Shown: piece by piece, positions 1 to 64,000 of the stretch | How the letters are laid out: every line of letters begins with the position of its first letter | Position numbering within the stretch: the first letter of the stretch is position 1 | Source of the DNA: Halogeometricum limi | Lineage (GTDB): Archaea; Halobacteriota; Halobacteria; Halobacteriales; Haloferacaceae | Assembly (NCBI RefSeq): GCF_900115785.1 | Contig: NZ_FOYS01000002.1 | Span: 620,001 to 684,000, forward strand | DNA: 64,000 nucleotides | Direction of reading: 5' to 3' | Program-made: the position numbers and the translations under genes | Notes under the pieces: generated by a model | The model's database searches: none | Told to the model about the DNA's origin: nothing | Seen by the model: only the letters and a program-made list of their open reading frames with translations

Positions 1-510
1 ATGCAAGAGACAGTCGGACGTCGACAGCAGACCCGTGCGCCGAAGACGGACGCCTTCGCCCGCGGGCGAACCGTCGAGGTGTGGGTACGGCGAACCGCGG
101 ACAGGCGGGCGGACGAACTGCCGTGCGTGGCGCAACTGCGCCGTCTCGAACGGGCGGGCGCGGTCGACGACGTGGTCGTTCGCGAGTGGGACCAGACGGT
201 CCCCGTAGAGCGACCGCGGGGAGTCCGAGAGACGTTCCTCAGAGAGCGCATCGCGGACTTCCGCGAGTGGGCGTGGCTGACCGGGGCCGAACTCCCGGCC
301 TTCGAGCACGTGGAGACGGTGGGCGTCGGGCGCATGGGACCGGAGCGAACGGAGCAGTTCCTGCCGCCGTTCGCCGTCGCCGTCTACGACGACGGCATCC
401 TCACGGCGGTGCTTCCGCACGAACGCGGCGGGCACACGACGACGGTGACGGACTGGCTGGACCGACCCGAGGAGGCGGTCCGCCCGACCGAACCGCTCGT
501 CGTCTGCTGA
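1..510 (+). CDS. haloarchaeal HTH-domain-like protein
   Basis: A 169-residue soluble protein. Residues about 22-70 (from VEVWVRR through VDDVVVREWD) and a C-terminal part with PPFAVAVYDDGILTAVLPH resemble a small haloarchaeal family usually annotated as HTH-domain proteins. A relative lies at 47915-48499 in this window, sharing the order VE-x-W near the N-terminus, a middle segment with GPE, and an aliphatic strand before the C-terminal repeat of charged residues. Function is unknown; regulatory DNA binding is only inferred from family naming. The ATG is the first base of the window, so promoter and any upstream start cannot be seen. It is followed after 57 bases by the tRNA methyltransferase gene on the same strand. 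Confidence 0.75.
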   Translation: MQETVGRRQQTRAPKTDAFARGRTVEVWVRRTADRRADELPCVAQLRRLERAGAVDDVVVREWDQTVPVERPRGVRETFLRERIADFREWAWLTGAELPAFEHVETVGVGRMGPERTEQFLPPFAVAVYDDGILTAVLPHERGGHTTTVTDWLDRPEEAVRPTEPLVVC

Positions 511-567
511 GCGGTCCCGTCTCCGCCGAAGCGTCACGCTTACTCCGGTTCACCGTCAGCATCGGAC

Positions 568-1551
568 ATGAACGTCCCTTGCGTCCGCGTCCCGACGAGC
601 GAGGGGGAGGCGGCGCGGCGCGCCCTCGCCGACCGCGACCTCGTGGACCAGTCGTACGAGATTACCGTCCGAGAGGGGTCGCTGTACATCCCCGTGACGG
701 ACGCGTCCGCGGCCGGTTCGGAGTTCGAAGTCGTCGAGTTCGAGGTGGACGCCCGCGAGACGCAGACGATGCCCGCGGACATTCTCGGCTTCGAACCGAC
801 GTACGAACGCCTCGGCGACGTGGTGATTCTGGACGAGCACGACCCCGAACGCGCCCGCCGCATCGCCGACGGCATCGCCGACTCCGACCTCCGCGCGGAG
901 ACGGTGGTCAACCGCGCCTCGAAAGTGAAAGGCGAACTCCGCGTCCGCGACTGGGACGTCCTCGTCGGCACCTCCACGGAGACGGAACACCGCGAGTACG
1001 GGTGTTCGTTCCTCCTCGACATCGCCGAGGTGTACTTCTCGCCCCGACTCGCGACCGAACGACACCGCGTCGTCGAACAGGTCCGGGAGGGAGAGCAGGT
1101 GTTCGACATGTTCGCGGGCGTCGGCCCCTTCGTCGTCCCGATGGCGAAACGCGGTGCCGACGTGGTCGGCTGTGACCTCAACGCCGTCGCCGTCGACTAC
1201 CTCCGCGAGAACGCCCGCCGAAACGGCGTCGAAGACCGAGTCACAGCGGTACAGGGCGACGTGCGCGAGGTGGCCGCCGACTACGAGGGCTGGGCGGACA
1301 GATTGGTGATGAACCTCCCGCACAGCGCCGGGGACTTCCTCGACGCCGCCGTCCGACTGGCGGGCGAGGAGTGCGTGATTCACTACTACGACATCCAGCA
1401 CGAGGACGACCCGTTCGGCCCCGGAATCGAGGCTATCCGCGAGGCGGCCGAACCCGAGTACGAGGTTCGCATCGACACCGAGCGAATCGTCCGGTCGTAC
1501 GCGCCGCACGAGTACAACGTGTGTGTCGACGTCACGCTCACTGCGCGCTGA
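568..1551 (+). CDS. trm5: tRNA (guanine37-N1)-methyltransferase, Trm5 family
   Basis: 327 residues. By family it transfers a methyl group from S-adenosylmethionine to G37 next to the anticodon, which prevents frameshifting; cytoplasmic. The N-terminal third matches the Trm5 D1/D2 region, with ADILGFEPTYERLGDVVIL. The Rossmann core follows, with the SAM-binding motif DMFAGVGPFVVPMAK near residue 180, an acidic strand end GCDLNAVAVDYL and the catalytic motif MNLPHSA near residue 250. Length fits the shorter archaeal Trm5b type. The ATG at 568 is the first in frame after the upstream gene. tRNA-Thr follows 59 bases downstream on the same strand, a plausible but unproven functional association. 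Confidence 0.9.
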   Translation: MNVPCVRVPTSEGEAARRALADRDLVDQSYEITVREGSLYIPVTDASAAGSEFEVVEFEVDARETQTMPADILGFEPTYERLGDVVILDEHDPERARRIADGIADSDLRAETVVNRASKVKGELRVRDWDVLVGTSTETEHREYGCSFLLDIAEVYFSPRLATERHRVVEQVREGEQVFDMFAGVGPFVVPMAKRGADVVGCDLNAVAVDYLRENARRNGVEDRVTAVQGDVREVAADYEGWADRLVMNLPHSAGDFLDAAVRLAGEECVIHYYDIQHEDDPFGPGIEAIREAAEPEYEVRIDTERIVRSYAPHEYNVCVDVTLTAR

Positions 1552-1610
1552 TTCGGAAGTCTTTTGTCTATCATCGGGGTATGAAGGAATGCAGACGAAC
1601 GCCCCACCGC

Positions 1611-1683
1611 GCCGGTGTAGCTCAGCTGGCAGAGCGATTCCTTCGTAAGGAATAGGCCGAGGGTTCAAATCCCTCCACCGGCT
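1611..1683 (+). tRNA. tRNA-Thr (anticodon CGT)
   Basis: A complete cloverleaf is visible. The acceptor stem pairs GCCGGTG (1611-1617) with CACCGGC (1676-1682), followed by discriminator T. The anticodon stem pairs ATTCC with GGAAT around the loop TTCGTAA, giving anticodon CGT for ACG threonine codons. The T stem GAGGG/CCCTC encloses TTCAAAT. No intron and no encoded CCA. A T-rich run (1685-1690) follows and may end transcription. Confidence 0.97.
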
Positions 1684-1692
1684 TACTTTTCC

Positions 1693-1737
1693 CGCGAACT
1701 ACCCACCGAGCACCGCGTAGCGTGTGCTCGGTTCGCG
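1693..1737. repeat. two-part stem-loop just downstream of tRNA-Thr
   Basis: CGCGAAC at 1693-1699 pairs with GTTCGCG at 1731-1737. Inside it CGAGCAC (1707-1713) pairs with GTGCTCG (1724-1730) around a ten-base loop, with an unpaired stretch at 1700-1706. It begins nine bases after the tRNA 3' end. It could act in 3' end formation, but no long T run follows it, so its role is open. Confidence 0.6.
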
Positions 1738-1757
1738 TGAGCGGGTGAATACGCGAC

Positions 1758-1812
1758 TGGAGGGATTTGAAGCAGGGGAGCGACTGCAAGGAGCGAGTGA
1801 GGTTCAAATCCC
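1758..1812. repeat. palindrome copying the tRNA-Thr T-arm
   Basis: GGGATTTGAA (1762-1771) is the exact reverse complement of TTCAAATCCC (1803-1812), giving a 51-base palindrome with a 31-base centre. The left arm with its flank, 1758-1771, is the reverse complement of 14 bases of the tRNA-Thr T-arm and acceptor strand (1664-1677). The right arm with its flank (1801-1812) repeats 12 bases of the T-arm in direct orientation. A similar arrangement lies beside tRNA-Gln at 63431-63482. No coding potential is evident between 1684 and 1851. Confidence 0.7.
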
Positions 1813-1851
1813 GTCATCGTACTGTCCTGCCGACATCGCTCTCCGAAAAAC

Positions 1852-2175
1852 TCACCCCTGCCGCTCGAACCGATACGTCGTCACTTCGTCGCTGTCGTCC
1901 CACTCGAACTCCCCGGAGTGGACTCGCTTCATCCGCTCTCGATACGCCGACAGCGACTCGGAGCCTTCGCGCCGTGCGTCCTCGTCGGTCAGGTCGCCGA
2001 GCGTCCGTTTCTCGACGCTCGTGACGGTGTACGTCTCGCCGTCGATTTGGAACCGGTCACCCTCTTCGGCGTAGCGGGTGCTGGCACCGCGAGTGAGTTG
2101 CGTCACGTCGCCGTCGGCGACGGACCGCTGGACGCGTTCGTTCGGGAGCAAGTCGTTCACGTCTATCTCTGCCAT
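1852..2175 (-). CDS. ASCH-domain protein
   Basis: 107 residues. The pattern LTRGASTRYAEEGDRFQIDG, followed by YTVTSVEKRTLGDLTDEDARREG, fits the compact beta-barrel ASCH domain of the PUA-like superfamily, whose members are thought to bind RNA or to hydrolyse modified nucleosides. No catalytic assignment can be made here. The start is the ATG read at 2175 (MAEIDVNDLLP). A longer open frame continues upstream but runs antisense through the diphthine synthase gene and is not credible. The divergent dph5 gene starts 144 bases away, so the shared intergenic region should hold both promoters. Confidence 0.8.
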   Translation of the reverse strand: MAEIDVNDLLPNERVQRSVADGDVTQLTRGASTRYAEEGDRFQIDGETYTVTSVEKRTLGDLTDEDARREGSESLSAYRERMKRVHSGEFEWDDSDEVTTYRFERQG

Positions 2176-2319
2176 ACGCCCAACTCGGGACGGAACGGTG
2201 AAAAGTGTCATCGCCGTTCGCGGCGACGCGCCGAAAGGCGGCCCACCGCGCCGTATCGCTCCCTCGGGACGCCGACGCGAGGACACGCCACTTATCAGAG
2301 GGCCACGCCGAGAGTGAGT

Positions 2320-3150
2320 ATGCTCACCTTCATCGGACTCGGTCTGTACGACGAACGGTCCATCACGGTCGAGGGACGCGACGCCCTCGCGGACGCCGAC
2401 CGCGCGTACGCGGAGTTCTACACGAGTCACCTCGTCGGCGCGACGGTCGAAGACCTCGAAGCGTACCACGACATCGACATCGACGTGCGGGACCGCGCGG
2501 GCGTCGAACAGCATCCCGAGGACATCCTCGACGCCGCCGAGGACGAACACGTCGTCTTCCTGACGGCGGGTGATACGATGATTTCGACGACGCACGTGGA
2601 CCTGCGACTGCGGGCCGTCGAACGCGGTATCGAGACGCGCCTGATTCACGGCGTGACCGCGCAGTCGGCCGCCAGCGGACTCACCGGCCTGCAGAACTAC
2701 CGCTTCGGCAAGGCAGTGACGCTCCCGTTCCCGTACGCGCACGGGGCCGACGGCGTGCCGAAGAGCGTCACCGAGTCTATCGAGGCGAACCGCGAACGCG
2801 GCCTGCACACGCTGGTCTACCTCGATATCAAGGTCGGGGACACCCCGACCAGCAGCCGAAACGCGGAGCGTTTCGGCGACAAATCGGACGACGACGAGTA
2901 CATGACCGGCGACTACGCCGCGGAGATGCTCGCGGAGGGGTGGGAGGACGTCCTCGGGGTCGTCGTCGCCCGCGCCGGAGGCGAGAACCCGGTCGTCGCC
3001 GCCGACCGACTGTCCGCGCTGGCGGACCGCGAGTTCGGCGACCCACTTCACATGCTCGTGATTCCGGGCGACGTCCACCACGTCGAGGCCGACGCGCTCA
3101 GGACGCTCGGCGGCGCGCCGGACGACGTTCTCGCGGAGAACGAAGTCTGA
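2320..3150 (+). CDS. dph5: diphthine synthase
   Basis: 276 residues. It is the S-adenosylmethionine-dependent methyltransferase that methylates the modified histidine of elongation factor 2 on the way to diphthamide. The tetrapyrrole-methylase fold is shown by MLTFIGLGLYDERSITVEG at the N-terminus, then FLTAGDTMISTTHVDL near residue 88 and IHGVTAQSAASGLTGLQNYR. Length fits the family. The ATG at 2320 starts exactly at the conserved first strand. A TATA-like CTTATC lies at 2291-2296, about 27 bases upstream, which fits a leaderless transcript. The gene converges with artA, whose stop lies 44 bases downstream. Confidence 0.93.
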   Translation: MLTFIGLGLYDERSITVEGRDALADADRAYAEFYTSHLVGATVEDLEAYHDIDIDVRDRAGVEQHPEDILDAAEDEHVVFLTAGDTMISTTHVDLRLRAVERGIETRLIHGVTAQSAASGLTGLQNYRFGKAVTLPFPYAHGADGVPKSVTESIEANRERGLHTLVYLDIKVGDTPTSSRNAERFGDKSDDDEYMTGDYAAEMLAEGWEDVLGVVVARAGGENPVVAADRLSALADREFGDPLHMLVIPGDVHHVEADALRTLGGAPDDVLAENEV

Positions 3151-3193
3151 GCTGAACTCGGAAAGTCGAATCGAACGCGAAGACGAGAATCCG

Positions 3194-4132
3194 TTAGACG
3201 CTGCCGCCGCGATTCTGCCGCCCGTCGAGTTCCAAGGCGTCTCTGAGGTCGTACTCGTCTCCCGTGACCATGTAGAGCACGTCCTCGATGACGGTGAGCA
3301 GTTCGGGAATCTCGCGGACGACGAGGTAGGTGACGCCGACGAGAGCGACGACGGCGAGGAACTGGCTGATGATGCGGTCGGAGATGAAGAACGAGACCAT
3401 GTACGGGTCCGAGGAACCGAACATGAGGAGTATCTCGTCGACGAAGAACTGCATGTACTGCTTGCCGAACGCGATGGTGATGAACGTCGTCCGGAGGAGG
3501 TTCAGCGCGTAGATGATGGGGATGGCGATGGCGAGCGCACGGGCCTTTCGGCGAAGCGGTGCGTCGACGGCGGCGATGAGGCCGCCGAAGATGGCCATGC
3601 TCCCGAGTCCGGTACACGCGAGGACGACGGACACGGTCAGTCGATGACTGCCGTCCATGAACAGGAACGTGTTCAGATACCCCTGGTCGCCGACGATCAT
3701 CTCGGGCGAGTAGCCGAGTGCGTTCACGAGGAACGCAGTCTGTGCGGCGACAGTCTCCATGAGGACTCCTCTCGGTGCCGGAATCGTTACCCCGAACAGT
3801 GCGAGCGCCGGAATCGTCTCGAACGGCAGGTAGATGACGCCCATCGCGGCGACGGCCTTCGACAGAACGAACAACGTGTCGCGACCGCTGTAGAGGAGAT
3901 ATCCCGCGTACAGACAGGCGGGAACGGCGGCCAACGAGAGGAATCCCTCGATGTAGCTCTTGTGTTCGAACGCGAAGTGCGGAATCAACTGGAGCCAGAA
4001 GACGGCGAAGAGACCCCACGCGGCAGCGGTTACGGACCGCGCCATCCGCTCGTCTCGGTGAGATAAGAGCGCACCCGAGACGAACGTGGCGATGACCACC
4101 CACGCGAGTGCGTCAGACAGCAGTCCGGGCAT
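3194..4132 (-). CDS. artA: archaeosortase A
   Basis: 312 residues with about eight membrane segments. ArtA is a membrane transpeptidase-like enzyme that removes the PGF-type C-terminal anchor of secreted surface proteins and is linked to their lipid attachment. The three catalytic positions are visible: Cys173 in LACTGLGSM, Arg214 in NLLRTTFI and Arg253 in SDRIISQ. These match the numbering I recall for the Haloferax volcanii enzyme. The gene lies 184 bases downstream of a surface glycoprotein gene that carries exactly this sorting signal, on the same strand. Co-transcription is possible, but a separate promoter is likely given the gap. ATG at 4132 is the first plausible start. Confidence 0.95.
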   Translation of the reverse strand: MPGLLSDALAWVVIATFVSGALLSHRDERMARSVTAAAWGLFAVFWLQLIPHFAFEHKSYIEGFLSLAAVPACLYAGYLLYSGRDTLFVLSKAVAAMGVIYLPFETIPALALFGVTIPAPRGVLMETVAAQTAFLVNALGYSPEMIVGDQGYLNTFLFMDGSHRLTVSVVLACTGLGSMAIFGGLIAAVDAPLRRKARALAIAIPIIYALNLLRTTFITIAFGKQYMQFFVDEILLMFGSSDPYMVSFFISDRIISQFLAVVALVGVTYLVVREIPELLTVIEDVLYMVTGDEYDLRDALELDGRQNRGGSV

Positions 4133-4261
4133 AGAACACAGATAGTGTAGCGAAGGTAAATCCCTTGTCGTTCCGTGCGCCAGTCACGTCAGAGCGGCGG
4201 AGACTAACTGGAACGTGAACGGTAGAGAGTGGAGACGCGAAGCAGTCGCTGGCGGAATGTC

Positions 4262-4311
4262 GCGCGTCGAAAGAAAGTGGTGTGAAGAGAGCCGGCGTGA
4301 ACCGGTGGTTC
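4262..4311 (-). terminator. possible terminator of the surface glycoprotein gene
   Basis: Just after the stop codon, read on the minus strand, a small hairpin GAACC-ACC-GGTTC (4311-4299) is followed by a pyrimidine-rich stretch including CTCTCTTC and CTTTCTTTC. Archaeal termination depends mainly on T-rich stretches, so this is suggestive only. Confidence 0.3.
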
Positions 4312-4316
4312 AGACG

Positions 4317-7001
4317 TTAGTCGCGGCGGACTGCGAGGAGTGCCGCGGCCAGGAGCGCCGTCACAGCGACGACTGCACCGAAGCCGGGCGTGCTCGTCTC
4401 GGTCTCGGTCTCGGAGTCGGCGGGCGCTTCCGTCGCCGTTGCCGTCTCCTCAGGCTCTTCGGTGGCCGTTGCGGTGTCGGCGGGCTCTTCCGTCGCCGTC
4501 GCCGTCTCCTCAGGCGCTTCCGTAGCCGTGACCGTCTCGCTCACTTCCGTGCTGGTCTCGCTGTCGTTGTCCGCAGCGGAGACCGTACCGTCTGCGGTGA
4601 TGGAGTCAGCGACGCCACCACGGACCGTCACCGTGAACGTGTCGTTCGCCGACTGCTCACTGAAGTCGAACACAGCCTCGTACGTCCCGTTCTCGGTGAC
4701 GTACGCGGTCGCCGTCTTCAGGAAGCTCGGCTGCGTGTCGCCGTCCGAGCGAACGCGGAGGTTAATCTCCGTACCGGGTGCGACGTTCGACTCGCCTGCG
4801 ACGGTCTGGTCAGCTGCCGCAGCGACCGTCACGTCGTCGAGCGTGTGCTCGGCTTCGACGAGTTCGTAGCTATCTTCGACGGACTGCTCCTCGTCCGTAC
4901 CGATGGGCGAGTCGTCGGAGACCGTGAAGTTGGCCGTCAGGCCGTCGTCGTCAGCGAGGTCGCGACCCGTCGTGTTGACCTCGTCAGAGTCGAAGACAAC
5001 GAAGTACGTGTCGTTCTCCGCGTCGGAGATGACCGTCGCACTCGAGTTGCCCAGTTCGAGCATGAACGGATCACGGTTCGCACCGGCTTCCGTCTGCTCG
5101 ACCGTCAGCGAGTACGCGCTGCCGTTCAGCGCGAAGAACGCTGCGGTCGTGTTGTCAGCGTCCTGTGCATCGAGCGCACCGGCGAGACCGGACGCTTCGA
5201 GCTGGTGGACGGAGAGGTCGCCGAAGGCGATCTCGTCGTCCTGCGTGATGTTACCGTTGTTGATCGCCGCGTAGACGTCTCCCTTGTTCTCGATCTCAGC
5301 GTTGGACGGAGCCGTCCAACTCTGGAGGGAAGACGTGTTGCGCTCTTCGAGGACGAGGGTACCGACGCCCTGCGCGTCGTCAGAGTCGGAGTCCGTACCG
5401 GTCTGGACTTCGAGGTCGTACTCGCCTGCGTCGAGGAGTGCGTCGACGCTGTTGTCAGAGTCGATCTCTGCGCTGTCTATCTCGTCGTCCTCACCGACGG
5501 AGTAGAGCGTCTCAGCCTGGGTGTCCGAGAGGGAGCCCGAGAGACCGGACGCGGCGTAGGTGTTGAACGAGACGTTGACCATACCGTCACCGTCGTCGTC
5601 GACGACCGTGACGTTGCTCACGAAGCCGACGTCGGACGAGCCGATTTTCAGCGTCGCGGTGTCAGTGTTCTGGAGTTCGACCGTGATGTTCGCGATGTCG
5701 CCACGCTCTTCGGTGACGATGCCTTCTGCGAAGTCAGCCTGGCCCGTGCCGGCTTTCTCGACCACGATGGACGAGGATTCGGCCGTGACGCCGGACTGGT
5801 TGTCCGTCGCGACGACCGTGTAGTTACCCGCGTCGAGGTCCGACGCGTTGAACGTGTAGTCGTATTCGGCCTGACCCGTCAGCGTCGCGCCGATGGTCTC
5901 GACCGTGTCGTCGTCAGCGTCGACGAGTTCCACCGTGACCGGGCGGTCGCCCGCGTTCGCGGAGACCGTGCCCTCGATGGTGCTGTCGTCGTCGTTCGTG
6001 ACCGTCAGGTCGTCGACGGAGACGGAGAGACCCAGTTCGCGAATCTCGATGGTCGCGTTCTGCATCTCGTCGCCGTCGAAGACGACTTCGTACTCACCGA
6101 CGTCGCGGTTCTCGGTGTCGAAGACGTAGACCTTGCTGTTGTCGCCCGTGGAACCGGAGCGGAAGAACGAGTTGTCGTCCGCCGTGCCGGTGATTTCGAC
6201 GTCCGTGGACGTGTTGTTCGAGACGACGGCGACCGTCGAGCCCTTGTAGGCGTCGTCGGAGTCGCCGACGTTCGTCGTGACTGCGGCGAACTCGACGTCA
6301 GCCGTCTTGTTCTTCGCGTACGTGTTACCCGACTCGTCCGTGACCTTGTAGGTCACTTCGAGGTCTTCCGTGTAGGCCTGACCGAGCGTCGCGACGACGC
6401 GACCGTTGTCAACCTCGAAGCCCGTCACGAGGTTCGTGTTGCCGTCAACCTTCGAGACGTTGAGCGTCTGGACGGTGACATTCTCGTCGAACGCGAGTTC
6501 GACTTCAGCGGTGTTGTTCGTGCTGTTGTCGAAGTGGACAGCGGACTGAAGGACCGGCGCGGCGGCCTTCGTGACCGTCAGTTGGTCCTCAACGGTCTCG
6601 TTTGCTTCGATGCTCGAGGATGGGGCGTTCGTCGTTTCAGCGGCAGAAACGTTGTACGTGCCCGTCGAGAGACTCGAAACATCAAAGTCAGTGAAGCTAG
6701 CCGGTGCTCCGTTGTTGACAGTTTCGTTCGGTTCGCTGTCGTTCAGGAAACCGTCTCCGTTAACGTCCACCCACAGGGTGAACTGTTCCGGCGTACCGTC
6801 GCTATCAGAAACCGATGCAGAGTCTATGGTGGCGGACGACCCAGCCTCGACAGAGACCGAGTTACCGTCGCCCGCACCGAGATCGATCGCGGAAGCGTCC
6901 GCAGCAGCGGTGCCCGTGAACGCGATGGTGCCGGCGAAAACCGACATAACCATCAGCGCCGCGAGAACGACTGCGCGGAACTGCTCTTTGTTGCGTGTCA
7001 T
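4317..7001 (-). CDS. csg: S-layer-type surface glycoprotein with PGF-CTERM anchor
   Basis: 894 residues, secreted and highly acidic. Residues 1-34 form a Sec signal peptide (MTRNKEQFRAVV through FTGTAAA) of the haloarchaeal surface-glycoprotein type. The body is rich in beta-sandwich-like repeats and has more than twenty N-x-S/T sequons, consistent with heavy N-glycosylation. Residues 825-864 are four ten-residue Thr/Glu/Pro/Ala repeats, a likely O-glycosylated stalk. The C-terminus has TPGFG (871-875), a hydrophobic helix and RRD, the tripartite PGF-CTERM signal recognised by archaeosortase A, encoded directly downstream. It is probably the main S-layer protein, although other PGF-CTERM surface proteins share this plan. 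Confidence 0.92.
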   Translation of the reverse strand: MTRNKEQFRAVVLAALMVMSVFAGTIAFTGTAAADASAIDLGAGDGNSVSVEAGSSATIDSASVSDSDGTPEQFTLWVDVNGDGFLNDSEPNETVNNGAPASFTDFDVSSLSTGTYNVSAAETTNAPSSSIEANETVEDQLTVTKAAAPVLQSAVHFDNSTNNTAEVELAFDENVTVQTLNVSKVDGNTNLVTGFEVDNGRVVATLGQAYTEDLEVTYKVTDESGNTYAKNKTADVEFAAVTTNVGDSDDAYKGSTVAVVSNNTSTDVEITGTADDNSFFRSGSTGDNSKVYVFDTENRDVGEYEVVFDGDEMQNATIEIRELGLSVSVDDLTVTNDDDSTIEGTVSANAGDRPVTVELVDADDDTVETIGATLTGQAEYDYTFNASDLDAGNYTVVATDNQSGVTAESSSIVVEKAGTGQADFAEGIVTEERGDIANITVELQNTDTATLKIGSSDVGFVSNVTVVDDDGDGMVNVSFNTYAASGLSGSLSDTQAETLYSVGEDDEIDSAEIDSDNSVDALLDAGEYDLEVQTGTDSDSDDAQGVGTLVLEERNTSSLQSWTAPSNAEIENKGDVYAAINNGNITQDDEIAFGDLSVHQLEASGLAGALDAQDADNTTAAFFALNGSAYSLTVEQTEAGANRDPFMLELGNSSATVISDAENDTYFVVFDSDEVNTTGRDLADDDGLTANFTVSDDSPIGTDEEQSVEDSYELVEAEHTLDDVTVAAAADQTVAGESNVAPGTEINLRVRSDGDTQPSFLKTATAYVTENGTYEAVFDFSEQSANDTFTVTVRGGVADSITADGTVSAADNDSETSTEVSETVTATEAPEETATATEEPADTATATEEPEETATATEAPADSETETETSTPGFGAVVAVTALLAAALLAVRRD
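4410..4529 (-). repeat. four 30-base tandem repeats encoding a Thr/Glu/Pro stalk
   Basis: Within the surface glycoprotein gene, four consecutive ten-residue units read TATEAPEETA, TATEEPADTA, TATEEPEETA and TATEAPADSE. The DNA copies are clearly related but not identical. Such a tract can change copy number by slippage and would alter the spacing between globular part and membrane anchor. Confidence 0.85.
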
Positions 7002-7215
7002 GATTGTTGTGGTGTTGCAAGCGGCGACGACACCTTTCTGCCGACCTGAGGCCGAACGCCCGCGGTAGAACGGACTTGGTCGGCGATACTCACCGTGTCA
7101 CCTTGGGTAGGGGTACGGTGCAAATCTATGCCTTTCGCGTTAAATGTCTTTTGTTAGTGAATGAATTTAGAGACAGAGTTTCTCTTCGTATAACTTGTTT
7201 CTCTTCGGCAGTGTG
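7002..7215 (-). promoter_or_regulatory. promoter and long leader region of the surface glycoprotein gene
   Basis: The 324 bases between this gene and the VOC gene hold no credible coding sequence. Reading the minus strand, TATA-like CATTTAACG lies at 7146-7138 and a second candidate GTTATAC at 7194-7188. The nearer box would start transcription about 115 bases before the ATG, so this transcript would have a long leader, unlike most genes here. No Shine-Dalgarno sequence is seen next to the ATG. The part from 7130 to 7205 is markedly AT-rich. Confidence 0.55.
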
Positions 7216-7325
7216 TGGAACCATACGGGACGGTCGAGCGGAGGCAACGTCGCTCGAACGAAGTCCGAATAGCGGAGAACGAGAACGAGAACGGTCGGGA
7301 GAGTAGCGTTCTTGGCGGGGTCGTC

Positions 7326-8096
7326 TCAGTCGTCGCTCGGTTCGAGAATCTCTATCTCGTGGCCGTCCGGCGTCTTCGTGAAGCCGTAGCGGTTGTCGCA
7401 CGACTCGGGGTCGCGGTAGTCCTCGGCCTCGCGTTCCATGAGCGTCTCCCAGTACTCTCCGAGGTCGTCCGCCCGCACGCAGACGTGGCCCCACGCGTCG
7501 CCCATGTCGTACGTCCGACCGTCGTAGTTGTAGGTGAGTTCGACGGTCATCGCCTCTTCGGAGGCATCTTCGGGCTTCAGGAAGTAGTTCGCGAAGGTGT
7601 CGGACTCCCAGCGCTTCGTCTGGTCGTACTCGAACTTACGAGTCCAGAAGCCGATGGACTCGTCGGCGTCCTCGACGCGCATCATCGTGTGGTCGAGGCT
7701 CCACTTCTCGCCGTAGTCGCGCTTGACGATCTCGATCTCGTGTCCGTCGGGGTCTTTGACGAACGCGTACCGACCGTTACAGGATTCGGGGTCGCGGTAG
7801 TCGTCGACGCCCTCGTCCATCAGTTGCTGATAGGAGGATTCGAGTTCGTCCTCGGGAACGCGGACGGCGATGTGGCCCCACGCGTCGCCCATCTCGTACG
7901 TTCGGTCGTCGTGGTTGTACGTCAGTTCGAGCATCGCCCCCTCCTCGTGGAGGTTCTCCGGACCGAGGTAGACGTTCGTGAACGTGTCCGCCTCCCAGCG
8001 ACCCTTCTCCTCGTAGTCGAGGTGCGTCTGGTACCACTCAAGCGATTCCTCGAGGTCTTCGACGCGCAGCATCACGTGGTCGAGTATGCCGGACAT
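7326..8096 (-). CDS. VOC-family protein with two tandem glyoxalase-like domains
   Basis: 256 residues made of two homologous halves. Each half carries the four metal-ligand positions of the glyoxalase fold: DHVMLRV, LELTYN, WGHIAV and DGHEIEIV in the first, then DHTMMRV, VELTYN, WGHVCV and DGHEIEIL in the second. Both therefore look able to bind a metal. The closest functional type is lactoylglutathione lyase, but haloarchaea lack glutathione and use gamma-glutamylcysteine, so the thiol partner would differ. The start is the ATG at 8096 (MSGILDHV), since earlier in-frame sequence has no domain. A methylglyoxal synthase gene lies at 44724-45119, far away. Confidence 0.9.
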   Translation of the reverse strand: MSGILDHVMLRVEDLEESLEWYQTHLDYEEKGRWEADTFTNVYLGPENLHEEGAMLELTYNHDDRTYEMGDAWGHIAVRVPEDELESSYQQLMDEGVDDYRDPESCNGRYAFVKDPDGHEIEIVKRDYGEKWSLDHTMMRVEDADESIGFWTRKFEYDQTKRWESDTFANYFLKPEDASEEAMTVELTYNYDGRTYDMGDAWGHVCVRADDLGEYWETLMEREAEDYRDPESCDNRYGFTKTPDGHEIEILEPSDD

Positions 8097-8243
8097 GTAC
8101 GACGAGTCGGACGGCGCGTCGAAAAGGGTACCGAACGCGGAAGTACCCGACCGCCGCGTCGGAGCCGAACCGACGGTCCGATACGCACAATACCATCGAA
8201 TCGAAAGGGGGAGTATCGAATCGAAATAGGTGTCCCTCAGAAC

Positions 8244-9683
8244 GTGTCCAGTCTCCCCAACCCAATCAGACGCGGTATCCTCTCGGTCGGTCTCCTCCTC
8301 GCACACTTCGGTATCATCGACCGCGACAGAGCGGTCAGAACGACCGAACTCGCGTGGCCCCGCATCGTCACCGGCCTCGCTCGAATGTCGAAGAACGCCG
8401 TCGACGTGGCGATGGTCGGCATCGCCTCCGGGACGGCGGCCATCACCGGCGTCGGGTTCGCCGGGCCGTACTGGGGCCTCGCGTTCGCCCTCGGTGGCGG
8501 CGTCGCCGCCGGGACCCTCGCCCTCGTCTCGCAACGCTACGGCGCGGGCCACTCCGAGGGACTGGGCGTCGCCGTCCGGTCGAGTACCGTCCTCGTCGTC
8601 GTCGCCTGTCTGCCCGTCACGGCCGTCTTCTGGCTGTTTCCCACGGCGCTCATCTCCGTGCTGACGGACAACCCCGAGGCGGTCGAACTCGGCGCTCGCT
8701 ACCTCAAACTCGTCGGTCTGGGCGTGCCGTTCGCGGGACTCAACCTCGTCGGCAGTCGAACGCTCGTCGGCGCGGACGACGCGTACACCGCGATGGTTCT
8801 CCGGTCAGGCGGTGCCGTCGTCAACATCGTCCTCAGCGCGGCGTTCATCTTCGGCATCGGGATGGACGTGGAGGGGGCCGCCGTCGGGACGGTACTCTCG
8901 AACGTCGTCGTCACCGCCGCGTTCGCGCTGGGACTCGCCGCGGGGAGACTGCCCGGAGTCGGCGAGTTCCCCGTCCAGATAGACCCGTTCGGCGACTACC
9001 TCGACCCCGACACGATTTCCGACATCGTCTCTATCGGTCTCCCCGTGTTCGGTCGCTCGTTGGTCTGGACCGTCGCGGAGTTCCCGATGCTCGCCATCGT
9101 CGACGTCTTCGGTGAGAACGTCGTCGCGGCGTTCGTCATCTCCCGCCGCATCTGGGGGCTGATGAACACGCCGGGGTGGGGCTTCGGACTGGCCTCGTCC
9201 AGCCTCGTCGGCCAGACGCTCGGGAAAGACGACGAAGACGAAGCCGAAGCGTACGGCCGCGAAATCGTGCTGTTCTCCGTCGCCACGTACGTCGTGAGCG
9301 CGATACTGGTCGCCCTCTTCGCCGAACCCATCGTCCGTCTGTTCGTCGACGACCCGAGTTCGCCCGCGGTTCCCATCGCCGTCTCGCTGGTGTACGCCGC
9401 CTGCGTCGCCGTCGTCATGCAGGGCGTCTCCGGCGCGTCCGCCGGACCGTTGGACGCCAGCGGCGACACGAAAGTGCCGTTCTACAGCCAACTGTTCGGC
9501 ATGTTCGGCTGTTCGATTCCCATCGCCTACCTCGGCGCGGTGACGGGCAACGTCGAGGCGTTGTACCTCGCGTTCCTCGCGGAGACGACCGTTCCGGGCG
9601 TCATCAACTACCACCGGTTCACGACGGGCAAGTGGAAATCCGTCAGCCAACAGTACCGGCCGAGTTCGCCCGCGGACGACTAG
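8244..9683 (+). CDS. MATE-family efflux transporter
   Basis: 479 residues with about twelve membrane helices in two related halves. MATE proteins export organic cations, drugs or metabolites in exchange for sodium or protons. Typical family segments include MSKNAVDVAMVG, LVSQRYGAGH, ASSSLVGQTLGK and MQGVSGASAGPLDASGDTK. I chose the GTG at 8244 (VSSLPNPIRRGIL) because it is the first start in frame before the conserved N-terminal helix and no ATG is suitable. The gene is divergent from the VOC gene (147 bases apart) and converges on the next gene, sharing the four bases CTAG as overlapping stops. Confidence 0.9.
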   Translation: MSSLPNPIRRGILSVGLLLAHFGIIDRDRAVRTTELAWPRIVTGLARMSKNAVDVAMVGIASGTAAITGVGFAGPYWGLAFALGGGVAAGTLALVSQRYGAGHSEGLGVAVRSSTVLVVVACLPVTAVFWLFPTALISVLTDNPEAVELGARYLKLVGLGVPFAGLNLVGSRTLVGADDAYTAMVLRSGGAVVNIVLSAAFIFGIGMDVEGAAVGTVLSNVVVTAAFALGLAAGRLPGVGEFPVQIDPFGDYLDPDTISDIVSIGLPVFGRSLVWTVAEFPMLAIVDVFGENVVAAFVISRRIWGLMNTPGWGFGLASSSLVGQTLGKDDEDEAEAYGREIVLFSVATYVVSAILVALFAEPIVRLFVDDPSSPAVPIAVSLVYAACVAVVMQGVSGASAGPLDASGDTKVPFYSQLFGMFGCSIPIAYLGAVTGNVEALYLAFLAETTVPGVINYHRFTTGKWKSVSQQYRPSSPADD

Positions 9684-10129
9684 TCTCCGTCCGCGCTCCG
9701 ATTTTCCCGCCCGACCCCGTACACGTACGCCGCGACGCCGAACATGACGACCGTTCCGAGCGGCCACGCCGTCCGATTCGGCTGGACCGAGAACCCCTGT
9801 GCTAAGGTGAGTTGCAGGACGCCGGCGACGGCGAGGAGTCCGGCGACGACCCGTCTGTCGACGTAGCCGACGCGCGGTCCGACGACGGCGAACGCGAGCG
9901 CCGAGAGGTAGACGACGACGGAGAGCGGCCACGAGTAGATGTAGTCGGGCAGTCCCATCGTGTAGACGAACAGGAAGTCGTAGAGGGTCGTCACCTGCAG
10001 GGGGTTCGTGTTGAGCAGGCCCCACGCGAAGACGAACGTCGCGTCGCGGCCCGTGAACACCTGTACCGACCACGGAACGGCGAGCAACGAGAGGAGGGCG
10101 GGGACGGTCCAGTCGGGCGTTCGAGACAC
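9680..10129 (-). CDS. small multi-membrane protein, TIGR04206-like
   Basis: 149 residues with about four hydrophobic helices and a short charged tail (RENRSADGD). It resembles the haloarchaeal family TIGR04206, which I recall as named for occurring near archaeosortase genes; artA is about 5.5 kb away here. No function is known. The start is the GTG at 10129 (VSRTPDWTVPALL), since no ATG precedes the first helix. The stop overlaps that of the MATE gene on the opposite strand (CTAG, 9680-9683). The GTPase gene upstream on the same strand ends at 10222, 92 bases away. Confidence 0.75.
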   Translation of the reverse strand: MSRTPDWTVPALLSLLAVPWSVQVFTGRDATFVFAWGLLNTNPLQVTTLYDFLFVYTMGLPDYIYSWPLSVVVYLSALAFAVVGPRVGYVDRRVVAGLLAVAGVLQLTLAQGFSVQPNRTAWPLGTVVMFGVAAYVYGVGRENRSADGD

Positions 10130-10221
10130 GGTCTGACTCGGGGTTGCGGTGGCAAGAAGGATACGGTGCGGAGGCGGGAGGAGGTGGTTCGGAGGCAGTG
10201 GAATACGGTGCGGACGAACGA

Positions 10222-11334
10222 CTACCGCTGTGCGACGATTCGGAGGACGTCTTCGTCCGCCAGTTCGTGGTCGCGGCCGACCTGTTGCTCGTCGTGTTTG
10301 GCGCTCGGACCGGTGACGCGGGCGAACCGAAACCGCTCGTCGAGTCGGCCGCCGAGGGTGTGGAGCGCGTCGTCGACCGTGTTCTGTCCCTCTCTGAGGA
10401 CGAGCGGTTCGTCGTAGTCGACGCCGCGTCCGGGCTTGTCCATGTAGACGCGGATGAGGCCGAGGCGCTCCCACATCTTCTCTTTCAACGCGTCGAGACC
10501 TTTCTCGGCCTCGGCGCTGATGAACACGGCCTCGTCGGGGTCGATGTCGTGTTCGCGGAGGTTCTCGTTCACCGTCGGGAGGTAGTCCTCGTCGATGAGG
10601 TCGGCTTTGTTGACCGCGACCATCGAGGGGAGGTAGACGCGGTTGTCCATGATGCCGTCGATGAGTTCGTCGATGGTCAGGTCGCCGCGGATGGTCACGT
10701 CGGCGTTGACGTAGCCGTACTCGCGGAGGACCTCTTTGATCGTGTCTTCCGCCAGCGACACGTCGTCGGTCATCGTGACCTGCAGACCGCCTTTGTGCTT
10801 CTTCGAGATGGAGATGCTCGGCGGCGTCGTGTCGAGGCGAATCTTGTTCTGGTAGAGTTCCTCTCGAAGCCGAGCGTAGCGGTCTATCTCGAACACCGAG
10901 AGCATGAACACGACGAGGTCGGCGGTGCGGACGACGGACAGCACCTCTTTGCCGCCGCCGCGGCCGCCTGCGGCCCCTTCGATGAGCCCCGGAACGTCGA
11001 GTATCTGGATGTTCGCGCCGTTGTAGTGGAGCATCCCGGGGTTGACGTTCAGCGTGGTGAACTCGTACTCGCCGACTTCGGACTCGGCGTTGGTGAGGGC
11101 GTTGATGAGCGTCGACTTGCCGACGCTGGGGAACCCGACGAGTGCGATGGTCACGTCGCCGGTCTTCTCGACCGCGTAGCCGTGGCCGCCGCCGCTGGAG
11201 GACTGATTCTCCAGTTTCTCTTTCTTCTCCGAGAGCTTCGCCTTCAGCCGACCGATGTGCGACTCGGTCGCCTTGTTGTACGGGGTGTTGGCGATCTCGT
11301 CTTGGAGCGCTTCGATCTCCTCCTCCAGTCCCAT
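10222..11334 (-). CDS. drg: DRG-type translation-associated GTPase with TGS domain
   Basis: 370 residues. Developmentally regulated GTP-binding proteins are conserved in archaea and eukaryotes and associate with ribosomes. A helical N-terminus (MGLEEEIEALQDEIANTPYN) is followed by the G domain: G1 GFPSVGKST, G3 DVPGLIEGAAGGRGGG, G4 NKAD near residue 245 and G5-like ISAEAEKGLDAL. The last 70 residues form the TGS domain ending in LADEDVLRIVAQR. All nucleotide-binding motifs are intact. The ATG is at 11334; the gene is likely monocistronic or leads into the small membrane gene after it. Confidence 0.93.
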   Translation of the reverse strand: MGLEEEIEALQDEIANTPYNKATESHIGRLKAKLSEKKEKLENQSSSGGGHGYAVEKTGDVTIALVGFPSVGKSTLINALTNAESEVGEYEFTTLNVNPGMLHYNGANIQILDVPGLIEGAAGGRGGGKEVLSVVRTADLVVFMLSVFEIDRYARLREELYQNKIRLDTTPPSISISKKHKGGLQVTMTDDVSLAEDTIKEVLREYGYVNADVTIRGDLTIDELIDGIMDNRVYLPSMVAVNKADLIDEDYLPTVNENLREHDIDPDEAVFISAEAEKGLDALKEKMWERLGLIRVYMDKPGRGVDYDEPLVLREGQNTVDDALHTLGGRLDERFRFARVTGPSAKHDEQQVGRDHELADEDVLRIVAQR

Positions 11335-11501
11335 CGGCTACACATCCGCCGCGTACGTCGAAAAAGTTGTTCCTTCGGTTCCGGCGTCTCGACGTATCAG
11401 GACAGTCCCGCACGCCACGCGACGCTCGCACACGCGCAAGTGAAGCAGTACGCGTACTTCGACACCGTTATTTGGGGGACCGGTGAGTGCCGTACAGAGG
11501 A

Positions 11502-11702
11502 ATGCCCGACCCCTCCAACCTTCGGGACAGCACGCAAATCGTCGTCCCCTGTGACTCTCTCGACGACGTCCGCGAGGAGTTAGAACAGCAGTACACGGTG
11601 ACGGTCTTCCCGAAAGCGGGGCAGTGCAAGATAATCGGTAGTCCGGTCGAGATAAAGGCCGTGAACCAGTTTCTCACCCGTCACGGCGTCACCGTTCCGT
11701 GA
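11502..11702 (+). CDS. short conserved haloarchaeal protein, VNG_1110C-like
   Basis: 66 residues: MPDPSNLRDSTQIVVP at the start and IIGSPVEIKAVNQFLTRHGV near the end. I recognise the pattern of a small family found across haloarchaea (VNG_1110C-like), with no known function. The ATG at 11502 aligns with the family start; an ATG 15 bases upstream is also open. The AT-containing sequence GTTATTTGGG lies about 30 bases upstream and may be the promoter. It precedes the cox-associated genes on the same strand, separated by 84 bases. Confidence 0.75.
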   Translation: MPDPSNLRDSTQIVVPCDSLDDVREELEQQYTVTVFPKAGQCKIIGSPVEIKAVNQFLTRHGVTVP

Positions 11703-11786
11703 CCGCGCGGGGTCGACTGACTCACTCGTCGGACGGCGGTGCCGCCGTTCCGAAGCGCTTTGTACGACGCGACACCAACCACGAGT

Positions 11787-12152
11787 ATGGACGACGCGCC
11801 GGGACTCTCCGACCAGTACCGGATGGCAAGCCCGTGGCCGATGTTCGTCGCACTCGGCATCCCCATCTCGGAGGTCGGAATCCTGTTCGACCTCTTTCCC
11901 ATCGCCGTCGGCGGCCTCATCCTGTTCTCGGGGAGCGTCGCGGGGATGGCTCAAGAATCTGGCTACGCAGAGACACCGTGGGGACCGCTCGCCATCCTCG
12001 GTGCCTTACTCCTCGCGGCCGGCGGCGGGTTGCTGGTCGCGGACGCGGGGCTTCAGACGCGCGGCTACGCCGTCGTCGTCAGCGGCGGACTCCTACTCTT
12101 GGGGAGCGTCGTCGGACGACTGTTCGTGCAACGGACGGACAGTTCGTACTGA
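11787..12152 (+). CDS. cox-neighbourhood membrane protein
   Basis: 121 residues with about four hydrophobic helices after a short polar start (MDDAPGLSDQYRMASPWPMF). Small membrane proteins beginning GLSDQYR-x-ASPWP are encoded next to cytochrome oxidase genes in many haloarchaea and are annotated as cox cluster proteins; their role in assembly or stability is unproven. The ATG at 11787 is chosen because the family motif follows directly. Three more cox-associated genes follow on the same strand. Confidence 0.8.
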   Translation: MDDAPGLSDQYRMASPWPMFVALGIPISEVGILFDLFPIAVGGLILFSGSVAGMAQESGYAETPWGPLAILGALLLAAGGGLLVADAGLQTRGYAVVVSGGLLLLGSVVGRLFVQRTDSSY

Positions 12153-12206
12153 CGACGGCGCGGGCGAACCAACAACCTATTTGATTCCGCCCCGAAAGTG
12201 GCGAGT

Positions 12207-12566
12207 ATGGCGAACGAGATATTCGACCGGGATACCATCCTCGACCTCACGGTCAACATCATCCCACTGGGCATCATCGCGTTCTTCGTCGTCGGGTTCG
12301 CCGTCTTTCCGGCGTTCGGATTCGACCCCCTCACGACGGCCGTACAGTACGGACTGCTCATCGTGCCGTTCGTCTTCTTGGCGATACTGACGTACCTCTC
12401 CGGGAAGGCCATCGCGGGTGACGAACAGCGGTCGGCGGTCTACCTCCAAGGACAGGCCACCGTCGAGGACACGAAGACGCTCGAAGAGTACGAAGAAGCG
12501 GCCGAGCGTGCGGCGGCCGAGAGCGACGACGAGACGCCCGAACTCACCGAGAGCGAGAAGGCGTAA
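12207..12566 (+). CDS. cox-neighbourhood two-helix membrane protein, DUF6684-like
   Basis: 119 residues. Two hydrophobic helices (about residues 14-35 and 46-68) are followed by a strongly acidic, probably cytoplasmic tail rich in Glu. It resembles the DUF6684 family seen next to haloarchaeal coxA. The ATG at 12207 (MANEIFDRDT) is preferred over the GTG nine bases earlier. A TATA-like CCTATTTGATT lies about 28 bases upstream. coxA begins 93 bases downstream, so the two could be expressed together. Confidence 0.8.
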   Translation: MANEIFDRDTILDLTVNIIPLGIIAFFVVGFAVFPAFGFDPLTTAVQYGLLIVPFVFLAILTYLSGKAIAGDEQRSAVYLQGQATVEDTKTLEEYEEAAERAAAESDDETPELTESEKA

Positions 12567-12659
12567 CACGCCGACGGCGGGACGGCTCTCCTTCTGTCTC
12601 GCCCGAACGGCGAGGCCATTCCCGAACCTTTCATTACCCTCCGTTCCTGAGTCTGACCC

Positions 12660-14438
12660 ATGCAGGTTAACGGACAGCTAGCACTGACGGTGCTCATGGG
12701 AATCTTTCTCGTGGCCGTCGCCGCGTGGCTCGCGCGGATCGAAAACTGGCGCTCGTACACTCCGCTCGCAGGGGGTGGCGGCGCCTTCGGGCAATCGGAG
12801 GGATACGTCTCCAAGGAGAAGCCCGCCGGACTCATCCGGTGGCTGACCACTGTCGACCACAAAGACATCGGGATTCTGTACGGCGCGTTCGCGCTCGTCT
12901 CGTTCGCCGTCGGTGGCCTGATGGTCGTGCTGATGCGAGTCGAACTGGCGGACCCCGGGATGACGCTCATCTCGAACACGTTCTACAACTCGCTTCTCAC
13001 GAGCCACGGAATCACGATGCTGTTCCTGTTCGGGACGCCCATCATCGCGGCGTTCTCGAACTACTTCGTCCCGTTGCTCGTCGACGCGGACGACATGGCG
13101 TTCCCGCGCATCAACGCCATCGCGTTCTGGCTCCTGCCCCCGGCGGCGTTGCTCATCTGGGCGGGCTTCTTCCCGATTCCGGACGTCATCCCCGCACAGA
13201 CCGCGTGGACGATGTACACGCCGCTCTCGGGAGGCGTCGGTAACGGGAACCAGATGAACGCCGGTGTCGACCTGATGCTCCTCGGCCTGCACCTCTCGGG
13301 TGTCTCGGCCACCATGGGTGCCATCAACTTCATCGCGACCATCTTCACCGAACGCGCAGAGGAGGTCACGTGGGCGAACCTCGACATCTTCTCGTGGACC
13401 ATCCTCACGCAGTCGGGGCTCATCCTCTTCGCGTTCCCGCTCCTCGGCAGCGCCATCCTCATGCTGCTTCTGGACCGGAACTTCGGCACGGCGTTCTTCA
13501 TCAACGGCGGCGACCCCATCCTCTGGCAACACCTGTTCTGGTTCTTCGGTCACCCAGAAGTGTACATCCTCGTGCTGCCGCCGATGGGTATCGTCAGCTA
13601 CGTCCTGCCGCGGTTCTCCGGGCGGCGACTGTTCGGGTTCAAGTTCGTCGTCTACTCAACGCTCGCCATCGGCGTCCTCTCGTTCGGTGTCTGGGCGCAC
13701 CACATGTTCGCGACGGGTATCGACCCCCGCCTCCGCGCCTCGTTCATGGCCGTCTCGCTGGCCATCGCCATCCCGAGTGCGGTGAAGACGTTCAACTGGA
13801 TTACGACGATGTGGAACGGCAACGTCCGACTGACGACGCCGATGCTGTACTGTATCGGCTTCGTCTCGAACTTCATCATCGGCGGCGTGACGGGCGTCTT
13901 CCTCGCCTCTATCCCAATCGACCTGGTGCTTCACGACACCTACTACGTCGTGGGTCACTTCCACTACATCGTCATGGGTGCCATCGCGTTCGCCGGGTTC
14001 GCGGGCATCTACTACTGGTTCCCCATCTACACGGGCCGGATGTACCAGCAGACGCTCGGGAAGGCGCACTTCTGGCTCTCGATGGTCGGGACGAACGTGA
14101 CGTTCTTCGCGATGATTCTACTCGGTTACGGCGGGATGCCGCGCCGGTACGCGACGTACCTGCCCGAGTTCGCCACGCTCCACCAGGTGGCGACGCTCGG
14201 CGCGCTCATCCTGTTGGTCGGACAGATCATCTTCGTCTGGAACTTCGTCCAGTCGTGGCTGGAGGGTCCGGTCGTCGAGGACGGCGACCCGTGGAACCTC
14301 AAGGACGAAGGGCTCTACACCGCCGAGTGGCAGTGGTACGACCGCAAAATCAAGACCGCGCTCGCGGACGGCGGTGAGGAAGAAGAAGCGCTGACCGACG
14401 GCGGTCAGCCGGCAGTCGAGTCCGACGACTCGAACTGA
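12660..14438 (+). CDS. coxA: cytochrome c oxidase subunit I (heme-copper oxidase)
   Basis: 592 residues with at least twelve core membrane helices. This is the catalytic subunit of the terminal oxidase, holding the low-spin heme and the heme-copper centre that reduces oxygen and pumps protons. LTTVDHKDIGILY precedes the first core helix. SHGITMLFLF carries a heme-ligating His. FFGHPEVYILVLPP holds the CuB His, the Glu of the D-channel and the cross-linked Tyr. WAHHM holds two further CuB His ligands, and VGHFHYIVMG carries the remaining heme ligands. The Glu in GHPEVY marks it as A-type. An N-terminal helix precedes the core, and the C-terminus is acidic. Subunit II and III genes are not in this window. 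Confidence 0.96.
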   Translation: MQVNGQLALTVLMGIFLVAVAAWLARIENWRSYTPLAGGGGAFGQSEGYVSKEKPAGLIRWLTTVDHKDIGILYGAFALVSFAVGGLMVVLMRVELADPGMTLISNTFYNSLLTSHGITMLFLFGTPIIAAFSNYFVPLLVDADDMAFPRINAIAFWLLPPAALLIWAGFFPIPDVIPAQTAWTMYTPLSGGVGNGNQMNAGVDLMLLGLHLSGVSATMGAINFIATIFTERAEEVTWANLDIFSWTILTQSGLILFAFPLLGSAILMLLLDRNFGTAFFINGGDPILWQHLFWFFGHPEVYILVLPPMGIVSYVLPRFSGRRLFGFKFVVYSTLAIGVLSFGVWAHHMFATGIDPRLRASFMAVSLAIAIPSAVKTFNWITTMWNGNVRLTTPMLYCIGFVSNFIIGGVTGVFLASIPIDLVLHDTYYVVGHFHYIVMGAIAFAGFAGIYYWFPIYTGRMYQQTLGKAHFWLSMVGTNVTFFAMILLGYGGMPRRYATYLPEFATLHQVATLGALILLVGQIIFVWNFVQSWLEGPVVEDGDPWNLKDEGLYTAEWQWYDRKIKTALADGGEEEEALTDGGQPAVESDDSN

Positions 14439-14595
14439 AGCGACACGACACGACGCGACTCGCGGCCTGCGGTTCTTTTTCGGTGCACACCCGGGTGAGC
14501 AGAGCGGTTTCGTCGACCACGGAGTCGTTACGACGGCCCGACGGTGACGACGCCGTCGCTCACGAACGGAGAGAACCGCCCGCCGACGGCGGCGG

Positions 14596-14679
14596 TCAGA
14601 TGGCGAGGAGGATACCGGTCACGGACATCAACACCGCGACGGCGGCGAGGAGAAGACCGAGGAGGTCTCTGTCTGACAT
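14596..14679 (-). CDS. 27-residue single-helix membrane protein next to coxA
   Basis: A very short gene, from ATG at 14679 to TGA at 14596-14598. The product has MSDRDLLGLLLA at its start and a hydrophobic run to the end, ending LLAI, that is, one membrane helix. Codons end mostly in G or C, as in real genes here. It lies between coxA and another small membrane gene but on the opposite strand. Comparable tiny single-helix proteins occur in haloarchaea; function unknown. It could be a chance frame, but the polar head plus uniform helix argues for a real one. Confidence 0.5.
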   Translation of the reverse strand: MSDRDLLGLLLAAVAVLMSVTGILLAI

Positions 14680-14765
14680 ACCGTACTGTTCGTCGCCACG
14701 GGCAAAGAGTCGTCGGTCCGGACGAGAGCGGAACGGCTAACCGGGGGGCGACCCGACAGTCGAAC

Positions 14766-15050
14766 GTGAGCGAAGACGCCGCCGGCACAGACACTACCGA
14801 GGCGAGTCTCCGCGGCCCCCGACTCGTCGGTATCCTGTACGCGACGCTCGTCCTCGTCTCGGGCGTCGCCGGCCTCCTCGTCGGCGTCTTCGTCGACGGT
14901 CTCAGGGCCCCGCGCTTTCTCTTTCTCGTCCCGTTTCCACCCACTCCGCTCGGGTTCGCGGCGTACGGGGCGTTGACCATCGCCCTCGTCCTCGGGATTC
15001 CGCTGTCTCTGGTCGTCTACGTCTCTCGGTACGTCGACGACGCGGTCTGA
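14766..15050 (+). CDS. small two-helix membrane protein of the cox region
   Basis: 94 residues: a polar head (SEDAAGTDTTEAS), then hydrophobic helices at about 20-45 and 63-85 separated by a Pro-rich turn (VPFPPTPLGF). The start is the GTG at 14766, since no ATG lies between it and the first helix. Its place beside coxA suggests it belongs to the haloarchaeal set of cox cluster proteins (possibly DUF7520), but I cannot assign a role. Confidence 0.7.
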   Translation: MSEDAAGTDTTEASLRGPRLVGILYATLVLVSGVAGLLVGVFVDGLRAPRFLFLVPFPPTPLGFAAYGALTIALVLGIPLSLVVYVSRYVDDAV

Positions 15051-15157
15051 CGTCGCCGTCGTTCGACCGTCTGGGGCGCGGCCGAGACGCGGGCTGAGCG
15101 GTCGACGCCGCCGCCGTCTCCCAAAAGACTAAGCTTCGTCCCACGGCAGTTGTGAGT

Positions 15158-15553
15158 ATGTATCATGTGGTAGTCGGTATCGACGACGAGGAGGAACACG
15201 CACAGCGATGCATCGAAGAAGTCGTCAACCTCCCCGGCGACGCTTCGGAGAAGCGCGTGACGCTCGTTCACTGCTTCGTGGACAACCCGAGCGGTGCGTC
15301 GGCGACGCAGGTGCACTCGGTCAGAGAGGCCGGCGAAGCGCTCGACGCGGCCGGCATCGAGTACGACGTCGACGAGTCCAGCGGTGACCCCGCCGACGCC
15401 ATCGTCTCCGCGGCGGACGGCGCCGACGCGGACCTCATCGTCATCGGCGGTCGGAAGCGGTCGCCCGCCGGGAAGGCACTGTTCGGCAGCGTCACTCAGT
15501 CGGTCATCCTCGGTGCGGCCCGCCCGGTGATGGTCACCGGCGTCGACGACTGA
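15158..15553 (+). CDS. universal stress protein, UspA family
   Basis: 131 residues with the single UspA alpha/beta domain. The first strand MYHVVVGIDD and the C-terminal nucleotide-binding loop GGRKRSPAGKALFGSV (pattern G-x-x-G-x9-G-S) are intact, so it should be an ATP-binding type. Members act in the cytoplasm as dimers in stress responses; the specific target is unknown. The ATG at 15158 is preferred, although a GTG six bases earlier is also in frame. AAAAGACTAAGC about 30 bases upstream may be its promoter. It converges with the thioredoxin-fold gene (stop 18 bases away). Confidence 0.9.
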   Translation: MYHVVVGIDDEEEHAQRCIEEVVNLPGDASEKRVTLVHCFVDNPSGASATQVHSVREAGEALDAAGIEYDVDESSGDPADAIVSAADGADADLIVIGGRKRSPAGKALFGSVTQSVILGAARPVMVTGVDD

Positions 15554-15571
15554 AAAGAGGATTCGACCCGC

Positions 15572-16279
15572 CTACGCCGTCTGGCCGTAGACGTCGTCGA
15601 ACAGGGCTGCGAGTTCGGTCGGTCGTTTTCTTCCGGTCTCCGTCGCTTCGAGCGTGCCGTCTCTGAAACAGAGGACGGCGGGCGCGGCGTCGACCCCGAA
15701 CTCGCGGCGGAACTCGGGCACCGATTCACCGTCGACGCCCGCGACGGCGACGTCGTCGGGGACGACGCCGAGGATGGCGTCGATATCCCCTTTCATCAGG
15801 TCGCACGGACTGCAGTCGTGCCGCCAGACGGTCACGACGGCGTCCGGGTGTTCGTCGAGGAACGCCCGATACGTGTCGTCGTCGCGTTCGTCGACGCCGG
15901 CGGGGACGGGCGTGTCCGGCCCGATGCGAGAGAGCAGTTCGGCCATCATCGCGTGTTCGGCGGTGCCGAGCGATTCCTCGGCGAACGACTGAATCGCGAG
16001 GTAGGCGACCACGTCTTCGGTCGTCACCTCGCCCGCGTCCAGCAGCCTGTGCGCCTCCTCGCGGTCGACGCCGAACAGGTCCGCGACGGTGGTGGCGACG
16101 CCGTCGTCGCCCATGTAGTCGTACGTGTTTCGGTAGACCCGTCTGTCGCTCTCGAACGCCGGGGTGGTCGTGAGCGTCCCGTCGGCCGCCTCCTCGACGG
16201 CCCCGAGTTCGACGAGGCGGTCCAGCGTCGCCTCCGGGTCGGCGCGTCCGTCGGGAGGTGCGTCTGCGGACACGGTCAC
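15572..16279 (-). CDS. thioredoxin-fold protein coupled to the liv operon
   Basis: 235 residues. The C-terminal half is a thioredoxin fold with the redox motif CSPC at residues 156-159 and the cis-Pro region DAAPAVLCF. The N-terminal 130 residues are unusual: a helical, partly winged-helix-like segment with FGVDREEAHRLLDAGEVTTEDVV. Similar haloarchaeal proteins are annotated only as thioredoxin family. The GTG at 16279 overlaps the livF stop as GTGA, the same four-base overlap used at each earlier junction of this operon, so I take it as the start. A GTG six bases later is the alternative. A role in redox control of the transporter is speculation. Confidence 0.85.
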   Translation of the reverse strand: MTVSADAPPDGRADPEATLDRLVELGAVEEAADGTLTTTPAFESDRRVYRNTYDYMGDDGVATTVADLFGVDREEAHRLLDAGEVTTEDVVAYLAIQSFAEESLGTAEHAMMAELLSRIGPDTPVPAGVDERDDDTYRAFLDEHPDAVVTVWRHDCSPCDLMKGDIDAILGVVPDDVAVAGVDGESVPEFRREFGVDAAPAVLCFRDGTLEATETGRKRPTELAALFDDVYGQTA

Positions 16280-17019
16280 ACCCCGAGGTAGCGTTCGCGC
16301 GTCGCTTCGTCCTCGCGGAGTTCTTCTGCGGTGCCGTCGAACACGATCTGTCCCTGGTCGACGACGTACGCGCGGTCGGCGAGTTTGATGGCCGCCGCGG
16401 CGTTCTGTTCGACGAGGAGGATGGTCGTCCCGTCCTCGCTGATGCGCTGGACGGCGTCTTCGACGTCCTCGATTATCTTCGGCGCGAGTCCCTCGTACGG
16501 TTCGTCCAAGAGGAGCAGGTCCGTGTTCTGCTTCAGTGCGCGGGCGATGGCCAGCATCTGTTGCTCGCCGCCCGAGAGCGTCCCCGCCTGTTGGTCGCGG
16601 CGTTCGTCGAGTCGGGGGAACTGCGCGTACACGTCCTCGGTGCTCATTCCCTCGTGTTCGAACGTCAGCGACCGGCCCCACGTGTTCGACTTGTTGTTCA
16701 CCACCTCCGCGAGGTGGAGGTTCTCGGCGACGGTGAGGTTCGGGAAGACGCGTCGTTCCTCGGGGACGAGCGAGATACCGCCCGCCGAGACGTCCTCTGC
16801 GGGTTTCCCGGTCACGTCCTCGCCTTTGAACGAGACGGTTCCGCTTCGGACGTTCGGCGGCGTCGCACCCGCGATAGAACGGAGCGTCGTCGTCTTGCCC
16901 GCCCCGTTTCGGCCGAGGAGCGCACAGATTTCCCCCTCTTCGACGTTCATCGTCACGCCGCGGAGGATGTGGCTCTCGCCGTAGTAGGCGTTCACGTCGT
17001 CCAGTTCGAGCAGGCTCAT
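16276..17019 (-). CDS. livF: branched-chain amino acid ABC transporter ATP-binding protein LivF
   Basis: 247 residues. It is one of the two ATPases energising a branched-chain amino acid-type importer, on the cytoplasmic face. Walker A is GRNGAGKTT near residue 37, the signature is LSGGEQQMLAIA near 150 and Walker B is LLLLDEP. ISLVPEERRVFPNLTV is typical of LivF. The ATG at 17019 overlaps the livG stop as ATGA. Substrate may also be other amino acids or amides, since this transporter class is broad. Confidence 0.94.
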   Translation of the reverse strand: MSLLELDDVNAYYGESHILRGVTMNVEEGEICALLGRNGAGKTTTLRSIAGATPPNVRSGTVSFKGEDVTGKPAEDVSAGGISLVPEERRVFPNLTVAENLHLAEVVNNKSNTWGRSLTFEHEGMSTEDVYAQFPRLDERRDQQAGTLSGGEQQMLAIARALKQNTDLLLLDEPYEGLAPKIIEDVEDAVQRISEDGTTILLVEQNAAAAIKLADRAYVVDQGQIVFDGTAEELREDEATRERYLGV

Positions 17020-17837
17020 AGCTCCACCCCACCGAGGTAGGCCTCCTGCACCGCGGGGTCGCCTCGAATCTCCTCGGGCGTCCCTTCCGCGATGACGCCC
17101 CCGCGGTTGAGCACGACGATGCGGTCGGAGATGCTGAACACGATCTCCATGTCGTGTTCGACGAGGACGAACGTGAGTCCCATCTCCTCTTTCACCTCCT
17201 CTATGAGGTCGACCGTCGCCTGCGTCTCCTCGGGTGACATCCCCGCCGTCGGTTCGTCCATGAGGAGCAGGTCCGGTTCCGCGGCGAGCGCGATTCCGAT
17301 TTCGAGGCGGCGCTTGTCGCCGTACGGCAGGTCCTCGGCGTCGTTGTGTGCCCGGTCCAGTAGCCCGACCGCTTCGAGGGTGTCTTCGGCCAGTTCGTGC
17401 ACGTCGGTGAGCTTGTCCCGGTGCGTGAGGAAGTTGAACCCGAACTCGCCGTGTTCGGCGGCCAGCGCGGCTATCTGTGCGTTCTCCATCACCGTCAGGT
17501 CCGGGAAGATGGAGGCGGTCTGGAACGACTTCGAGATGCCGCGTTGGACCACCTGATGCGGCTCCATCTGGACGATGGACTCGCCCTTGAACAGGATGTC
17601 GCCGCGCGTCGGTTCGAGACGGCGCGTGATGAGGTTGATGAGCGTCGACTTCCCGGCCCCGTTCGGGCCGATGATGGAGACGCGTTCGCCTCGCTTCACG
17701 TCGATGCTCACGTCGTCGGTGGCGACGAGGCCGCCGAACTCCTTGACGAGTCCGCGCGTCTCCAACAGCGTCTCGCCGCTCCGGGACGCGTCGGGCGTCG
17801 ACGTCGCGTCGGACGGCGCGTCCGGGTCGGAACTCAT
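17016..17837 (-). CDS. livG: branched-chain amino acid ABC transporter ATP-binding protein LivG
   Basis: 273 residues: the second ATPase of the importer. After a polar 25-residue head it shows Walker A GPNGAGKST, the LivG-type signature LPYGDKRRLEIG, Walker B LLLMDEPTAGM and the H-loop FVLVEHDMEIVF. SKSFQTASIFPDLTVMEN is characteristic of LivG. The start ATG overlaps the livM stop (ATGA, 17834-17837) and its own stop overlaps the livF start, indicating translational coupling. Confidence 0.94.
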   Translation of the reverse strand: MSSDPDAPSDATSTPDASRSGETLLETRGLVKEFGGLVATDDVSIDVKRGERVSIIGPNGAGKSTLINLITRRLEPTRGDILFKGESIVQMEPHQVVQRGISKSFQTASIFPDLTVMENAQIAALAAEHGEFGFNFLTHRDKLTDVHELAEDTLEAVGLLDRAHNDAEDLPYGDKRRLEIGIALAAEPDLLLMDEPTAGMSPEETQATVDLIEEVKEEMGLTFVLVEHDMEIVFSISDRIVVLNRGGVIAEGTPEEIRGDPAVQEAYLGGVEL

Positions 17838-18994
17838 CGGCGGTCACCCCCGGCGAGACGGCGGACGAGTGCGCGCAGGTCCGAAACCGCCCCCCAGATG
17901 CCGCGCGGGGCGACCCAGATGACCACGAGGAACACCAGTCCGAGGAGCAGGTGCCAGTACGTCCCGAAGTCGTTGATGAGGACGATGTCGGTGAACGGAA
18001 TCGTCAACTGCTGGACCCCGCTGACGATGTTCTCGACGTAGAGGTACAGTCCGGCCCCGAGGATGGGACCGAACAGCGACGCCGTCCCGCCGAGAACGGT
18101 CATGATGACTATCTCGCCGGACTCGGTCCAGTACAGCGACTGGAGGGGGACGTACGACCCGTGGATGGTAAAGAGGCTCCCGGCGATACCGGCGAACGCG
18201 CCCGAGATGATGAACGCCATCAGCTTGTACCGCCAGACGTTCAGGCCGACGAACTCCGCGCGTTGCTCGTTCTCGCGGATGGCGCGGAACACCATCCCGT
18301 ACGGCGAGTTGAGGATGCGGTACGCCGCCGCGACGCTGAGAACGGCGATGACGCCGACGAACAGGTACATCCAGTTGCCGATGAGAGTTCCAGCCACCGA
18401 CGGCAGGTCCGATTCGAGGTGGAAGACGCCGAACAACGGCGTGACGGAGATGCCGGTCAGGCCGTTCTCGCCGCCGGTGAGGAAGGCGAGTGGGGCCGCC
18501 GACATGTAGTACAGCATCTGCGCGAACGCGAGCGTGAGGATGCTGAAGTAGATGCCGCCGCGCCGAAGCGAGAGGAAGCCGAGCACCCACGCCAACAGGA
18601 CGGCGAAGGCGGTGCCTGCGACGACCATCACGATGGGGTCCGCCGAGACGGTGTTCGCCACGATGCCCGCGGCGTACGCCGCGCCGCCCCAGAAGGCGGC
18701 GTGACCGAACGAGAGCAGGCCGGTGTAGCCCAACAGCAGGTCGAAGCCGACGGCGAAGATGCCCCAGATGAGGATGAGCGTCGCCAGCGACTGGTAGCCG
18801 AGCAACACGTCGCTTATCACCGGCGCGCGGGAGAACAGCCACGGGAAGATGGCGACGCAGATGGCGGTCACGCCGACCACCGTGGCCTCGCGTTCGCGAA
18901 TCTCCTCCCAGCGGGCGACGAGCGTGTTGTCGGCGATGACGGTGCCGCCGTCGCTCTTAGTACTGCTCTCGCCCGTCGTGTTACGGTCGCTCAT
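17834..18994 (-). CDS. livM: branched-chain amino acid ABC transporter permease LivM
   Basis: 386 residues with a polar head of about 35 residues and eight to ten membrane helices. It is one half of the transmembrane pathway. Recognisable LivM segments are DLLLGYTGLLSFGHAAFWGG and the cytoplasmic coupling helix ENEQRAEFVGLNVWRYKL, followed by TVLGGTASLFGPILGA. The ATG at 18994 overlaps the livH stop by four bases. Confidence 0.94.
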   Translation of the reverse strand: MSDRNTTGESSTKSDGGTVIADNTLVARWEEIREREATVVGVTAICVAIFPWLFSRAPVISDVLLGYQSLATLILIWGIFAVGFDLLLGYTGLLSFGHAAFWGGAAYAAGIVANTVSADPIVMVVAGTAFAVLLAWVLGFLSLRRGGIYFSILTLAFAQMLYYMSAAPLAFLTGGENGLTGISVTPLFGVFHLESDLPSVAGTLIGNWMYLFVGVIAVLSVAAAYRILNSPYGMVFRAIRENEQRAEFVGLNVWRYKLMAFIISGAFAGIAGSLFTIHGSYVPLQSLYWTESGEIVIMTVLGGTASLFGPILGAGLYLYVENIVSGVQQLTIPFTDIVLINDFGTYWHLLLGLVFLVVIWVAPRGIWGAVSDLRALVRRLAGGDRR

Positions 18995-19977
18995 GGTGCC
19001 ACCTCCTCGTTACCGAAGATGCCCTGCGGCCTGACGAGGAGGATTATCGCCGCGATGGCGTACAGCCCCACCTGCGACCACGGCGAGAAGTTGAGCGTGA
19101 ACGACGCGATGGTGACGGAAGGCAGTCCGATGAGCGTCGCCTGCGTGAGTCCGATGATGAGACCGCCGACGACCGCTCCCGTGATGGTTCCCACGCCGCC
19201 GATGACGACGGTGAGGAACGCGGGGACGAGGATGTTCATCCCGACGGTGGGGTTGACGACGTTCAACGGGCCGCCGACGACGCCGGCGACGCCCGCGAGG
19301 GCGGCACCGATGCCGAAGACGACGAGGTACGGGCGCGATATCTTGATGCCGAGCAGGCGGACCATCTCGGCGTCGCGCGTTCCCGCGCGGACGACCAGCC
19401 CGAAGTCCGTGTGCTCGACGAGGAGGTAGACGATGCCCACGAGGACGGCCGTGATGGCGATGACCCACAGCCGCCAGCGCGGGAAGCTCCCGACGATGGG
19501 CAGTTGCATGGGGCCGGAGACGGGGATGACAGAGAGGATGTACTCCGGTTGGGTGAACGGGAGGCTGTTGCTCCCGAACAGCACGCGGAACAGTTCCTGC
19601 ACGACGATGGCGAGTCCGAACGTGACCAGAATCTGGTCGGTGTCGGGCCGGTCGTAGAACGAGCGAGCGAGGAACCGCTCCATCAGGAGGCCGACGGCGA
19701 AGACGAAGAGTGGGACCAAGATGAGCGCCGCCAGGAAGCCCCAGCCGAGGCCGAACTCCCCGTACCCCCACTCCTGTAGCTTGCCCGACGAAAGCGTGAC
19801 GTCGAGTGCGATGAACAGCCCCGCGTACGTCCCGACGAGGTAGAGCGCACCGTGCGCGAAGTTGACGAACTTGAGCGTCCCGAGGATGATAGAGAGGCCG
19901 ACGGCGAGCAGAACGTAGATGGCCCCCTGTTGCAGTCCGTTCAGGAGGATGACGGCGAGCTCGGAGACGATGCTCAT
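18991..19977 (-). CDS. livH: branched-chain amino acid ABC transporter permease LivH
   Basis: 328 residues with about eight membrane helices. It pairs with LivM to form the channel. Family marks are GLQQGAIYVLLAVGLSII, KFVNFAHGALYLVGTY and the coupling segment GTRDAEMVRLLGIKI, then FLTVVIGGVGTITGAVVGG. The ATG is at 19977; the livK stop lies 124 bases upstream, a gap that may hold processing or attenuation signals, as the binding protein is normally needed in excess. No clear hairpin is seen there. Confidence 0.94.
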   Translation of the reverse strand: MSIVSELAVILLNGLQQGAIYVLLAVGLSIILGTLKFVNFAHGALYLVGTYAGLFIALDVTLSSGKLQEWGYGEFGLGWGFLAALILVPLFVFAVGLLMERFLARSFYDRPDTDQILVTFGLAIVVQELFRVLFGSNSLPFTQPEYILSVIPVSGPMQLPIVGSFPRWRLWVIAITAVLVGIVYLLVEHTDFGLVVRAGTRDAEMVRLLGIKISRPYLVVFGIGAALAGVAGVVGGPLNVVNPTVGMNILVPAFLTVVIGGVGTITGAVVGGLIIGLTQATLIGLPSVTIASFTLNFSPWSQVGLYAIAAIILLVRPQGIFGNEEVAP

Positions 19978-20101
19978 GACGCCATCCCTCCCGGAGGTAT
20001 CGAACGACGTACCGCACGGATTGTGATGTGTGTTATCATGACAGTATTGGATTCGAGTTTCGGTCTAAAGATTATGAAGGTGACGTTACGGGCGAGCCTG
20101 A

Positions 20102-21496
20102 CTACTCGGCGGGGCCGAGTTCACACTCGGCCGCGGGGCCTTCGTCGCAGGCGTACCCGAGGTCGTCACGGCTCGTGATGTTGATGATGTTGAAGTACCG
20201 ACCGCTCTCCTGTTCGGACTCCGGAAGCCCCTGCACGACCGGCACGTCTCGCTGTGCCTGGTGGTCGCAGGCGCGCATCGTCTCTTGGCCCATCCCGATG
20301 TTGTCGTACTCGTAGCCTTCGAGCTGCTTTATCACCTCGGGCGGGTAGAAGGTGCCCGCGCGTTCGACGGCGGCGGCGTACTGCAGCGTCTGCGCGTAGG
20401 CCAACTGCGCCGGTCCGGATGGGGAGCGGTCGTACTCGTCCTGGAACGCCTGCGTGAACTGGTTCGACGGCTCGTTGTCTATCTGGGAGTCCCACGCCAC
20501 CGTACCGAAGATACCCTCGATAGCGCCGCCGGCCGCCTCGGCCATCGGGCGGTTGTACAGCGGGACGATTATCTCCATGTTCTCGTCGATGCCGGCGTCG
20601 ACGGCCTGCTGGACGGAGTTCGCGCCGTCGAGACCGTAGTGGTTCAGGATGAGGACGTCGGCACCGGAGCTGGCCGCCTCCGAGAGGTACGACTGGTAGT
20701 CGCTGGTCCCGAGAGGCGTCGCCACGGAGTCGACCTGCTCCCAGTTGGCGATCTCCGTCATGAACTGCTCCATCGACTCCTGCTGGGTCTGTCCCCAGTT
20801 GTAATCGGCGTACAGCTGGTAGAACTGGAGGTCCTCGCCGTACTCGTCGCGCACCACGGGTGCCAGCGCCTGCCCGGTCATGTAGGCGTTGAACATCTCC
20901 CGGAAGCCGTAGCGGGCGCAGTCCTTCCCGGTGGTGTCGTTCGAGTGGGTCAGACACGCCATGAACAGGACGTTCTCGTTCTGACAGAGCCCCTGCATCG
21001 CGATGGCGGTCGCAGACGACGACCCGCCGGTGATCATTATCACGTTGTCCCGCTCGATCATCCGAGAGGCGGACTGTCGGGCCGTGTCGGCGTCGGTGGC
21101 CGTGTCCCCGTCCACGTAGTCGACCGTGTAGTCGAGGACGCCGTCGCCGGAGAGGTCGTCGAACTGGCTGTCGACCCAGCCGCCGCCCTCGTTCAGGTGC
21201 TTGACGGCGAGTTCGTACGCGCGGAGTTCGTCCTGTCCCTCGGAGGCGTACGGTCCCGACTGCGGGACGTTGAACCCCAGTACCGCCGTATCTCCCTCTA
21301 TCGGGTAGTTACCGAGTGCGGGGTACTGGTCGCCGCTTCCGCCCCCATCGCCGCCACCGTCTCCGCCGTCGCCGCCGCCACCGTCTCCGCCTCCGCCCCC
21401 TCCGGAACAGCCTGCTAGTCCTGCGATACCAATCGTACTCGCACCGGCCGCCTTTAAGACCGCTCGCCGATCGAGAGTCTTGTTATCCCGTGCCAT
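20102..21496 (-). CDS. livK: branched-chain amino acid-type substrate-binding lipoprotein
   Basis: 464 residues: the external binding protein that delivers substrate to LivHM. Residues 1-30 form a Tat lipoprotein signal, with DRRAVLKAAG as twin-arginine motif and LAGC as lipobox, so Cys30 is probably lipid-modified and anchors it outside the membrane. A Gly-rich linker (about 31-55) follows, then a periplasmic-binding fold of the Leu/Ile/Val or amide family with GFNVPQSGPYASEGQDELRA and ITGGSSSATAIAMQGLCQNE. Substrate cannot be fixed from sequence. First gene of the operon running to 15572. Confidence 0.92.
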   Translation of the reverse strand: MARDNKTLDRRAVLKAAGASTIGIAGLAGCSGGGGGGDGGGGDGGDGGGDGGGSGDQYPALGNYPIEGDTAVLGFNVPQSGPYASEGQDELRAYELAVKHLNEGGGWVDSQFDDLSGDGVLDYTVDYVDGDTATDADTARQSASRMIERDNVIMITGGSSSATAIAMQGLCQNENVLFMACLTHSNDTTGKDCARYGFREMFNAYMTGQALAPVVRDEYGEDLQFYQLYADYNWGQTQQESMEQFMTEIANWEQVDSVATPLGTSDYQSYLSEAASSGADVLILNHYGLDGANSVQQAVDAGIDENMEIIVPLYNRPMAEAAGGAIEGIFGTVAWDSQIDNEPSNQFTQAFQDEYDRSPSGPAQLAYAQTLQYAAAVERAGTFYPPEVIKQLEGYEYDNIGMGQETMRACDHQAQRDVPVVQGLPESEQESGRYFNIINITSRDDLGYACDEGPAAECELGPAE

Positions 21497-21516
21497 GAGA
21501 CTACGCGCGGTTGGTT

Positions 21517-21565
21517 GTTAATAATCGTTTTGTATTATGGTCCTTACCGTATGGTTATAATAATC
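21517..21565 (-). promoter_or_regulatory. promoter region of the liv operon with repeated octamer
   Basis: Read on the minus strand, GATTATTAAC (21526-21517) lies 21-30 bases before the livK ATG, the position of a haloarchaeal TATA box for a leaderless transcript. The octamer GATTATTA recurs at 21565-21558, 39 bases further upstream, and may be a regulator site. The whole span 21511-21610 is strikingly AT-rich against the surrounding genome. Confidence 0.55.
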
Positions 21566-21646
21566 AAAGGAAGATACTATATTGGGTATGATAATATTTA
21601 CCAGACGAATTTCTTCAGAGGAATACTAGCACATTCGACAGTGTAT

Positions 21647-22321
21647 TCACACGACGGTGTCTGCGAGTTCTTCGAGCGACCTCAGCTCTCGGTCGGGGTC
21701 GGCACCGAGTTCTTCCGGCGGGTCGTTGCGGCGGTTCACCCACGCCGTCTTCATCCCCGCGGCACCCGCCCCGGCGACGTCCCACGCGTTCGAGGAGACG
21801 AGGCGGCAGTCCCCGATGGACCGGTCGAGTCGGTCGGCGGCGTGTTCGTACACCGCGGGTGCGGGCTTGAACGTTTCCACCTCCCCGGCGCTGACGATTC
21901 TGTCGAGGTGTTTCATCAGTCCCGTGTTCTCGGCGAGTCGTTTCAGCATCGCCGGATTCCCGTTCGACAGCACGGCCAGTTCGCGCCCGTCCTCCGAGAG
22001 GCGGCGAAGCGTCTCGTCGGCGTCCGGAAACGGCTCCAGTTCGTCGTACGCTTCGAGGATTCGCCGCCGCGTCTCCGCGGAGGGGTCCAGGTCGTAGAGG
22101 GCCAGCGCGTAGTCGAGTCCTCGCGCCGTCAGATTCCAGAACGGTTCGTACGACTCCATGAGGGCCGCGTGCGTCGAGTACCGGAGTTGTCTTTCCCGCC
22201 ACGTCCGTTCGACGCCGTCGACGACGGCACCGGAGACGTCGAGTTCCTCCGAGAGTCGCGTCGTCACCGTCGACGTGTCGCAGAGCGTGCCGTACATGTC
22301 GAAACAGAGTGCGCGAGCCAT
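21647..22321 (-). CDS. haloacid dehalogenase, type II
   Basis: 224 residues of the HAD superfamily. Motif I CFDMYGTLCD places the nucleophile Asp at residue 8, ELAVLSNGNP carries the motif II Ser, and KPAPAVYEHA and LVSSNAWDVAGAGAAGM are motifs III and IV as in L-2-haloacid dehalogenases. By family it hydrolyses 2-haloalkanoates, but many such genes act on phosphorylated metabolites, so the substrate is uncertain. The ATG at 22321 precedes motif I directly. Divergent from the acetyltransferase gene, 123 bases apart. Confidence 0.88.
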   Translation of the reverse strand: MARALCFDMYGTLCDTSTVTTRLSEELDVSGAVVDGVERTWRERQLRYSTHAALMESYEPFWNLTARGLDYALALYDLDPSAETRRRILEAYDELEPFPDADETLRRLSEDGRELAVLSNGNPAMLKRLAENTGLMKHLDRIVSAGEVETFKPAPAVYEHAADRLDRSIGDCRLVSSNAWDVAGAGAAGMKTAWVNRRNDPPEELGADPDRELRSLEELADTVV

Positions 22322-22444
22322 ACCCGACAGTCGAAGCGGGGATGCAAGAAACTCTAGTGCCGACCGGCCGAGCGAACTGCGACGAACTACCAGCCAGAGC
22401 GACTGGCCACGAGCGTCAAGTAAAACGGTGCTGTACTGGACGGC

Positions 22445-23200
22445 ATGGACCTGCGAGACGCGACGACGCAAGACGTCGACCAGATTCGGACCGTGGCACA
22501 CGAGTCGATGAAAGCCTCCTACGGCCACGCCATCGACGAGGAGACGATAGAAGAGGCAGTCGAGGGGTGGTACGACAGCGAGAAACTCGGCGACGCACTC
22601 GAAGACGACAACACGGTGTTCATCGTCGCCGTCGACGACGGAACGGTCGTCGGCTTCATCCAGGCGTACGTCTCGAAAGGCCGCGAGGCGGTCGGCGAGA
22701 TAGACTGGCTCCACGTCCTCCCGGACAACCGAGGCGAGGGTATCGGGAGCCAACTGCTCAAGCGAATCGAACAGGAACTCACCGGCGAAGGCGTCGACCG
22801 AATCGAAGGGCGCGTCCTCTCGGACAACGAGGCCGGCGGCGACTTCTACGCCGAACAGGGCTACGACCAGTCCGACGAGCGAACGATAGAGGTGGGCGAA
22901 CAGTCGTTCGAGGAACTGGAGTACGAGAAACTCCTCGACGTGGACGAGGACCGAGTCCTCACCGAGGAACGGACGACCGAAGACGGCCAGACCGTCTACG
23001 TCGCGTACGACGACGCCGTCCGCGGGTCGAAAGCCCCGTTCTACGCCGTCTTCACCGACGAGAACCGAGAAGAGCGCTACGGCTGGATGTGCGGTGAGGA
23101 CGAGAGCTTCGACATCGCGATGGACACGATGGAACGCATCGAGTGCAACACGTGCGAGAACAAGCGAAAGGCCGCGCGGTGGGACGCCGCTTACCTGTAA
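22445..23200 (+). CDS. GNAT acetyltransferase fused to a Cys-containing DUF5816-like domain
   Basis: 251 residues. Residues 1-150 form a GNAT N-acetyltransferase domain, with the acetyl-CoA loop LPDNRGEGIGSQLL and the C-terminal NEAGGDFYAEQGY. Residues about 160-251 form a second domain seen in haloarchaea as DUF5816, containing WMCG and IECNTCENKRKAARWDAAY, three Cys that could bind a metal. The acceptor molecule is unknown. The GNAT domain probably modifies a protein N-terminus or small amine. The ATG at 22445 fits the first strand. Confidence 0.87.
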   Translation: MDLRDATTQDVDQIRTVAHESMKASYGHAIDEETIEEAVEGWYDSEKLGDALEDDNTVFIVAVDDGTVVGFIQAYVSKGREAVGEIDWLHVLPDNRGEGIGSQLLKRIEQELTGEGVDRIEGRVLSDNEAGGDFYAEQGYDQSDERTIEVGEQSFEELEYEKLLDVDEDRVLTEERTTEDGQTVYVAYDDAVRGSKAPFYAVFTDENREERYGWMCGEDESFDIAMDTMERIECNTCENKRKAARWDAAYL

Positions 23201-23204
23201 ACTC

Positions 23205-24818
23205 CTATCCCTGCCCGACCATCCGGTCTTCGTCCTCCCACTCTCTCTCTCTGAGTTCGAACTTCTGAATCTTCCCCGTCGCCGTCTTCGGGAGTTCCGC
23301 GACGAACTCGATTTCTCTCGGCGCTTTGTACGACGCGATACGCTCGCGCGTGTACGCGATGAGTTCCTCTTCGCTCGTTCCGGGGTCGTCGAGGTTGCCG
23401 TTCGCGGGGACGACGAACGCCTTCGGCGACTCGCCCCACTCCTCGGAGGGAACGGGGATGACCGCCACGTCGCCGACGGCGTCGTGGTCGAACAGCGTGT
23501 CCTCCAACTCGATGCTGGAGATGTTCTCGCCGCCGGAGATGATGATGTCCTTCTTTCGGTCCTGGATGGTGACGAAGCCGTTCTCGTCGACGACGGCGAG
23601 GTCACCCATGTGGTAGTAGCCCTCGACTCGGTCCGAGAACGCCTCTTCGGTCGCCTCGGGTTTGTTCCAGTAGCGGTCCATCACCTGGTTGCCGCGCACG
23701 ACGATTTCACCGACGCTCTGCCCGTCTCGGGCCACGTCTTCGCCGTCCTCGTCGACGACACGGACGTCAGTGCCGAGATAGCCGATTCCCTGCTGTTTCT
23801 TCATCGCGAACCGGTCGTCGCTGTCGTCGTCGAAGAACCGTCGGGCGTCCGAGGTGGTGATGAGCGGTCCCGTCTCCGTCGCGCCGTAGACGTGCATCAG
23901 ATACCAGCCGAACTCGTCTTCGACGGTCCGGATGGTCGCCTCCGGGGGGGCCGCACCGGCCGTGGCGACGCGGACGGGAGCGTCGCCCGCCGTCTCGACG
24001 CCGCCCTGTTCGTCGTAGTAGTCCATCAGCATGTTCAACACCGTCGGCGCGGCGCACAGATACGAGACGTTCTCCTCGCGTACGGTTTCGAACAGCGTCT
24101 CGGCCTGGATACCGCGGTTACAGACGTGTTTCGCACCGTTACCAGTGATGGCGTAGATGTGGCCCCATCCGTTGACGTGGAACATCGGGAGCGTCCACAG
24201 ATAGACGTCGTCGTCGGCGATGTTCTGGTGGGAGGTGGTCAAGTACGCGTGCAGCGTCTCCGTCCGATGCGTCCGGCAGACACCCTTCGGGTCGCCCGTG
24301 GTCCCCGAGGTGTAGTTGATGGTGATGACTTCGTCTTCCGACATCTCCGGGCGGTCGTAGTCGGTGGACTCGGCGACGAGTTCGTCGAACGAGAGCCAGT
24401 CGCCGTCGACTTTCGCCGTGTCGTTGGTGACGAACGTCTCCGTCGGCACGTCGTCTCGAATCTCCTCTATCTTCTCGGCGTACGCGTAGTCGGCGTAGAC
24501 CACCTTCACCTCGGCGTCGTTCAGGATGTACTCGTAGTCCGCGGGAACGAGCCGGTAGTTCAGCGGCGTGTGCACCGCACCGAGTTGCATCGTCCCGTAC
24601 GCGGCTTCGAGGTGGTAGTGCGTGTTCGGGTCCAGCACGGCGACTCTGTCGCCCTTCTCGACGCCGCGGGCGGCGAGTGCCGCCGAGAACCCGTCGGCCC
24701 GTTCGCCGAGTTCGTCGTAGGTGTAGCGTTCGCCGGTGGTCGCGACGACAGCTTCTTTCTCGCCGTAGTACCGCCGTGCTCGGTCCAAAAACTCCGTGAC
24801 GAGCAGTGGTTTCTCCAT
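23205..24818 (-). CDS. acyl-CoA synthetase (AMP-forming), medium/long-chain type
   Basis: 537 residues of the ANL adenylating superfamily. It activates a carboxylic acid to its CoA thioester with ATP giving AMP. Motifs: phosphate loop NYTSGTTGDPKGVCRTH near residue 175, VYGATETGP, YHMGDLAVVDENGFVTIQDR, the hinge KDIIISGGENISS and the C-terminal catalytic Lys in LPKTATGKIQKFELR. FHVNGWGH is common in the AlkK-like medium-chain acyl-CoA ligases. It is probably involved in fatty acid degradation; chain length cannot be read. The GNAT stop lies four bases from its stop, convergent. Confidence 0.92.
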   Translation of the reverse strand: MEKPLLVTEFLDRARRYYGEKEAVVATTGERYTYDELGERADGFSAALAARGVEKGDRVAVLDPNTHYHLEAAYGTMQLGAVHTPLNYRLVPADYEYILNDAEVKVVYADYAYAEKIEEIRDDVPTETFVTNDTAKVDGDWLSFDELVAESTDYDRPEMSEDEVITINYTSGTTGDPKGVCRTHRTETLHAYLTTSHQNIADDDVYLWTLPMFHVNGWGHIYAITGNGAKHVCNRGIQAETLFETVREENVSYLCAAPTVLNMLMDYYDEQGGVETAGDAPVRVATAGAAPPEATIRTVEDEFGWYLMHVYGATETGPLITTSDARRFFDDDSDDRFAMKKQQGIGYLGTDVRVVDEDGEDVARDGQSVGEIVVRGNQVMDRYWNKPEATEEAFSDRVEGYYHMGDLAVVDENGFVTIQDRKKDIIISGGENISSIELEDTLFDHDAVGDVAVIPVPSEEWGESPKAFVVPANGNLDDPGTSEEELIAYTRERIASYKAPREIEFVAELPKTATGKIQKFELREREWEDEDRMVGQG

Positions 24819-24991
24819 CGCATCGATAGTTCACCAACGTCGATGATAAATACAAGGGTCGACGCAAACTCTCCGTCGTCCGCCGCCAATCATAGTGCTA
24901 CGTAGCGATGGGGTCCGCTCCCCACCATATTATATTCATCACTTGAAGCCTGAAGAAAAAGATTTTAGGACGGGTCACGTACAGAGCTTCG

Positions 24992-25234
24992 ATGGCACTC
25001 TCAGAGTACGCTGGACAGTCACCGCGCGGCAACGAAGACGCGACGGTCCTCCGCGTCGTTCCGCACCGCCTCTGGCAACCGGGTCAGACGCGGACCGAAG
25101 CCTGTACGAACTGCGGCGACGAGTTAGTCCTCTCGGAGGAACACCTCATGGTCGTCCTCGAAGAGAGCGGCCGACGGATTCGTCACTACTTCCGCGAGGA
25201 GTCGTGCATCGAAGCGTGGTTGAAAGACGAGTGA
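24992..25234 (+). CDS. small zinc-finger-like protein
   Basis: 80 residues. CTNCGDEL near residue 37 gives one Cys pair and a later Cys in EESCIEAW may add a third ligand after a helix with HYFREE. This looks like a small zinc-binding haloarchaeal protein; partners and function are unknown. The ATG at 24992 follows a TATA-like GATTTTAGG about 30 bases upstream. It stands alone between two acyl-CoA synthetase genes on the other strand. Confidence 0.75.
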   Translation: MALSEYAGQSPRGNEDATVLRVVPHRLWQPGQTRTEACTNCGDELVLSEEHLMVVLEESGRRIRHYFREESCIEAWLKDE

Positions 25235-25261
25235 GACGACCGACCCGGTATCGAAGGTCGT

Positions 25262-27241
<1,980 letters not shown>

Positions 27242-27372
27242 AGGACGTGCTAACTACCGAATCCTGCATGATAAATCTATGCGAACACACAACCGAGAGA
27301 TTGGAAGACGGCGACGGGGTAGCCCCGAACGCGGCCGTCGTCTCAGCCGCGTGACGGGTACGGCGAACGGTC

Positions 27373-29073
27373 TCAGACCACGCCGATTTTCTCGCGGTAG
27401 GTGCCGTGCTCTTCGGCGAACACGTCCATTATCTCGCCCATCGTGACGTAGACTTTCACGGCTTCGACGAGGGCGGGCATCACGTTGTCTCCCGCCTCGA
27501 CGGCCGCCCGGACGTCGTCTAACGCCGCCGCCACGGCGTCGTCGTCGCGTTCTTCTTTCACCTCGGCGAGGCGCGCCAACTGCCTGTCCTGCGTCTCCTC
27601 GCCGACGTGGAGGAGGTCCGGTCTGGTGTCTTCGTCCATCGAGTACTTGTTGACGCCGACGACGACTTCCTCGCCCTCTTCGACGCGTTCTTGGTACTCG
27701 TAGGACGCCTCCTGAATCTCGCGGTGGAAGTAGCCCTCGTCGATGCCGGCGAGGACGCCGTCGCGGACGGAGCCCTCACCCATCTCGCGAAGTTCCTCGA
27801 TGTAGGCCATCGCCTCCGCTTCCACCTCGTCGGTCAGCGACTCGACGAAGAAACTGCCGCCGAGTGGGTCGATGGTGTCGGCCGCGCCGGACTCTTCGGC
27901 GATTATCTGTTGGGTCCGGAGGGCGACGCGAACCGCCTCTTCGCCCGGCAACGCGAGCGCTTCGTCGAAACTGTTCGTGTGGAGACTCTGCGTCCCGCCG
28001 AGGACGCCCGCCAGCGCCTGAATCGTCACGCGGACGATGTTGTTCAGCGGTTGCTGGGCCGTCAGCGACTGCCCCGCCGTCTGCGTGTGGAACTTCAGGC
28101 GCTTCGATTCGGGTTTCTCGGCGTCGTACCACTCCTCCATCACGCGGGCGTAGATGCGCCGGGCGGCGCGGAACTTCGCCACCTCCTCGAAGATGGAGTT
28201 GTGCGAGTTGAAGAAAAACGAGAGGAGCGGAGCCACCTCGTCGACGTCCATCCCGCGTTCGACGGCGTCCTCGACGTACGCGAAGCCGTCGGCGAGGGTG
28301 AACGCGAGTTCCTGTACGGCCGTCGACCCCGCCTCCCGGATGTGGTAGCCCGAGACGGAGATGGGGTGGAACTTCGGCGTCTGTTCGGCGGCGAACTCCA
28401 CGGTGTCGGTCACGATGTCCAGCGAGGGGGCGGGCGGGATGACCCACTCTTTCTGCGCGATGAACTCCTTCAGCATGTCGTTCTGGAGGGTGCCGCGAAT
28501 CTCCTCGCGCGGGACGCCCTGTTGGTCCGCGAGCGCGACGTACATCGCGTAGATGACGGGCGCGGAGGGGTTGATGGTGAAGGAGGTGGACACCTCGCCG
28601 ACGTCGATGCCGTCGAACAGAATCTCCATGTCGCGGAGGGTGTCGACGGCGACGCCCTCTTTCCCGACTTCGCCGTCGGAGAGGGGGTCGTCGGAGTCTT
28701 TGCCCATCAACGAGGGCATGTCGAACGCCGTCGAGAGACCCGTCTGGCCGTTCTCGACGAGGAAGTGAAAGCGGTCGTTCGTCTCCTCTGCGGTGCCGAA
28801 CCCGGCGAACTGCCGCATCGTCCACGTCCGACCGCGGTACATCGTCGGATACGGACCGCGCGTGTAGGGGAACTCGCCGGGGAACCCGAGGTCCGCCTCG
28901 AAGTCGAGGTCGGCCACGTCGTTCGGGGTGTACAGGTCGTCGACACCGAGGTTCGAGACGGTCGCGAACCGGTCTTTCCGCTCACCGAACCGCTCTCTGG
29001 CGGGGTCGCGGGTCTCCGACTCCCACTCCTCGCGGGCCTCACGGATGTCCGCGAGTTCGTCCTCGTCGTACAT
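27373..29073 (-). CDS. mcmA1: methylmalonyl-CoA mutase large subunit
   Basis: 566 residues. The enzyme interconverts methylmalonyl-CoA and succinyl-CoA using adenosylcobalamin, linking propionate, odd-chain and branched-chain amino acid catabolism to the citric acid cycle. The substrate-binding TIM barrel is complete, with YTRGPYPTMYRGRTWTMRQF near residue 75 and GTQSLHTNSFDEALALP. The cobalamin domain with DxHxxG is absent, as expected for archaeal enzymes in which a separate small subunit carries it; that gene is not in this window. ATG at 29073 (MYDEDELADI) is chosen over one 21 bases earlier because it matches the usual family start. Confidence 0.94.
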   Translation of the reverse strand: MYDEDELADIREAREEWESETRDPARERFGERKDRFATVSNLGVDDLYTPNDVADLDFEADLGFPGEFPYTRGPYPTMYRGRTWTMRQFAGFGTAEETNDRFHFLVENGQTGLSTAFDMPSLMGKDSDDPLSDGEVGKEGVAVDTLRDMEILFDGIDVGEVSTSFTINPSAPVIYAMYVALADQQGVPREEIRGTLQNDMLKEFIAQKEWVIPPAPSLDIVTDTVEFAAEQTPKFHPISVSGYHIREAGSTAVQELAFTLADGFAYVEDAVERGMDVDEVAPLLSFFFNSHNSIFEEVAKFRAARRIYARVMEEWYDAEKPESKRLKFHTQTAGQSLTAQQPLNNIVRVTIQALAGVLGGTQSLHTNSFDEALALPGEEAVRVALRTQQIIAEESGAADTIDPLGGSFFVESLTDEVEAEAMAYIEELREMGEGSVRDGVLAGIDEGYFHREIQEASYEYQERVEEGEEVVVGVNKYSMDEDTRPDLLHVGEETQDRQLARLAEVKEERDDDAVAAALDDVRAAVEAGDNVMPALVEAVKVYVTMGEIMDVFAEEHGTYREKIGVV

Positions 29074-29129
29074 GGCGCGGAATTGTGCGGACAAATGATT
29101 AAGGATTCGGGTCGCGGTCGGTGAGTCGC

Positions 29130-30503
29130 TCAGCCGAGGACGGCGAGGTTCCCGTCCCAGTCCGTGGCGTACAGGCTCTCGCCGACGACGCGGAGGTCAC
29201 GCGGGTGGAAGCCAACCGGCCGGAGCCACCGTCTCTCGCCCGTCCGTCTGTCGAGTGCGAGGACGCCCGCGCCGTCGCCGGCGCTGTTCGAGAAACTGTT
29301 CACGGTCGGCGCGTAGCCGAGATACAGCGTCTCCCCGGCGACGGTCGGAACGGTGAGAACGGCGAACGGGCGGGTCCGCGACGAGACGGAGTCGACCTCT
29401 ACCCGTCGAGACCACGCGACGGTGCCGTCGTGTCGGTCGATGGCGTAGACGGTCGCCCGGAGGCCGCCGGTGACGGGGATGGTGTCGCCGACGTAGTAGC
29501 GGTCGTCGTCCGCGGCGGCGACGCTCGCCGCGCGGCCGTGCGCGCCGGAGGTGTAGTGACCCGAGAACGACCACGAGTGTTCGTCCGTCTTTCCCGTTCG
29601 GCGCTGCGCGCGGAGCGTGTACGCCGTCTCGACGTTCGACCGACCGGCCACGGTGGTGAGCGCGTGCGTGTCCGAGAGCACGGGTGCGCTGAGAAATCCG
29701 TCGGCCTCGTCGCCGTAGCCGTAGACACCCCGTCCGTCGACGAGGAGCAGAGAGTCGCCGTCGCGGTCGGGCCCGGTGAAATACAGGCGGTCTTCGGCGA
29801 GTGCCGCTCTGGAGACGAACCGGCCGTGTCCGTGTTCGTTCCACAGCCGAAAGCGTTCCTCGCCGTCGAGCGAGAGGCCGTGCGCGCCGAACGGGGTCGT
29901 CAGTTGGACGCGGTCGTTCCCGACGGCCGGTGTCGTCGGTCGGAAGTTGTCTCGGCTGTCGGCGAGGAACGACTCGTGGACGTGCTCTCGGAGGTACGCG
30001 TACAGGTCGAACGTCCACCGGGCGTCGAGCGTCTCCGCGTCGAAGGCGTACACTCTCCCCTCGCCGGTGCTGTAGAGCGTGTCGTCCGCGAGAACGGGAC
30101 TCCCGGGGGCGTCTTCGAGCGACGAGCGTTCGAGAACCGACCCGTCGTCGGGCGAGAGCGCGCGGAGTTCGTACGCACCGTTGGACCGCCACAGGACGTA
30201 CGCGCGGTCCGTCGTCGCCGCGCCGAGAGAGACGCCGCTCCCGGCGTCGTCGTGTCGCCAGCGCACCTCGGGGTCGTCGCTCGGGCCGGGTTCCGTTCGA
30301 GCGTAGCGGGTGTTTCGCACGTCGTAGTTCGGGTACGCCCACCGACCGGGCGTCGGGTCCGACGACGACCCGATGTCGTCGGCTTCCAGTTGCGCGGGTT
30401 CCTCGGGCGTCGTCAGCGACGAGAGCGACGAACACCCCGCGAGGCCGGAGAGCGCCGTCGCGCCGACGGTAGCGAGGAGCGTTCGACGGGTGGGGAGGGC
30501 CAT
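29130..30503 (-). CDS. Tat-exported PQQ-type beta-propeller lipoprotein
   Basis: 457 residues. A twin-arginine signal (PTRRTLLATVG) ends in the lipobox LAGC, so Cys24 probably carries lipid and the protein sits outside the cell membrane. The rest is a seven- or eight-bladed propeller with repeats such as GRVYAFDAETLDARWTF and ATVYAIDRHDGTVAWSRRVE, typical of PQQ-like repeat proteins. No PQQ-dehydrogenase active site is evident, so it is more likely a binding or scaffold protein. Start ATG at 30503. The next gene on the same strand (30544) ends 41 bases upstream of it. Confidence 0.88.
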   Translation of the reverse strand: MALPTRRTLLATVGATALSGLAGCSSLSSLTTPEEPAQLEADDIGSSSDPTPGRWAYPNYDVRNTRYARTEPGPSDDPEVRWRHDDAGSGVSLGAATTDRAYVLWRSNGAYELRALSPDDGSVLERSSLEDAPGSPVLADDTLYSTGEGRVYAFDAETLDARWTFDLYAYLREHVHESFLADSRDNFRPTTPAVGNDRVQLTTPFGAHGLSLDGEERFRLWNEHGHGRFVSRAALAEDRLYFTGPDRDGDSLLLVDGRGVYGYGDEADGFLSAPVLSDTHALTTVAGRSNVETAYTLRAQRRTGKTDEHSWSFSGHYTSGAHGRAASVAAADDDRYYVGDTIPVTGGLRATVYAIDRHDGTVAWSRRVEVDSVSSRTRPFAVLTVPTVAGETLYLGYAPTVNSFSNSAGDGAGVLALDRRTGERRWLRPVGFHPRDLRVVGESLYATDWDGNLAVLG

Positions 30504-30543
30504 CGCTGACGACGACGACACAGAGTGAAAAGAAGCTTCTCCC

Positions 30544-31182
30544 TCAGCCGAAGTTCTCGACTTTCGCCGCGTCCGCGTCGCCGCCGGCGGCGTCGATAGC
30601 CGTCTCGGCCGCTTCGACGAAGTCCGCGAAGCCGTAGACGAACACCTGTTCGTCGTCGTCGCCCGTGACGACGTCGGTGACGGCGGGCCCGATTTCGCCG
30701 TCGGTGACGACGACGGACGCACCGGCGTCGCGGAGCGCATCTAGCCTCTTCTCGTGCGCGGGCGCGTCCGTCCGATAGACGATTGCCACCTCGTTGTCGT
30801 CGGCGACGGCCGCCTCGCCGATACCGACGGCGGGGCCGACGCCGGGTCCGCCCGCGAGGACGACGACGCGCGATTCGCCGTCGTAGTAACTCTTGCCGAA
30901 CGGTCCGGACACGTCGAGTTCGTCTCCCGACTGCAGGTCGACGAGGAACTGGCTGAACGGGCCGGCCTCATCGGGGTCGATACCGACGGTGACCTCGAAC
31001 GTCTCCGCGACGTCCGGCGACGAGAGCGTGTAGAATCGGCTGTACTCCTCGCCCTCGACGGTGGCGGAGAGTTTGACGAACTGGCCGGGTTCGGCCGCGA
31101 AGCCGTCCGGCGTCTCGAACTCGATGGCGACCGTGTTGGGTCCGACGTCGTCGACTGCGACGACGCTGACTGTCGCGTCCAT
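30544..31182 (-). CDS. FAD-dependent ferredoxin-NADP reductase-like protein
   Basis: 212 residues with a FAD domain and a NAD(P) domain. YSRFYTLSSPD is the FAD-binding RxYS/T-type motif, AEPGQFVKLS precedes it, and VVLAGGPGVGPAVGIGEAA is the nucleotide-binding loop. The C-terminal VFVYGFADFVEAAETAI matches the usual end of the module. There is no iron-sulfur domain, so it must pass electrons between pyridine nucleotide and an unidentified partner such as ferredoxin or a membrane redox protein. The ATG at 31182 (MDATVSVVAVDDV) directly precedes the first strand. Confidence 0.88.
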   Translation of the reverse strand: MDATVSVVAVDDVGPNTVAIEFETPDGFAAEPGQFVKLSATVEGEEYSRFYTLSSPDVAETFEVTVGIDPDEAGPFSQFLVDLQSGDELDVSGPFGKSYYDGESRVVVLAGGPGVGPAVGIGEAAVADDNEVAIVYRTDAPAHEKRLDALRDAGASVVVTDGEIGPAVTDVVTGDDDEQVFVYGFADFVEAAETAIDAAGGDADAAKVENFG

Positions 31183-31380
31183 GGTCGTCGGTTCGGTATC
31201 GTCGCCGAAGGGTCTTGCCATCGCGGCGACGGGAGACGCGGGGTGCCGACGACTCCGGTTGACGAACGCGTCATTAATTGCCGGGCACGTGCAGAAATAG
31301 CGCAGCGAGAGGTCCGGAACTGCCCGCACGGTAGGGGATGTTCAGCATTTCCGACGATTGGATTGTTCACCGTTCTCAAT

Positions 31381-31397
31381 GCCTTTCAGAAGGCTTT
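31381..31397 (+). promoter_or_regulatory. hairpin with T run just upstream of korA
   Basis: GCCTT (31381-31385) pairs with AAGGC (31390-31394) around a four-base loop and is followed by TTTT. This has the look of a small terminator, yet it lies only 30 bases before the korA ATG. AGGCTTTTCAT within it sits at the distance expected for a TATA element, so it may instead be the promoter itself. Confidence 0.35.
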
Positions 31398-31426
31398 TCA
31401 TCGGTCCATGGGTACCCCTCACCCAC

Positions 31427-33172
31427 ATGCCTGCGGACTTCAACTGGGCCATCGGCGGGGAAGCCGGCGATGGCATCGACTCGACGGGGAAGATCTTTGC
31501 CCAGGCACTCTCTCGGGCTGGACGACACGTCTTCACCTCGAAGGACTTCGCGTCGCGTATCCGCGGTGGCTACACGGCGTACAAAGTCCGGACAGCAGTG
31601 GACCCGGTGCAGAGCGTCGTCGACAGACTCGACGTGCTCATCGCACTCACTCCTCGAACCATCGAGGAGAACTTAGACGAACTGCACGAGGGTTCGGTCA
31701 TCATCTACGACGGTGAGCGGACCACGATGCAGAACGTCGAGATACCCGAGGGGATGATTGGGCTGGACGTCCCCCTCAAGAGCCTCGCGGAGGAAGCCGG
31801 TGGCGCCATCATGCGCAACGTCGTCGCACTCGGTGCGGCGTGCGAAGTCGCCGACTTCCCCATCGAGAACCTCGACAGCGCACTCGAGAAACGCTTCGGC
31901 TCGAAAGGCCAGCAACTCGTCGACAACAACAAAGAGGCTGCCCGAGCCGGGCAGGACTACGTCGCCGACGAGTTCGACCACGAGTTCGACTACGACTTAG
32001 AGACGACCGACGAGGACTACGTCCTCCTGAACGGCGACGAGGCCATCGGGATGGGCGCCATCGCCGCCGGCTGTAAGTTCTACGCCGGCTACCCTATCAC
32101 GCCCGCGACGGACGTGATGGAGTATCTCACCGGTCGTATCGACAACTTCGGCGGCCACGTCGTGCAGGCGGAGGACGAACTCTCCGCCATCAACATGGCG
32201 CTGGGTGCGGCACGCGCCGGTGCCCGTTCGATGACGGCCACCTCCGGTCCCGGTATCGACCTCATGACCGAGACGTTCGGTCTGGTCGCCACCTCGGAGA
32301 CGCCGCTCGTCATCGTCGACGTGATGCGCTCGGGTCCCTCCACGGGGATGCCGACGAAGCAGGAACAGGGCGACCTGAACATGCTCCTGTACGGCGGGCA
32401 CGGCGAGATTCCGCGGTTCGTCCTCGCGCCGACCACCATCTCCGAGTGCTTCTGGAAGACCGTCGAGGCGTTCAACTACGCCGAGAAGTACCAGACGCCG
32501 GTCTACCTGACGGCCGACCTCTCGCTCGCGGTCACCGAACAGACGTTCTCCCCCGAGGAGTTCGACATGGACCAGGTCGAAATCGACCGCGGCAAGGTCG
32601 TCGACGAGGAGACCATCGGCGAGTGGCAGAACGAGAAGGGCCAGTTCAAGCCCCACGCCATCACCGACGACGGCATCTCCCCGCGCGCGTTCCCCGGCAC
32701 CGCCGAGGGCGCCCACATGTCGACCGGACTCGAACACGACGAACTCGGTCGTCGGACCGAAGACACCGACATGCGCATCGAACAGGTCGACAAGCGCACC
32801 CGGAAGGTCGAGACGGCAAAGGAGGAAGAAGACTGGAGTCCCCGCGAGTTCGGGAACGCCGACTCCGACACCGTCGTCGTCTCCTGGGGGTCGAACGAGG
32901 GCGCGATGGTCGAAGCCATGGAACTGCTGAAAGAGGACGGTATCGACGTTCGCTTCCTGTCGATTCCGTACATGTTCCCGCGCTTCGACCTGACCGAGAC
33001 GTTCGAGGACGCCGACGAGGTCATCGTGGTCGAGTGTAACGCCACGGGACAGTTCGCCGACGTCGTCGAACACGACACGCTCACTCGCGTGAAGCGGGTG
33101 AACAAGTACAACGGTGTCCGGTTCAAGGCGGACGAACTCGCCGCGGACATCAAGCAGACGATGGAGGCCTAA
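31427..33172 (+). CDS. korA: 2-oxoacid:ferredoxin oxidoreductase subunit alpha (gamma-alpha fusion)
   Basis: 581 residues. With KorB it oxidatively decarboxylates a 2-oxoacid to its acyl-CoA, reducing ferredoxin, the haloarchaeal replacement for 2-oxoacid dehydrogenase complexes. The N-terminal 190 residues are the gamma domain (WAIGGEAGDGIDSTGKIF, SRIRGGYTAYKVRT). The alpha domain follows, with FYAGYPITPATDVMEYL and MTATSGPGIDLMTE, and a C-terminal transketolase-like domain ending VKRVNKYNGVRF. Length points to the 2-oxoglutarate rather than the longer pyruvate enzyme, but substrate is not certain. ATG at 31427 precedes the first strand. Confidence 0.93.
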   Translation: MPADFNWAIGGEAGDGIDSTGKIFAQALSRAGRHVFTSKDFASRIRGGYTAYKVRTAVDPVQSVVDRLDVLIALTPRTIEENLDELHEGSVIIYDGERTTMQNVEIPEGMIGLDVPLKSLAEEAGGAIMRNVVALGAACEVADFPIENLDSALEKRFGSKGQQLVDNNKEAARAGQDYVADEFDHEFDYDLETTDEDYVLLNGDEAIGMGAIAAGCKFYAGYPITPATDVMEYLTGRIDNFGGHVVQAEDELSAINMALGAARAGARSMTATSGPGIDLMTETFGLVATSETPLVIVDVMRSGPSTGMPTKQEQGDLNMLLYGGHGEIPRFVLAPTTISECFWKTVEAFNYAEKYQTPVYLTADLSLAVTEQTFSPEEFDMDQVEIDRGKVVDEETIGEWQNEKGQFKPHAITDDGISPRAFPGTAEGAHMSTGLEHDELGRRTEDTDMRIEQVDKRTRKVETAKEEEDWSPREFGNADSDTVVVSWGSNEGAMVEAMELLKEDGIDVRFLSIPYMFPRFDLTETFEDADEVIVVECNATGQFADVVEHDTLTRVKRVNKYNGVRFKADELAADIKQTMEA

Positions 33173-33175
33173 GCT

Positions 33176-34039
33176 ATGAGCTCCGAAATCCGATTCACGG
33201 ACTTCAAATCCGACAAGCAACCCACCTGGTGTCCCGGCTGCGGTGACTTCGGGACGATGAACGGCATGATGAAGGCACTCGCGAACACGGGGAACGACCC
33301 CGACAACACCTTCGTCGTCGCCGGTATCGGCTGTTCCGGGAAGATCGGGACGTACATGCACTCGTACGCCCTCCACGGCGTCCACGGGCGCGCACTCCCC
33401 GTCGGCGCGGGCGTCAAACTCGCGAACCCCGACCTCGAAGTGATGGTCGCCGGCGGCGACGGTGACGGCTACTCCATCGGCGCGGGCCACTTCGTCCACG
33501 CCGTTCGGCGCAACGTCGACATGACGTACGTCGTGATGGACAACCGAATCTACGGCCTGACGAAGGGGCAGGCGTCGCCCACCTCGCGCGAGGACTTCGA
33601 GACGTCGACGACGCCCGAAGGGCCCCAGCAACCCCCGGTCAACCCGATGGCACTCGCCCTCTCGGCCGGTGCGACGTTCATCGCGCAGTCGTTCTCGACG
33701 GACGCGCAGCGACACGCCGAAATCGTGCAGAAGGCCATCGAACACGACGGCTTCGGCTTCGTCAACGTGTTCAGTCCGTGCGTCACGTTCAACGACGTGG
33801 ACACGTACGACTACTTCCGCGACAACCTCGTGGACCTCGCCGAAGACGACCACGACCCACACGACTACGAGGCCGCAAAAGAGGTCATCCTCGACGCGGA
33901 CAAGGAGTTCCAAGGCGTCGTCTGGCAGGACGAATCGTCCGTGCCCTACGACGAGAAGCACGACCTCACGGAGAACATGTCGGAGATAGACGACGGCGCG
34001 CCCGAGGGCGCGATGGACCTCGTCCGCGAGTTCTACTGA
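33176..34039 (+). CDS. korB: 2-oxoacid:ferredoxin oxidoreductase subunit beta
   Basis: 287 residues. It carries thiamine diphosphate and an iron-sulfur cluster. WCPGCGDFGTMNGMMKAL supplies two Cys near the start; GIGCSGKIG another; GGDGDGYSIGAGHFVHA followed by VVMDNRIYGLTKGQ is the thiamine-diphosphate motif; and FSPCVTFN gives the fourth Cys. The gene starts three bases after the korA stop, so they form an operon and a heterodimeric enzyme. The C-terminal region is acidic. Confidence 0.95.
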   Translation: MSSEIRFTDFKSDKQPTWCPGCGDFGTMNGMMKALANTGNDPDNTFVVAGIGCSGKIGTYMHSYALHGVHGRALPVGAGVKLANPDLEVMVAGGDGDGYSIGAGHFVHAVRRNVDMTYVVMDNRIYGLTKGQASPTSREDFETSTTPEGPQQPPVNPMALALSAGATFIAQSFSTDAQRHAEIVQKAIEHDGFGFVNVFSPCVTFNDVDTYDYFRDNLVDLAEDDHDPHDYEAAKEVILDADKEFQGVVWQDESSVPYDEKHDLTENMSEIDDGAPEGAMDLVREFY

Positions 34040-34127
34040 GAACGCATCCGACGACGAGCGAGACGGTGCGGCGCGGCCCGAATTTTTCTTTCTTCCCGAG
34101 AGTCGCAGATGAGAGACCGGTCGACCG

Positions 34128-34493
34128 CTACTCGGCCGCCGTCGCTCCACCGAACTCGGCTTCGAGCGTGTCCGACGCCTGCGAGAGGAGTTCGAGTTCG
34201 TCCGCGTCGAATTCGGTGACGAGTTGCGCGTCGGCGTCGTACGTCAGGACGCCCGCCATCTCGAGTTTCGGGAGGTGGGTGTGGTGCAGTTGTACTTCGA
34301 GGCGACTGAGTCGCATCGGTCCGTCCGGCGTCGCCGTCTGCGTCTGTTCTGCGATGGCGTTCGCGACCGCGGATGTCATCTCCGACAACGGCGTCGGGAC
34401 GTCCTGTGCCCGCGCGGTGACGACGATTGCTCGTCGAATGCGATGGCCGAGAAGACCGTAAACGGCATCTCGTTGCAGGGATGGAGAAGTCAC
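34128..34493 (-). CDS. DUF7344-like winged-helix protein
   Basis: 121 residues from GTG at 34493 (VTSPSLQRDAVYGLLGHRIRRAIV). The run RDAVYGLLGHRIRRAIVV, then LHHTHLPKLEMAGVLTYDADA, matches small haloarchaeal winged-helix regulators of the DUF7344 type, in which a helix-turn-helix is followed by a wing. Target genes are unknown. An ATG at 34520 is also in frame, but a TATA-like element covers it, so a leaderless GTG start fits better. It converges with korB. Confidence 0.8.
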   Translation of the reverse strand: MTSPSLQRDAVYGLLGHRIRRAIVVTARAQDVPTPLSEMTSAVANAIAEQTQTATPDGPMRLSRLEVQLHHTHLPKLEMAGVLTYDADAQLVTEFDADELELLSQASDTLEAEFGGATAAE

Positions 34494-34514
34494 AATTATC
34501 CTCACGCACTGATG

Positions 34515-34524
34515 ATACAAATAA
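34515..34524 (-). promoter_or_regulatory. TATA-like box deciding the start of the DUF7344-like gene
   Basis: Minus-strand TTATTTGTAT lies 22-31 bases before the GTG at 34493. This is the normal spacing for leaderless haloarchaeal transcripts and includes the alternative ATG at 34520, which would then be untranscribed. Confidence 0.5.
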
Positions 34525-34639
34525 CACGTGTGAGGACGAATGTAACAACATCTGTCTGAAACGTCTACGCTCGTATATTACTCTGGTGGCCGAAACGGCG
34601 GAAAATGGATGAAAGAACCGGGAGAACCGGCCATCAGCG

Positions 34640-34645
34640 TTATAC
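34640..34645 (+). promoter_or_regulatory. TATA box of the TrmB-like gene
   Basis: TTATAC lies 25-30 bases before the ATG at 34670, the standard position for a leaderless transcript. Confidence 0.55.
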
Positions 34646-34669
34646 CCGTCCGACGTTCACACGGCGAGT

Positions 34670-35482
34670 ATGCCCACGTACCAGTCGGAGACGGCGACGG
34701 AGAACGCCGTCGGTGCACTGAGTAGTCTTGGCCTCACGAGTTACGAGGCGAAGTGCTACGTCGCGCTCCTCAGGTTGGGCCGTGGCACCGCCCGTGAGGT
34801 TGCAGACGTCTCCACCGTTCCGCGTTCCCGCGTCTACGACGCGATGAAGTCCCTTCACGAACAGGGGTTCGTCGACATCGAGTACTCGAACCCCAGGACG
34901 TACCAGCCGGTGTCGTTAGAGCGTGCGCTCGAACTCATCTCCAGTCGTCGAGAGGACCACGAAACGGCGCTCCGAGAGGCCGCCGCACACCTCCCGGCGA
35001 CGGACGTAGACGACGGCGGCGACGACGACGGCGTCTGGACCGTCGCGAAACACGACCACGTCCGCGACAGAGAGTCCCGACTGCTCGACGCGGCGACGGA
35101 CCGCGTCCTCGCCTACGCCCGCGCCGAGAGCCTCACCCAACCGTTCCTCGGCGACGTCGCGCGTCTCCTCGAACGCGGCGTCGAGGTGACGCTTCTGGTC
35201 GACAGCGAGGCGGCGAGACGCCGCGCAGTCGACGAGTTGGGCGAGGACGCCGCCGTCGTCAACCTCGAAGAGTCGCTTCGACTCGTCCGCCCCGACGACG
35301 GCGACAGTGGACACGTCGCCCGAGCGTTCTCCGTCGACTACGAGGCGGCGATGGTCGTCTCGGCGGAGGTGAACGGACACACCGGGACGCGCCGCGAGTC
35401 GGCCGTCTGGAGTCGCGGAAACGGACCCGGTATCGGGTTCGTCCACCTCGTCACCGGCACGCTCGACGCCGCGACTCGGTGA
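34670..35482 (+). CDS. TrmB-family transcriptional regulator
   Basis: 270 residues. The N-terminal winged helix (LSSLGLTSYEAKCYVALLRLGRG, then STVPRSRVYDAMKSLHEQGFV) is the TrmB DNA-binding domain. The remainder (about 120-270) resembles the phospholipase-D-like effector half found in haloarchaeal relatives, but without clear sugar-binding residues. Members repress or activate metabolic genes in response to small molecules or redox. Its targets are not evident; korAB lies upstream beyond a convergent gene. ATG at 34670 agrees with the promoter spacing. Confidence 0.88.
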   Translation: MPTYQSETATENAVGALSSLGLTSYEAKCYVALLRLGRGTAREVADVSTVPRSRVYDAMKSLHEQGFVDIEYSNPRTYQPVSLERALELISSRREDHETALREAAAHLPATDVDDGGDDDGVWTVAKHDHVRDRESRLLDAATDRVLAYARAESLTQPFLGDVARLLERGVEVTLLVDSEAARRRAVDELGEDAAVVNLEESLRLVRPDDGDSGHVARAFSVDYEAAMVVSAEVNGHTGTRRESAVWSRGNGPGIGFVHLVTGTLDAATR

Positions 35483-35553
35483 CGCCCGACGGCGCCGGGC
35501 GGCGGCGACTCGCCACCGACCCGAGAGCGTCCGACCGCTCCGAGAGAGGCTGG

Positions 35554-36198
35554 TTATCCGCCGACAGCGCGGTACTCGGCCGCCGCGAGCATCCGTTCGA
35601 CGGCCCCGCGTTCGTCCATCGTCGCCGGGTGGACGGACAGGGCGAGGACGACGTCGTCTCCGTGTTCGACGGCCACGACGTGGACGCGAACGTCGACGCT
35701 CCCCGCTTCGGTGTCGACGACGCCCGCGTACGTCGTCAACGGAGCCGTCGCCCCGAGGAGTTCGACGTCCCGCGTCGACAGTTCTCTGAGGTCGGTGACG
35801 TTCTCCACGTTTCCGAGCGTCCGGGCGCGACTCGCGAGTTCGAGGCCCGTCCTGACGACGCCGGGGTCCGTCACGGCCCGGAGCGGGTTGGCGGAGATGC
35901 CGGCGACGCGCGCGTTCGGCGACGTGACGACGAGGAACGCGGCCGTCTCGTTCTCCCCGGTGGTCCGCGAGTAGCCGGCGACGTGGTTCGTCACCGACAC
36001 CTCGCCGCCGACGCCGGCGACGCCGACGGGGACGCGGAGCGGAACGCTCGTCGCGTTGCCCGCGACGTACCCCTCGCGTTCGTAGGCGGACGACGGTACC
36101 GTCGTCGCTCCGGCGTCGGCGCTCGCGAGCGTTCCCAGACAGCCCGAGAGCGCGACGACGAGGACGATACAGCCGATTGTCAGTGAACGACGAGACAC
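35554..36198 (-). CDS. DUF6517-like haloarchaeal lipoprotein
   Basis: 214 residues. A hydrophobic signal ends in lipobox LSGC, so Cys20 is probably lipid-anchored; twin Arg at positions 3-4 suggests Tat export. The mature part is beta-rich (YVAGNATSVPLRVPVGVAGV) and matches a haloarchaea-specific family with no known role. It ends 71 bases from the TrmB-like gene, convergent. Confidence 0.8.
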   Translation of the reverse strand: MSRRSLTIGCIVLVVALSGCLGTLASADAGATTVPSSAYEREGYVAGNATSVPLRVPVGVAGVGGEVSVTNHVAGYSRTTGENETAAFLVVTSPNARVAGISANPLRAVTDPGVVRTGLELASRARTLGNVENVTDLRELSTRDVELLGATAPLTTYAGVVDTEAGSVDVRVHVVAVEHGDDVVLALSVHPATMDERGAVERMLAAAEYRAVGG

Positions 36199-36283
36199 GG
36201 CGCTGATACGACGTGCGAGACGATGACCGTTGCGCCGGGCGGACGCGGAGTCGCCGTCGCCGCCGCCCTCCGAGCGATTCGTC

Positions 36284-36481
36284 TCACTCGTCTCGGTCGT
36301 CGACTCGTTCGACGTGCAGGCGGTAGCGGGCGCCGCAGTCGAGACAGCGCGCGTCGCTCGACTCTATGAGGTCGGTGACTAGTACCTCCCCGAACTCGCA
36401 CTCGGGGCAGTCGTAGACGAGCGAGTCGCCGGCGATTCGGTGCGCGAACGCGTTCGTGTTCTCGGTGGTGAGTTGTGACAT
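36284..36481 (-). CDS. small zinc-ribbon protein
   Basis: 65 residues with two Cys pairs, CPECEFGEVLV and CLDCGARYRLH, separated by 18 residues, the layout of a rubredoxin-like zinc ribbon. The N-terminal 20 residues are polar. Function unknown; similar tiny zinc proteins are numerous in haloarchaea. ATG at 36481. It is divergent from the geranylgeranyl reductase gene, 140 bases away. Confidence 0.8.
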   Translation of the reverse strand: MSQLTTENTNAFAHRIAGDSLVYDCPECEFGEVLVTDLIESSDARCLDCGARYRLHVERVDDRDE

Positions 36482-36585
36482 CGTGTCTCCCCCGATTGCT
36501 TGTCAACTCGCACCACACTAACTGTAATGCCGCTTTTGCGTCCCCCGAAAAACACCAGAACCAGTCGTTCGAGCGGCAGATACGG

Positions 36586-36595
36586 TTTATTTTTA
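36586..36595 (+). promoter_or_regulatory. TATA-like element of the geranylgeranyl reductase gene
   Basis: TTTATTTTTA lies 27-36 bases before the ATG at 36622, a strong AT-rich core promoter in otherwise GC-rich sequence. The leader, if any, would be under ten bases. Confidence 0.6.
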
Positions 36596-36621
36596 TGAGG
36601 GCCGCTGAAACATGAGGTAAC

Positions 36622-37989
36622 ATGCCAGCGGAAGCCTACGACATGGTCGTCGTCGGTGGAGGGACGGCCGGTGCCTTCGCGGCGGCCACCGCGGCGTCGG
36701 AAGGACTCGACGTCGTTCTCCTCGAGCGGAAACCTCGGGAGAAAGCGGGCCACATCGCCTGCGGTGACGCCATCAAGGGCACGAGCACCTTCCCCGACGT
36801 CATCGACCTCGACTATCTCAAAGACGAATCGTTCACCAACCAGAACGTCACCCGGGCGGTGTTCGAGAACCCCGCGGGAGACGACCTCGACGTTCCGTTT
36901 CGCGCCCCCGGCGCGGTCCTCGACCGGAAGCGGTACGGCGAGATAATCCTCGAAGAGGCCGAGCGTCTCGGGACGGAGATGCACTACGACACTGTCGTCC
37001 AGGACGTGACGCAGGACGACGACGGCCGCGTCACGGGCGTTCGAGCGAAGCGCAACGGTAAGACCGTCGAGTACGACGCCGAGGTGACCATCGACGGGGC
37101 GGGTGCGCTGTCGCTCCTACAGGACAAGACCGACTTCTCCGGGACGCAGTTCGACACCAACGTCTCCTACTCGCAGTTCTGCTCTGCCTACCGCGAGGTC
37201 ATCGACGTTCCCGAACCGGTCGACTACGACGACGCCATCGTGTTCAAACCGACCGAAGAACTCGGCTACCTCTGGTACTTCCCGCGCAGTGCCACCGAGA
37301 TAAACGTCGGCCTCGGCTTCCAGATGACCGAAGAGCCGATGAAACTCGTGGAGGTGCTCAAAGAGGACATCCGCTCGCGCCCCGAACTGAGAAACGGGAC
37401 GGTGACGGACAAACTCGGTGCGGCCCTGCCGACTCGGCGCCCGTACGACTCCGCCGTCGCGCCCGGTTTCATCGCCGCGGGCGACTCCGCGGGTCACGTC
37501 AACCCGACCACCGGCGGCGGTATCCCCGGCGCGGCCAAGTCCGCCCACTGGGCGGCCAAACACGCCGTCAGGGCAATCTCGGAGGGCGACGTGAGCGAAG
37601 CGAACCTCTGGGAGTACAACCGCGACGTGATGACGGACTTCGGCAAGCGGTTCGCCGCCATCGACCTCTACAACATCTGGGGGATGGCCCACGAGATGGA
37701 CGAACTCGTCGAAATCGTCTCGTTGCTCCCGGGTCAGCAACTGCTCGACTCGCTGAGCAAAGGCTCCTCGGAGATGAGTCTCGGTCTCAAACTGGAGACC
37801 ATCGTGAAGACGTTCGGACACTGGGACTCGCTGTACGAACTCTACCGCGTCCGAAAACGCGCAAAAGAGATCACGACGCTCTACAACGCCTACCCCGCCT
37901 CGCCGGACGCGTTCGACGCCTGGCAGAAGAACCGTGACCGCGTGATGGACGACCTGTACGAACTCACCGGCGCGGACCCCAAGTACTGA
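36622..37989 (+). CDS. geranylgeranyl reductase family flavoprotein
   Basis: 455 residues. Family members hydrogenate the double bonds of geranylgeranyl chains in archaeal membrane lipids or related isoprenoids. FAD-binding motif VVVGGGTAGAFAAATAA opens the protein, HIACGDAIKG follows, then LGYLWYFPRSATEINVGLG for the substrate pocket and GDSAGHVNPTTGGGI for the second FAD contact. Length is normal. Several paralogues exist per haloarchaeal genome, so whether this one acts on lipids, menaquinone or dolichol chains is not settled. Confidence 0.9.
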   Translation: MPAEAYDMVVVGGGTAGAFAAATAASEGLDVVLLERKPREKAGHIACGDAIKGTSTFPDVIDLDYLKDESFTNQNVTRAVFENPAGDDLDVPFRAPGAVLDRKRYGEIILEEAERLGTEMHYDTVVQDVTQDDDGRVTGVRAKRNGKTVEYDAEVTIDGAGALSLLQDKTDFSGTQFDTNVSYSQFCSAYREVIDVPEPVDYDDAIVFKPTEELGYLWYFPRSATEINVGLGFQMTEEPMKLVEVLKEDIRSRPELRNGTVTDKLGAALPTRRPYDSAVAPGFIAAGDSAGHVNPTTGGGIPGAAKSAHWAAKHAVRAISEGDVSEANLWEYNRDVMTDFGKRFAAIDLYNIWGMAHEMDELVEIVSLLPGQQLLDSLSKGSSEMSLGLKLETIVKTFGHWDSLYELYRVRKRAKEITTLYNAYPASPDAFDAWQKNRDRVMDDLYELTGADPKY

Positions 37990-38075
37990 GTACGGGGCGC
38001 ACACCCACACGCTACGGTACGCTCTCGCCTCTGCCGCAACGTCTTTTGCGCTCACGGACGTCGTTCGAGTCGACT

Positions 38076-38909
38076 ATGTCTAAGCAGTCTCTCACCGACG
38101 CGGACGTGCCGCGAGCGAACGGGATGCCGATGCTCGGACTCGGAACGTGGCAGAACGACGACCCGGACGACTGCGCGAAGGCGGTCGAGACGGCCCTGAA
38201 CATGGGGTATCGTCATATCGACACCGCACAGATTTACGGCAACGAAGAGGCCGTCGGTCGCGGTATCGAGAACGCCGACGTCGACCGCGAAGACGTCTTC
38301 CTCGCGACGAAGGTGTGGATAGACTACCTCTCGTACGACGACGTGAAGACGACCACCGAAGAGAGTCTGAAGAAACTCGGCGTCTCGTCGGTCGACCTGC
38401 TCTACATCCACTGGCCGGCCCGCGAGTACGACCCCGAAGAGACGTTCCGCGCGTTCAACGAACTGTACGAGGAGGGCAAGATAGACCGCATCGGCGTCAG
38501 CAACTTCCGACCCGAGGACCTCGACACGGCCGTCGAGTACTCCGAGGCCCCCGTCTTCGCGAACCAGGTCGAGTGCCACCCACTCCTCCAGCAGGAGGAC
38601 CTCCGCGAGGCGTGCGAGAAACACGGCGTCGAAGTCGTCGCGTACTCACCGCTCGCCCGCGGTCAGGTGTTCGAGGTGCCGGAACTCAACGAAATCGCGG
38701 ACAAACACGACGTGAGCGAAGCGCAAGTCTCGCTCGCGTGGCTTCGCGAGAAGGGCGTGACGGCGATTCCGAAGGCGACGAGCGAAGACCACATCAGCGA
38801 CAACTGGGAATCGCTCCGCGTCGAACTCGACGACGAGGACGTCGACCGCATCGACGGCATCGAGCGAACCGACCGCCGCGTCGACCCCGACTTCGCTCCC
38901 TGGAACTGA
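38076..38909 (+). CDS. aldo/keto reductase
   Basis: 277 residues, TIM-barrel NADPH-dependent oxidoreductase. The tetrad is visible: Asp and Tyr in HIDTAQIYGNEEAVGRG, Lys in FLATKVWID and His in LLYIHWPA. The cofactor end has IPKATSEDHISDNWES. LGLGTWQND marks the first strand. It probably reduces aldehydes, methylglyoxal or 2,5-diketogluconate-like compounds. ATG at 38076 (MSKQSLTDAD). Confidence 0.92.
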   Translation: MSKQSLTDADVPRANGMPMLGLGTWQNDDPDDCAKAVETALNMGYRHIDTAQIYGNEEAVGRGIENADVDREDVFLATKVWIDYLSYDDVKTTTEESLKKLGVSSVDLLYIHWPAREYDPEETFRAFNELYEEGKIDRIGVSNFRPEDLDTAVEYSEAPVFANQVECHPLLQQEDLREACEKHGVEVVAYSPLARGQVFEVPELNEIADKHDVSEAQVSLAWLREKGVTAIPKATSEDHISDNWESLRVELDDEDVDRIDGIERTDRRVDPDFAPWN

Positions 38910-38986
38910 CGACGGGACGCCCCGTCGTACCGGCGCGACCGTCTCTCGCAGAAACCCATTAGGTGCCCGCGTCCCAACGTCTCGGT

Positions 38987-39184
38987 ATGGAGTACAACCT
39001 CACGGTGACCGCCGGCGCCCTCGTCGGCCTCGTCGCACTCGGAACCGTCGCGCTCGTCGTGATGGGGTTCATGGCCACGAGTACCGTCCTGATGATGGTG
39101 ACGCCAGCGATGCTCGTCTTCGGTGCCATCTGTCTCGCACTCGGCGTCAAACACGGCGAGTACCGCGCGCGGAGCGCCCGATAA
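38987..39184 (+). CDS. small two-helix membrane protein, DUF7333-like
   Basis: 65 residues with two hydrophobic helices separated by MATSTVLMM and a basic tail ending KHGEYRARSAR. It resembles a short haloarchaeal membrane family (I recall DUF7333). No function. ATG at 38987 is preferred to one 24 bases earlier. Its stop abuts the stop of the next, convergent gene with no base between. Confidence 0.75.
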   Translation: MEYNLTVTAGALVGLVALGTVALVVMGFMATSTVLMMVTPAMLVFGAICLALGVKHGEYRARSAR

Positions 39185-40315
39185 CTACGGTTCGACCGCT
39201 TCTTCTCGCGTCTCGGCGTCGCCTCCGTCCTCGCCGCTCATCGTCGCGGCGATACGGACGCCGACGACGCTGACGACGATTCCGCTCACGATGAACAGCG
39301 CGAGTCGCTGCCGCGCCGAGACGGGCCAGCCGAACAGTTCCGCCCCGAGGAGGATGCCCTCTCGTTCGAGGAACCAGCCGGCGAACCCGCGGACGACGAG
39401 TCCGAGAGCGACGACGCCGAACGGGAGGTTCAGGTACTGGCGACTGACGCCGTCGGTGCCGATGAGTTCGTCGAGCAACCGCCCGGCGCTGGCCGTCAAC
39501 GCCGCGAGCGCCAACCACGGGACGGCGTGGTAGACGAACTCCATCGTCGAGACGAGGGCCGCGCCGGTACCGGTGCCGCGCGGCGTCACCTCCAGTGCGC
39601 CGAGGAACGCGCCGACGAGCGTGAGACCCGCCCCGACGACGTAGGTGACGATGGACACCTGCCCGGAGTAGAGCGCGTCTCTGACCCTGTCGGGCGACTC
39701 CGCGAGGAACTGGTCGATGGCGAGTCCCTTGTACAGAAGCGCCGCACCGAGGAGCGACGCGAGGCCGGCGAGCGCGATGGCCGGAGAGAACTGCGTGAGT
39801 AACAGCGGCATCAAGAGCAGCGTCGCGCCGAGGGGAACCAGCACCGTCGAGCGGAGTTCCTCGTCCGCGAGAAACTGCTTCAGGAGGTAGTACGTCGACT
39901 CGATGTCGTGGGCCTGCCGGACGACGACTCTGTCCACGGAGTCGACGCGGAGTCTGCTCTCGATGACGGGGACGACGCGTTCGTCGCCCGCGCTGTCGAC
40001 GACGACGATGGCCGACTCGGGGTCGTACTCGTCGACGAGTCGGTCTATCTGCGCGGCGAGCGAGCGGTCCGCGCCCGTCAGCGTCTCGCTGACCCCCGAG
40101 ACGACGGCGACGACGGCGTCCTCCTGTTCGTCGCGCAGGTCACGCGAGACGCGGAGGGCTTCGAGGATGCAGTTCACGTTCGAGTCCTCCGGGTCGGCGA
40201 GTCCCACGTCGGTGACGAGCGAGCGGACCGCTTCCCACCCGACGACGGGCGTCGTGAGACCCGCCTTCCGTCCGATGTCGTTCGAACGGTCCACACAGAG
40301 GACGAGCGTGGTCAC
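39185..40315 (-). CDS. DUF373 membrane protein
   Basis: 376 residues. A soluble N-terminal part of about 150 residues starts with MTTLVLCVDRSNDIGRKAGL and contains conserved ESAIVVVDSAGDERVVPVIES; six or seven membrane helices follow, and the tail is acidic. DUF373 proteins are widespread in archaea and uncharacterised. The soluble part with its Asp-rich strand ends could bind a metal or nucleotide, but this is a guess. ATG at 40315. The next gene upstream on the same strand (40403) may be co-expressed. Confidence 0.88.
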   Translation of the reverse strand: MTTLVLCVDRSNDIGRKAGLTTPVVGWEAVRSLVTDVGLADPEDSNVNCILEALRVSRDLRDEQEDAVVAVVSGVSETLTGADRSLAAQIDRLVDEYDPESAIVVVDSAGDERVVPVIESRLRVDSVDRVVVRQAHDIESTYYLLKQFLADEELRSTVLVPLGATLLLMPLLLTQFSPAIALAGLASLLGAALLYKGLAIDQFLAESPDRVRDALYSGQVSIVTYVVGAGLTLVGAFLGALEVTPRGTGTGAALVSTMEFVYHAVPWLALAALTASAGRLLDELIGTDGVSRQYLNLPFGVVALGLVVRGFAGWFLEREGILLGAELFGWPVSARQRLALFIVSGIVVSVVGVRIAATMSGEDGGDAETREEAVEP

Positions 40316-40402
40316 AGGCGTGCGAACGTCTCTCGGGGTTAAAGTCCTCTCGGTCGCACGGTCCGGAATCGGACGACGGCGCCGAGAGACGTCCGAGTCG
40401 CC

Positions 40403-41419
40403 TCACAGGTGGAGTTCGTCTTCCTGTTCGGGCGTCGTGAACGGGGTTATCGCGATGGTCCGTTGGGTGACGACGGCGAGTCTGAGCGCGTACGAGAACA
40501 GCACCGCGAGCGGCAGGAGGCCGATGGCGGCGATGAGCGGCGCGAGAACCGGCGGCAACACCTCGGGGGCCGTCGTCCCGCTCGACGAACTCAGCACCAA
40601 CAGCGTCGACACCAAGACGAGTTCGGCGACGACGCCCGCGTAGAGGAGGACCCGAGAGATGTACGCGAGTTCGGTCTGGATGTACAGCGTCTTGAAGTAC
40701 TGCCGGGCGACGTCTATCTCTTGGAGAGTGGAGACGACTTCGTCCAACAGGTCCGCCGAGTCCTCCGAGAGGTCCTCGCGGTAGACCGACTTCAGACGGC
40801 GCAGTTGGTAGATTCGGTCGGCGTAGTTCGTCGTCAACAGCGCCGAGAGAGTGTCGAACGTCCCCGTGTTCGACCCCTCGATGAGGCGACTCACCCGGTC
40901 GACGTGTTCGGTCAGCGTGGTCACAATCTCGTCTGTGTCTTCGCGGAGGTCCTCGTTCTCCGTCCCCACGACCAGTCCGCCCAGACGTTGGAGGTCGCGG
41001 CGGGCGCTCTCTAAGAGCAGTTTCAGGAAGTCGGCGGGCGTGACCGGGACGACGCCGACGTCGGCGGGGTCCAACGCTTGCCGCCGATACTCGTCGACTT
41101 TCTCGATGTCCTCGCGGAGTTGTCCGGGCGAACCCAACTGTCGGGAGATGATGACTTGGTTGATGGAGATGACGAGGGTGACGAGCGTGAGGTTGCCGCC
41201 GACGAGGCTACTCAGCACGTACAGCATCGCGGTGGGGTTCAGGAGGTCGACGAAGCCGAACCACCAGAGCCCGTAGAACACCACGAGAAACGAAAGGAAG
41301 AGTCCGACGCCGACGACCGGTCGACTACCGACCAGGAAGACCCACTGGCGCGGACTCTCTCTGAGGTCCGCGAACTCTTCGACGGCGACGGCCGGGAAGA
41401 GAGACGTGAGGCGACTCAT
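40403..41419 (-). CDS. four-helix membrane protein with long cytoplasmic loop
   Basis: 338 residues. Two helices at about 30-55 and 65-90, a long polar central region (about 95-245, helical, with many charged residues), then two helices around 250-320 and an acidic end EQEDELHL. I do not recognise the family; similar proteins exist in haloarchaea as hypothetical. The layout suggests a sensor or channel regulator but nothing proves it. ATG at 41419 (MSRLTSLFPAVAVEEF) is chosen over one 60 bases upstream. Confidence 0.75.
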   Translation of the reverse strand: MSRLTSLFPAVAVEEFADLRESPRQWVFLVGSRPVVGVGLFLSFLVVFYGLWWFGFVDLLNPTAMLYVLSSLVGGNLTLVTLVISINQVIISRQLGSPGQLREDIEKVDEYRRQALDPADVGVVPVTPADFLKLLLESARRDLQRLGGLVVGTENEDLREDTDEIVTTLTEHVDRVSRLIEGSNTGTFDTLSALLTTNYADRIYQLRRLKSVYREDLSEDSADLLDEVVSTLQEIDVARQYFKTLYIQTELAYISRVLLYAGVVAELVLVSTLLVLSSSSGTTAPEVLPPVLAPLIAAIGLLPLAVLFSYALRLAVVTQRTIAITPFTTPEQEDELHL

Positions 41420-41615
41420 GGTCGAAGGGGTACGGACGGAGAACCCGCCCGCTGTTTCGGGACGACGTCCGGCCGTCACATACGCGTGATGGCAGACGTG
41501 TTCTCGCCCCCGTCGGTCACGCCCGATTCGGCCGTCGCTCTCGCCGATTCGGTGCGGGACGGCGCAGTCGCTCAGAACGGGTGAGAGAATAGAGAGAAAA
41601 CGTTCGTTCCGGCGC

Positions 41616-42539
41616 TTAGAGAAGCCCGGTCTTCTGGAGCTTCATCAGGTCCTCGGTATCGAGGGTCTCGCCTTCCTTGAACTTCTGGTAGATTTCTTCG
41701 GCTTCTTCCTTGGCGGCTTCGCGCTTCTCGGCGCGCTCGGCGTCGCGCTCTTCTTCTTCCTGCTTGTCCAGTTCGCGGAGGCGCTTCTGGACGCGGACGA
41801 AGTCCTCGTGGTGACGGTCGGCAGACTCCTGGGCTTCCACGAAGAGTTCGTGCATCGCGTCGGCCTTGTCACGGATGTCGTCGGCCTCGCGGTAGGCCTC
41901 GATCATCTGGTTGTGGTGTTCCTGAGCCTTGTCGGCGAGCTCGGTCACCTCTTGGTGGTGCTGGGACGCCTCCGAGCGGACCTCTTCGGCTTCCGCGATG
42001 AGCTCTTCGAGTTCACCGCTGTCGTCGACCTTGTCCTTCTTCTGTCGAAGCTCTTCGCGCTTGTTCTCGATCTTCTCGATGAGTTCGCGCTCGTCTTCGG
42101 TCGAGAGGACTTCCGTCTGCTGACGGAACTCGAGCTGCTCGATCTCTTCTTTGAGTTCCTCGATGTCTTTCCCGTCGTCGAGTTCGAGGTCCTCTTTCAT
42201 CTGTTCGACTTTGTCGAACAGCTCGTTCGCGTCCGCGTTGAGCTCGTTTCGCTTGTTCTTGTGCTCTTGAACCTGCTCGTTGAGCTCGTCGCGTTTCTCG
42301 CGGTGTTCCTGGGCTTCGTCGACCTTCTCGCGAGTCTTCGCGTTCAGGTCGTCGCGCTTGGAGGCGCGTTCGGAAGCCATCTGGTTGAGGTCGTTACGTC
42401 GGTCTCGCAGCTGGCCTGCGAGCTTGATAAGCTGACCTTTGGAGCCGCTTTCGAGCTGTTCATCGCTGAGCTCAACGTTGTCCGAGTCGCTGAGCTGTTG
42501 TACGTCGTATTCCTTGAGAACGTCTTGCTGTGTCACCAT
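41616..42539 (-). CDS. long coiled-coil protein, COG1340-like
   Basis: 307 residues, almost all charged heptad sequence: strings of Glu, Lys, Arg and Asp with Leu at regular spacing from residue 30 to 290, such as REKRDELNEQVQEHKNKRNE. It matches a coiled-coil family conserved in archaea (COG1340) with no established function; roles in chromosome or cell-shape scaffolding have only been suggested. The C-terminal LDTEDLMKLQKTGLL is conserved. The ATG at 42539 follows a leader of about 130 bases, unlike most genes here, implying post-transcriptional control. Confidence 0.87.
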   Translation of the reverse strand: MVTQQDVLKEYDVQQLSDSDNVELSDEQLESGSKGQLIKLAGQLRDRRNDLNQMASERASKRDDLNAKTREKVDEAQEHREKRDELNEQVQEHKNKRNELNADANELFDKVEQMKEDLELDDGKDIEELKEEIEQLEFRQQTEVLSTEDERELIEKIENKREELRQKKDKVDDSGELEELIAEAEEVRSEASQHHQEVTELADKAQEHHNQMIEAYREADDIRDKADAMHELFVEAQESADRHHEDFVRVQKRLRELDKQEEEERDAERAEKREAAKEEAEEIYQKFKEGETLDTEDLMKLQKTGLL

Positions 42540-42644
42540 GCGTGATCAAACCTCGATACCATTACCACTCCGAGCGTGGCGGCTGCTTGTGGTTGTGCTG
42601 CCGACCGTGGATAAGAATTCCCGATCATTCTGCGTGCTATGCCG

Positions 42645-42667
42645 CCGGAACGCCGGAGGCGTTCTGG
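42645..42667 (-). promoter_or_regulatory. strong hairpin at the predicted 5' end of the coiled-coil mRNA
   Basis: Ten bases pair (42645-42654 with 42658-42667, one G-U) around a three-base loop. The TATA-like box at 42691-42700 would place transcription start near 42670, so the RNA would begin with this hairpin and carry about 130 untranslated bases. The 360-base gap 42540-42899 contains this element, the promoters of both flanking genes and no credible gene. Confidence 0.5.
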
Positions 42668-42690
42668 TAATAGCACATAATGCGTGGCAA

Positions 42691-42700
42691 CAAATAAAGG
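42691..42700 (-). promoter_or_regulatory. TATA-like box of the coiled-coil gene
   Basis: Minus-strand CCTTTATTTG is the best core promoter match upstream of the gene. A second candidate, GCATTATGTGC, overlaps 42673-42683 and would shift the start about 18 bases downstream. Confidence 0.5.
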
Positions 42701-42899
42701 CTTCGGTGGTCTCGACCACTGTAAACAGCTACCATGGGCCGTGTAGCGGCGTGATACGCGGTCTCACTGAAACGCCACCCCGATATAAACGAACGTGGTA
42801 ACACGACGCATGCGCTGCGGACGGCCGGTCGTTCGCTCGGCCGGAGCGAACCGACGCCGAACCGAGGGCGATTTACCGCGGCGACGGTGACACGGAGGC

Positions 42900-43331
42900 A
42901 TGTACGAGGAAGTCGTGCACGCGCGCGGGCACGAGAACGTGTCCGCCGAGCACGCGAGTACGTTCGAGGTCACGAGCGACGACTGGTTGACGCCCGCGGG
43001 GGACTGCATCCTCGCCGTCGAGGCCGACCGGGTGCCCGCGGACTTCGACGAGGCGTTCGTCGACGCCTGCAGAGACGAGACGGCGACCATCACCGCTATC
43101 CTCGAAGTCCGGACGGACGGCGGCGAGTCGTTCGAGCAGCGTATCGAGGGTCGCGGCCACCCCGACCTGTCCTTCGAGAACGAACGCAGTCACGTCGGAC
43201 GAACCAGCGACTACGTCGACGACCGGACGGTACTCGTCGGCGCCGAGGGGGCCGCGGGCGACGTCGACCGCGACATCGTCTCGGCCCTCGCCGACGGCGG
43301 CGAGGTGACGTTCACGCTCCGCGTGGAGTGA
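42900..43331 (+). CDS. DUF371 protein
   Basis: 143 residues, beta-rich and acidic. Starts MYEEVVHARGHENVSAEHASTFEV and includes the family segment GHPDLSFENERSHVGRTSDYV with HG-type conserved His and Asn. DUF371 is a small archaeal family without assigned function. The ATG at 42900 is preceded by both GGAGG six bases away and a TATA-like TTTACCG about 26 bases away. The endonuclease III gene follows after 52 bases on the same strand. Confidence 0.88.
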   Translation: MYEEVVHARGHENVSAEHASTFEVTSDDWLTPAGDCILAVEADRVPADFDEAFVDACRDETATITAILEVRTDGGESFEQRIEGRGHPDLSFENERSHVGRTSDYVDDRTVLVGAEGAAGDVDRDIVSALADGGEVTFTLRVE

Positions 43332-43383
43332 GACGGCGACGACGGCCCGACTGCTTTTGCTCGCGAACTCCCAACACGGAGCC

Positions 43384-44184
43384 ATGCCCGACGAACCGGC
43401 GGAGAACATCAGCGGCGGCGACGGGGGCGGCGGCACCGCCGCGGCGTTCGACCCCAGCGAGGCCGACACACGCGCGGAGGCGGTGGTGGACGAACTCGGT
43501 CGGATGTACTGGCGGAAAGCCTACGGCGGGCAGGACGCCTTCGAGTGTCTCGTCCGCACGATTCTGAGCCAGAACACGAGCGACAAAGCCAGCCAACCGG
43601 CGCACGATGCGCTGATGGACCGGTACGGCGGGAGCGGAGACTTGGCCGCCGCACTCGCCGACGCCGAGCAGTCAGAACTCGCAGAGACCATCTCCGGTGC
43701 GGGTCTGTACAACCAGAAGTCCGAGATGATACAGGGCGCGGCCGAGCGAATCCGCGAGGAGTTCGGCGGCGCGGACGGCTTCGACGCGTTCGTGAGGGAC
43801 GAAGACCCCGCGACGGTCCGGGAACGACTGCTCGACATCCACGGCGTCGGGCCGAAGACGGCGGACTGCGTCCTCCTGTTCGCCGGTGGTCGCGGCGGCG
43901 TCTTCCCCGTCGACACGCACGTCCACCGCATCGCCCGCCGGATGGGTCTCGCGCCCGCCGACGCCGACCACGAAGCCGTCAGAGAACACCTCGAACGCGA
44001 CGTGCCCGCCGAGAAGTGCGGCTTCGGCCACACGGCGATGATTCAGTTCGGCCGCGAGTACTGTACGGCCAGGAAACCGGCGTGTCTCGACGGTCCCGAA
44101 GCGTGTCCGCTGTACGACCTGTGCGACAGAGTCGGCGTGGACGAACTGGACGAATCGGTCGTCGACCCCGCCGAGGCGGACTGA
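43384..44184 (+). CDS. nth: endonuclease III
   Basis: 266 residues. A bifunctional base-excision repair glycosylase and AP lyase for oxidised pyrimidines. The helix-hairpin-helix LLDIHGVGPKTADCVLLF contains the catalytic Lys, and FPVDTHVHRIARRM the catalytic Asp. Four Cys near the C-terminus fit the iron-sulfur loop but spaced C-x6-C-x6-C-x5-C, with four residues more than the usual C-x6-C-x2-C-x5-C in the second gap. About 35 polar residues precede the core. ATG at 43384 (MPDEPAENISGGDGG). Confidence 0.92.
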   Translation: MPDEPAENISGGDGGGGTAAAFDPSEADTRAEAVVDELGRMYWRKAYGGQDAFECLVRTILSQNTSDKASQPAHDALMDRYGGSGDLAAALADAEQSELAETISGAGLYNQKSEMIQGAAERIREEFGGADGFDAFVRDEDPATVRERLLDIHGVGPKTADCVLLFAGGRGGVFPVDTHVHRIARRMGLAPADADHEAVREHLERDVPAEKCGFGHTAMIQFGREYCTARKPACLDGPEACPLYDLCDRVGVDELDESVVDPAEAD

Positions 44185-44203
44185 GTCGGCCCCCCGTTCG
44201 CGA

Positions 44204-44665
44204 TTAGGCCCGGCAACTCCGCGATTCCACGCCCGTCACCGGCGACTCGTCGGACTCGTACCGCGATTCTTCGACCATCCCGTCGAACATCGGCAACTCG
44301 AACCCGTAGTCGAACAGGACCGCGAACCGCGAGAACGGGTTCGCGAGGAAGTCGAGCACGGGGCCCGTCCCGTCGAAGACGACGCCCGTGCGGAGTTCGA
44401 GGATGGTCGTGTCCAGCGCCGACCCGCTGGCTTCGATTCCGAGTGCGCCCGGGCCGCTGAGATTCGTGAAGAGGGAGGTGTGAATCGTCACCCGAATCCC
44501 GGGGCCTTCGGTCCCGATTCCCAACTCGTGCCCGCCGGGTGGGAAGCACCGTCCGTCGCCCGCCTCACCGTCCGTCTCGTTCGACTGCGCGGTGACGGGC
44601 GCAACGCTTGCGACGAGAAGGAGAACGACGAGGGCGACGGAGACGACGCGAGAGGGCTGTCGCAT
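44204..44665 (-). CDS. secreted hypothetical protein
   Basis: 153 residues. A Sec signal peptide (about 1-26, ending SVAPVTAQ) precedes a mature part with one Cys near its start (GRCFPPGGHELGIGTEGPGI) and one at the end (ESRSCRA), possibly a disulfide pair. It matches haloarchaeal hypothetical proteins (DUF7332-like). Function unknown. It converges with nth, 20 bases apart. ATG at 44665. Confidence 0.75.
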   Translation of the reverse strand: MRQPSRVVSVALVVLLLVASVAPVTAQSNETDGEAGDGRCFPPGGHELGIGTEGPGIRVTIHTSLFTNLSGPGALGIEASGSALDTTILELRTGVVFDGTGPVLDFLANPFSRFAVLFDYGFELPMFDGMVEESRYESDESPVTGVESRSCRA

Positions 44666-44723
44666 AGAAAGAGTGTCACCGGAATCAGACTTGAACGTTC
44701 GGGCGAGTTATCAGAACGGAGAA

Positions 44724-45119
44724 CTACGCTCGGTGGGCGAAGTCGCCGTCGAGTTGGTCCATCAGTTCGTCGAGGACGGCGTCGGCGCTGGCGAGGTTCG
44801 TCGCGAGGGGTACGTTGTGCACGTCGCAGATGCGGAGCAGTGCCGTGATGTCGGGTTCGTGCGGTTGGGCCGTGAGCGGGTCTCGGAGGAAGACGACGCC
44901 GTGGCAGTCCTCGCTGGCTATTTCCGCGCCGATCTGCATGTCGCCGCCGAGCGGTCCCGACTGTTTGCGCTCGACGTCGAGTCCGGTCGCCTCGATGAGG
45001 CGCTTGCCGGTCGTCCCGGTGGCCATCAGGTCGAAGTGTTCGAGGTCGTCCCGGCGGTTCTGCGCGAACTCCATCAGGTCCGGTTTCTTCTCGTCGTGCG
45101 CGATGAGTGCGAGACGCAT
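44724..45119 (-). CDS. mgsA: methylglyoxal synthase
   Basis: 131 residues. It converts dihydroxyacetone phosphate to methylglyoxal and phosphate. Sequence marks are [13 protein letters not shown] at the N-terminus, ATGTTGKRL and [11 protein letters not shown] for phosphate and catalytic Asp, and the segment [12 protein letters not shown] followed by [15 protein letters not shown] with the catalytic His and Asp. Length is typical. Methylglyoxal formed here would need detoxifying, possibly by glyoxalase-type proteins such as the VOC protein at 7326-8096. Confidence 0.95.
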
Positions 45120-45197
45120 GTCTGTGCCTGCACCGGGCAGGTGTAAGAAGGTGTGCAGTCGAGCGACGGGTTCATCGGCGGCGTTCCGCGGCCGCGA

Positions 45198-47120
45198 CTA
45201 CTTGAAGCGGAACGTCTCGAGGTTCTTCGGCGCGAACGTCCGCATGTTGTAGTTGTGGTACAGCGCCGAGGAGAGGTCCTGTACGGAGCGTTCGTCGCCG
45301 TGGACACAGAGAACCTTCTCGGGGCGTGGGTTCATCGTCTTCACGAAGTTCTCCAGGCCCGCGCGGTCGGCGTGTCCGGAGAACCCGTCGACCGTCTCCA
45401 CGCCCATCTTCAGCGTGAGCGTGTTCGAGCGACCCATGTTGTCGCGGTCGTTGACCGGAATCTCGTCCCAGCCGTTCTGGATACGGCGACCGAGCGTTCC
45501 CTGCGCCTGGTAGCCGACGAAGACGAGGTTCGAGTTCGGGTCGGGGCCGACGTGGCGGAGCCACGACATGATGGGGCCGCCGGTGACCATCCCGGAGGTC
45601 GAGAGGATGATGGCCGGGCCGCCGTCCGCGACGTCTTGGCGTTCCTCTTCGCCGCCGTCGATGTGGTTGAACTCCTCCGCGAGGAACGGGTTCTCGTCCT
45701 CGTGGAAGATGCGGTCGCGCAGGTCGTCGCGGAGGTACTCCGGATACGTCGTGTGGATGGCCGTCGCCTCCCAGATCATACCGTCTAAGTGGACGGGCAT
45801 GCTCGGAATCTTCCCCGACCGCATCGCCTCTTCGAGGACGAGCATGATCTCTTGGGACCGACCGACGGCGAACGCGGGGATGAGGACTTTCCCGCCCTGG
45901 TCGTGCGTCTCGTTGATGACGTCGATGAGCGTCTGTTCGGAGTCCTCCTGGTCGGTCTGGTAGTCGTTCCGACCGCCGTACGTCGACTCCAGAACCAGCG
46001 TCTCGACGCGCGGGAAGTCGTTGACCGCGCCGTTGAACAGGCGGGTGTCCTCGTAGTGGATGTCACCGGAGAACGCCACGTTGTAGAGGCCGTCGCCGAT
46101 GTGGAAGTGCGACACCGCGGAGCCGAGGATGTGACCCGCGTTGTGGAACGTGAGCTTCACGTCGGGCGCGATGTCGGTCACGTCGCCGTATTCGAGGGGG
46201 ATGGTGTGCTTGATGGCTTCGCGGACCATCTCGGACTCGTACGGCGGCGTCCGCCCCTCCTTCGACGCGACGTCGAGGTAGTCGAGGGTGAGAAGTCCCA
46301 TCAGGTCGCGCGACGGTTCCGTCGTGTAGATGGGGCCGTCGTAGCCGTACTTGAACAGCAGGGGGACGAGCGCGGAGTGGTCCAGGTGAGCGTGCGTGAG
46401 GACGACGGCGTCCAGCGAGTTCGCGCCGGAACCGAGCGCTTCGGGCACCTGGAGGTACGGCACGTCGTCGGACCCCGGCTTGTCACCACAGTCGATGAGG
46501 ATGCGCGTCTCGGGCGTCGAGAGGATGAACGAGGCGCGTCCGACCTCGCGACAGCACCCGAGCGTCGAGATGCGGACCCACTCGTCGTCGGACAGTTGCT
46601 GGCGGTGAATCTGCCGACCGACGCGTTCGAGAATCTGGCGACGCTCGTCGCGTTCCTGTTTCAGGAAGTTCCGGACGTTCGAGACCGTCGAGGACTCGAT
46701 GGGCGGCGTGCGGACGACTTCGGGCGTCCAGCCGACTTCTTGGGTAATCTTTCGGAGCGTCGAACCGTGGCGTCCGATGACCATCCCCGGCTTGGCCGCC
46801 TCGATGACGACTTCGCCCGTGTCCTCGTGGAAGTCCAAGTCCGTGACGCCGGCCTCTTCGGGGATGACGCTCATGACCTGCTCTTCTGCTTCGCGCGGAG
46901 GAGAGAGGACTTCCGGCGCGGGACGGACCGTGATTCGTTTCCGGAGTTTGCTCGCGAGCTTCCGGATGAGGTCGCCGTTCTGCGCGAACTTCTTCGGGTC
47001 GCGCGTGTAGACGACGAGTTCGGGCCCCTCGTACTTGACGTCGGAGACGGAGATGTCCGATGGGAGTTCTTTCGTAATCTCTGCTTGCAATTCCTCGAGC
47101 TGCTTGTCTACTGAACTCAT
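45198..47120 (-). CDS. fttA: beta-CASP ribonuclease aCPSF1 / transcription termination factor FttA
   Basis: 640 residues. This archaeal homologue of the eukaryotic cleavage factor CPSF73 cuts nascent RNA at T-rich sites and terminates transcription. Two N-terminal KH-type RNA-binding domains (about 1-145, with GMVIGRHGSTLRKITQEVGW) are followed by a metallo-beta-lactamase domain, with zinc motif LTHAHLDHSALVPLL near residue 245, NAGHILGSAV and FSGDIHYEDTRL, and an inserted beta-CASP part with FAVGRSQEIMLVLEEAM. The end LSSALYHNYNMRTFAPKNLE is the conserved dimer region. All zinc ligands appear intact. Confidence 0.96.
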   Translation of the reverse strand: MSSVDKQLEELQAEITKELPSDISVSDVKYEGPELVVYTRDPKKFAQNGDLIRKLASKLRKRITVRPAPEVLSPPREAEEQVMSVIPEEAGVTDLDFHEDTGEVVIEAAKPGMVIGRHGSTLRKITQEVGWTPEVVRTPPIESSTVSNVRNFLKQERDERRQILERVGRQIHRQQLSDDEWVRISTLGCCREVGRASFILSTPETRILIDCGDKPGSDDVPYLQVPEALGSGANSLDAVVLTHAHLDHSALVPLLFKYGYDGPIYTTEPSRDLMGLLTLDYLDVASKEGRTPPYESEMVREAIKHTIPLEYGDVTDIAPDVKLTFHNAGHILGSAVSHFHIGDGLYNVAFSGDIHYEDTRLFNGAVNDFPRVETLVLESTYGGRNDYQTDQEDSEQTLIDVINETHDQGGKVLIPAFAVGRSQEIMLVLEEAMRSGKIPSMPVHLDGMIWEATAIHTTYPEYLRDDLRDRIFHEDENPFLAEEFNHIDGGEEERQDVADGGPAIILSTSGMVTGGPIMSWLRHVGPDPNSNLVFVGYQAQGTLGRRIQNGWDEIPVNDRDNMGRSNTLTLKMGVETVDGFSGHADRAGLENFVKTMNPRPEKVLCVHGDERSVQDLSSALYHNYNMRTFAPKNLETFRFK

Positions 47121-47387
47121 AAGTGAGTACCACTCGTCCGTGTCGTGACGGACGGTAGCGGAGTCGGGTCACTGCCTCGGGAACCGCTGCCGAACCGCGT
47201 CCGAGGACTCGGCGAACGGACTTCGTCGACGTCAATCGAGAAGACGGCGACTACGGCCGCATGGTCGCATTGGATGTAATCGTGAGAGAGCATAGGTAAC
47301 GGATGCGATCGAATCGCTATCTTCGGCTATCCTGACTGCGGGAAGAGGCAGGGAAAACCCGCTTACTCGGACGTATCCTTGCCGCGG

Positions 47388-47394
47388 TATAAAA
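47388..47394 (+). promoter_or_regulatory. TATA box upstream of the unknown gene at 47436
   Basis: TATAAAA is the closest match to a consensus TATA box seen in the window. Transcription should start near 47417, giving a leader of about 20 bases before the ATG. The rest of the 315-base gap 47121-47435, shared with the divergent aCPSF1 gene, shows no gene. Confidence 0.65.
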
Positions 47395-47435
47395 GCCTTC
47401 GCAAAGTCGAAGCCGTTCGGGGCTGTGAGCGACGT

Positions 47436-47918
47436 ATGGAAGTCACTCCGAGTGTCGTCGAACGAGAGGCTCGTTGGGTCGCAGACCGCGCGTCCGTGGT
47501 CGTCCCACTGCTGAACGAGACGCGAGACAGACTCGGTGCGCTGTTCGACACGGAGGTGGGGACGGTGACCGAGTCGGCGTACCGGGAGGAAGTCGGCGTC
47601 GTCTTCGCGGACGGCGAAGTCGCGGTGAACGTCGCCGGCTACGTCTGTCTCCTCCGGGAGTTAGACGTCGCGGACGACTATCCGGGGTTCGTCGTCGACG
47701 AGATGCTCGGCCGCGAACTCGCCGCGACCATCGCCGGGGGGCAACCGCTGTCGCTCCTCGCGCAGGCGACGTTCCACCTCGCCGACGTGAGGACGCACAC
47801 TACGGGGGTCGCGGGCGCGGACGACTTGGACGCCGCACTCGCCGCCGGGTTCCAGACGCGGCTTCCGGGCTGGGCGTGGCGCGAGGGAGAGAGCCCGTTC
47901 GCCGTCACGCGCGACTAG
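47436..47918 (+). CDS. unknown haloarchaeal protein next to aCPSF1
   Basis: 160 residues, acidic and mostly helical. I do not recognise it. Visible features are RASVVVPLLNETRDRLGALFDTEVG, a beta segment VGVVFADGEVAVNVAGYVC, and LARELAATIAGG-like text written here as LGRELAATIAGGQPLSLLAQATFHLADV. No metal motif or signal peptide. It is driven by a near-consensus TATA box, divergent from aCPSF1. The stop overlaps that of the next gene on the other strand through the shared bases CTAG. Confidence 0.7.
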   Translation: MEVTPSVVEREARWVADRASVVVPLLNETRDRLGALFDTEVGTVTESAYREEVGVVFADGEVAVNVAGYVCLLRELDVADDYPGFVVDEMLGRELAATIAGGQPLSLLAQATFHLADVRTHTTGVAGADDLDAALAAGFQTRLPGWAWREGESPFAVTRD

Positions 47919-48499
47919 AGCCGAAGCCGCTCTCTCGACTCCCGCGGTCTCTCTCGTTCGTCGTCGCGTTCCACGCTGTTCGTCTGCTCTCGCTCCGCGA
48001 TGCGTTCGAGACGGGCGGTGAGACAGCCGGTTCGCTCGTCGGCGCAGGTGACGTTCGTGACGATACCGTTCTCGAACTCGACGAGTGCCGCACGCGGGGT
48101 CCGAACGACCTTCTTCTCGGGGCCGAGTCGCCCCTGACCGACGAGGCGTGTCGTCGCGTCCAGCGACGAGGTGTCACTGTGTTGCCAAGACCAACGCTGC
48201 AGTCGTCCGAGGCGGTCCAGCGTCTCTCTCGGCCGTTCGTCCGCCGGGTAGCCCCCCGAGACGTCGACGAATCGTTCCCACGTCTCGACCGCCGAGGCGT
48301 CCACGTCACCCCGCGCGTCGAGTTCACGCAGGCGCTCTGCGACGCGGTCGAACTCGCCGCGTCCGCCGGTGTGGCTCGCCTCACACCACAACTCGACGCG
48401 CGTGTTCACGGTCTCTGTGTCCGTCTCTTCTCCCGTCGCTTCTCGACTCCACCGTGCCGACCGATGTGTGTCGTGTGCTATCATGTTTGCGCCCTCCAT
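47915..48499 (-). CDS. HTH-domain-like protein, relative of the gene at 1-510
   Basis: 194 residues. NTRVELWCEASH opens the conserved part, followed by VAERLRELDARGDVDASAVETWERFVDV, a middle GRLGPEKKV and VRTPRAALVEFENGIVTNV, the same order as in the protein at 1-510. The last 40 residues are unusually charged (ERDDERERPRESRERLRL). Function unknown. Two starts compete: ATG at 48499, with a TATA-like ATTAGCTACAAA about 28 bases away, and ATG at 48484, which has GGAGG eight bases before it. I favour 48499. Stop shared with the neighbour as CTAG. Confidence 0.72.
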   Translation of the reverse strand: MEGANMIAHDTHRSARWSREATGEETDTETVNTRVELWCEASHTGGRGEFDRVAERLRELDARGDVDASAVETWERFVDVSGGYPADERPRETLDRLGRLQRWSWQHSDTSSLDATTRLVGQGRLGPEKKVVRTPRAALVEFENGIVTNVTCADERTGCLTARLERIAEREQTNSVERDDERERPRESRERLRL

Positions 48500-48634
48500 G
48501 TGACCTACGACGTCCGACGATTTGTAGCTAATCCTTCCTCACATCTGAGTGAACTCTCCGGAGTGCGAATCAGTCACGGCGACGGACACCCGCACGCGAT
48601 GGAGCGCGTCGGGGAGGAGGCGACGCTTCAGGAG

Positions 48635-48640
48635 ATTTAA
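48635..48640 (+). promoter_or_regulatory. TATA box of proS
   Basis: ATTTAA lies 27-32 bases before the proS ATG at 48667, consistent with a leaderless or nearly leaderless transcript. Confidence 0.55.
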
Positions 48641-48666
48641 GGCCGCAGTGCGGTGAAATAGCGGTA

Positions 48667-50133
48667 ATGAGCGACGAACAGGAACTCGGGATAACCGAGT
48701 CCAAGCAGTACAACACCGGCGAGTGGTACGCGGAGGTCGTCCAGAAGGCTGGTCTGGCGAACTACGGTCCCGAAGGGATGAGCGGATTCATCATCACCCG
48801 CCCGCGCGCGTACGCCCTCTGGGAGCGCGTGCAGGGCTTCCTCGACGCGAAGTTCAAAGACACGGGCGTCCAGAACGCCTACTTCCCGGTGTTTATCCCC
48901 GAGAGCTACCTCGAACGCGAGAAAGACATCGTCGAAGGCTTCGACCCCGAGGTGGCGTGGGTCACGCATGCGGGTCAGCAGGAACTCGAAGAGCGCCTCG
49001 CCGTCCGCCCCACCTCCGAGTCCATCATCGCGCCGTACATGGCCCAGTGGGTCCGCAGTCACCGTGACCTCCCCCTGCGAGTGAACCAGTGGTCGTCCGT
49101 CGTCCGGTGGGAGGCGACGGAGACGAAGCCGTTCTTCCGGACGAAAGAGTTCCTCTGGCAGGAGGGCCACACCGCGCACGCGACCGACGACGACGCGTGG
49201 ACGGAGACGATGCTCCGACTCGACCAGTACGAGTCGGTGTACGAGGACCTCCTCGCGATGCCGGTGCTCCGCGGGGCGAAACCCGAACACGACAAGTTCC
49301 CGGGCGCGAAGACGACGACGACCGTCGAGGCCCTCATGCCCGACGGCAAGTCCGTCCAGAGCGCGACGTCGCACCACCTCGGGACGTCGTTCGCCGAGGC
49401 GTTCGACATCACCTACACCGACGAGGGCGAGGACGCTCAGGTCGCACACACCACGTCGTGGGGTCTCTCGTGGCGCGCACTCGGCGCACTCATCATGACC
49501 CACTCCGACGACCAGGGACTCGTTCTCCCGCACACCGTCGCCCCCGAACAAGTCGTCGTCGTCCCCATCTGGCAGGCCGACACCCAAGAGAAAGTGCTCG
49601 ACTACGCCGAGGAGATTACCGAGGAACTCGAATCCGCGGGTGTCCGCGTCCACCTCGACGACCGCGACGAGCGCAATCCCGGCTTCAAGTTCAACGAGTG
49701 GGAACTGAAAGGCGTCCCCGTCCGCTTCGAAATCGGGCCGAACGAAGTCGACGACGACGTGGTGACGGTGGTTCACCGACCCGACGGCGAGTCCCGGGAA
49801 GTCGACCGCGAGAACATCGCCGAGACGGTGCAGGAACAGTTCGACGAGGTGTACGCGAAACTGTACGCCGCCGCCGAGGAGAACCTCGAAGAGAACGTCC
49901 GCGAGGCCGACTCACGCGCGGACATCCTCGGGACCATCGGTCAGCACGGCGGCTACGTGAAAGCGCCGTGGTGCGGCGACGAAGCGTGTGAGACGGAGAT
50001 CAAAGACCAGATAGCCGCCGAAATCGTGATGGTCCCCCTCGACGACGAGGACGCCGAGATTCACGGCGGCGAGACGTGCGCCATCTGCGACGACGACGCC
50101 GAGGAGACGGCCTACTTCGCGAAGTCCTACTGA
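48667..50133 (+). CDS. proS: prolyl-tRNA synthetase
   Basis: 488 residues, the archaeal/eukaryote-like class II form without the bacterial editing insertion. Class II motifs: motif 1 region IITRPRAYALWERVQGFLD, motif 2 VVRWEATETKPFFRTKEFLWQEGH and motif 3 GLSWRALGALIMTHSDDQGL. RPTSES binds proline and ATP. The anticodon-binding domain follows (about 285-390), and the C-terminal zinc domain has CGDEAC and CAICDDDAEETAYFAKSY, ending in the Tyr typical of this form. Start ATG at 48667. Confidence 0.96.
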   Translation: MSDEQELGITESKQYNTGEWYAEVVQKAGLANYGPEGMSGFIITRPRAYALWERVQGFLDAKFKDTGVQNAYFPVFIPESYLEREKDIVEGFDPEVAWVTHAGQQELEERLAVRPTSESIIAPYMAQWVRSHRDLPLRVNQWSSVVRWEATETKPFFRTKEFLWQEGHTAHATDDDAWTETMLRLDQYESVYEDLLAMPVLRGAKPEHDKFPGAKTTTTVEALMPDGKSVQSATSHHLGTSFAEAFDITYTDEGEDAQVAHTTSWGLSWRALGALIMTHSDDQGLVLPHTVAPEQVVVVPIWQADTQEKVLDYAEEITEELESAGVRVHLDDRDERNPGFKFNEWELKGVPVRFEIGPNEVDDDVVTVVHRPDGESREVDRENIAETVQEQFDEVYAKLYAAAEENLEENVREADSRADILGTIGQHGGYVKAPWCGDEACETEIKDQIAAEIVMVPLDDEDAEIHGGETCAICDDDAEETAYFAKSY

Positions 50134-50196
50134 ACGAGCGCGACTCTCTCTTCTCCCGCCGTCTACGATTATACGCACGAGACGCGTACTGGACCT

Positions 50197-51156
50197 ATGC
50201 GAGACGTTAGCGTGGGGTGGGCGGAGGGTGGCGGTGGAACGCTCCAGTCGGCCGCGCGCTCTCGTGGCCGACGACACTGGGAGAACGCGACGAGGAGTCA
50301 GCGAATCGGGTACGGCGTCGGTGCGGTTCTCGTCACGAGCGGACTCGTCCACCTCGGGATACACCTCGCGAGTGGGACGCCGTGGGCCGGCGCGGTCTCG
50401 TGGCGTAAGCCGACGACGTTCGGCCTCTCGTTCGGTGCGACGCTCCTGACGGTGACGTTCCTGCGGACGTTCCTCTCGCGCGTGCCCCGACTCGTCGATG
50501 CGACTCTGGTCGCACTCGCCGTCGCCTGCGCCGGGGAAGTCGCCGGCGCGACCCTCCAGCGGTGGCGGGGTGTCCCCTCGCACTTCAACGAGGCGACGCC
50601 GTTCGACGCCACCGTCTGGACGGCGATGGGGGCGCTCATCGGCGTCGTCGGTCTCTGTATCCTCGTGTTCACCATCGTCTCACTCGTGGGCACCGAGGGG
50701 TCGTCGAGTCTCCGCTTGGCGGTCCGTCTCGCGTTCTTCGCACTGCTGGCCGGGCAGGTCACCGGCGCGGCCATCGTCCAGAACGCAGACACCATGTCTC
50801 CGGACGAACGGTTCGAACGGGCGGCGGTGGTCGAACCGGCGGGCGACCTCAAACTCGTCCACGCCGCCACGCTCCACGCCGCCCAGTTGTTCCCGGCGTT
50901 CGCGCTGGTCGCCGCGACGGTCGACTGGTCCGAGCGACGGCGATTCCGGACGCTCGTGGTCGTCGGCGTGGGCTACGCCGTCGTCTGCGGCGTGTTGGCC
51001 GCGCAGGCGGGCGGCGGCCTGGCCGTGACCGACCTCGGAACCGAGTCGGCCGTCGTCCTCCTCGCCGGCGTCGTCCTCGTCGGCGCGAGCGTCCTGTCGC
51101 TCGCGGGCGCGGTCGCCGGCGGCCAACGACGGTCCGCGAACCGACAGCGAGAGTGA
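50197..51156 (+). CDS. multi-helix membrane protein of unknown function
   Basis: 319 residues with a polar N-terminus of about 35 residues and seven or eight membrane helices. Conserved-looking polar spots inside the membrane part include VSWRKPTTFGLSFG, WRGVPSHFNEATPFDATVW and LKLVHAATLHAAQLFPAFA, with His and Glu that could bind a cofactor or metal. Similar proteins exist in bacteria as hypotheticals. No function assigned. ATG at 50197. Confidence 0.75.
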   Translation: MRDVSVGWAEGGGGTLQSAARSRGRRHWENATRSQRIGYGVGAVLVTSGLVHLGIHLASGTPWAGAVSWRKPTTFGLSFGATLLTVTFLRTFLSRVPRLVDATLVALAVACAGEVAGATLQRWRGVPSHFNEATPFDATVWTAMGALIGVVGLCILVFTIVSLVGTEGSSSLRLAVRLAFFALLAGQVTGAAIVQNADTMSPDERFERAAVVEPAGDLKLVHAATLHAAQLFPAFALVAATVDWSERRRFRTLVVVGVGYAVVCGVLAAQAGGGLAVTDLGTESAVVLLAGVVLVGASVLSLAGAVAGGQRRSANRQRE

Positions 51157-51283
51157 ATCGTCGCGTCGCCGGAGAGTCGGGAGATCGTTCTTTTCGATAT
51201 GTGCTGAAAGACACGAATTCGAGTATCAGAGCGCCTGTGCAGCCAGTAGACCCTTACGAGTGCCGCGAAATAGTTCAGACGCA

Positions 51284-51529
51284 ATGGCACGAAAATTCAG
51301 TGAGGAAGACCGCAACAAAGAAGTCGTCACCGCCGACGGCGACCGAATCGGCACCATCAACGACGTTCGAGACGGCCGTGCGACGGTCGACAGAGACGAC
51401 GACGACGGTGGCATCACTGACAAGATAAAAGACATGCTCGGTTGGGACGACGACGACTCCAACGAACTGGACAGCGACCACGTCGACTCCTACGACGACG
51501 ACCGAGTCCGACTCCGACGCCACCACTGA
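51284..51529 (+). CDS. small acidic PRC-barrel-like protein
   Basis: 81 residues. EVVTADGDRIGTINDVRDGRATVD is the beta pattern of a PRC-barrel half, followed by an acidic helix DKIKDMLGW and a C-terminal VDSYDDDRVRLRRHH that completes the barrel strand. Such haloarchaeal proteins are numerous; binding partners unknown. ATG at 51284 is chosen (MARKFSEEDRN) over one 24 bases earlier. Confidence 0.75.
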   Translation: MARKFSEEDRNKEVVTADGDRIGTINDVRDGRATVDRDDDDGGITDKIKDMLGWDDDDSNELDSDHVDSYDDDRVRLRRHH

Positions 51530-51619
51530 AACCGCCGACCGGTCCCCGTCTTCGCTTTTTTCTGTCGTCCGTCGCCTCCCCCCGAGAGATTCGTCTCCAC
51601 CACGTGAGAGAAATACTAC

Positions 51620-51642
51620 CACATTATATCTCCTAATATGTG
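51620..51642. promoter_or_regulatory. inverted repeat upstream of gltB, possible operator
   Basis: CACAT (51620-51624) and ATGTG (51638-51642) form a 23-base imperfect palindrome with AT-rich centre, 34 bases upstream of the gltB TATA box. The location and symmetry fit an activator site for a dimeric regulator, for example nitrogen control, but no regulator is identified. Confidence 0.4.
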
Positions 51643-51675
51643 ATAAACAAGCCCTTATGCTTTCAGGATAACGAG

Positions 51676-51681
51676 TTTAAA
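51676..51681 (+). promoter_or_regulatory. TATA box of gltB
   Basis: TTTAAA, a perfect haloarchaeal TATA core, lies 23-28 bases before the ATG at 51704, which supports that ATG over the in-frame GTG at 51695. Confidence 0.6.
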
Positions 51682-51703
51682 GGGGCAGTTCGAGGTGAGA
51701 CAC

Positions 51704-54700
51704 ATGACCAAGCCACATAGAGACACCCCTGCGCAGTCGGACGGCCTCGCCGACCCGACCGACGAGCGCTCGAACTGCGGGGTCGGAGCCGTAATCGACC
51801 TCGACGGGGGAACCAGCCACGAAACTATCGCGGACGGACTCGAACTCCTCGTCAACCTCGAACACCGCGGGACGACCGGTGCGGAGGAAGACACGGGCGA
51901 CGGTGCGGGTATCATGATCCAGCGACCGGACGGGTTCTTCGACGCCGTCGTCGACGTGGAACTCCCCGAGGAGTACGCCGTCGGGTCGGTGTTCATGCCG
52001 ACCGACGAGGCGGCACGAGAGACGCTCGTCGACGTGTTCGAGCGAGAACTCGCCGCCAACGGCCTCGACGTCCTCGCGTGGCGCGACGTTCCCACGGACA
52101 ACTCGGACCTCGGCCAGACCGCACTCGACTCGGAACCGGACGTCTGGCAGGCGTTCGTCGTCCCCGCAACGAAGATGGACGACGACGAGTTCGACCGTGC
52201 GCTGTACGTCGGCCGTCGCGCCGTCGAGAACGCCGTCGACGAACTCGACGCGAAGGAGGCGGCGCGGTTCTACGTCTGTTCGCTCTCGCGGAAGACGCTC
52301 GTCTACAAGGGCCTCTTGAAGGGCGAGCAACTCGCCGACTACTACCCCGACTTACAGGACGAGCGACTCCAGACGACGTTCACGCTCGTCCACGAACGCT
52401 TCTCGACGAACACCCTGGGCGCGTGGCACCTCGCGCACCCGTACCGCAACATCGTCCACAACGGCGAGATAAACACCATCCGGGGCAACGTCAACTGGAT
52501 GCGCGCGCGGGAGACGGACATCCAACATCCGGCCTTCGGCGACGATATCGAGAAGATCAAACCCATCACGAAGGCGGACCAGTCCGACACGGCGTCCGTC
52601 GACGACGCCGTCGAACTCCTGTTGCAGGGCGGCCGCGACCTGCCGCACGTCCTTCGGATGCTCATCCCCGAGGCGTACCGCGACGACGAGGCGATGGCCC
52701 CCGAACGGCGCGAGTGGTACGACTACCACGCCTCGCTGGTCGAACCGTGGGACGGTCCCGCCCTCGTCACCGCCACGGACGGTGACCGCGTGGCGGCCGT
52801 CCTCGACCGAAACGGCCTGCGTCCGTGCCGCTACGACGTGACGACGGACAACCGCCTCATCATGGCCTCCGAAGTCGGCGCACTCGACACGGACCCCTCG
52901 GAGATTCGCGAACGCGGCCGTCTGCAACCCGGCCAACTGTTCGTCGCCGACCCCGAGGAGGGACGGGTCGTCCCCGACGAAGAGGTGTTCGACTCGCTGA
53001 CCGACGAGAAGTACGGCGAGTGGGTCAGAGAGGAGCAATCGCAGTTGGACGAACTGGCGGACGAAGACGACTACGCGCCGCGCGGCGTCGTCGACGACTT
53101 ACGCGCCAGACAGGCGGCCTTCGGCTACACGCAGGACCAACTGAACCACCTCATCGAACCGATGGCCGAACAGGGCAAAGACCCCGTCGGGTCGATGGGC
53201 GACGACACGCCGCTGTCGGTCCTCTCGGACTTCGACCGACCGCTCTTCACCTACTTCAAGCAGTTGTTCGCACAGGTGACGAACCCGCCGCTCGACTACA
53301 TCCGCGAGGAACTCGTCACGTCTCTGGAGTCCCGTCTCGGTGCCCAGCGGAACCTCCTCGACGAGACGCCCGAACACGCCCGCCAACTCGTCCTCGACTC
53401 GCCCGTCGTCTCCGACGCCGAGACGGAGGCGATAAAGGAACTCGACGGCCGGATGCGGTCCGCCGTCGTCGACACCACGTTCGAGACGGACACGTCGCTG
53501 CGCGACGCCGTCGAGCGCGTCCGAGCGGACGCGAAGGCCGCCATCGAGGACGGCGCGGACGTCGTCGTCCTCTCGGACCGGAACCTCGGCCCCGAACGCG
53601 CCGCCGTCCCGAGTCTGCTCGCGACCGGTGCGGTCCACCACAGTCTCGTCCGGAACGGCCTGCGCAACCACGCGGGCCTCGTCGTGGAGTCGGGCGAACC
53701 GAGCGAAGTCCACCACGTCGCCACGCTCGTCGGCTACGGCGCGGGCGCGGTGAACCCCTACCTCGCCTACCAGACCATCGGCGACATCGTCGCCGGACCG
53801 GACGGCGCGGACGAGGACGACGCCATCGCGGCCTACACGAAGGCGCTCGAAGACGGCCTGCTGAAGACGATGGCGAAGATGGGTATCTCCACCGTCGCCT
53901 CCTACCAGGGGGCGCAGATATTCGAGGCGGTCGGCCTCGACTCGGACTTCGTCGCCGAGTACTTCGAGGGGACCGAGATTCGGACCGAGGGTATCGACAT
54001 CGGGGTGATAGAACAGGACCTCCTGACCCGCCACGCCGTCGCCTACGGCGCGGACCCCGAACTCGAACACCAGGGCGAGTACGAACACCGCTCCAGCGGC
54101 ATCCACCACCAGTGGAACCCGAAGACGGTCGGAACGCTCCAACAGGCGGTACGCTCGGGCAACTACGAGAAGTACGAGGAGTTCGCCGAGTTGGTCAACG
54201 ACCAGTCGGAGGAACTCCAGACGCTTCGCGGCCTCCTGGAGTTCGACTCCGACCGCGACCCGGTCGACATCGACGACGTCGAACCCGTCGAGGACATCGT
54301 CAAACGGTTCTCGACGGCCGCGATGTCGCTCGGGAGCCTCTCGCCGGAAGCCCACGAGAACAACTCCATCGCGATGAACCGCATCGGCGGGAAGTCCAAC
54401 TCCGGCGAGGGCGGCGAACCGCCGGAGCGCTTCGGCACCGAGAAGGAGTGTAACGTAAAGCAGGTGGCGTCGGGTCGGTTCGGCGTCACCAGCCACTACC
54501 TCTCCTCGGCCGAGGAGATTCAGATCAAGATGGCGCAGGGGTCGAAACCCGGCGAGGGCGGCCACCTGCCCGGCATGAAGGTCAACGAGATGATAGCGCA
54601 CGTCCGCTTCGCGACGCCGGGCGTCGGCCTCATCTCGCCGCCGCCGCTGCACGACATCTACTCCATCGAGGACCTGAAACAGCTCATCCACGACCTGAAG

Positions 54701-56236
54701 ACGGCGAACCCGGACGCCGACATCAACGTGAAACTCGTCTCCGAGGCCGGTATCGGTACCATCGCCGCCGGCGTCGCGAAGGCGAACGCCGACGTCGTCC
54801 ACATCTCGGGTCACGACGGCGGGACGGGGGCGTCGCCGAAGACGTCCATCAAGAACGCCGGTCTGCCGTGGGAACTCGGCCTCGCGGAGGCGAACCAGAT
54901 GCTCCGCGCGACGAACCTCCGCTCTCGCATCCGCGTCACCGCCGACGGCGGGATGAAGACCGGACGCGACGTCGCCATCGCGGCGCTCCTCGGCGCCGAA
55001 GAGTACGTGTTCGGCACGGCGTCGCTGGTCACGTCGGGATGCGTGATGGCCCGACAGTGCCACGAGAACACCTGTCCGGTCGGCGTCGCCACCCAGCGCG
55101 AGGACCTCAGAAACCGCTTCCCCGGCCAACCCGACCACGTCATCAACTACATGGCGTTCATGGCGCAGGAACTGCGCGAGATAATGGCCGAACTCGGCTT
55201 CACCTCGATAGACGAGATGGTCGGTCGGCCCTCGCTTCTCGCCCAGCGAGAGACGGACCACGAGAAGGCGAAGCATCTCGACCTCTCGGCCGTCGTCGCC
55301 GAACCCGCCTCGGGCGCGCGCTACCAGACCGAGTCGCAGGACCACTCGGACGTGGCCGCGTCGGTGGACTACGACCTCATCTCGGAGGCCGAACCCGCGC
55401 TCGAACGCGGCGAACCCGTCCAGATTCGGCGCGAACTGTCGAACGTCGACAGAGCCGTCGGCGCGATGCTGTCGAACGAGATATCGACGCGCTACGGCGG
55501 CGAGGGACTCGCGGACGACACCATCCAGTGTGAGTTCTCCGGCGTCGCCGGCCAGTCGTTCGGCGCGTTCCTCGCGAACGGCGTGACGATGCGCCTCTCC
55601 GGCGCGTCGAACGACTACGTCGGCAAGGGCCTCTCCGGCGGGAAAATCGTCGTCACGACGCCGAAGACGGCCGCCTACGAAGCTCACGAGAACGTCCTCA
55701 TCGGCAACGTCGCCTTCTACGGCGCGACGCAGGGCGAGGCGTACATCAACGGCGTCGCGGGCGAGCGATTCTGCGTCCGCAACTCCGGCGTGAAAGCGGT
55801 CGTAGAGGGCGTCGGCGACCACGGCTGTGAGTACATGACCGGCGGCGTCGTCGCCGTCCTCGGCGACACCGGCCGGAACTTCGCCGCGGGGATGTCCGGC
55901 GGCGTCGCCTACGTCTACGACCCCGACGACGCGTTCGGGGCGCAGGCGAACACGGGCATGGTGTCGCTCTCCGACGAATTGGACGATTCCGACGAGGCGA
56001 TGCTCCGCCGCCTCGTGGAGAACCACGCCGAGTACACCGACTCCGACCGCGCCGCCGCACTCCTCGAAGAGTGGGCGAGCGTCGTCGACGACTTCGTGAA
56101 GGTGATGCCCGACGCCTACGCGGGCATCATCGAGGAACGCGAAGAGGCCGACGTGCGTCGCGAACTGCCCGAGTCGGCGTCCGCCGTCGCCGCGGGCGGC
56201 GAGTCCGAGACGATGGCGCAGACGAGCGACGACTGA
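51704..56236 (+). CDS. gltB: glutamate synthase large subunit
   Basis: 1510 residues, full length. It makes two glutamates from glutamine and 2-oxoglutarate with reduced ferredoxin or another donor. The glutaminase nucleophile is Cys25 in RSNCGVGAVIDL, so a 24-residue propeptide should be removed. The glutaminase domain runs to about 400, then the central domain, the FMN barrel with SGHDGGTGASPKTSI near 1035, the 3Fe-4S loop with C-x5-C-x4-C (SGCVMARQCHENTCP) near 1112, and the C-terminal GXGXG helix with GGVVAVLGDTGRNFAAGMSGG. No small subunit gene (gltD) is near, so electrons probably come from ferredoxin. The gene is the longest in the window and follows a strong promoter. Confidence 0.97.
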   Translation: MTKPHRDTPAQSDGLADPTDERSNCGVGAVIDLDGGTSHETIADGLELLVNLEHRGTTGAEEDTGDGAGIMIQRPDGFFDAVVDVELPEEYAVGSVFMPTDEAARETLVDVFERELAANGLDVLAWRDVPTDNSDLGQTALDSEPDVWQAFVVPATKMDDDEFDRALYVGRRAVENAVDELDAKEAARFYVCSLSRKTLVYKGLLKGEQLADYYPDLQDERLQTTFTLVHERFSTNTLGAWHLAHPYRNIVHNGEINTIRGNVNWMRARETDIQHPAFGDDIEKIKPITKADQSDTASVDDAVELLLQGGRDLPHVLRMLIPEAYRDDEAMAPERREWYDYHASLVEPWDGPALVTATDGDRVAAVLDRNGLRPCRYDVTTDNRLIMASEVGALDTDPSEIRERGRLQPGQLFVADPEEGRVVPDEEVFDSLTDEKYGEWVREEQSQLDELADEDDYAPRGVVDDLRARQAAFGYTQDQLNHLIEPMAEQGKDPVGSMGDDTPLSVLSDFDRPLFTYFKQLFAQVTNPPLDYIREELVTSLESRLGAQRNLLDETPEHARQLVLDSPVVSDAETEAIKELDGRMRSAVVDTTFETDTSLRDAVERVRADAKAAIEDGADVVVLSDRNLGPERAAVPSLLATGAVHHSLVRNGLRNHAGLVVESGEPSEVHHVATLVGYGAGAVNPYLAYQTIGDIVAGPDGADEDDAIAAYTKALEDGLLKTMAKMGISTVASYQGAQIFEAVGLDSDFVAEYFEGTEIRTEGIDIGVIEQDLLTRHAVAYGADPELEHQGEYEHRSSGIHHQWNPKTVGTLQQAVRSGNYEKYEEFAELVNDQSEELQTLRGLLEFDSDRDPVDIDDVEPVEDIVKRFSTAAMSLGSLSPEAHENNSIAMNRIGGKSNSGEGGEPPERFGTEKECNVKQVASGRFGVTSHYLSSAEEIQIKMAQGSKPGEGGHLPGMKVNEMIAHVRFATPGVGLISPPPLHDIYSIEDLKQLIHDLKTANPDADINVKLVSEAGIGTIAAGVAKANADVVHISGHDGGTGASPKTSIKNAGLPWELGLAEANQMLRATNLRSRIRVTADGGMKTGRDVAIAALLGAEEYVFGTASLVTSGCVMARQCHENTCPVGVATQREDLRNRFPGQPDHVINYMAFMAQELREIMAELGFTSIDEMVGRPSLLAQRETDHEKAKHLDLSAVVAEPASGARYQTESQDHSDVAASVDYDLISEAEPALERGEPVQIRRELSNVDRAVGAMLSNEISTRYGGEGLADDTIQCEFSGVAGQSFGAFLANGVTMRLSGASNDYVGKGLSGGKIVVTTPKTAAYEAHENVLIGNVAFYGATQGEAYINGVAGERFCVRNSGVKAVVEGVGDHGCEYMTGGVVAVLGDTGRNFAAGMSGGVAYVYDPDDAFGAQANTGMVSLSDELDDSDEAMLRRLVENHAEYTDSDRAAALLEEWASVVDDFVKVMPDAYAGIIEEREEADVRRELPESASAVAAGGESETMAQTSDD

Positions 56237-56322
56237 CTCGGACGACGACCGAACGCGGAGACTCCCGGTAGCCCGTACCGGGTTCTCCCACACTTTTCAC
56301 GTCCTGTCTCCGAGTGCGAGGT

Positions 56323-57315
56323 ATGACCGACTCCGCACTCGTCATCGGCGGGACGCGCTTCATCGGACGCCACACCGTCGAGGACTTGCTCGACAACGAC
56401 TACGAGGTCACCATCTTCAACCGCGGGAACCACGAGAACCCGTTCGCCGACGACGACCGAGTCACGCACGTCGAAGGCGACAGGACGGACGACAGCGCCC
56501 TCGAAGCGGCCAAATCGGCCGCCGACCCCGACGTCGTCATCGACTGCGTGGCCTACCACCCGGCGGACGTGGAGCGAGCGGTCGAGATATTCTCCGACGT
56601 CGACGGCTACGTCTACATCTCCAGCGGGGCCGCCTACGGCCGCGAGGAGATTCCGAAGCGCGAAGGCGAGACGCCGCTGTGTGACTGCACGCCCGAGCAA
56701 GCGGAGTCCGACGACAGCGACTCGTACGGCCCGCGAAAAGCCGAGGGCGACCGCATCGTCTTCGACGCCGCCGAGAACGGCGTGAACGCGATGTCGGTCC
56801 GTCCGTGCATCGTCTACGGCCCCGACGACTACACGGAGCGACTGGACTACTGGCTCGACAGAGTCGACACCTACGACCGAGTCGTCGTCCCCGGCGACGG
56901 AACGAACATCTGGCACCGCGCGTACGTGGAGGACGTCGCGAGCGCGCTCCGAATCGTCGCCGAGGAGGGCGAACCCGGCGAGGCGTACAACGTCGGTGAC
57001 CGGCGACTGGTGACGCTCGAAGAGATGGTCGAACTCGCCGCCGACGCCGCGGACGCGTCCGTCGAAGTCGTCCACGCCGGGGAACGAGAACTCGCGGCCG
57101 CGGGCCTCTCGCTCGACGACTTCATCCTCTACCGCGACTACCCGCACGTCCTCGACACGAACAAACTCGCCGCGTTAGGCTGGGAGTCGACGCCGATAGC
57201 GGAGGCGATGCGCGAGTCCGTCCGAGACTACCGCGCGTCCGACCGCGACGGGTCGGAGTGGGACCCCGGCCGCGACGCCGAGGAGTCGGTGCTGGAGATA
57301 CTCGATACGCTGTAG
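56323..57315 (+). CDS. NAD-dependent epimerase/dehydratase
   Basis: 330 residues, extended short-chain dehydrogenase fold. The nucleotide-binding loop is VIGGTRFIGRHTVEDLL, the catalytic Tyr-x3-Lys is DSYGPRKAEGDRI near residue 143, and VRPCIVYGPDDYTERLDYW and GEAYNVGDRRLVTLEEM are characteristic. Substrate is probably a nucleotide sugar; related plant and archaeal forms also bind RNA (CSP41-like), so this is open. CACTTTTCAC lies about 27 bases upstream of the ATG at 56323 as a possible TATA element. Confidence 0.88.
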   Translation: MTDSALVIGGTRFIGRHTVEDLLDNDYEVTIFNRGNHENPFADDDRVTHVEGDRTDDSALEAAKSAADPDVVIDCVAYHPADVERAVEIFSDVDGYVYISSGAAYGREEIPKREGETPLCDCTPEQAESDDSDSYGPRKAEGDRIVFDAAENGVNAMSVRPCIVYGPDDYTERLDYWLDRVDTYDRVVVPGDGTNIWHRAYVEDVASALRIVAEEGEPGEAYNVGDRRLVTLEEMVELAADAADASVEVVHAGERELAAAGLSLDDFILYRDYPHVLDTNKLAALGWESTPIAEAMRESVRDYRASDRDGSEWDPGRDAEESVLEILDTL

Positions 57316-57347
57316 TATACGGCGTCGAAGTTCGGAGCGGCGTCGTC

Positions 57348-58040
57348 TTAGAGGCCGCTGAACTCGTCGTGGTCCATGCCGGGGACCTCGTCTTCCAACC
57401 ACTCGCGGAACCACTTGACCCGCTTGAGACGCTGGTAGGCGATGCTCTCGGCGGCGTCGCTCTCGATTCTGTCAGTCGCGGCGCGGCCGCGTTCGAGGAC
57501 GCGTTCGACCATCTCGGAGGCGTCCATGTGTGTCCGCGCCTCGTACCCCATCCGCAGGAGCATCAACACGGTGCCGTTCGCCCCGATTTTGTCGAGGATG
57601 TCCGCCTCGATGAGACACCGCGTCTCCAACGACACGTCCGTGAGCGGCCCCTGATACGAGTGGTCGGCGACGACCTGACACACCTGTTCGACGAACGACT
57701 GCGGAAAGTCGCCGTGGGTGGTCAGATACTCGCGGGCGACGCGCGCCCCCTCTTCGGCGTGGACGTCTTGGTCGGCCTCCAGTTTCGCGATGTCGTGGAA
57801 CAGGGCCGCGACGCGGACGACGTCGACGTCCGCGCCCTCGCGGTCGGCTATCTTCGAGGCGAGGTCGACGACGTTGAGGATGTGGTTGAACCGGTACTCG
57901 GCGCTGTGCCAGGGGTACCACCGCATCCGCCCGCCGTCCTCTTCGTTCTCGACGCTGGCGGCGAGGTAATCGCGGACGAATCGCTGCATCGTCTCGAACT
58001 CTTCGGCGGAGACGGGCGACTCTTTGATTTCAACGCCCAC
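57348..58040 (-). CDS. HD-domain phosphohydrolase
   Basis: 230 residues. The metal site is HILNVVDLASKI, ALFHDIAKLEA (the HD pair), HAEEGARVAREYL and ADHSYQGP, followed by ILDKIGANG with a further Asp. This is the small HD hydrolase type acting on nucleotides or cyclic nucleotides; substrate unknown. WYPWHSAEYRFNHI at the N-terminal side is typical of archaeal members. ATG at 58040. Confidence 0.9.
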   Translation of the reverse strand: MGVEIKESPVSAEEFETMQRFVRDYLAASVENEEDGGRMRWYPWHSAEYRFNHILNVVDLASKIADREGADVDVVRVAALFHDIAKLEADQDVHAEEGARVAREYLTTHGDFPQSFVEQVCQVVADHSYQGPLTDVSLETRCLIEADILDKIGANGTVLMLLRMGYEARTHMDASEMVERVLERGRAATDRIESDAAESIAYQRLKRVKWFREWLEDEVPGMDHDEFSGL

Positions 58041-58231
58041 AATGCCACCCCCGTTGGTCGTAAGAAAGGGAGGTTCGAACGTTCGCGTTCGTGGTCATTA
58101 CCCGAATCAATGGTTGTTCCGCTCTTAGGCGTTACGACGAGTGAGAATCCCCCACCCCGACTCGGTCCACGCGGCGGGTCGCTCGAAAACCGAAGCGCTC
58201 AACTCGCATCCGCCGCACGTCACGGTATCAC

Positions 58232-58990
58232 ATGTCGAGCGAACCGCTCTACCTGGAGGAGACGACCCGCCGGTCGTTCGAGGCGACGGTCGACTCCGTC
58301 GCCGGTGACCGCGTCGTCCTCGACCGGACCTGTTTCTACCCCACGGGCGGGGGACAACCGCACGACACCGGCACCCTCCGGACCGACGAGGGAGCCGAGT
58401 GGCGCGTCACCGAGGTGACGAAGAAGGGTGACGTCCTCCACACCGTCGACGGCGACCCGCCGAACCCCGGAACCGTCGTGACCGGCGAACTCGACTGGGA
58501 GCGTCGCTTCGCGCACATGCGGTACCACACGGCCCAGCACCTCCTCTCTGCGGTCCTCTTGGCGGAGTACGACGCCGAGACGACGGGCAACCAACTCTAC
58601 GACGACCACGCCCACCTCGACTGCGCGTACGACCGCTTCGAGGCGTCCGACCTCAACGCCATCGAGCGTCGGATGAACGCACTCGTCGCCGACGCGCGCG
58701 GCGTGGAGTGGTACACGATGGACCGCGAGGCCGCCGAGGCCTCGCTGGACGAGTCGCGGACGCGGATTCACCTCCTCCCCGACTCCATCACCGAGGTCCG
58801 AATCGTCGAGATTGCGGGCGAAGACGGGGTGGACGACGGCGAGGCGGGCGAGGCGGGGGCCGACCCGTTCGACCGAACCGCCTGCGCCGGCACGCACGTC
58901 GCGAACACCGCCGACGTCGGCGACGTCGAGATAACCGGCCGCCGGACGCAGGGCGCAGAAGAGGAACGCGTGGAGTTCGTCCTCCGATGA
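58232..58990 (+). CDS. alaX: alanyl-tRNA editing protein AlaX
   Basis: 252 residues. Free-standing editing domain that hydrolyses Ser (or Gly) wrongly attached to tRNA-Ala. Zinc ligands are His99 and His103 in RYHTAQHLLSA and Cys218 and His222 in CAGTHV. The Gly-rich motif FYPTGGGQPHDTG near residue 40 indicates the AlaX-M/L type that includes the N-terminal beta-barrel. An acidic insertion (GVDDGEAGEAGAD) precedes the second zinc pair. ATG at 58232. The next gene overlaps its stop by ATGA. Confidence 0.93.
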   Translation: MSSEPLYLEETTRRSFEATVDSVAGDRVVLDRTCFYPTGGGQPHDTGTLRTDEGAEWRVTEVTKKGDVLHTVDGDPPNPGTVVTGELDWERRFAHMRYHTAQHLLSAVLLAEYDAETTGNQLYDDHAHLDCAYDRFEASDLNAIERRMNALVADARGVEWYTMDREAAEASLDESRTRIHLLPDSITEVRIVEIAGEDGVDDGEAGEAGADPFDRTACAGTHVANTADVGDVEITGRRTQGAEEERVEFVLR

Positions 58991-60045
58991 CGGACTCGAC
59001 CCGGAATCACGACGTCCGGCAGGTCCTCCCGCCCGACGCGATTCCGAGCGTCGACGACCCCGCGTTCGGGCCGCCGTCGGCGTACGACGGCGCGGAGACG
59101 GACGACGTGGTGGTCGTCGAACGCCGCGGGGAGGCCCGCGCGTACCCCCTGCGATACCTCCACTACCACGAGGTCGTGAACGACGAGTTCGGCGACGTCC
59201 CGGTGGCGGTGACGTGGTGTCCGCTCTGCGGGAGCGCCGTCGTCTACGACCGCCGAGTGAGCGAATCGCTGGCCGTCGACGGCGACGGCGGAGACGACAC
59301 CGGCGGCGTATCGACCGGCGCCGACGACCACGTCCTCGAACTCGGCGTCTCGGGGAAACTGGCCGACGACGACCTGGTGATGTACGACCGGGAGACGGGG
59401 TCCGAGTGGAAGCAATCCAGCGGCGTCTGTCTCGCGGGCGTCCACGACGGCCGCCGACTGGCGGTGCGTCCCGCGGCGACGACGACGGTGAGGGCGTTCG
59501 TCGACGACCACCCGACGGGCACGATACTGCGCCCGCCCGGCGGCGAGAGCGAGGCCGGAAGCGATTCTGACGACCCCGTCCCCGTCGACTACGACGCCGA
59601 ACCGTACGAGTCGTACTTCGAGACGCCGGGGTACGGCCTCGGCGCGCACCGCGGGACAGGCGGCCGCGACGACTGGCCGACGGAACTGGCCGACGCCGGT
59701 GTCGACCCGAAGACGGTGGTCGTCGGCCTCGAACGCGGCGACGACGTCCTCGGCGTTCCCCTCCCGGTCGTGGAGTCGGCCGGCGGCCTCGTTCGCGTCG
59801 CCGTCGGCGGCGCGGACGCCCTCGTCGTCGCCGCTTCGGACGGACTCCACGCGTTCGAGGCACCCGAGTTCGAGGTCGAGGCCGAACCGGACGATGACGG
59901 CGCGTTTGTCGGCGACGGCACCGTCTGGACGTGGTCGACGGGGCGCAGTGAAGACGGGCGGACGCTCGACAGACTCCCGATTCGTCGCCTGTTCGCGTTC
60001 GCGTGGCGCGACGACCACGGCGCGGACGCGTTCTACCTCGACTGA
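58987..60045 (+). CDS. DUF3179 protein with CPLCGSA motif
   Basis: 352 residues. YPLRYLHYHEVVND and VTWCPLCGSAVVYDR contain the two Cys and His of DUF3179, a family possibly redox- or metal-related, unknown in function. The second half has an extra region with acidic linker and a repeated strand pattern. The start ATG overlaps the AlaX stop as ATGA, so it is translationally coupled to AlaX; why is unclear. Its 3' end overlaps the next, opposite gene by 13 bases. Confidence 0.85.
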   Translation: MTDSTRNHDVRQVLPPDAIPSVDDPAFGPPSAYDGAETDDVVVVERRGEARAYPLRYLHYHEVVNDEFGDVPVAVTWCPLCGSAVVYDRRVSESLAVDGDGGDDTGGVSTGADDHVLELGVSGKLADDDLVMYDRETGSEWKQSSGVCLAGVHDGRRLAVRPAATTTVRAFVDDHPTGTILRPPGGESEAGSDSDDPVPVDYDAEPYESYFETPGYGLGAHRGTGGRDDWPTELADAGVDPKTVVVGLERGDDVLGVPLPVVESAGGLVRVAVGGADALVVAASDGLHAFEAPEFEVEAEPDDDGAFVGDGTVWTWSTGRSEDGRTLDRLPIRRLFAFAWRDDHGADAFYLD

Positions 60046-60812
60046 CGCCCGGCGGAGTCGTCGGTCGGGACGCAGACCCATCCGTCGGGTTGCGTCCGAA
60101 TCTCGTAGTCGAGTTCCGTGAGTAGCGACGCGACCGCCCGCCGTTCGTCTTCGCCGTGCGGTTCGAAGTAGACCGTCGGCCGGGCGGTGTCGAGGACGTC
60201 GCGCGCGCCGGCGACGACGGCGTCGCCACCGCCCTCGACGTCTATCTTCAGGTGGTCCGGCGGGGCCGTCCCGGCGGCGACGACGTCGTCGAGGGCGACG
60301 ACGGGCACCTCGACGGCGTCGCGGACGCGGGCCTCCCACGCGGCGGCGCGGTCCTCGCGGAACGACCCGAGTTCGTCGTACGTGGAGCGGTAGAAGGTGA
60401 GCGTTCCCGACCGGGCACCGACGCCGTCGCCGCGGACGTCGACGTTGTCGAAGTCGTTCGCGCGGACGTTCGCCGCGAGGTGCGACCGGACGCCGGGGTC
60501 CGGTTCGAAGGCGACGACGCGTGCGTCGGGGTGTTTCGCGGCGACAGCGAGCGTGTAGACACCGGTGTTCGCGCCCACGTCGTACACGGTGTCGGCCGGA
60601 CCGACGGCCGCGAGCAGTCGTCGGAGGAGGGCGTCGTCACCGTGGCGGAGCAACGGTTCGTAGCTTCGGAACGTCGCGCCGCCGACGCGCTTTCGCGTCG
60701 CGAAGAGTTCGCGCTCGTGGTTCGCGCGACTGACCGCGTAGTAGGCGGCGTAGAACGGCCGACGCAGTCGCCACCGGAGGCGCGAACCGAGAGACGGTGC
60801 GTCGGCGGGCAT
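60033..60812 (-). CDS. FkbM-family methyltransferase
   Basis: 259 residues. Class I SAM-methyltransferase: VYDVGANTGVYTLAVAAKHP and VVAFEPDPGVRSHLAANV form the SAM site, and DHLKIDVEGGGDAVVAGA near residue 200 is the FkbM signature. Family members O-methylate sugars or polyketides; in haloarchaea they often act on surface glycans. A basic N-terminal stretch (RLRWRLRRPFYAAYYAVSRA) might touch the membrane. The ATG at 60812 is preferred. The gene overlaps DUF3179 tail to tail. Confidence 0.88.
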   Translation of the reverse strand: MPADAPSLGSRLRWRLRRPFYAAYYAVSRANHERELFATRKRVGGATFRSYEPLLRHGDDALLRRLLAAVGPADTVYDVGANTGVYTLAVAAKHPDARVVAFEPDPGVRSHLAANVRANDFDNVDVRGDGVGARSGTLTFYRSTYDELGSFREDRAAAWEARVRDAVEVPVVALDDVVAAGTAPPDHLKIDVEGGGDAVVAGARDVLDTARPTVYFEPHGEDERRAVASLLTELDYEIRTQPDGWVCVPTDDSAGRQSR

Positions 60813-60898
60813 CGCTCGGGTGGACGACGCGAGCGAGCATCGGCGTTTCGGTGCCGGCCGCGCGAGGGTGACGCTCACCGCGCGTCGGGAGTCGGGAA

Positions 60899-61864
60899 TC
60901 AGGAGCCGAGCGGCGACGGGTCGTAGTCGGGGCCGACGCACACCCGGAGGGCGAACGGTCGAGTGTGAATCTCCAAGTCGCTGTCGGCGTGCGGTTCGCC
61001 GTCGAGGCTGAACTCGATGGTCTCCCCGTCGGCGACGCGTATCTCCAGTTCGCTGGCGCGGACGTGGTAGACGTTGTCCGTCTCTTCGCCGAAGAGACGC
61101 TGTGCGATGGCTTCGAGGACCATGTCGCCGGTGGGCATCTGCTCGATGACGACGACGTCTAACTCCCCGTCTTCGACGTCGGCCTGGCCGCCCTCCCGCG
61201 CGAACCGGCGGACGTTCCCGACGAGGACGCAGATGGCCTCGCCGGACCACGACCGCTCCTCACCGTCCGAGATGGCGGTGAGGTCGACGTGCAAGCCGTC
61301 GAACGACGCCATCTCCTGGACGCCGGCGACGACGAACGCCAACGACCCGAACCGCTCTTTCAACTCGTCGGAGGTGGCGATGCTCGCGTCGGCGATGAGT
61401 CCGGCGATACACGACATCACGAACGGTTCGCCGTCCGCGACGCCGAGGTCGATTCGGCGGCGCGCACCCGTCTCGACCACGTCGAACGCGTCTTCGATGC
61501 TCTCGATACCGAGGTTCGTCGCGACGAGGTTCTCCGTACCGACGGGTACCGGGACGAGCGTCGTGCGGTCTAACGCGCCCTCGCTGTCGAGTCCGCGGAC
61601 GACTTCGTTCAGCGTCCCGTCGCCACCCGCGACGGCGACCAACGTCGCTCCGTTCGCCGCCGCGTCCTTGGCGAGTTCGACCGCGTGACCGGCGTGGTCG
61701 GTCTCCTCGACGCGGTAGCCGCGCATCCCCGCGAGTTCTCGAACGCGTTCTGCGTGGTCGGCGGTGCCACTGACGGGGTTGACGATGACCCACCGCGGCC
61801 CGTCCGTCTGCGGCATCGCGCCCGCCACCGGTTCGTCTCGGGTGAGCTCCCTCGACCGGTTCAT
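60899..61864 (-). CDS. diacylglycerol kinase-family lipid kinase
   Basis: 321 residues. WVIVNPVSGTADHAERV starts the ATP-binding domain and VAVAGGDGTLNEVVRGL is the conserved catalytic loop; VPVGTENLVATNLGI follows where other members have GTGND, a notable variant. The C-terminal beta-sandwich contains FSLDGEPHADSDLEI. By family it phosphorylates a lipid or sphingoid alcohol; in archaea the substrate may be an isoprenoid glycerol. ATG at 61864 (MNRSRELTRDEP); one 30 bases upstream is possible. Confidence 0.88.
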   Translation of the reverse strand: MNRSRELTRDEPVAGAMPQTDGPRWVIVNPVSGTADHAERVRELAGMRGYRVEETDHAGHAVELAKDAAANGATLVAVAGGDGTLNEVVRGLDSEGALDRTTLVPVPVGTENLVATNLGIESIEDAFDVVETGARRRIDLGVADGEPFVMSCIAGLIADASIATSDELKERFGSLAFVVAGVQEMASFDGLHVDLTAISDGEERSWSGEAICVLVGNVRRFAREGGQADVEDGELDVVVIEQMPTGDMVLEAIAQRLFGEETDNVYHVRASELEIRVADGETIEFSLDGEPHADSDLEIHTRPFALRVCVGPDYDPSPLGS

Positions 61865-61954
61865 ACCATCTCGCAGACGGCCGACGCCTAACAATCTATC
61901 CGATTCGGCGTATATTCATCGTCTGGTTTGATTATCACAACGTCGTATATCCGG

Positions 61955-61970
61955 CTAAAAAATTGAAAAG
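61955..61970 (+). promoter_or_regulatory. AT-rich core promoter of the APC permease gene
   Basis: An AT-rich block CTAAAAAATTGAAAAG lies 24-39 bases before the ATG at 61994, the position expected for a TATA box; CGTATATCC just upstream may contribute. Confidence 0.5.
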
Positions 61971-61993
61971 GCCCCCGCCACTACGCTCCGGAG

Positions 61994-63331
61994 ATGACAG
62001 AAAACGTCTCGGGCGGTGACCTCGGACTCACGGGTGCGATTTCGATGGCGCTCGGGGGGATGATTGGCGGCGGCATCTACGCCGTTCTCGGCGTCGTCGT
62101 GAGCATCTCCGGTGCGTTGTCGTGGTTCTCGTTCGTCCTCGCCGGACTCGTCGCCCTCTGTGCGGGCTACTCGTACGTCAAGCTGAATCAGTTGAGCGAC
62201 CCCGAAGGGGCGTCGCCGACCTATCTGGAGTGGTTCGCCGACAGTTCCACGCTCGCCGGGATGGCGGGATGGACACTGCTCTTCGGCTACGTCGGGTCGA
62301 TGGCGATGTACGCCTACGCGTTCGGGAGTTACTTCGTCGACCTCACGGGCGTCGAACAGGTCTTCGGCTTCCCGTTCCGCGCCGTACTCTCGCTGGCCAT
62401 CATCGGCGCGTTCGTCGCGCTCAACTTCGTCGGCGTCGAGGAGTCCGGATGGGTCGAAATCGTCCTCGTCGTCGCGAAGATAGCCGTCCTCGTCGGCTTC
62501 GTCGTCGTCGGGTTGTGGTACGGGTCGTCGAACGGCGGTATCCAGACCGGTCTCGACTCGCTGGGCTTCGAACCCATCATGGCCGCCGCGATGTCGTTCG
62601 TGGCGTTCCAAGGCTGGCAGTTGCTCATGTACTCACAGAGTACCATCGAAGACCACAGCGACACCAATCCGACTGCCATCTACATCTCGATTCCGACGGC
62701 CGTGCTCATCTACATCGGCGTCGCCATCGTGACGACGAGCATCGTCGGCGTGGCGATGGTGTCGAAACATCCCGAAGTCGCACTCGCGACGGCGTCCGCG
62801 CAGTTCGGCGGCCGGTGGGGCCACCTCGTCATCTCGGTGTCGGCGCTGCTCTCGACGGCAAGCGCCATCAACGCGACGCTCTTCACCAGCGCGCAGTTCT
62901 CCGACCGACTCATCGAGAACGACCTGCTCCCGCAGCGACTCGACCCCGACGACGGCGACTCGGGCGGCCTCCCGAAGCGAATCATCCTCATCCTCGGCGT
63001 CCTCACCGCCGGGTTCACGCTCGTCGGCAGTCTCGAAGGCATCACGTCGTTCGCGTCGCTCACGTTCATCGTCGTCTTCGGCGCGATGAGCTATCTCGCG
63101 CTTCAGCAACGCGACCACGAGGACGTCTCGGCGATTCCGCCCGCCATCGGCCTCGTCGGGACGGTGACGTTCCTCCCGATGATGGTCTGGCACCTGTTCA
63201 GTTCCCAGCGAGCGGTGTTCTACACCGTCGCCGCCATCAGCGCCGTCGTCGTCGCCGTCGAACTCGTGTACTTCGAGACGGACGTGTTTGACGGTGGTGC
63301 GGAGACGAGAGCGGCGCGAGGCGGCGACTGA
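61994..63331 (+). CDS. APC-family amino acid permease
   Basis: 445 residues with about twelve membrane helices. The first helix has the family signature ALGGMIGGGIYAVLG, then the loop GASPTYLEW and FVAFQGWQLLMYSQSTIEDH in helix 6. Members exchange or take up amino acids or amines across the membrane. Substrate cannot be told. The tail is charged. It is complete and stands alone. Its stop lies 87 bases before the repeat region at tRNA-Gln. Confidence 0.9.
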   Translation: MTENVSGGDLGLTGAISMALGGMIGGGIYAVLGVVVSISGALSWFSFVLAGLVALCAGYSYVKLNQLSDPEGASPTYLEWFADSSTLAGMAGWTLLFGYVGSMAMYAYAFGSYFVDLTGVEQVFGFPFRAVLSLAIIGAFVALNFVGVEESGWVEIVLVVAKIAVLVGFVVVGLWYGSSNGGIQTGLDSLGFEPIMAAAMSFVAFQGWQLLMYSQSTIEDHSDTNPTAIYISIPTAVLIYIGVAIVTTSIVGVAMVSKHPEVALATASAQFGGRWGHLVISVSALLSTASAINATLFTSAQFSDRLIENDLLPQRLDPDDGDSGGLPKRIILILGVLTAGFTLVGSLEGITSFASLTFIVVFGAMSYLALQQRDHEDVSAIPPAIGLVGTVTFLPMMVWHLFSSQRAVFYTVAAISAVVVAVELVYFETDVFDGGAETRAARGGD

Positions 63332-63418
63332 AGGTGTGAGAGCACGGAGCTTTCGTCGGTTCGCGGACCGGAAGTCTCGGACGGATTCGTGACTCGCCGT
63401 ACGACTCGCCACAGAATC

Positions 63419-63444
63419 AGTAGTCCCGGGCGGATTCGAACCGC
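63419..63444. repeat. 26-base direct copy of the tRNA-Gln 3' end
   Basis: Positions 63419-63444 are identical to 63519-63544, exactly 100 bases away. The second copy is the 3' end of tRNA-Gln (acceptor strand and T-arm) plus its flank. The first copy has no matching acceptor 5' strand, so it is not a second tRNA gene. Such duplications usually mark integration sites for elements using tRNA 3' ends; here only 74 bases lie between the copies. Confidence 0.85.
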
Positions 63445-63482
63445 GAAGACTCGAATCCTCTCGTCTTCTGGGCTCGAATCCG
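63431..63482. repeat. palindrome with T-arm sequence downstream of tRNA-Gln
   Basis: CGGATTCGA (63431-63439) pairs with TCGAATCCG (63474-63482), a 52-base palindrome. Inside it GAAGAC (63445-63450) pairs with GTCTTC (63463-63468). One arm is part of the tRNA 3' copy described at 63419-63444. The design matches the palindrome behind tRNA-Thr at 1762-1812. Confidence 0.7.
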
Positions 63483-63520
63483 AGTTGTAACTATCACTGC
63501 ACGCTGAGGCTCGCAGAAAG

Positions 63521-63593
63521 TAGTCCCGGGCGGATTCGAACCGCCGTCAATGGCTCCAAAGGCCATTATGATTGGCCGCTACACCACGGGACT
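63521..63593 (-). tRNA. tRNA-Gln (anticodon TTG)
   Basis: Cloverleaf read on the minus strand. Acceptor AGTCCCG (63593-63587) pairs with CGGGACT (63528-63522) and is followed by discriminator A at 63521. Anticodon stem ATGGC/GCCAT encloses CTTTGGA, giving TTG for CAA glutamine codons. T stem and loop GGCGGTTCGAATCCGCC are perfect. No intron. Its upstream flank consists of repeats rather than an obvious TATA box. Confidence 0.97.
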
Positions 63594-63717
63594 CATCGCT
63601 TCGCTCTTCGTCCCGTGTACCTCGCAGTTCCTTCGGAACTGCTCACCACCACGGGACTTCACTCCGTTCGTCCCGTATAGCGTGCGATTCCGTCGAATCG
63701 CTCACCACCACGGGACT
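63594..63717 (-). repeat. two tandem hairpins that begin with the tRNA-Gln 5' sequence
   Basis: Read on the minus strand, units at 63717-63659 (59 bases) and 63658-63594 (65 bases) precede the tRNA directly. Each starts AGTCCCGTGGTGGTGAGC, where the tRNA starts AGTCCCGTGGTGTAGC. Each folds with an outer stem of seven or eight pairs (GTCCCGT/ACGGGAC) and an inner hairpin: GCGATTC/GAATCGC in the first, GCAGTTCC/GGAACTGC in the second. The inner stems differ in sequence but keep pairing. The flank 63718-63782 holds nothing recognised. Confidence 0.75.
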
Positions 63718-63782
63718 GTATCCTCTACTCGTGGTGCGACCTTTGAAAAGCCATCGGGTTCGAATCGCCGTGCCACTCGGCG

Positions 63783-63986
63783 TCAGTCGGTTCCGTCGGC
63801 GGCCGACAACCGGCGGTCGACGGAGAACCCGCCGCAGTCGGGGCAGACGTGATACTGGACGTCGTAGGCGCTCCCGCATCCGCGACAGACGTACGGAAAC
63901 TCCGACGTCTCCGACGCCTCGCTTCGGTCACCGGGTTCGACGCCCGCGAGACGAAGGAGACGTGTTATCGTCGCTGCTCCTACCAT
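63783..63986 (-). CDS. small zinc-ribbon protein
   Basis: 67 residues. A short hydrophobic-basic start (MVGAATITRLLRLAGVEPGD) is followed by CRGCGSAYDVQYHVCPDCGG, two CxxC pairs spaced as in zinc ribbons. Function unknown; the N-terminal helix might mediate docking to a partner or membrane. ATG at 63986, 14 bases before the window end, so its promoter is outside. Confidence 0.8.
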   Translation of the reverse strand: MVGAATITRLLRLAGVEPGDRSEASETSEFPYVCRGCGSAYDVQYHVCPDCGGFSVDRRLSAADGTD

Positions 63987-64000
63987 ACCACGGTCTCACG

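Follow-up and report, generated by a model that had tools for sequence, protein, structure and literature searches.

Tandem hairpin units that copy the 5' end of the adjoining tRNA lie in the predicted leaders of haloarchaeal tRNA-Gln and tRNA-Gly genes

The window, a stretch of 64,000 nucleotides from Halogeometricum limi, carries an intact tRNA-Gln gene on its minus strand, preceded by a TATA-like box and two tandem hairpin units. In the direction of transcription the following features were identified.

63741-63750, minus strand: TATA-like box CTTTTCAAAG, the promoter element of the transcription unit that holds tRNA-Gln, conserved in the genus.
63659-63717, minus strand: predicted leader unit 1, comprising a copy of the tRNA 5' end, an inner hairpin, an anti-acceptor arm and a purine-rich spacer (66.7 bits with covariance model R1).
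63706-63717, minus strand: copy 1 of nt 1-12 of tRNA-Gln (AGTCCCGTGGTG).
63684-63701, minus strand: inner hairpin of unit 1, GCGATTC GACG GAATCGC.
63670-63678, minus strand: anti-acceptor arm of unit 1, ATACGGGAC, assigned from the fold and complementary to nt 2-8 of the tRNA.
63594-63658, minus strand: predicted leader unit 2, comprising a copy of the tRNA 5' end, an inner hairpin, an anti-acceptor arm and a spacer (78.7 bits with R1).
63647-63658, minus strand: copy 2 of nt 1-12 of tRNA-Gln (AGTCCCGTGGTG).
63624-63642, minus strand: inner hairpin of unit 2, GCAGTTCC GAA GGAACTGC.
63610-63617, minus strand: anti-acceptor arm of unit 2, CACGGGAC, complementary to nt 2-9 of the tRNA.
63520-63593, minus strand: intact tRNA-Gln gene (anticodon TTG) without an intron (ARAGORN; Rfam RF00005, 61.7 bits).

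The sequence AGTCCCGTGGTG is present in triplicate (63706-63717, 63647-63658 and 63582-63593), the last copy being the start of the tRNA itself. In both units GTGA comes next, then an inner hairpin that varies between them, a short stretch of variable sequence, the (C)ACGGGAC arm and finally a purine-rich spacer, which is GAACGGAGTGA or GAAGAGCGAAGCGATG. Two tandem units, each opening with nt 1-12 of the tRNA, with inner stems that differ in sequence and are still paired, had been reported in a preliminary description of this DNA; both are present at 63594-63717, and both inner stems (GCGATTC/GAATCGC and GCAGTTCC/GGAACTGC) pair perfectly. The closing arm, described there as the complement of the acceptor strand, is indeed complementary to the tRNA 5' end but goes beyond a mere acceptor 3' strand: it complements the first 7-8 nt of the tRNA and so reaches 1-2 bases past the acceptor stem. 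No plausible gene was found over 63594-63717. The region folded with a z-score of -6.2 relative to dinucleotide shuffles, none of 200 shuffles being as good; this value, together with the hundreds of homologous units described below, rules out a chance origin of the hairpins. Tandem duplication followed by drift was also rejected, on the paired divergence of the inner stems.

Two features of the surroundings were recorded in addition. The motifs GAGCGAAGCGA and GAACGNAGTGAG, common in 63594-63609, in 63659-63669 and in haloarchaeal intergenic regions generally, can each be written as a mini-hairpin, its GNA triloop flanked by GA pairs (GA-GC-GAA-GC-GA), an arrangement that repeats the GA-stem-GA theme of the units. 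At 63783-63986, also on the minus strand, a 67-aa zinc-ribbon-like protein with two CxxC pairs is encoded, apparently as it is upstream of tRNA-Gln in relatives (e.g. L009 and L011).

The preliminary description had found no conventional promoter for the tRNA. That impression arose because the promoter sits upstream of the units: box CTTTTCAAAG starts 33 nt ahead of unit 1 and is kept as GAACCCGATGGCTTTTCAAAG in three relatives (L002, L004 and L005) and in near-identical form in two more (L009 and L011). At tRNA-Gln loci with units the CTATTGT box lies 32-45 nt from the first unit and 97-226 nt from the tRNA, while at loci without units the same 32-45 nt separate the box from the tRNA itself. 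Since the first unit occupies the normal promoter-to-tRNA distance, the units are, as judged from this spacing, part of the leader of the tRNA precursor, and transcription is predicted to start upstream of them; for Halogeometricum limi itself we infer such transcription. Differential RNA-seq in Haloferax volcanii revealed an exceptionally long leader of 300 nt for tRNA-Gly(CCC), which was reported without explanation, and no proximal transcription start site for tRNA-Gly(TCC) (PMC4983044). The same two tRNA-Gly species bear units in the genomes studied here, and the Haloferax data thus support the leader reading indirectly.

A search of 40 related genomes with the window region returned 30 loci. 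Single units whose inner stems differ in sequence and remain paired were found 5' of tRNA-Gln at eight of them (L002-L005, L010-L012 and L018); one relative (L009) has a degraded unit there and many have none. The search with covariance model R1, built from nine units, was positive for 210 of the 392 haloarchaeal genomes examined and for members of 59 of 95 genera; as with every set of more than 40 genomes, it ran with fast filters that lose weak matches. The covariance search for further copies that had been suggested earlier therefore yielded them in more than half of the genomes, with pairing conserved. Of 393 genomes sampled across the phylum, 34 gave R1 matches; all of these belong to one order, that of the window, and no sampled genome outside this order gave a match. 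Among 128 match loci fetched for inspection, which spanned all score levels, 114 had a unit directly 5' of tRNA-Gln or tRNA-Gly under a strict copy criterion; the other 14 were mostly duplicates or weaker copies ahead of the same tRNAs, one match preceding tRNA-Thr(CGT) (L464) and two having no recognised tRNA directly behind (L261 and L452). Nearly all unit-bearing tRNAs are Gly(TCC), Gly(CCC) or Gln(TTG), with Gln(CTG), Gly(GCC) and Glu(CTC) as rare cases. One, two, three and four units occur at 102, 33, 6 and 2 loci, respectively, and unit lengths are mostly 48-70 nt. A pattern for the inner core had 17 matches in seven genomes, 13 of them within Gly or Gln leaders, and the reversed control pattern had none in the same genomes. 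Related modules are rarely found outside tRNAs, in non-tRNA hairpin arrays (L261 and L373). An exact 15-mer scan of contigs gave mostly random bacterial matches, with useful loci in Natrialba sp. SSL1 and Haladaptatus sp. DYF46.

Within the genome of Halogeometricum limi R1 has two matches, both ahead of tRNA-Gln. Other candidate copies there (at C8), with two or three mismatches and not linked to a tRNA, were rejected as resembling chance matches in coding sequence. Upstream of tRNA-Gly(TCC) in the same genome lie two or three more units missed by R1, with other inner types (TTGAG..GTCCGTCGATGCA and TGTCACCACC..GGTGGTGG), and upstream of tRNA-Gly(CCC), beginning 85 nt ahead of the gene, 24 nt of the 5' part of tRNA-Gly are repeated and run on into degenerate tRNA-like sequence. 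The tRNA-Gln(TTG) genes of many haloarchaea (L014 and many of L203-L228) contain introns, either about 29-31 nt or about 113 nt long; that of the window has none.

The most striking feature of the units is the three-way concordance between 5' arm, 3' arm and adjoining tRNA. The acceptor strands of haloarchaeal tRNA-Gly vary (GCGCCG, GCGGCG, GCACCG, GTGCCG, GCGCTG). Of 47 Gly units, 45 have a 5' arm identical to the acceptor strand of the adjoining tRNA, and none of 188 comparisons with the other Gly acceptors gave identity; the 3' arm is the exact complement of its own acceptor in 37 of 47, as against 1 of 188. One genome (G026) has two Gly genes with different acceptors, each with matching units. 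GTGGT occupies nt 7-11 in most unit-bearing tRNAs. This suggests microhomology as the means of attachment, and such a means is compatible with either a functional or a neutral origin.

Across 103 distinct units, in an alignment that was fitted to the structure, 97.6% of pair cells held standard pairs versus 81% in shuffles, and two-sided changes occurred at 13 of 16 pairs versus 9.8, at most 2 of 500 shuffles being as high. Pairing fell to 23-51% when the alignment was slid, and the covariation score of 0.475 compares with 0.193 for shuffles and at most 0.107 for slid alignments. Because of that fitting, palindromes were also sought in a model-free manner in 194 distinct units, and isolated mismatches were scored. 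On the tRNA-sense strand these were 17 G-U, 4 A-C and 13 others, an asymmetry of about 20 partly non-independent events in which two of the four A-C mismatches come from a sequence that is not a unit (L040). The control, 250-nt flanks 3' of tRNAs, showed no such asymmetry (G-U 76, A-C 75). A process acting on DNA is expected to give the two kinds equally, so that the G-U excess on the sense strand points to RNA, and it appears from these counts that selection acts on the transcript. The unpaired GTGGTGA is found in 82 of 99 distinct units and the GA on the 3' side is nearly constant. Unit 2 is 96-98% identical among three congeners as against 35-65% in the adjacent leader, and the unit 2 of the window shares 48-49 of 50 nt with the units of L002 and L004. 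The earlier proposal of selection for structure over drift is accordingly supported by the covariation and by the wobble bias.

Unit content differs among congeners. At tRNA-Gly(CCC) in L394-L397 (G210, G322, G295 and G253) congeneric species have no unit or three: L395 and L397 have three each, and L396 has none, with a clean empty site where the units are absent. Comparison of G322 with G253 showed units 2 and 3 in opposite order, like interchangeable cassettes. The inner hairpins at the same tRNAs fall into three types.

Copies of the tRNA 3' end were also found downstream of tRNA genes, including that of the window.

63419-63482, minus strand: downstream hairpin with a copy of the tRNA-Gln 3' end, comprising an anti-T-arm (63471-63482), an inner hairpin (63445-63469) and the 3'-end copy (63419-63444).

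With a criterion of at least 16 of 20 nt within about 300 nt downstream, 18 of 46 tRNA genes of Halogeometricum limi (G000) and 20 of 43 and 24 of 45 of two other genomes (G388 and G314) carry a copy of their own 3' end (loci L031-L081 and L271-L360), the values for mismatched tRNA/flank pairs being 53 of 1966, 62 of 1720 and 44 of 1890. The copies lie 40-220 nt downstream, sometimes in tandem, and take the form of an anti-T-arm, an inner hairpin and the T-arm with the acceptor 3' strand; inner modules recur, e.g. CAGGGAGCGAACGnAGTGAGCGACCG. At one tRNA-Gln gene (L014, G017) two tandem copies have different inner modules. At another (L021, G031) the acceptor reads GCTCC/GGAGC, a change that recurs in the tandem copies downstream, so that the 3' copies also track their own tRNA. 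They lack the wobble asymmetry, are apparently distinct from the 5' units and are apparently undescribed.

As a tentative first choice, the units are read here as a cis-acting leader which mimics the acceptor stem and, by strand exchange with it, provides a checkpoint on folding and maturation. The precursor would read unit, unit, tRNA from the upstream start. Folded alone, each unit would consist of an outer stem resembling the acceptor, an inner hairpin and, between them, an internal loop (GUGGUGA / GA), and its arms would be exchangeable with the acceptor stem because they are identical and complementary to the first bases of the tRNA. In one state the unit would be closed and the cloverleaf formed; in the other the copy would pair with the tRNA 3' strand and the anti-acceptor arm with the tRNA 5' strand. 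A nearly isoenergetic exchange between the two might act in cis through the access of RNase P, the requirement for exact identity would keep the arms matched to the tRNA. Gain, loss and reordering of units would result from the tRNA ends being repeated, which allows recombination or slippage between them.

ViennaRNA predictions at 42 C, which ignore tertiary structure, salt and co-transcriptional kinetics, put the probability of the acceptor stem at about 1.0 when the tRNA stands alone; with its own unit in front this fell to 0.31 for Gln and 0.11 for Gly, whereas a unit of the other tRNA left it at 0.93-1.0. The median energy difference between the states was -1.0 to -2.6 kcal/mol. The predicted exchange follows trivially from the sequence identity and therefore indicates capability rather than use, and we infer exchange in vivo and an effect on maturation. 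Bacterial RNase P is reported to be inhibited by pairing of the leader with the tRNA 3' end (PMC9433436). The earlier suggestion of cis regulators of tRNA-Gln is compatible with a checkpoint but too narrow, because units also precede tRNA-Gly and occasionally tRNA-Thr and tRNA-Glu, each copying its own tRNA. Against a checkpoint, the units are dispensable, many genomes being without them and congeners differing; one place can hold inner hairpins of three types, and similar hairpins are seen away from tRNAs (L261 and L373).

The main and strongest rival, which is quite possible, is that the units are neutral or selfish DNA hairpins. Intergenic modules would have joined tRNA 5' ends by GTGGT microhomology, and template switching during replication would copy the tRNA end into the arms and maintain their complementarity, giving covariation without an RNA function. 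Template switching is described as creating and maintaining RNA hairpins with apparent compensatory changes (PMC8794818), and quasi-palindrome mutations are known from highly transcribed DNA (PMC3820800). The GTGGT at nt 7-11 of most unit-bearing tRNAs, the variation of unit presence and order among congeners with clean empty sites, the modules in non-tRNA arrays, the three inner types at the same tRNAs, and hairpin copies of the 3' end at about half of the tRNA genes in three genomes all fit this explanation. It is opposed by the wobble bias of the 5' units, absent from the 3' flanks, by their strong confinement to a few tRNA leaders (the 13 of 17 core-pattern matches) and by their far greater conservation than that of the adjacent leader. 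A wider form of the preferred checkpoint, a self-referential leader switch in which the number of units sets the maturation of tRNA-Gly and tRNA-Gln and in which, the 3' copies included, haloarchaeal tRNA genes are framed by end-copy hairpins of one common making, is considered unlikely.

Footprints of site-specific integration, i.e. cassettes or decayed elements at the tRNA 5' end that left att copies, are improbable. Archaeal integrases of the pTN3 type do use the 5' half of a tRNA as attB (PMC8371274), the units behave like shuffled cassettes, and 9-12-nt tRNA ends flank every unit as direct repeats. The units are geneless, about 48-70 nt long and up to four in tandem, att sites leave the anti-acceptor arm and the conserved GTGGTGA/GA core unexplained, and the tRNA retains its original promoter, whereas the integrase promoter drives it after pTN3-like integration (PMC8371274). 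Neither an integrase nor an excised circle was seen in the sequences read. Very doubtful, too, is a trans-acting product, in which RNase P or another nuclease would free the units as small-RNA tRNA mimics or decoys: they look like an acceptor minihelix and are predicted to share the transcript of the tRNA, but they have no T-arm, no CCA end and no conserved discriminator base. Equally doubtful is a platform for an RNA-binding protein, e.g. an L7Ae-type kink-turn of the GUGGUGA/GA loop recruiting RNase P or a modification complex, since the tandem GA, nearly invariant on either side of the inner stem, speaks for it but the canonical C-stem directly after GA is missing, the 3' loop being GA followed by four variable nt, and such a stem is impossible in about a third of the units.

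The leader of a tRNA is commonly regarded as a short, disposable sequence. The pairing preserved across many genera suggests a structured kind of tRNA leader which could influence the folding or trimming of the tRNA. If functional, the units, which copy a tRNA, evolve together with it and occur in over half of the haloarchaeal species sampled, would constitute a new class of structured RNA and offer a handle on the control of tRNA-Gly and tRNA-Gln supply. If neutral, they would be an exceptionally clear natural system for separating selection on RNA from the "pseudo-covariation" of template switching, which is an open problem in RNA gene finding.

None of the Rfam 15 covariance models covered the units, the tRNA at 63521-63593 being the only match besides a chance isrG match elsewhere. 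No description of such leader units was found in the open literature, and they are apparently undescribed so far. C/D box sRNAs (RUGAUGA with CUGA) were considered and rejected, the GTGGTGA of the units having no CUGA partner. T-boxes are bacterial mRNA leaders which sense tRNA in trans and interact with its acceptor sequence. They have in common with the units an interaction of leader RNA with the tRNA acceptor, but the units precede the tRNA gene itself and contain no T-box motif. Duplicated att sites of archaeal integrases are likewise direct repeats of a tRNA end beside an intact tRNA; the units differ in being tandem hairpins without integrase or cargo, with a complementary arm that tracks the tRNA and the original promoter kept. 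REPIN/MITE elements, PATE and the small mobile repeats of haloarchaea (PMC3116915, PMC3119063) are also short, palindromic and geneless, but the units are not dispersed, their position and orientation are fixed, and their outer arms differ with each tRNA instead of forming the constant terminal inverted repeats of MITE/REPIN elements. The bases at which a target-site duplication would be sought, the 9-12-nt tRNA ends on either side of every unit, are at once part of the unit stem. Of the small mobile palindromes proposed in the preliminary description, the gain, loss and shuffling of units and the rare modules elsewhere (L261 and L373) agree with mobility, and the tie of most copies to tRNA leaders does not. 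Hairpins arising by template switching (PMC8794818) similarly have palindromic arms that stay complementary despite sequence change, and the units are distinguished from them by one recurrent architecture, specific leaders, the sense-strand wobble bias and the conserved unpaired core. The bacterial pre-tRNAs whose leaders pair with the 3' end, with possible control of 5' maturation, show the same kind of leader-acceptor pairing; there the acceptor stem is lengthened by a few bases of the leader (PMC9433436), whereas the haloarchaeal units duplicate the acceptor strand as a whole hairpin.
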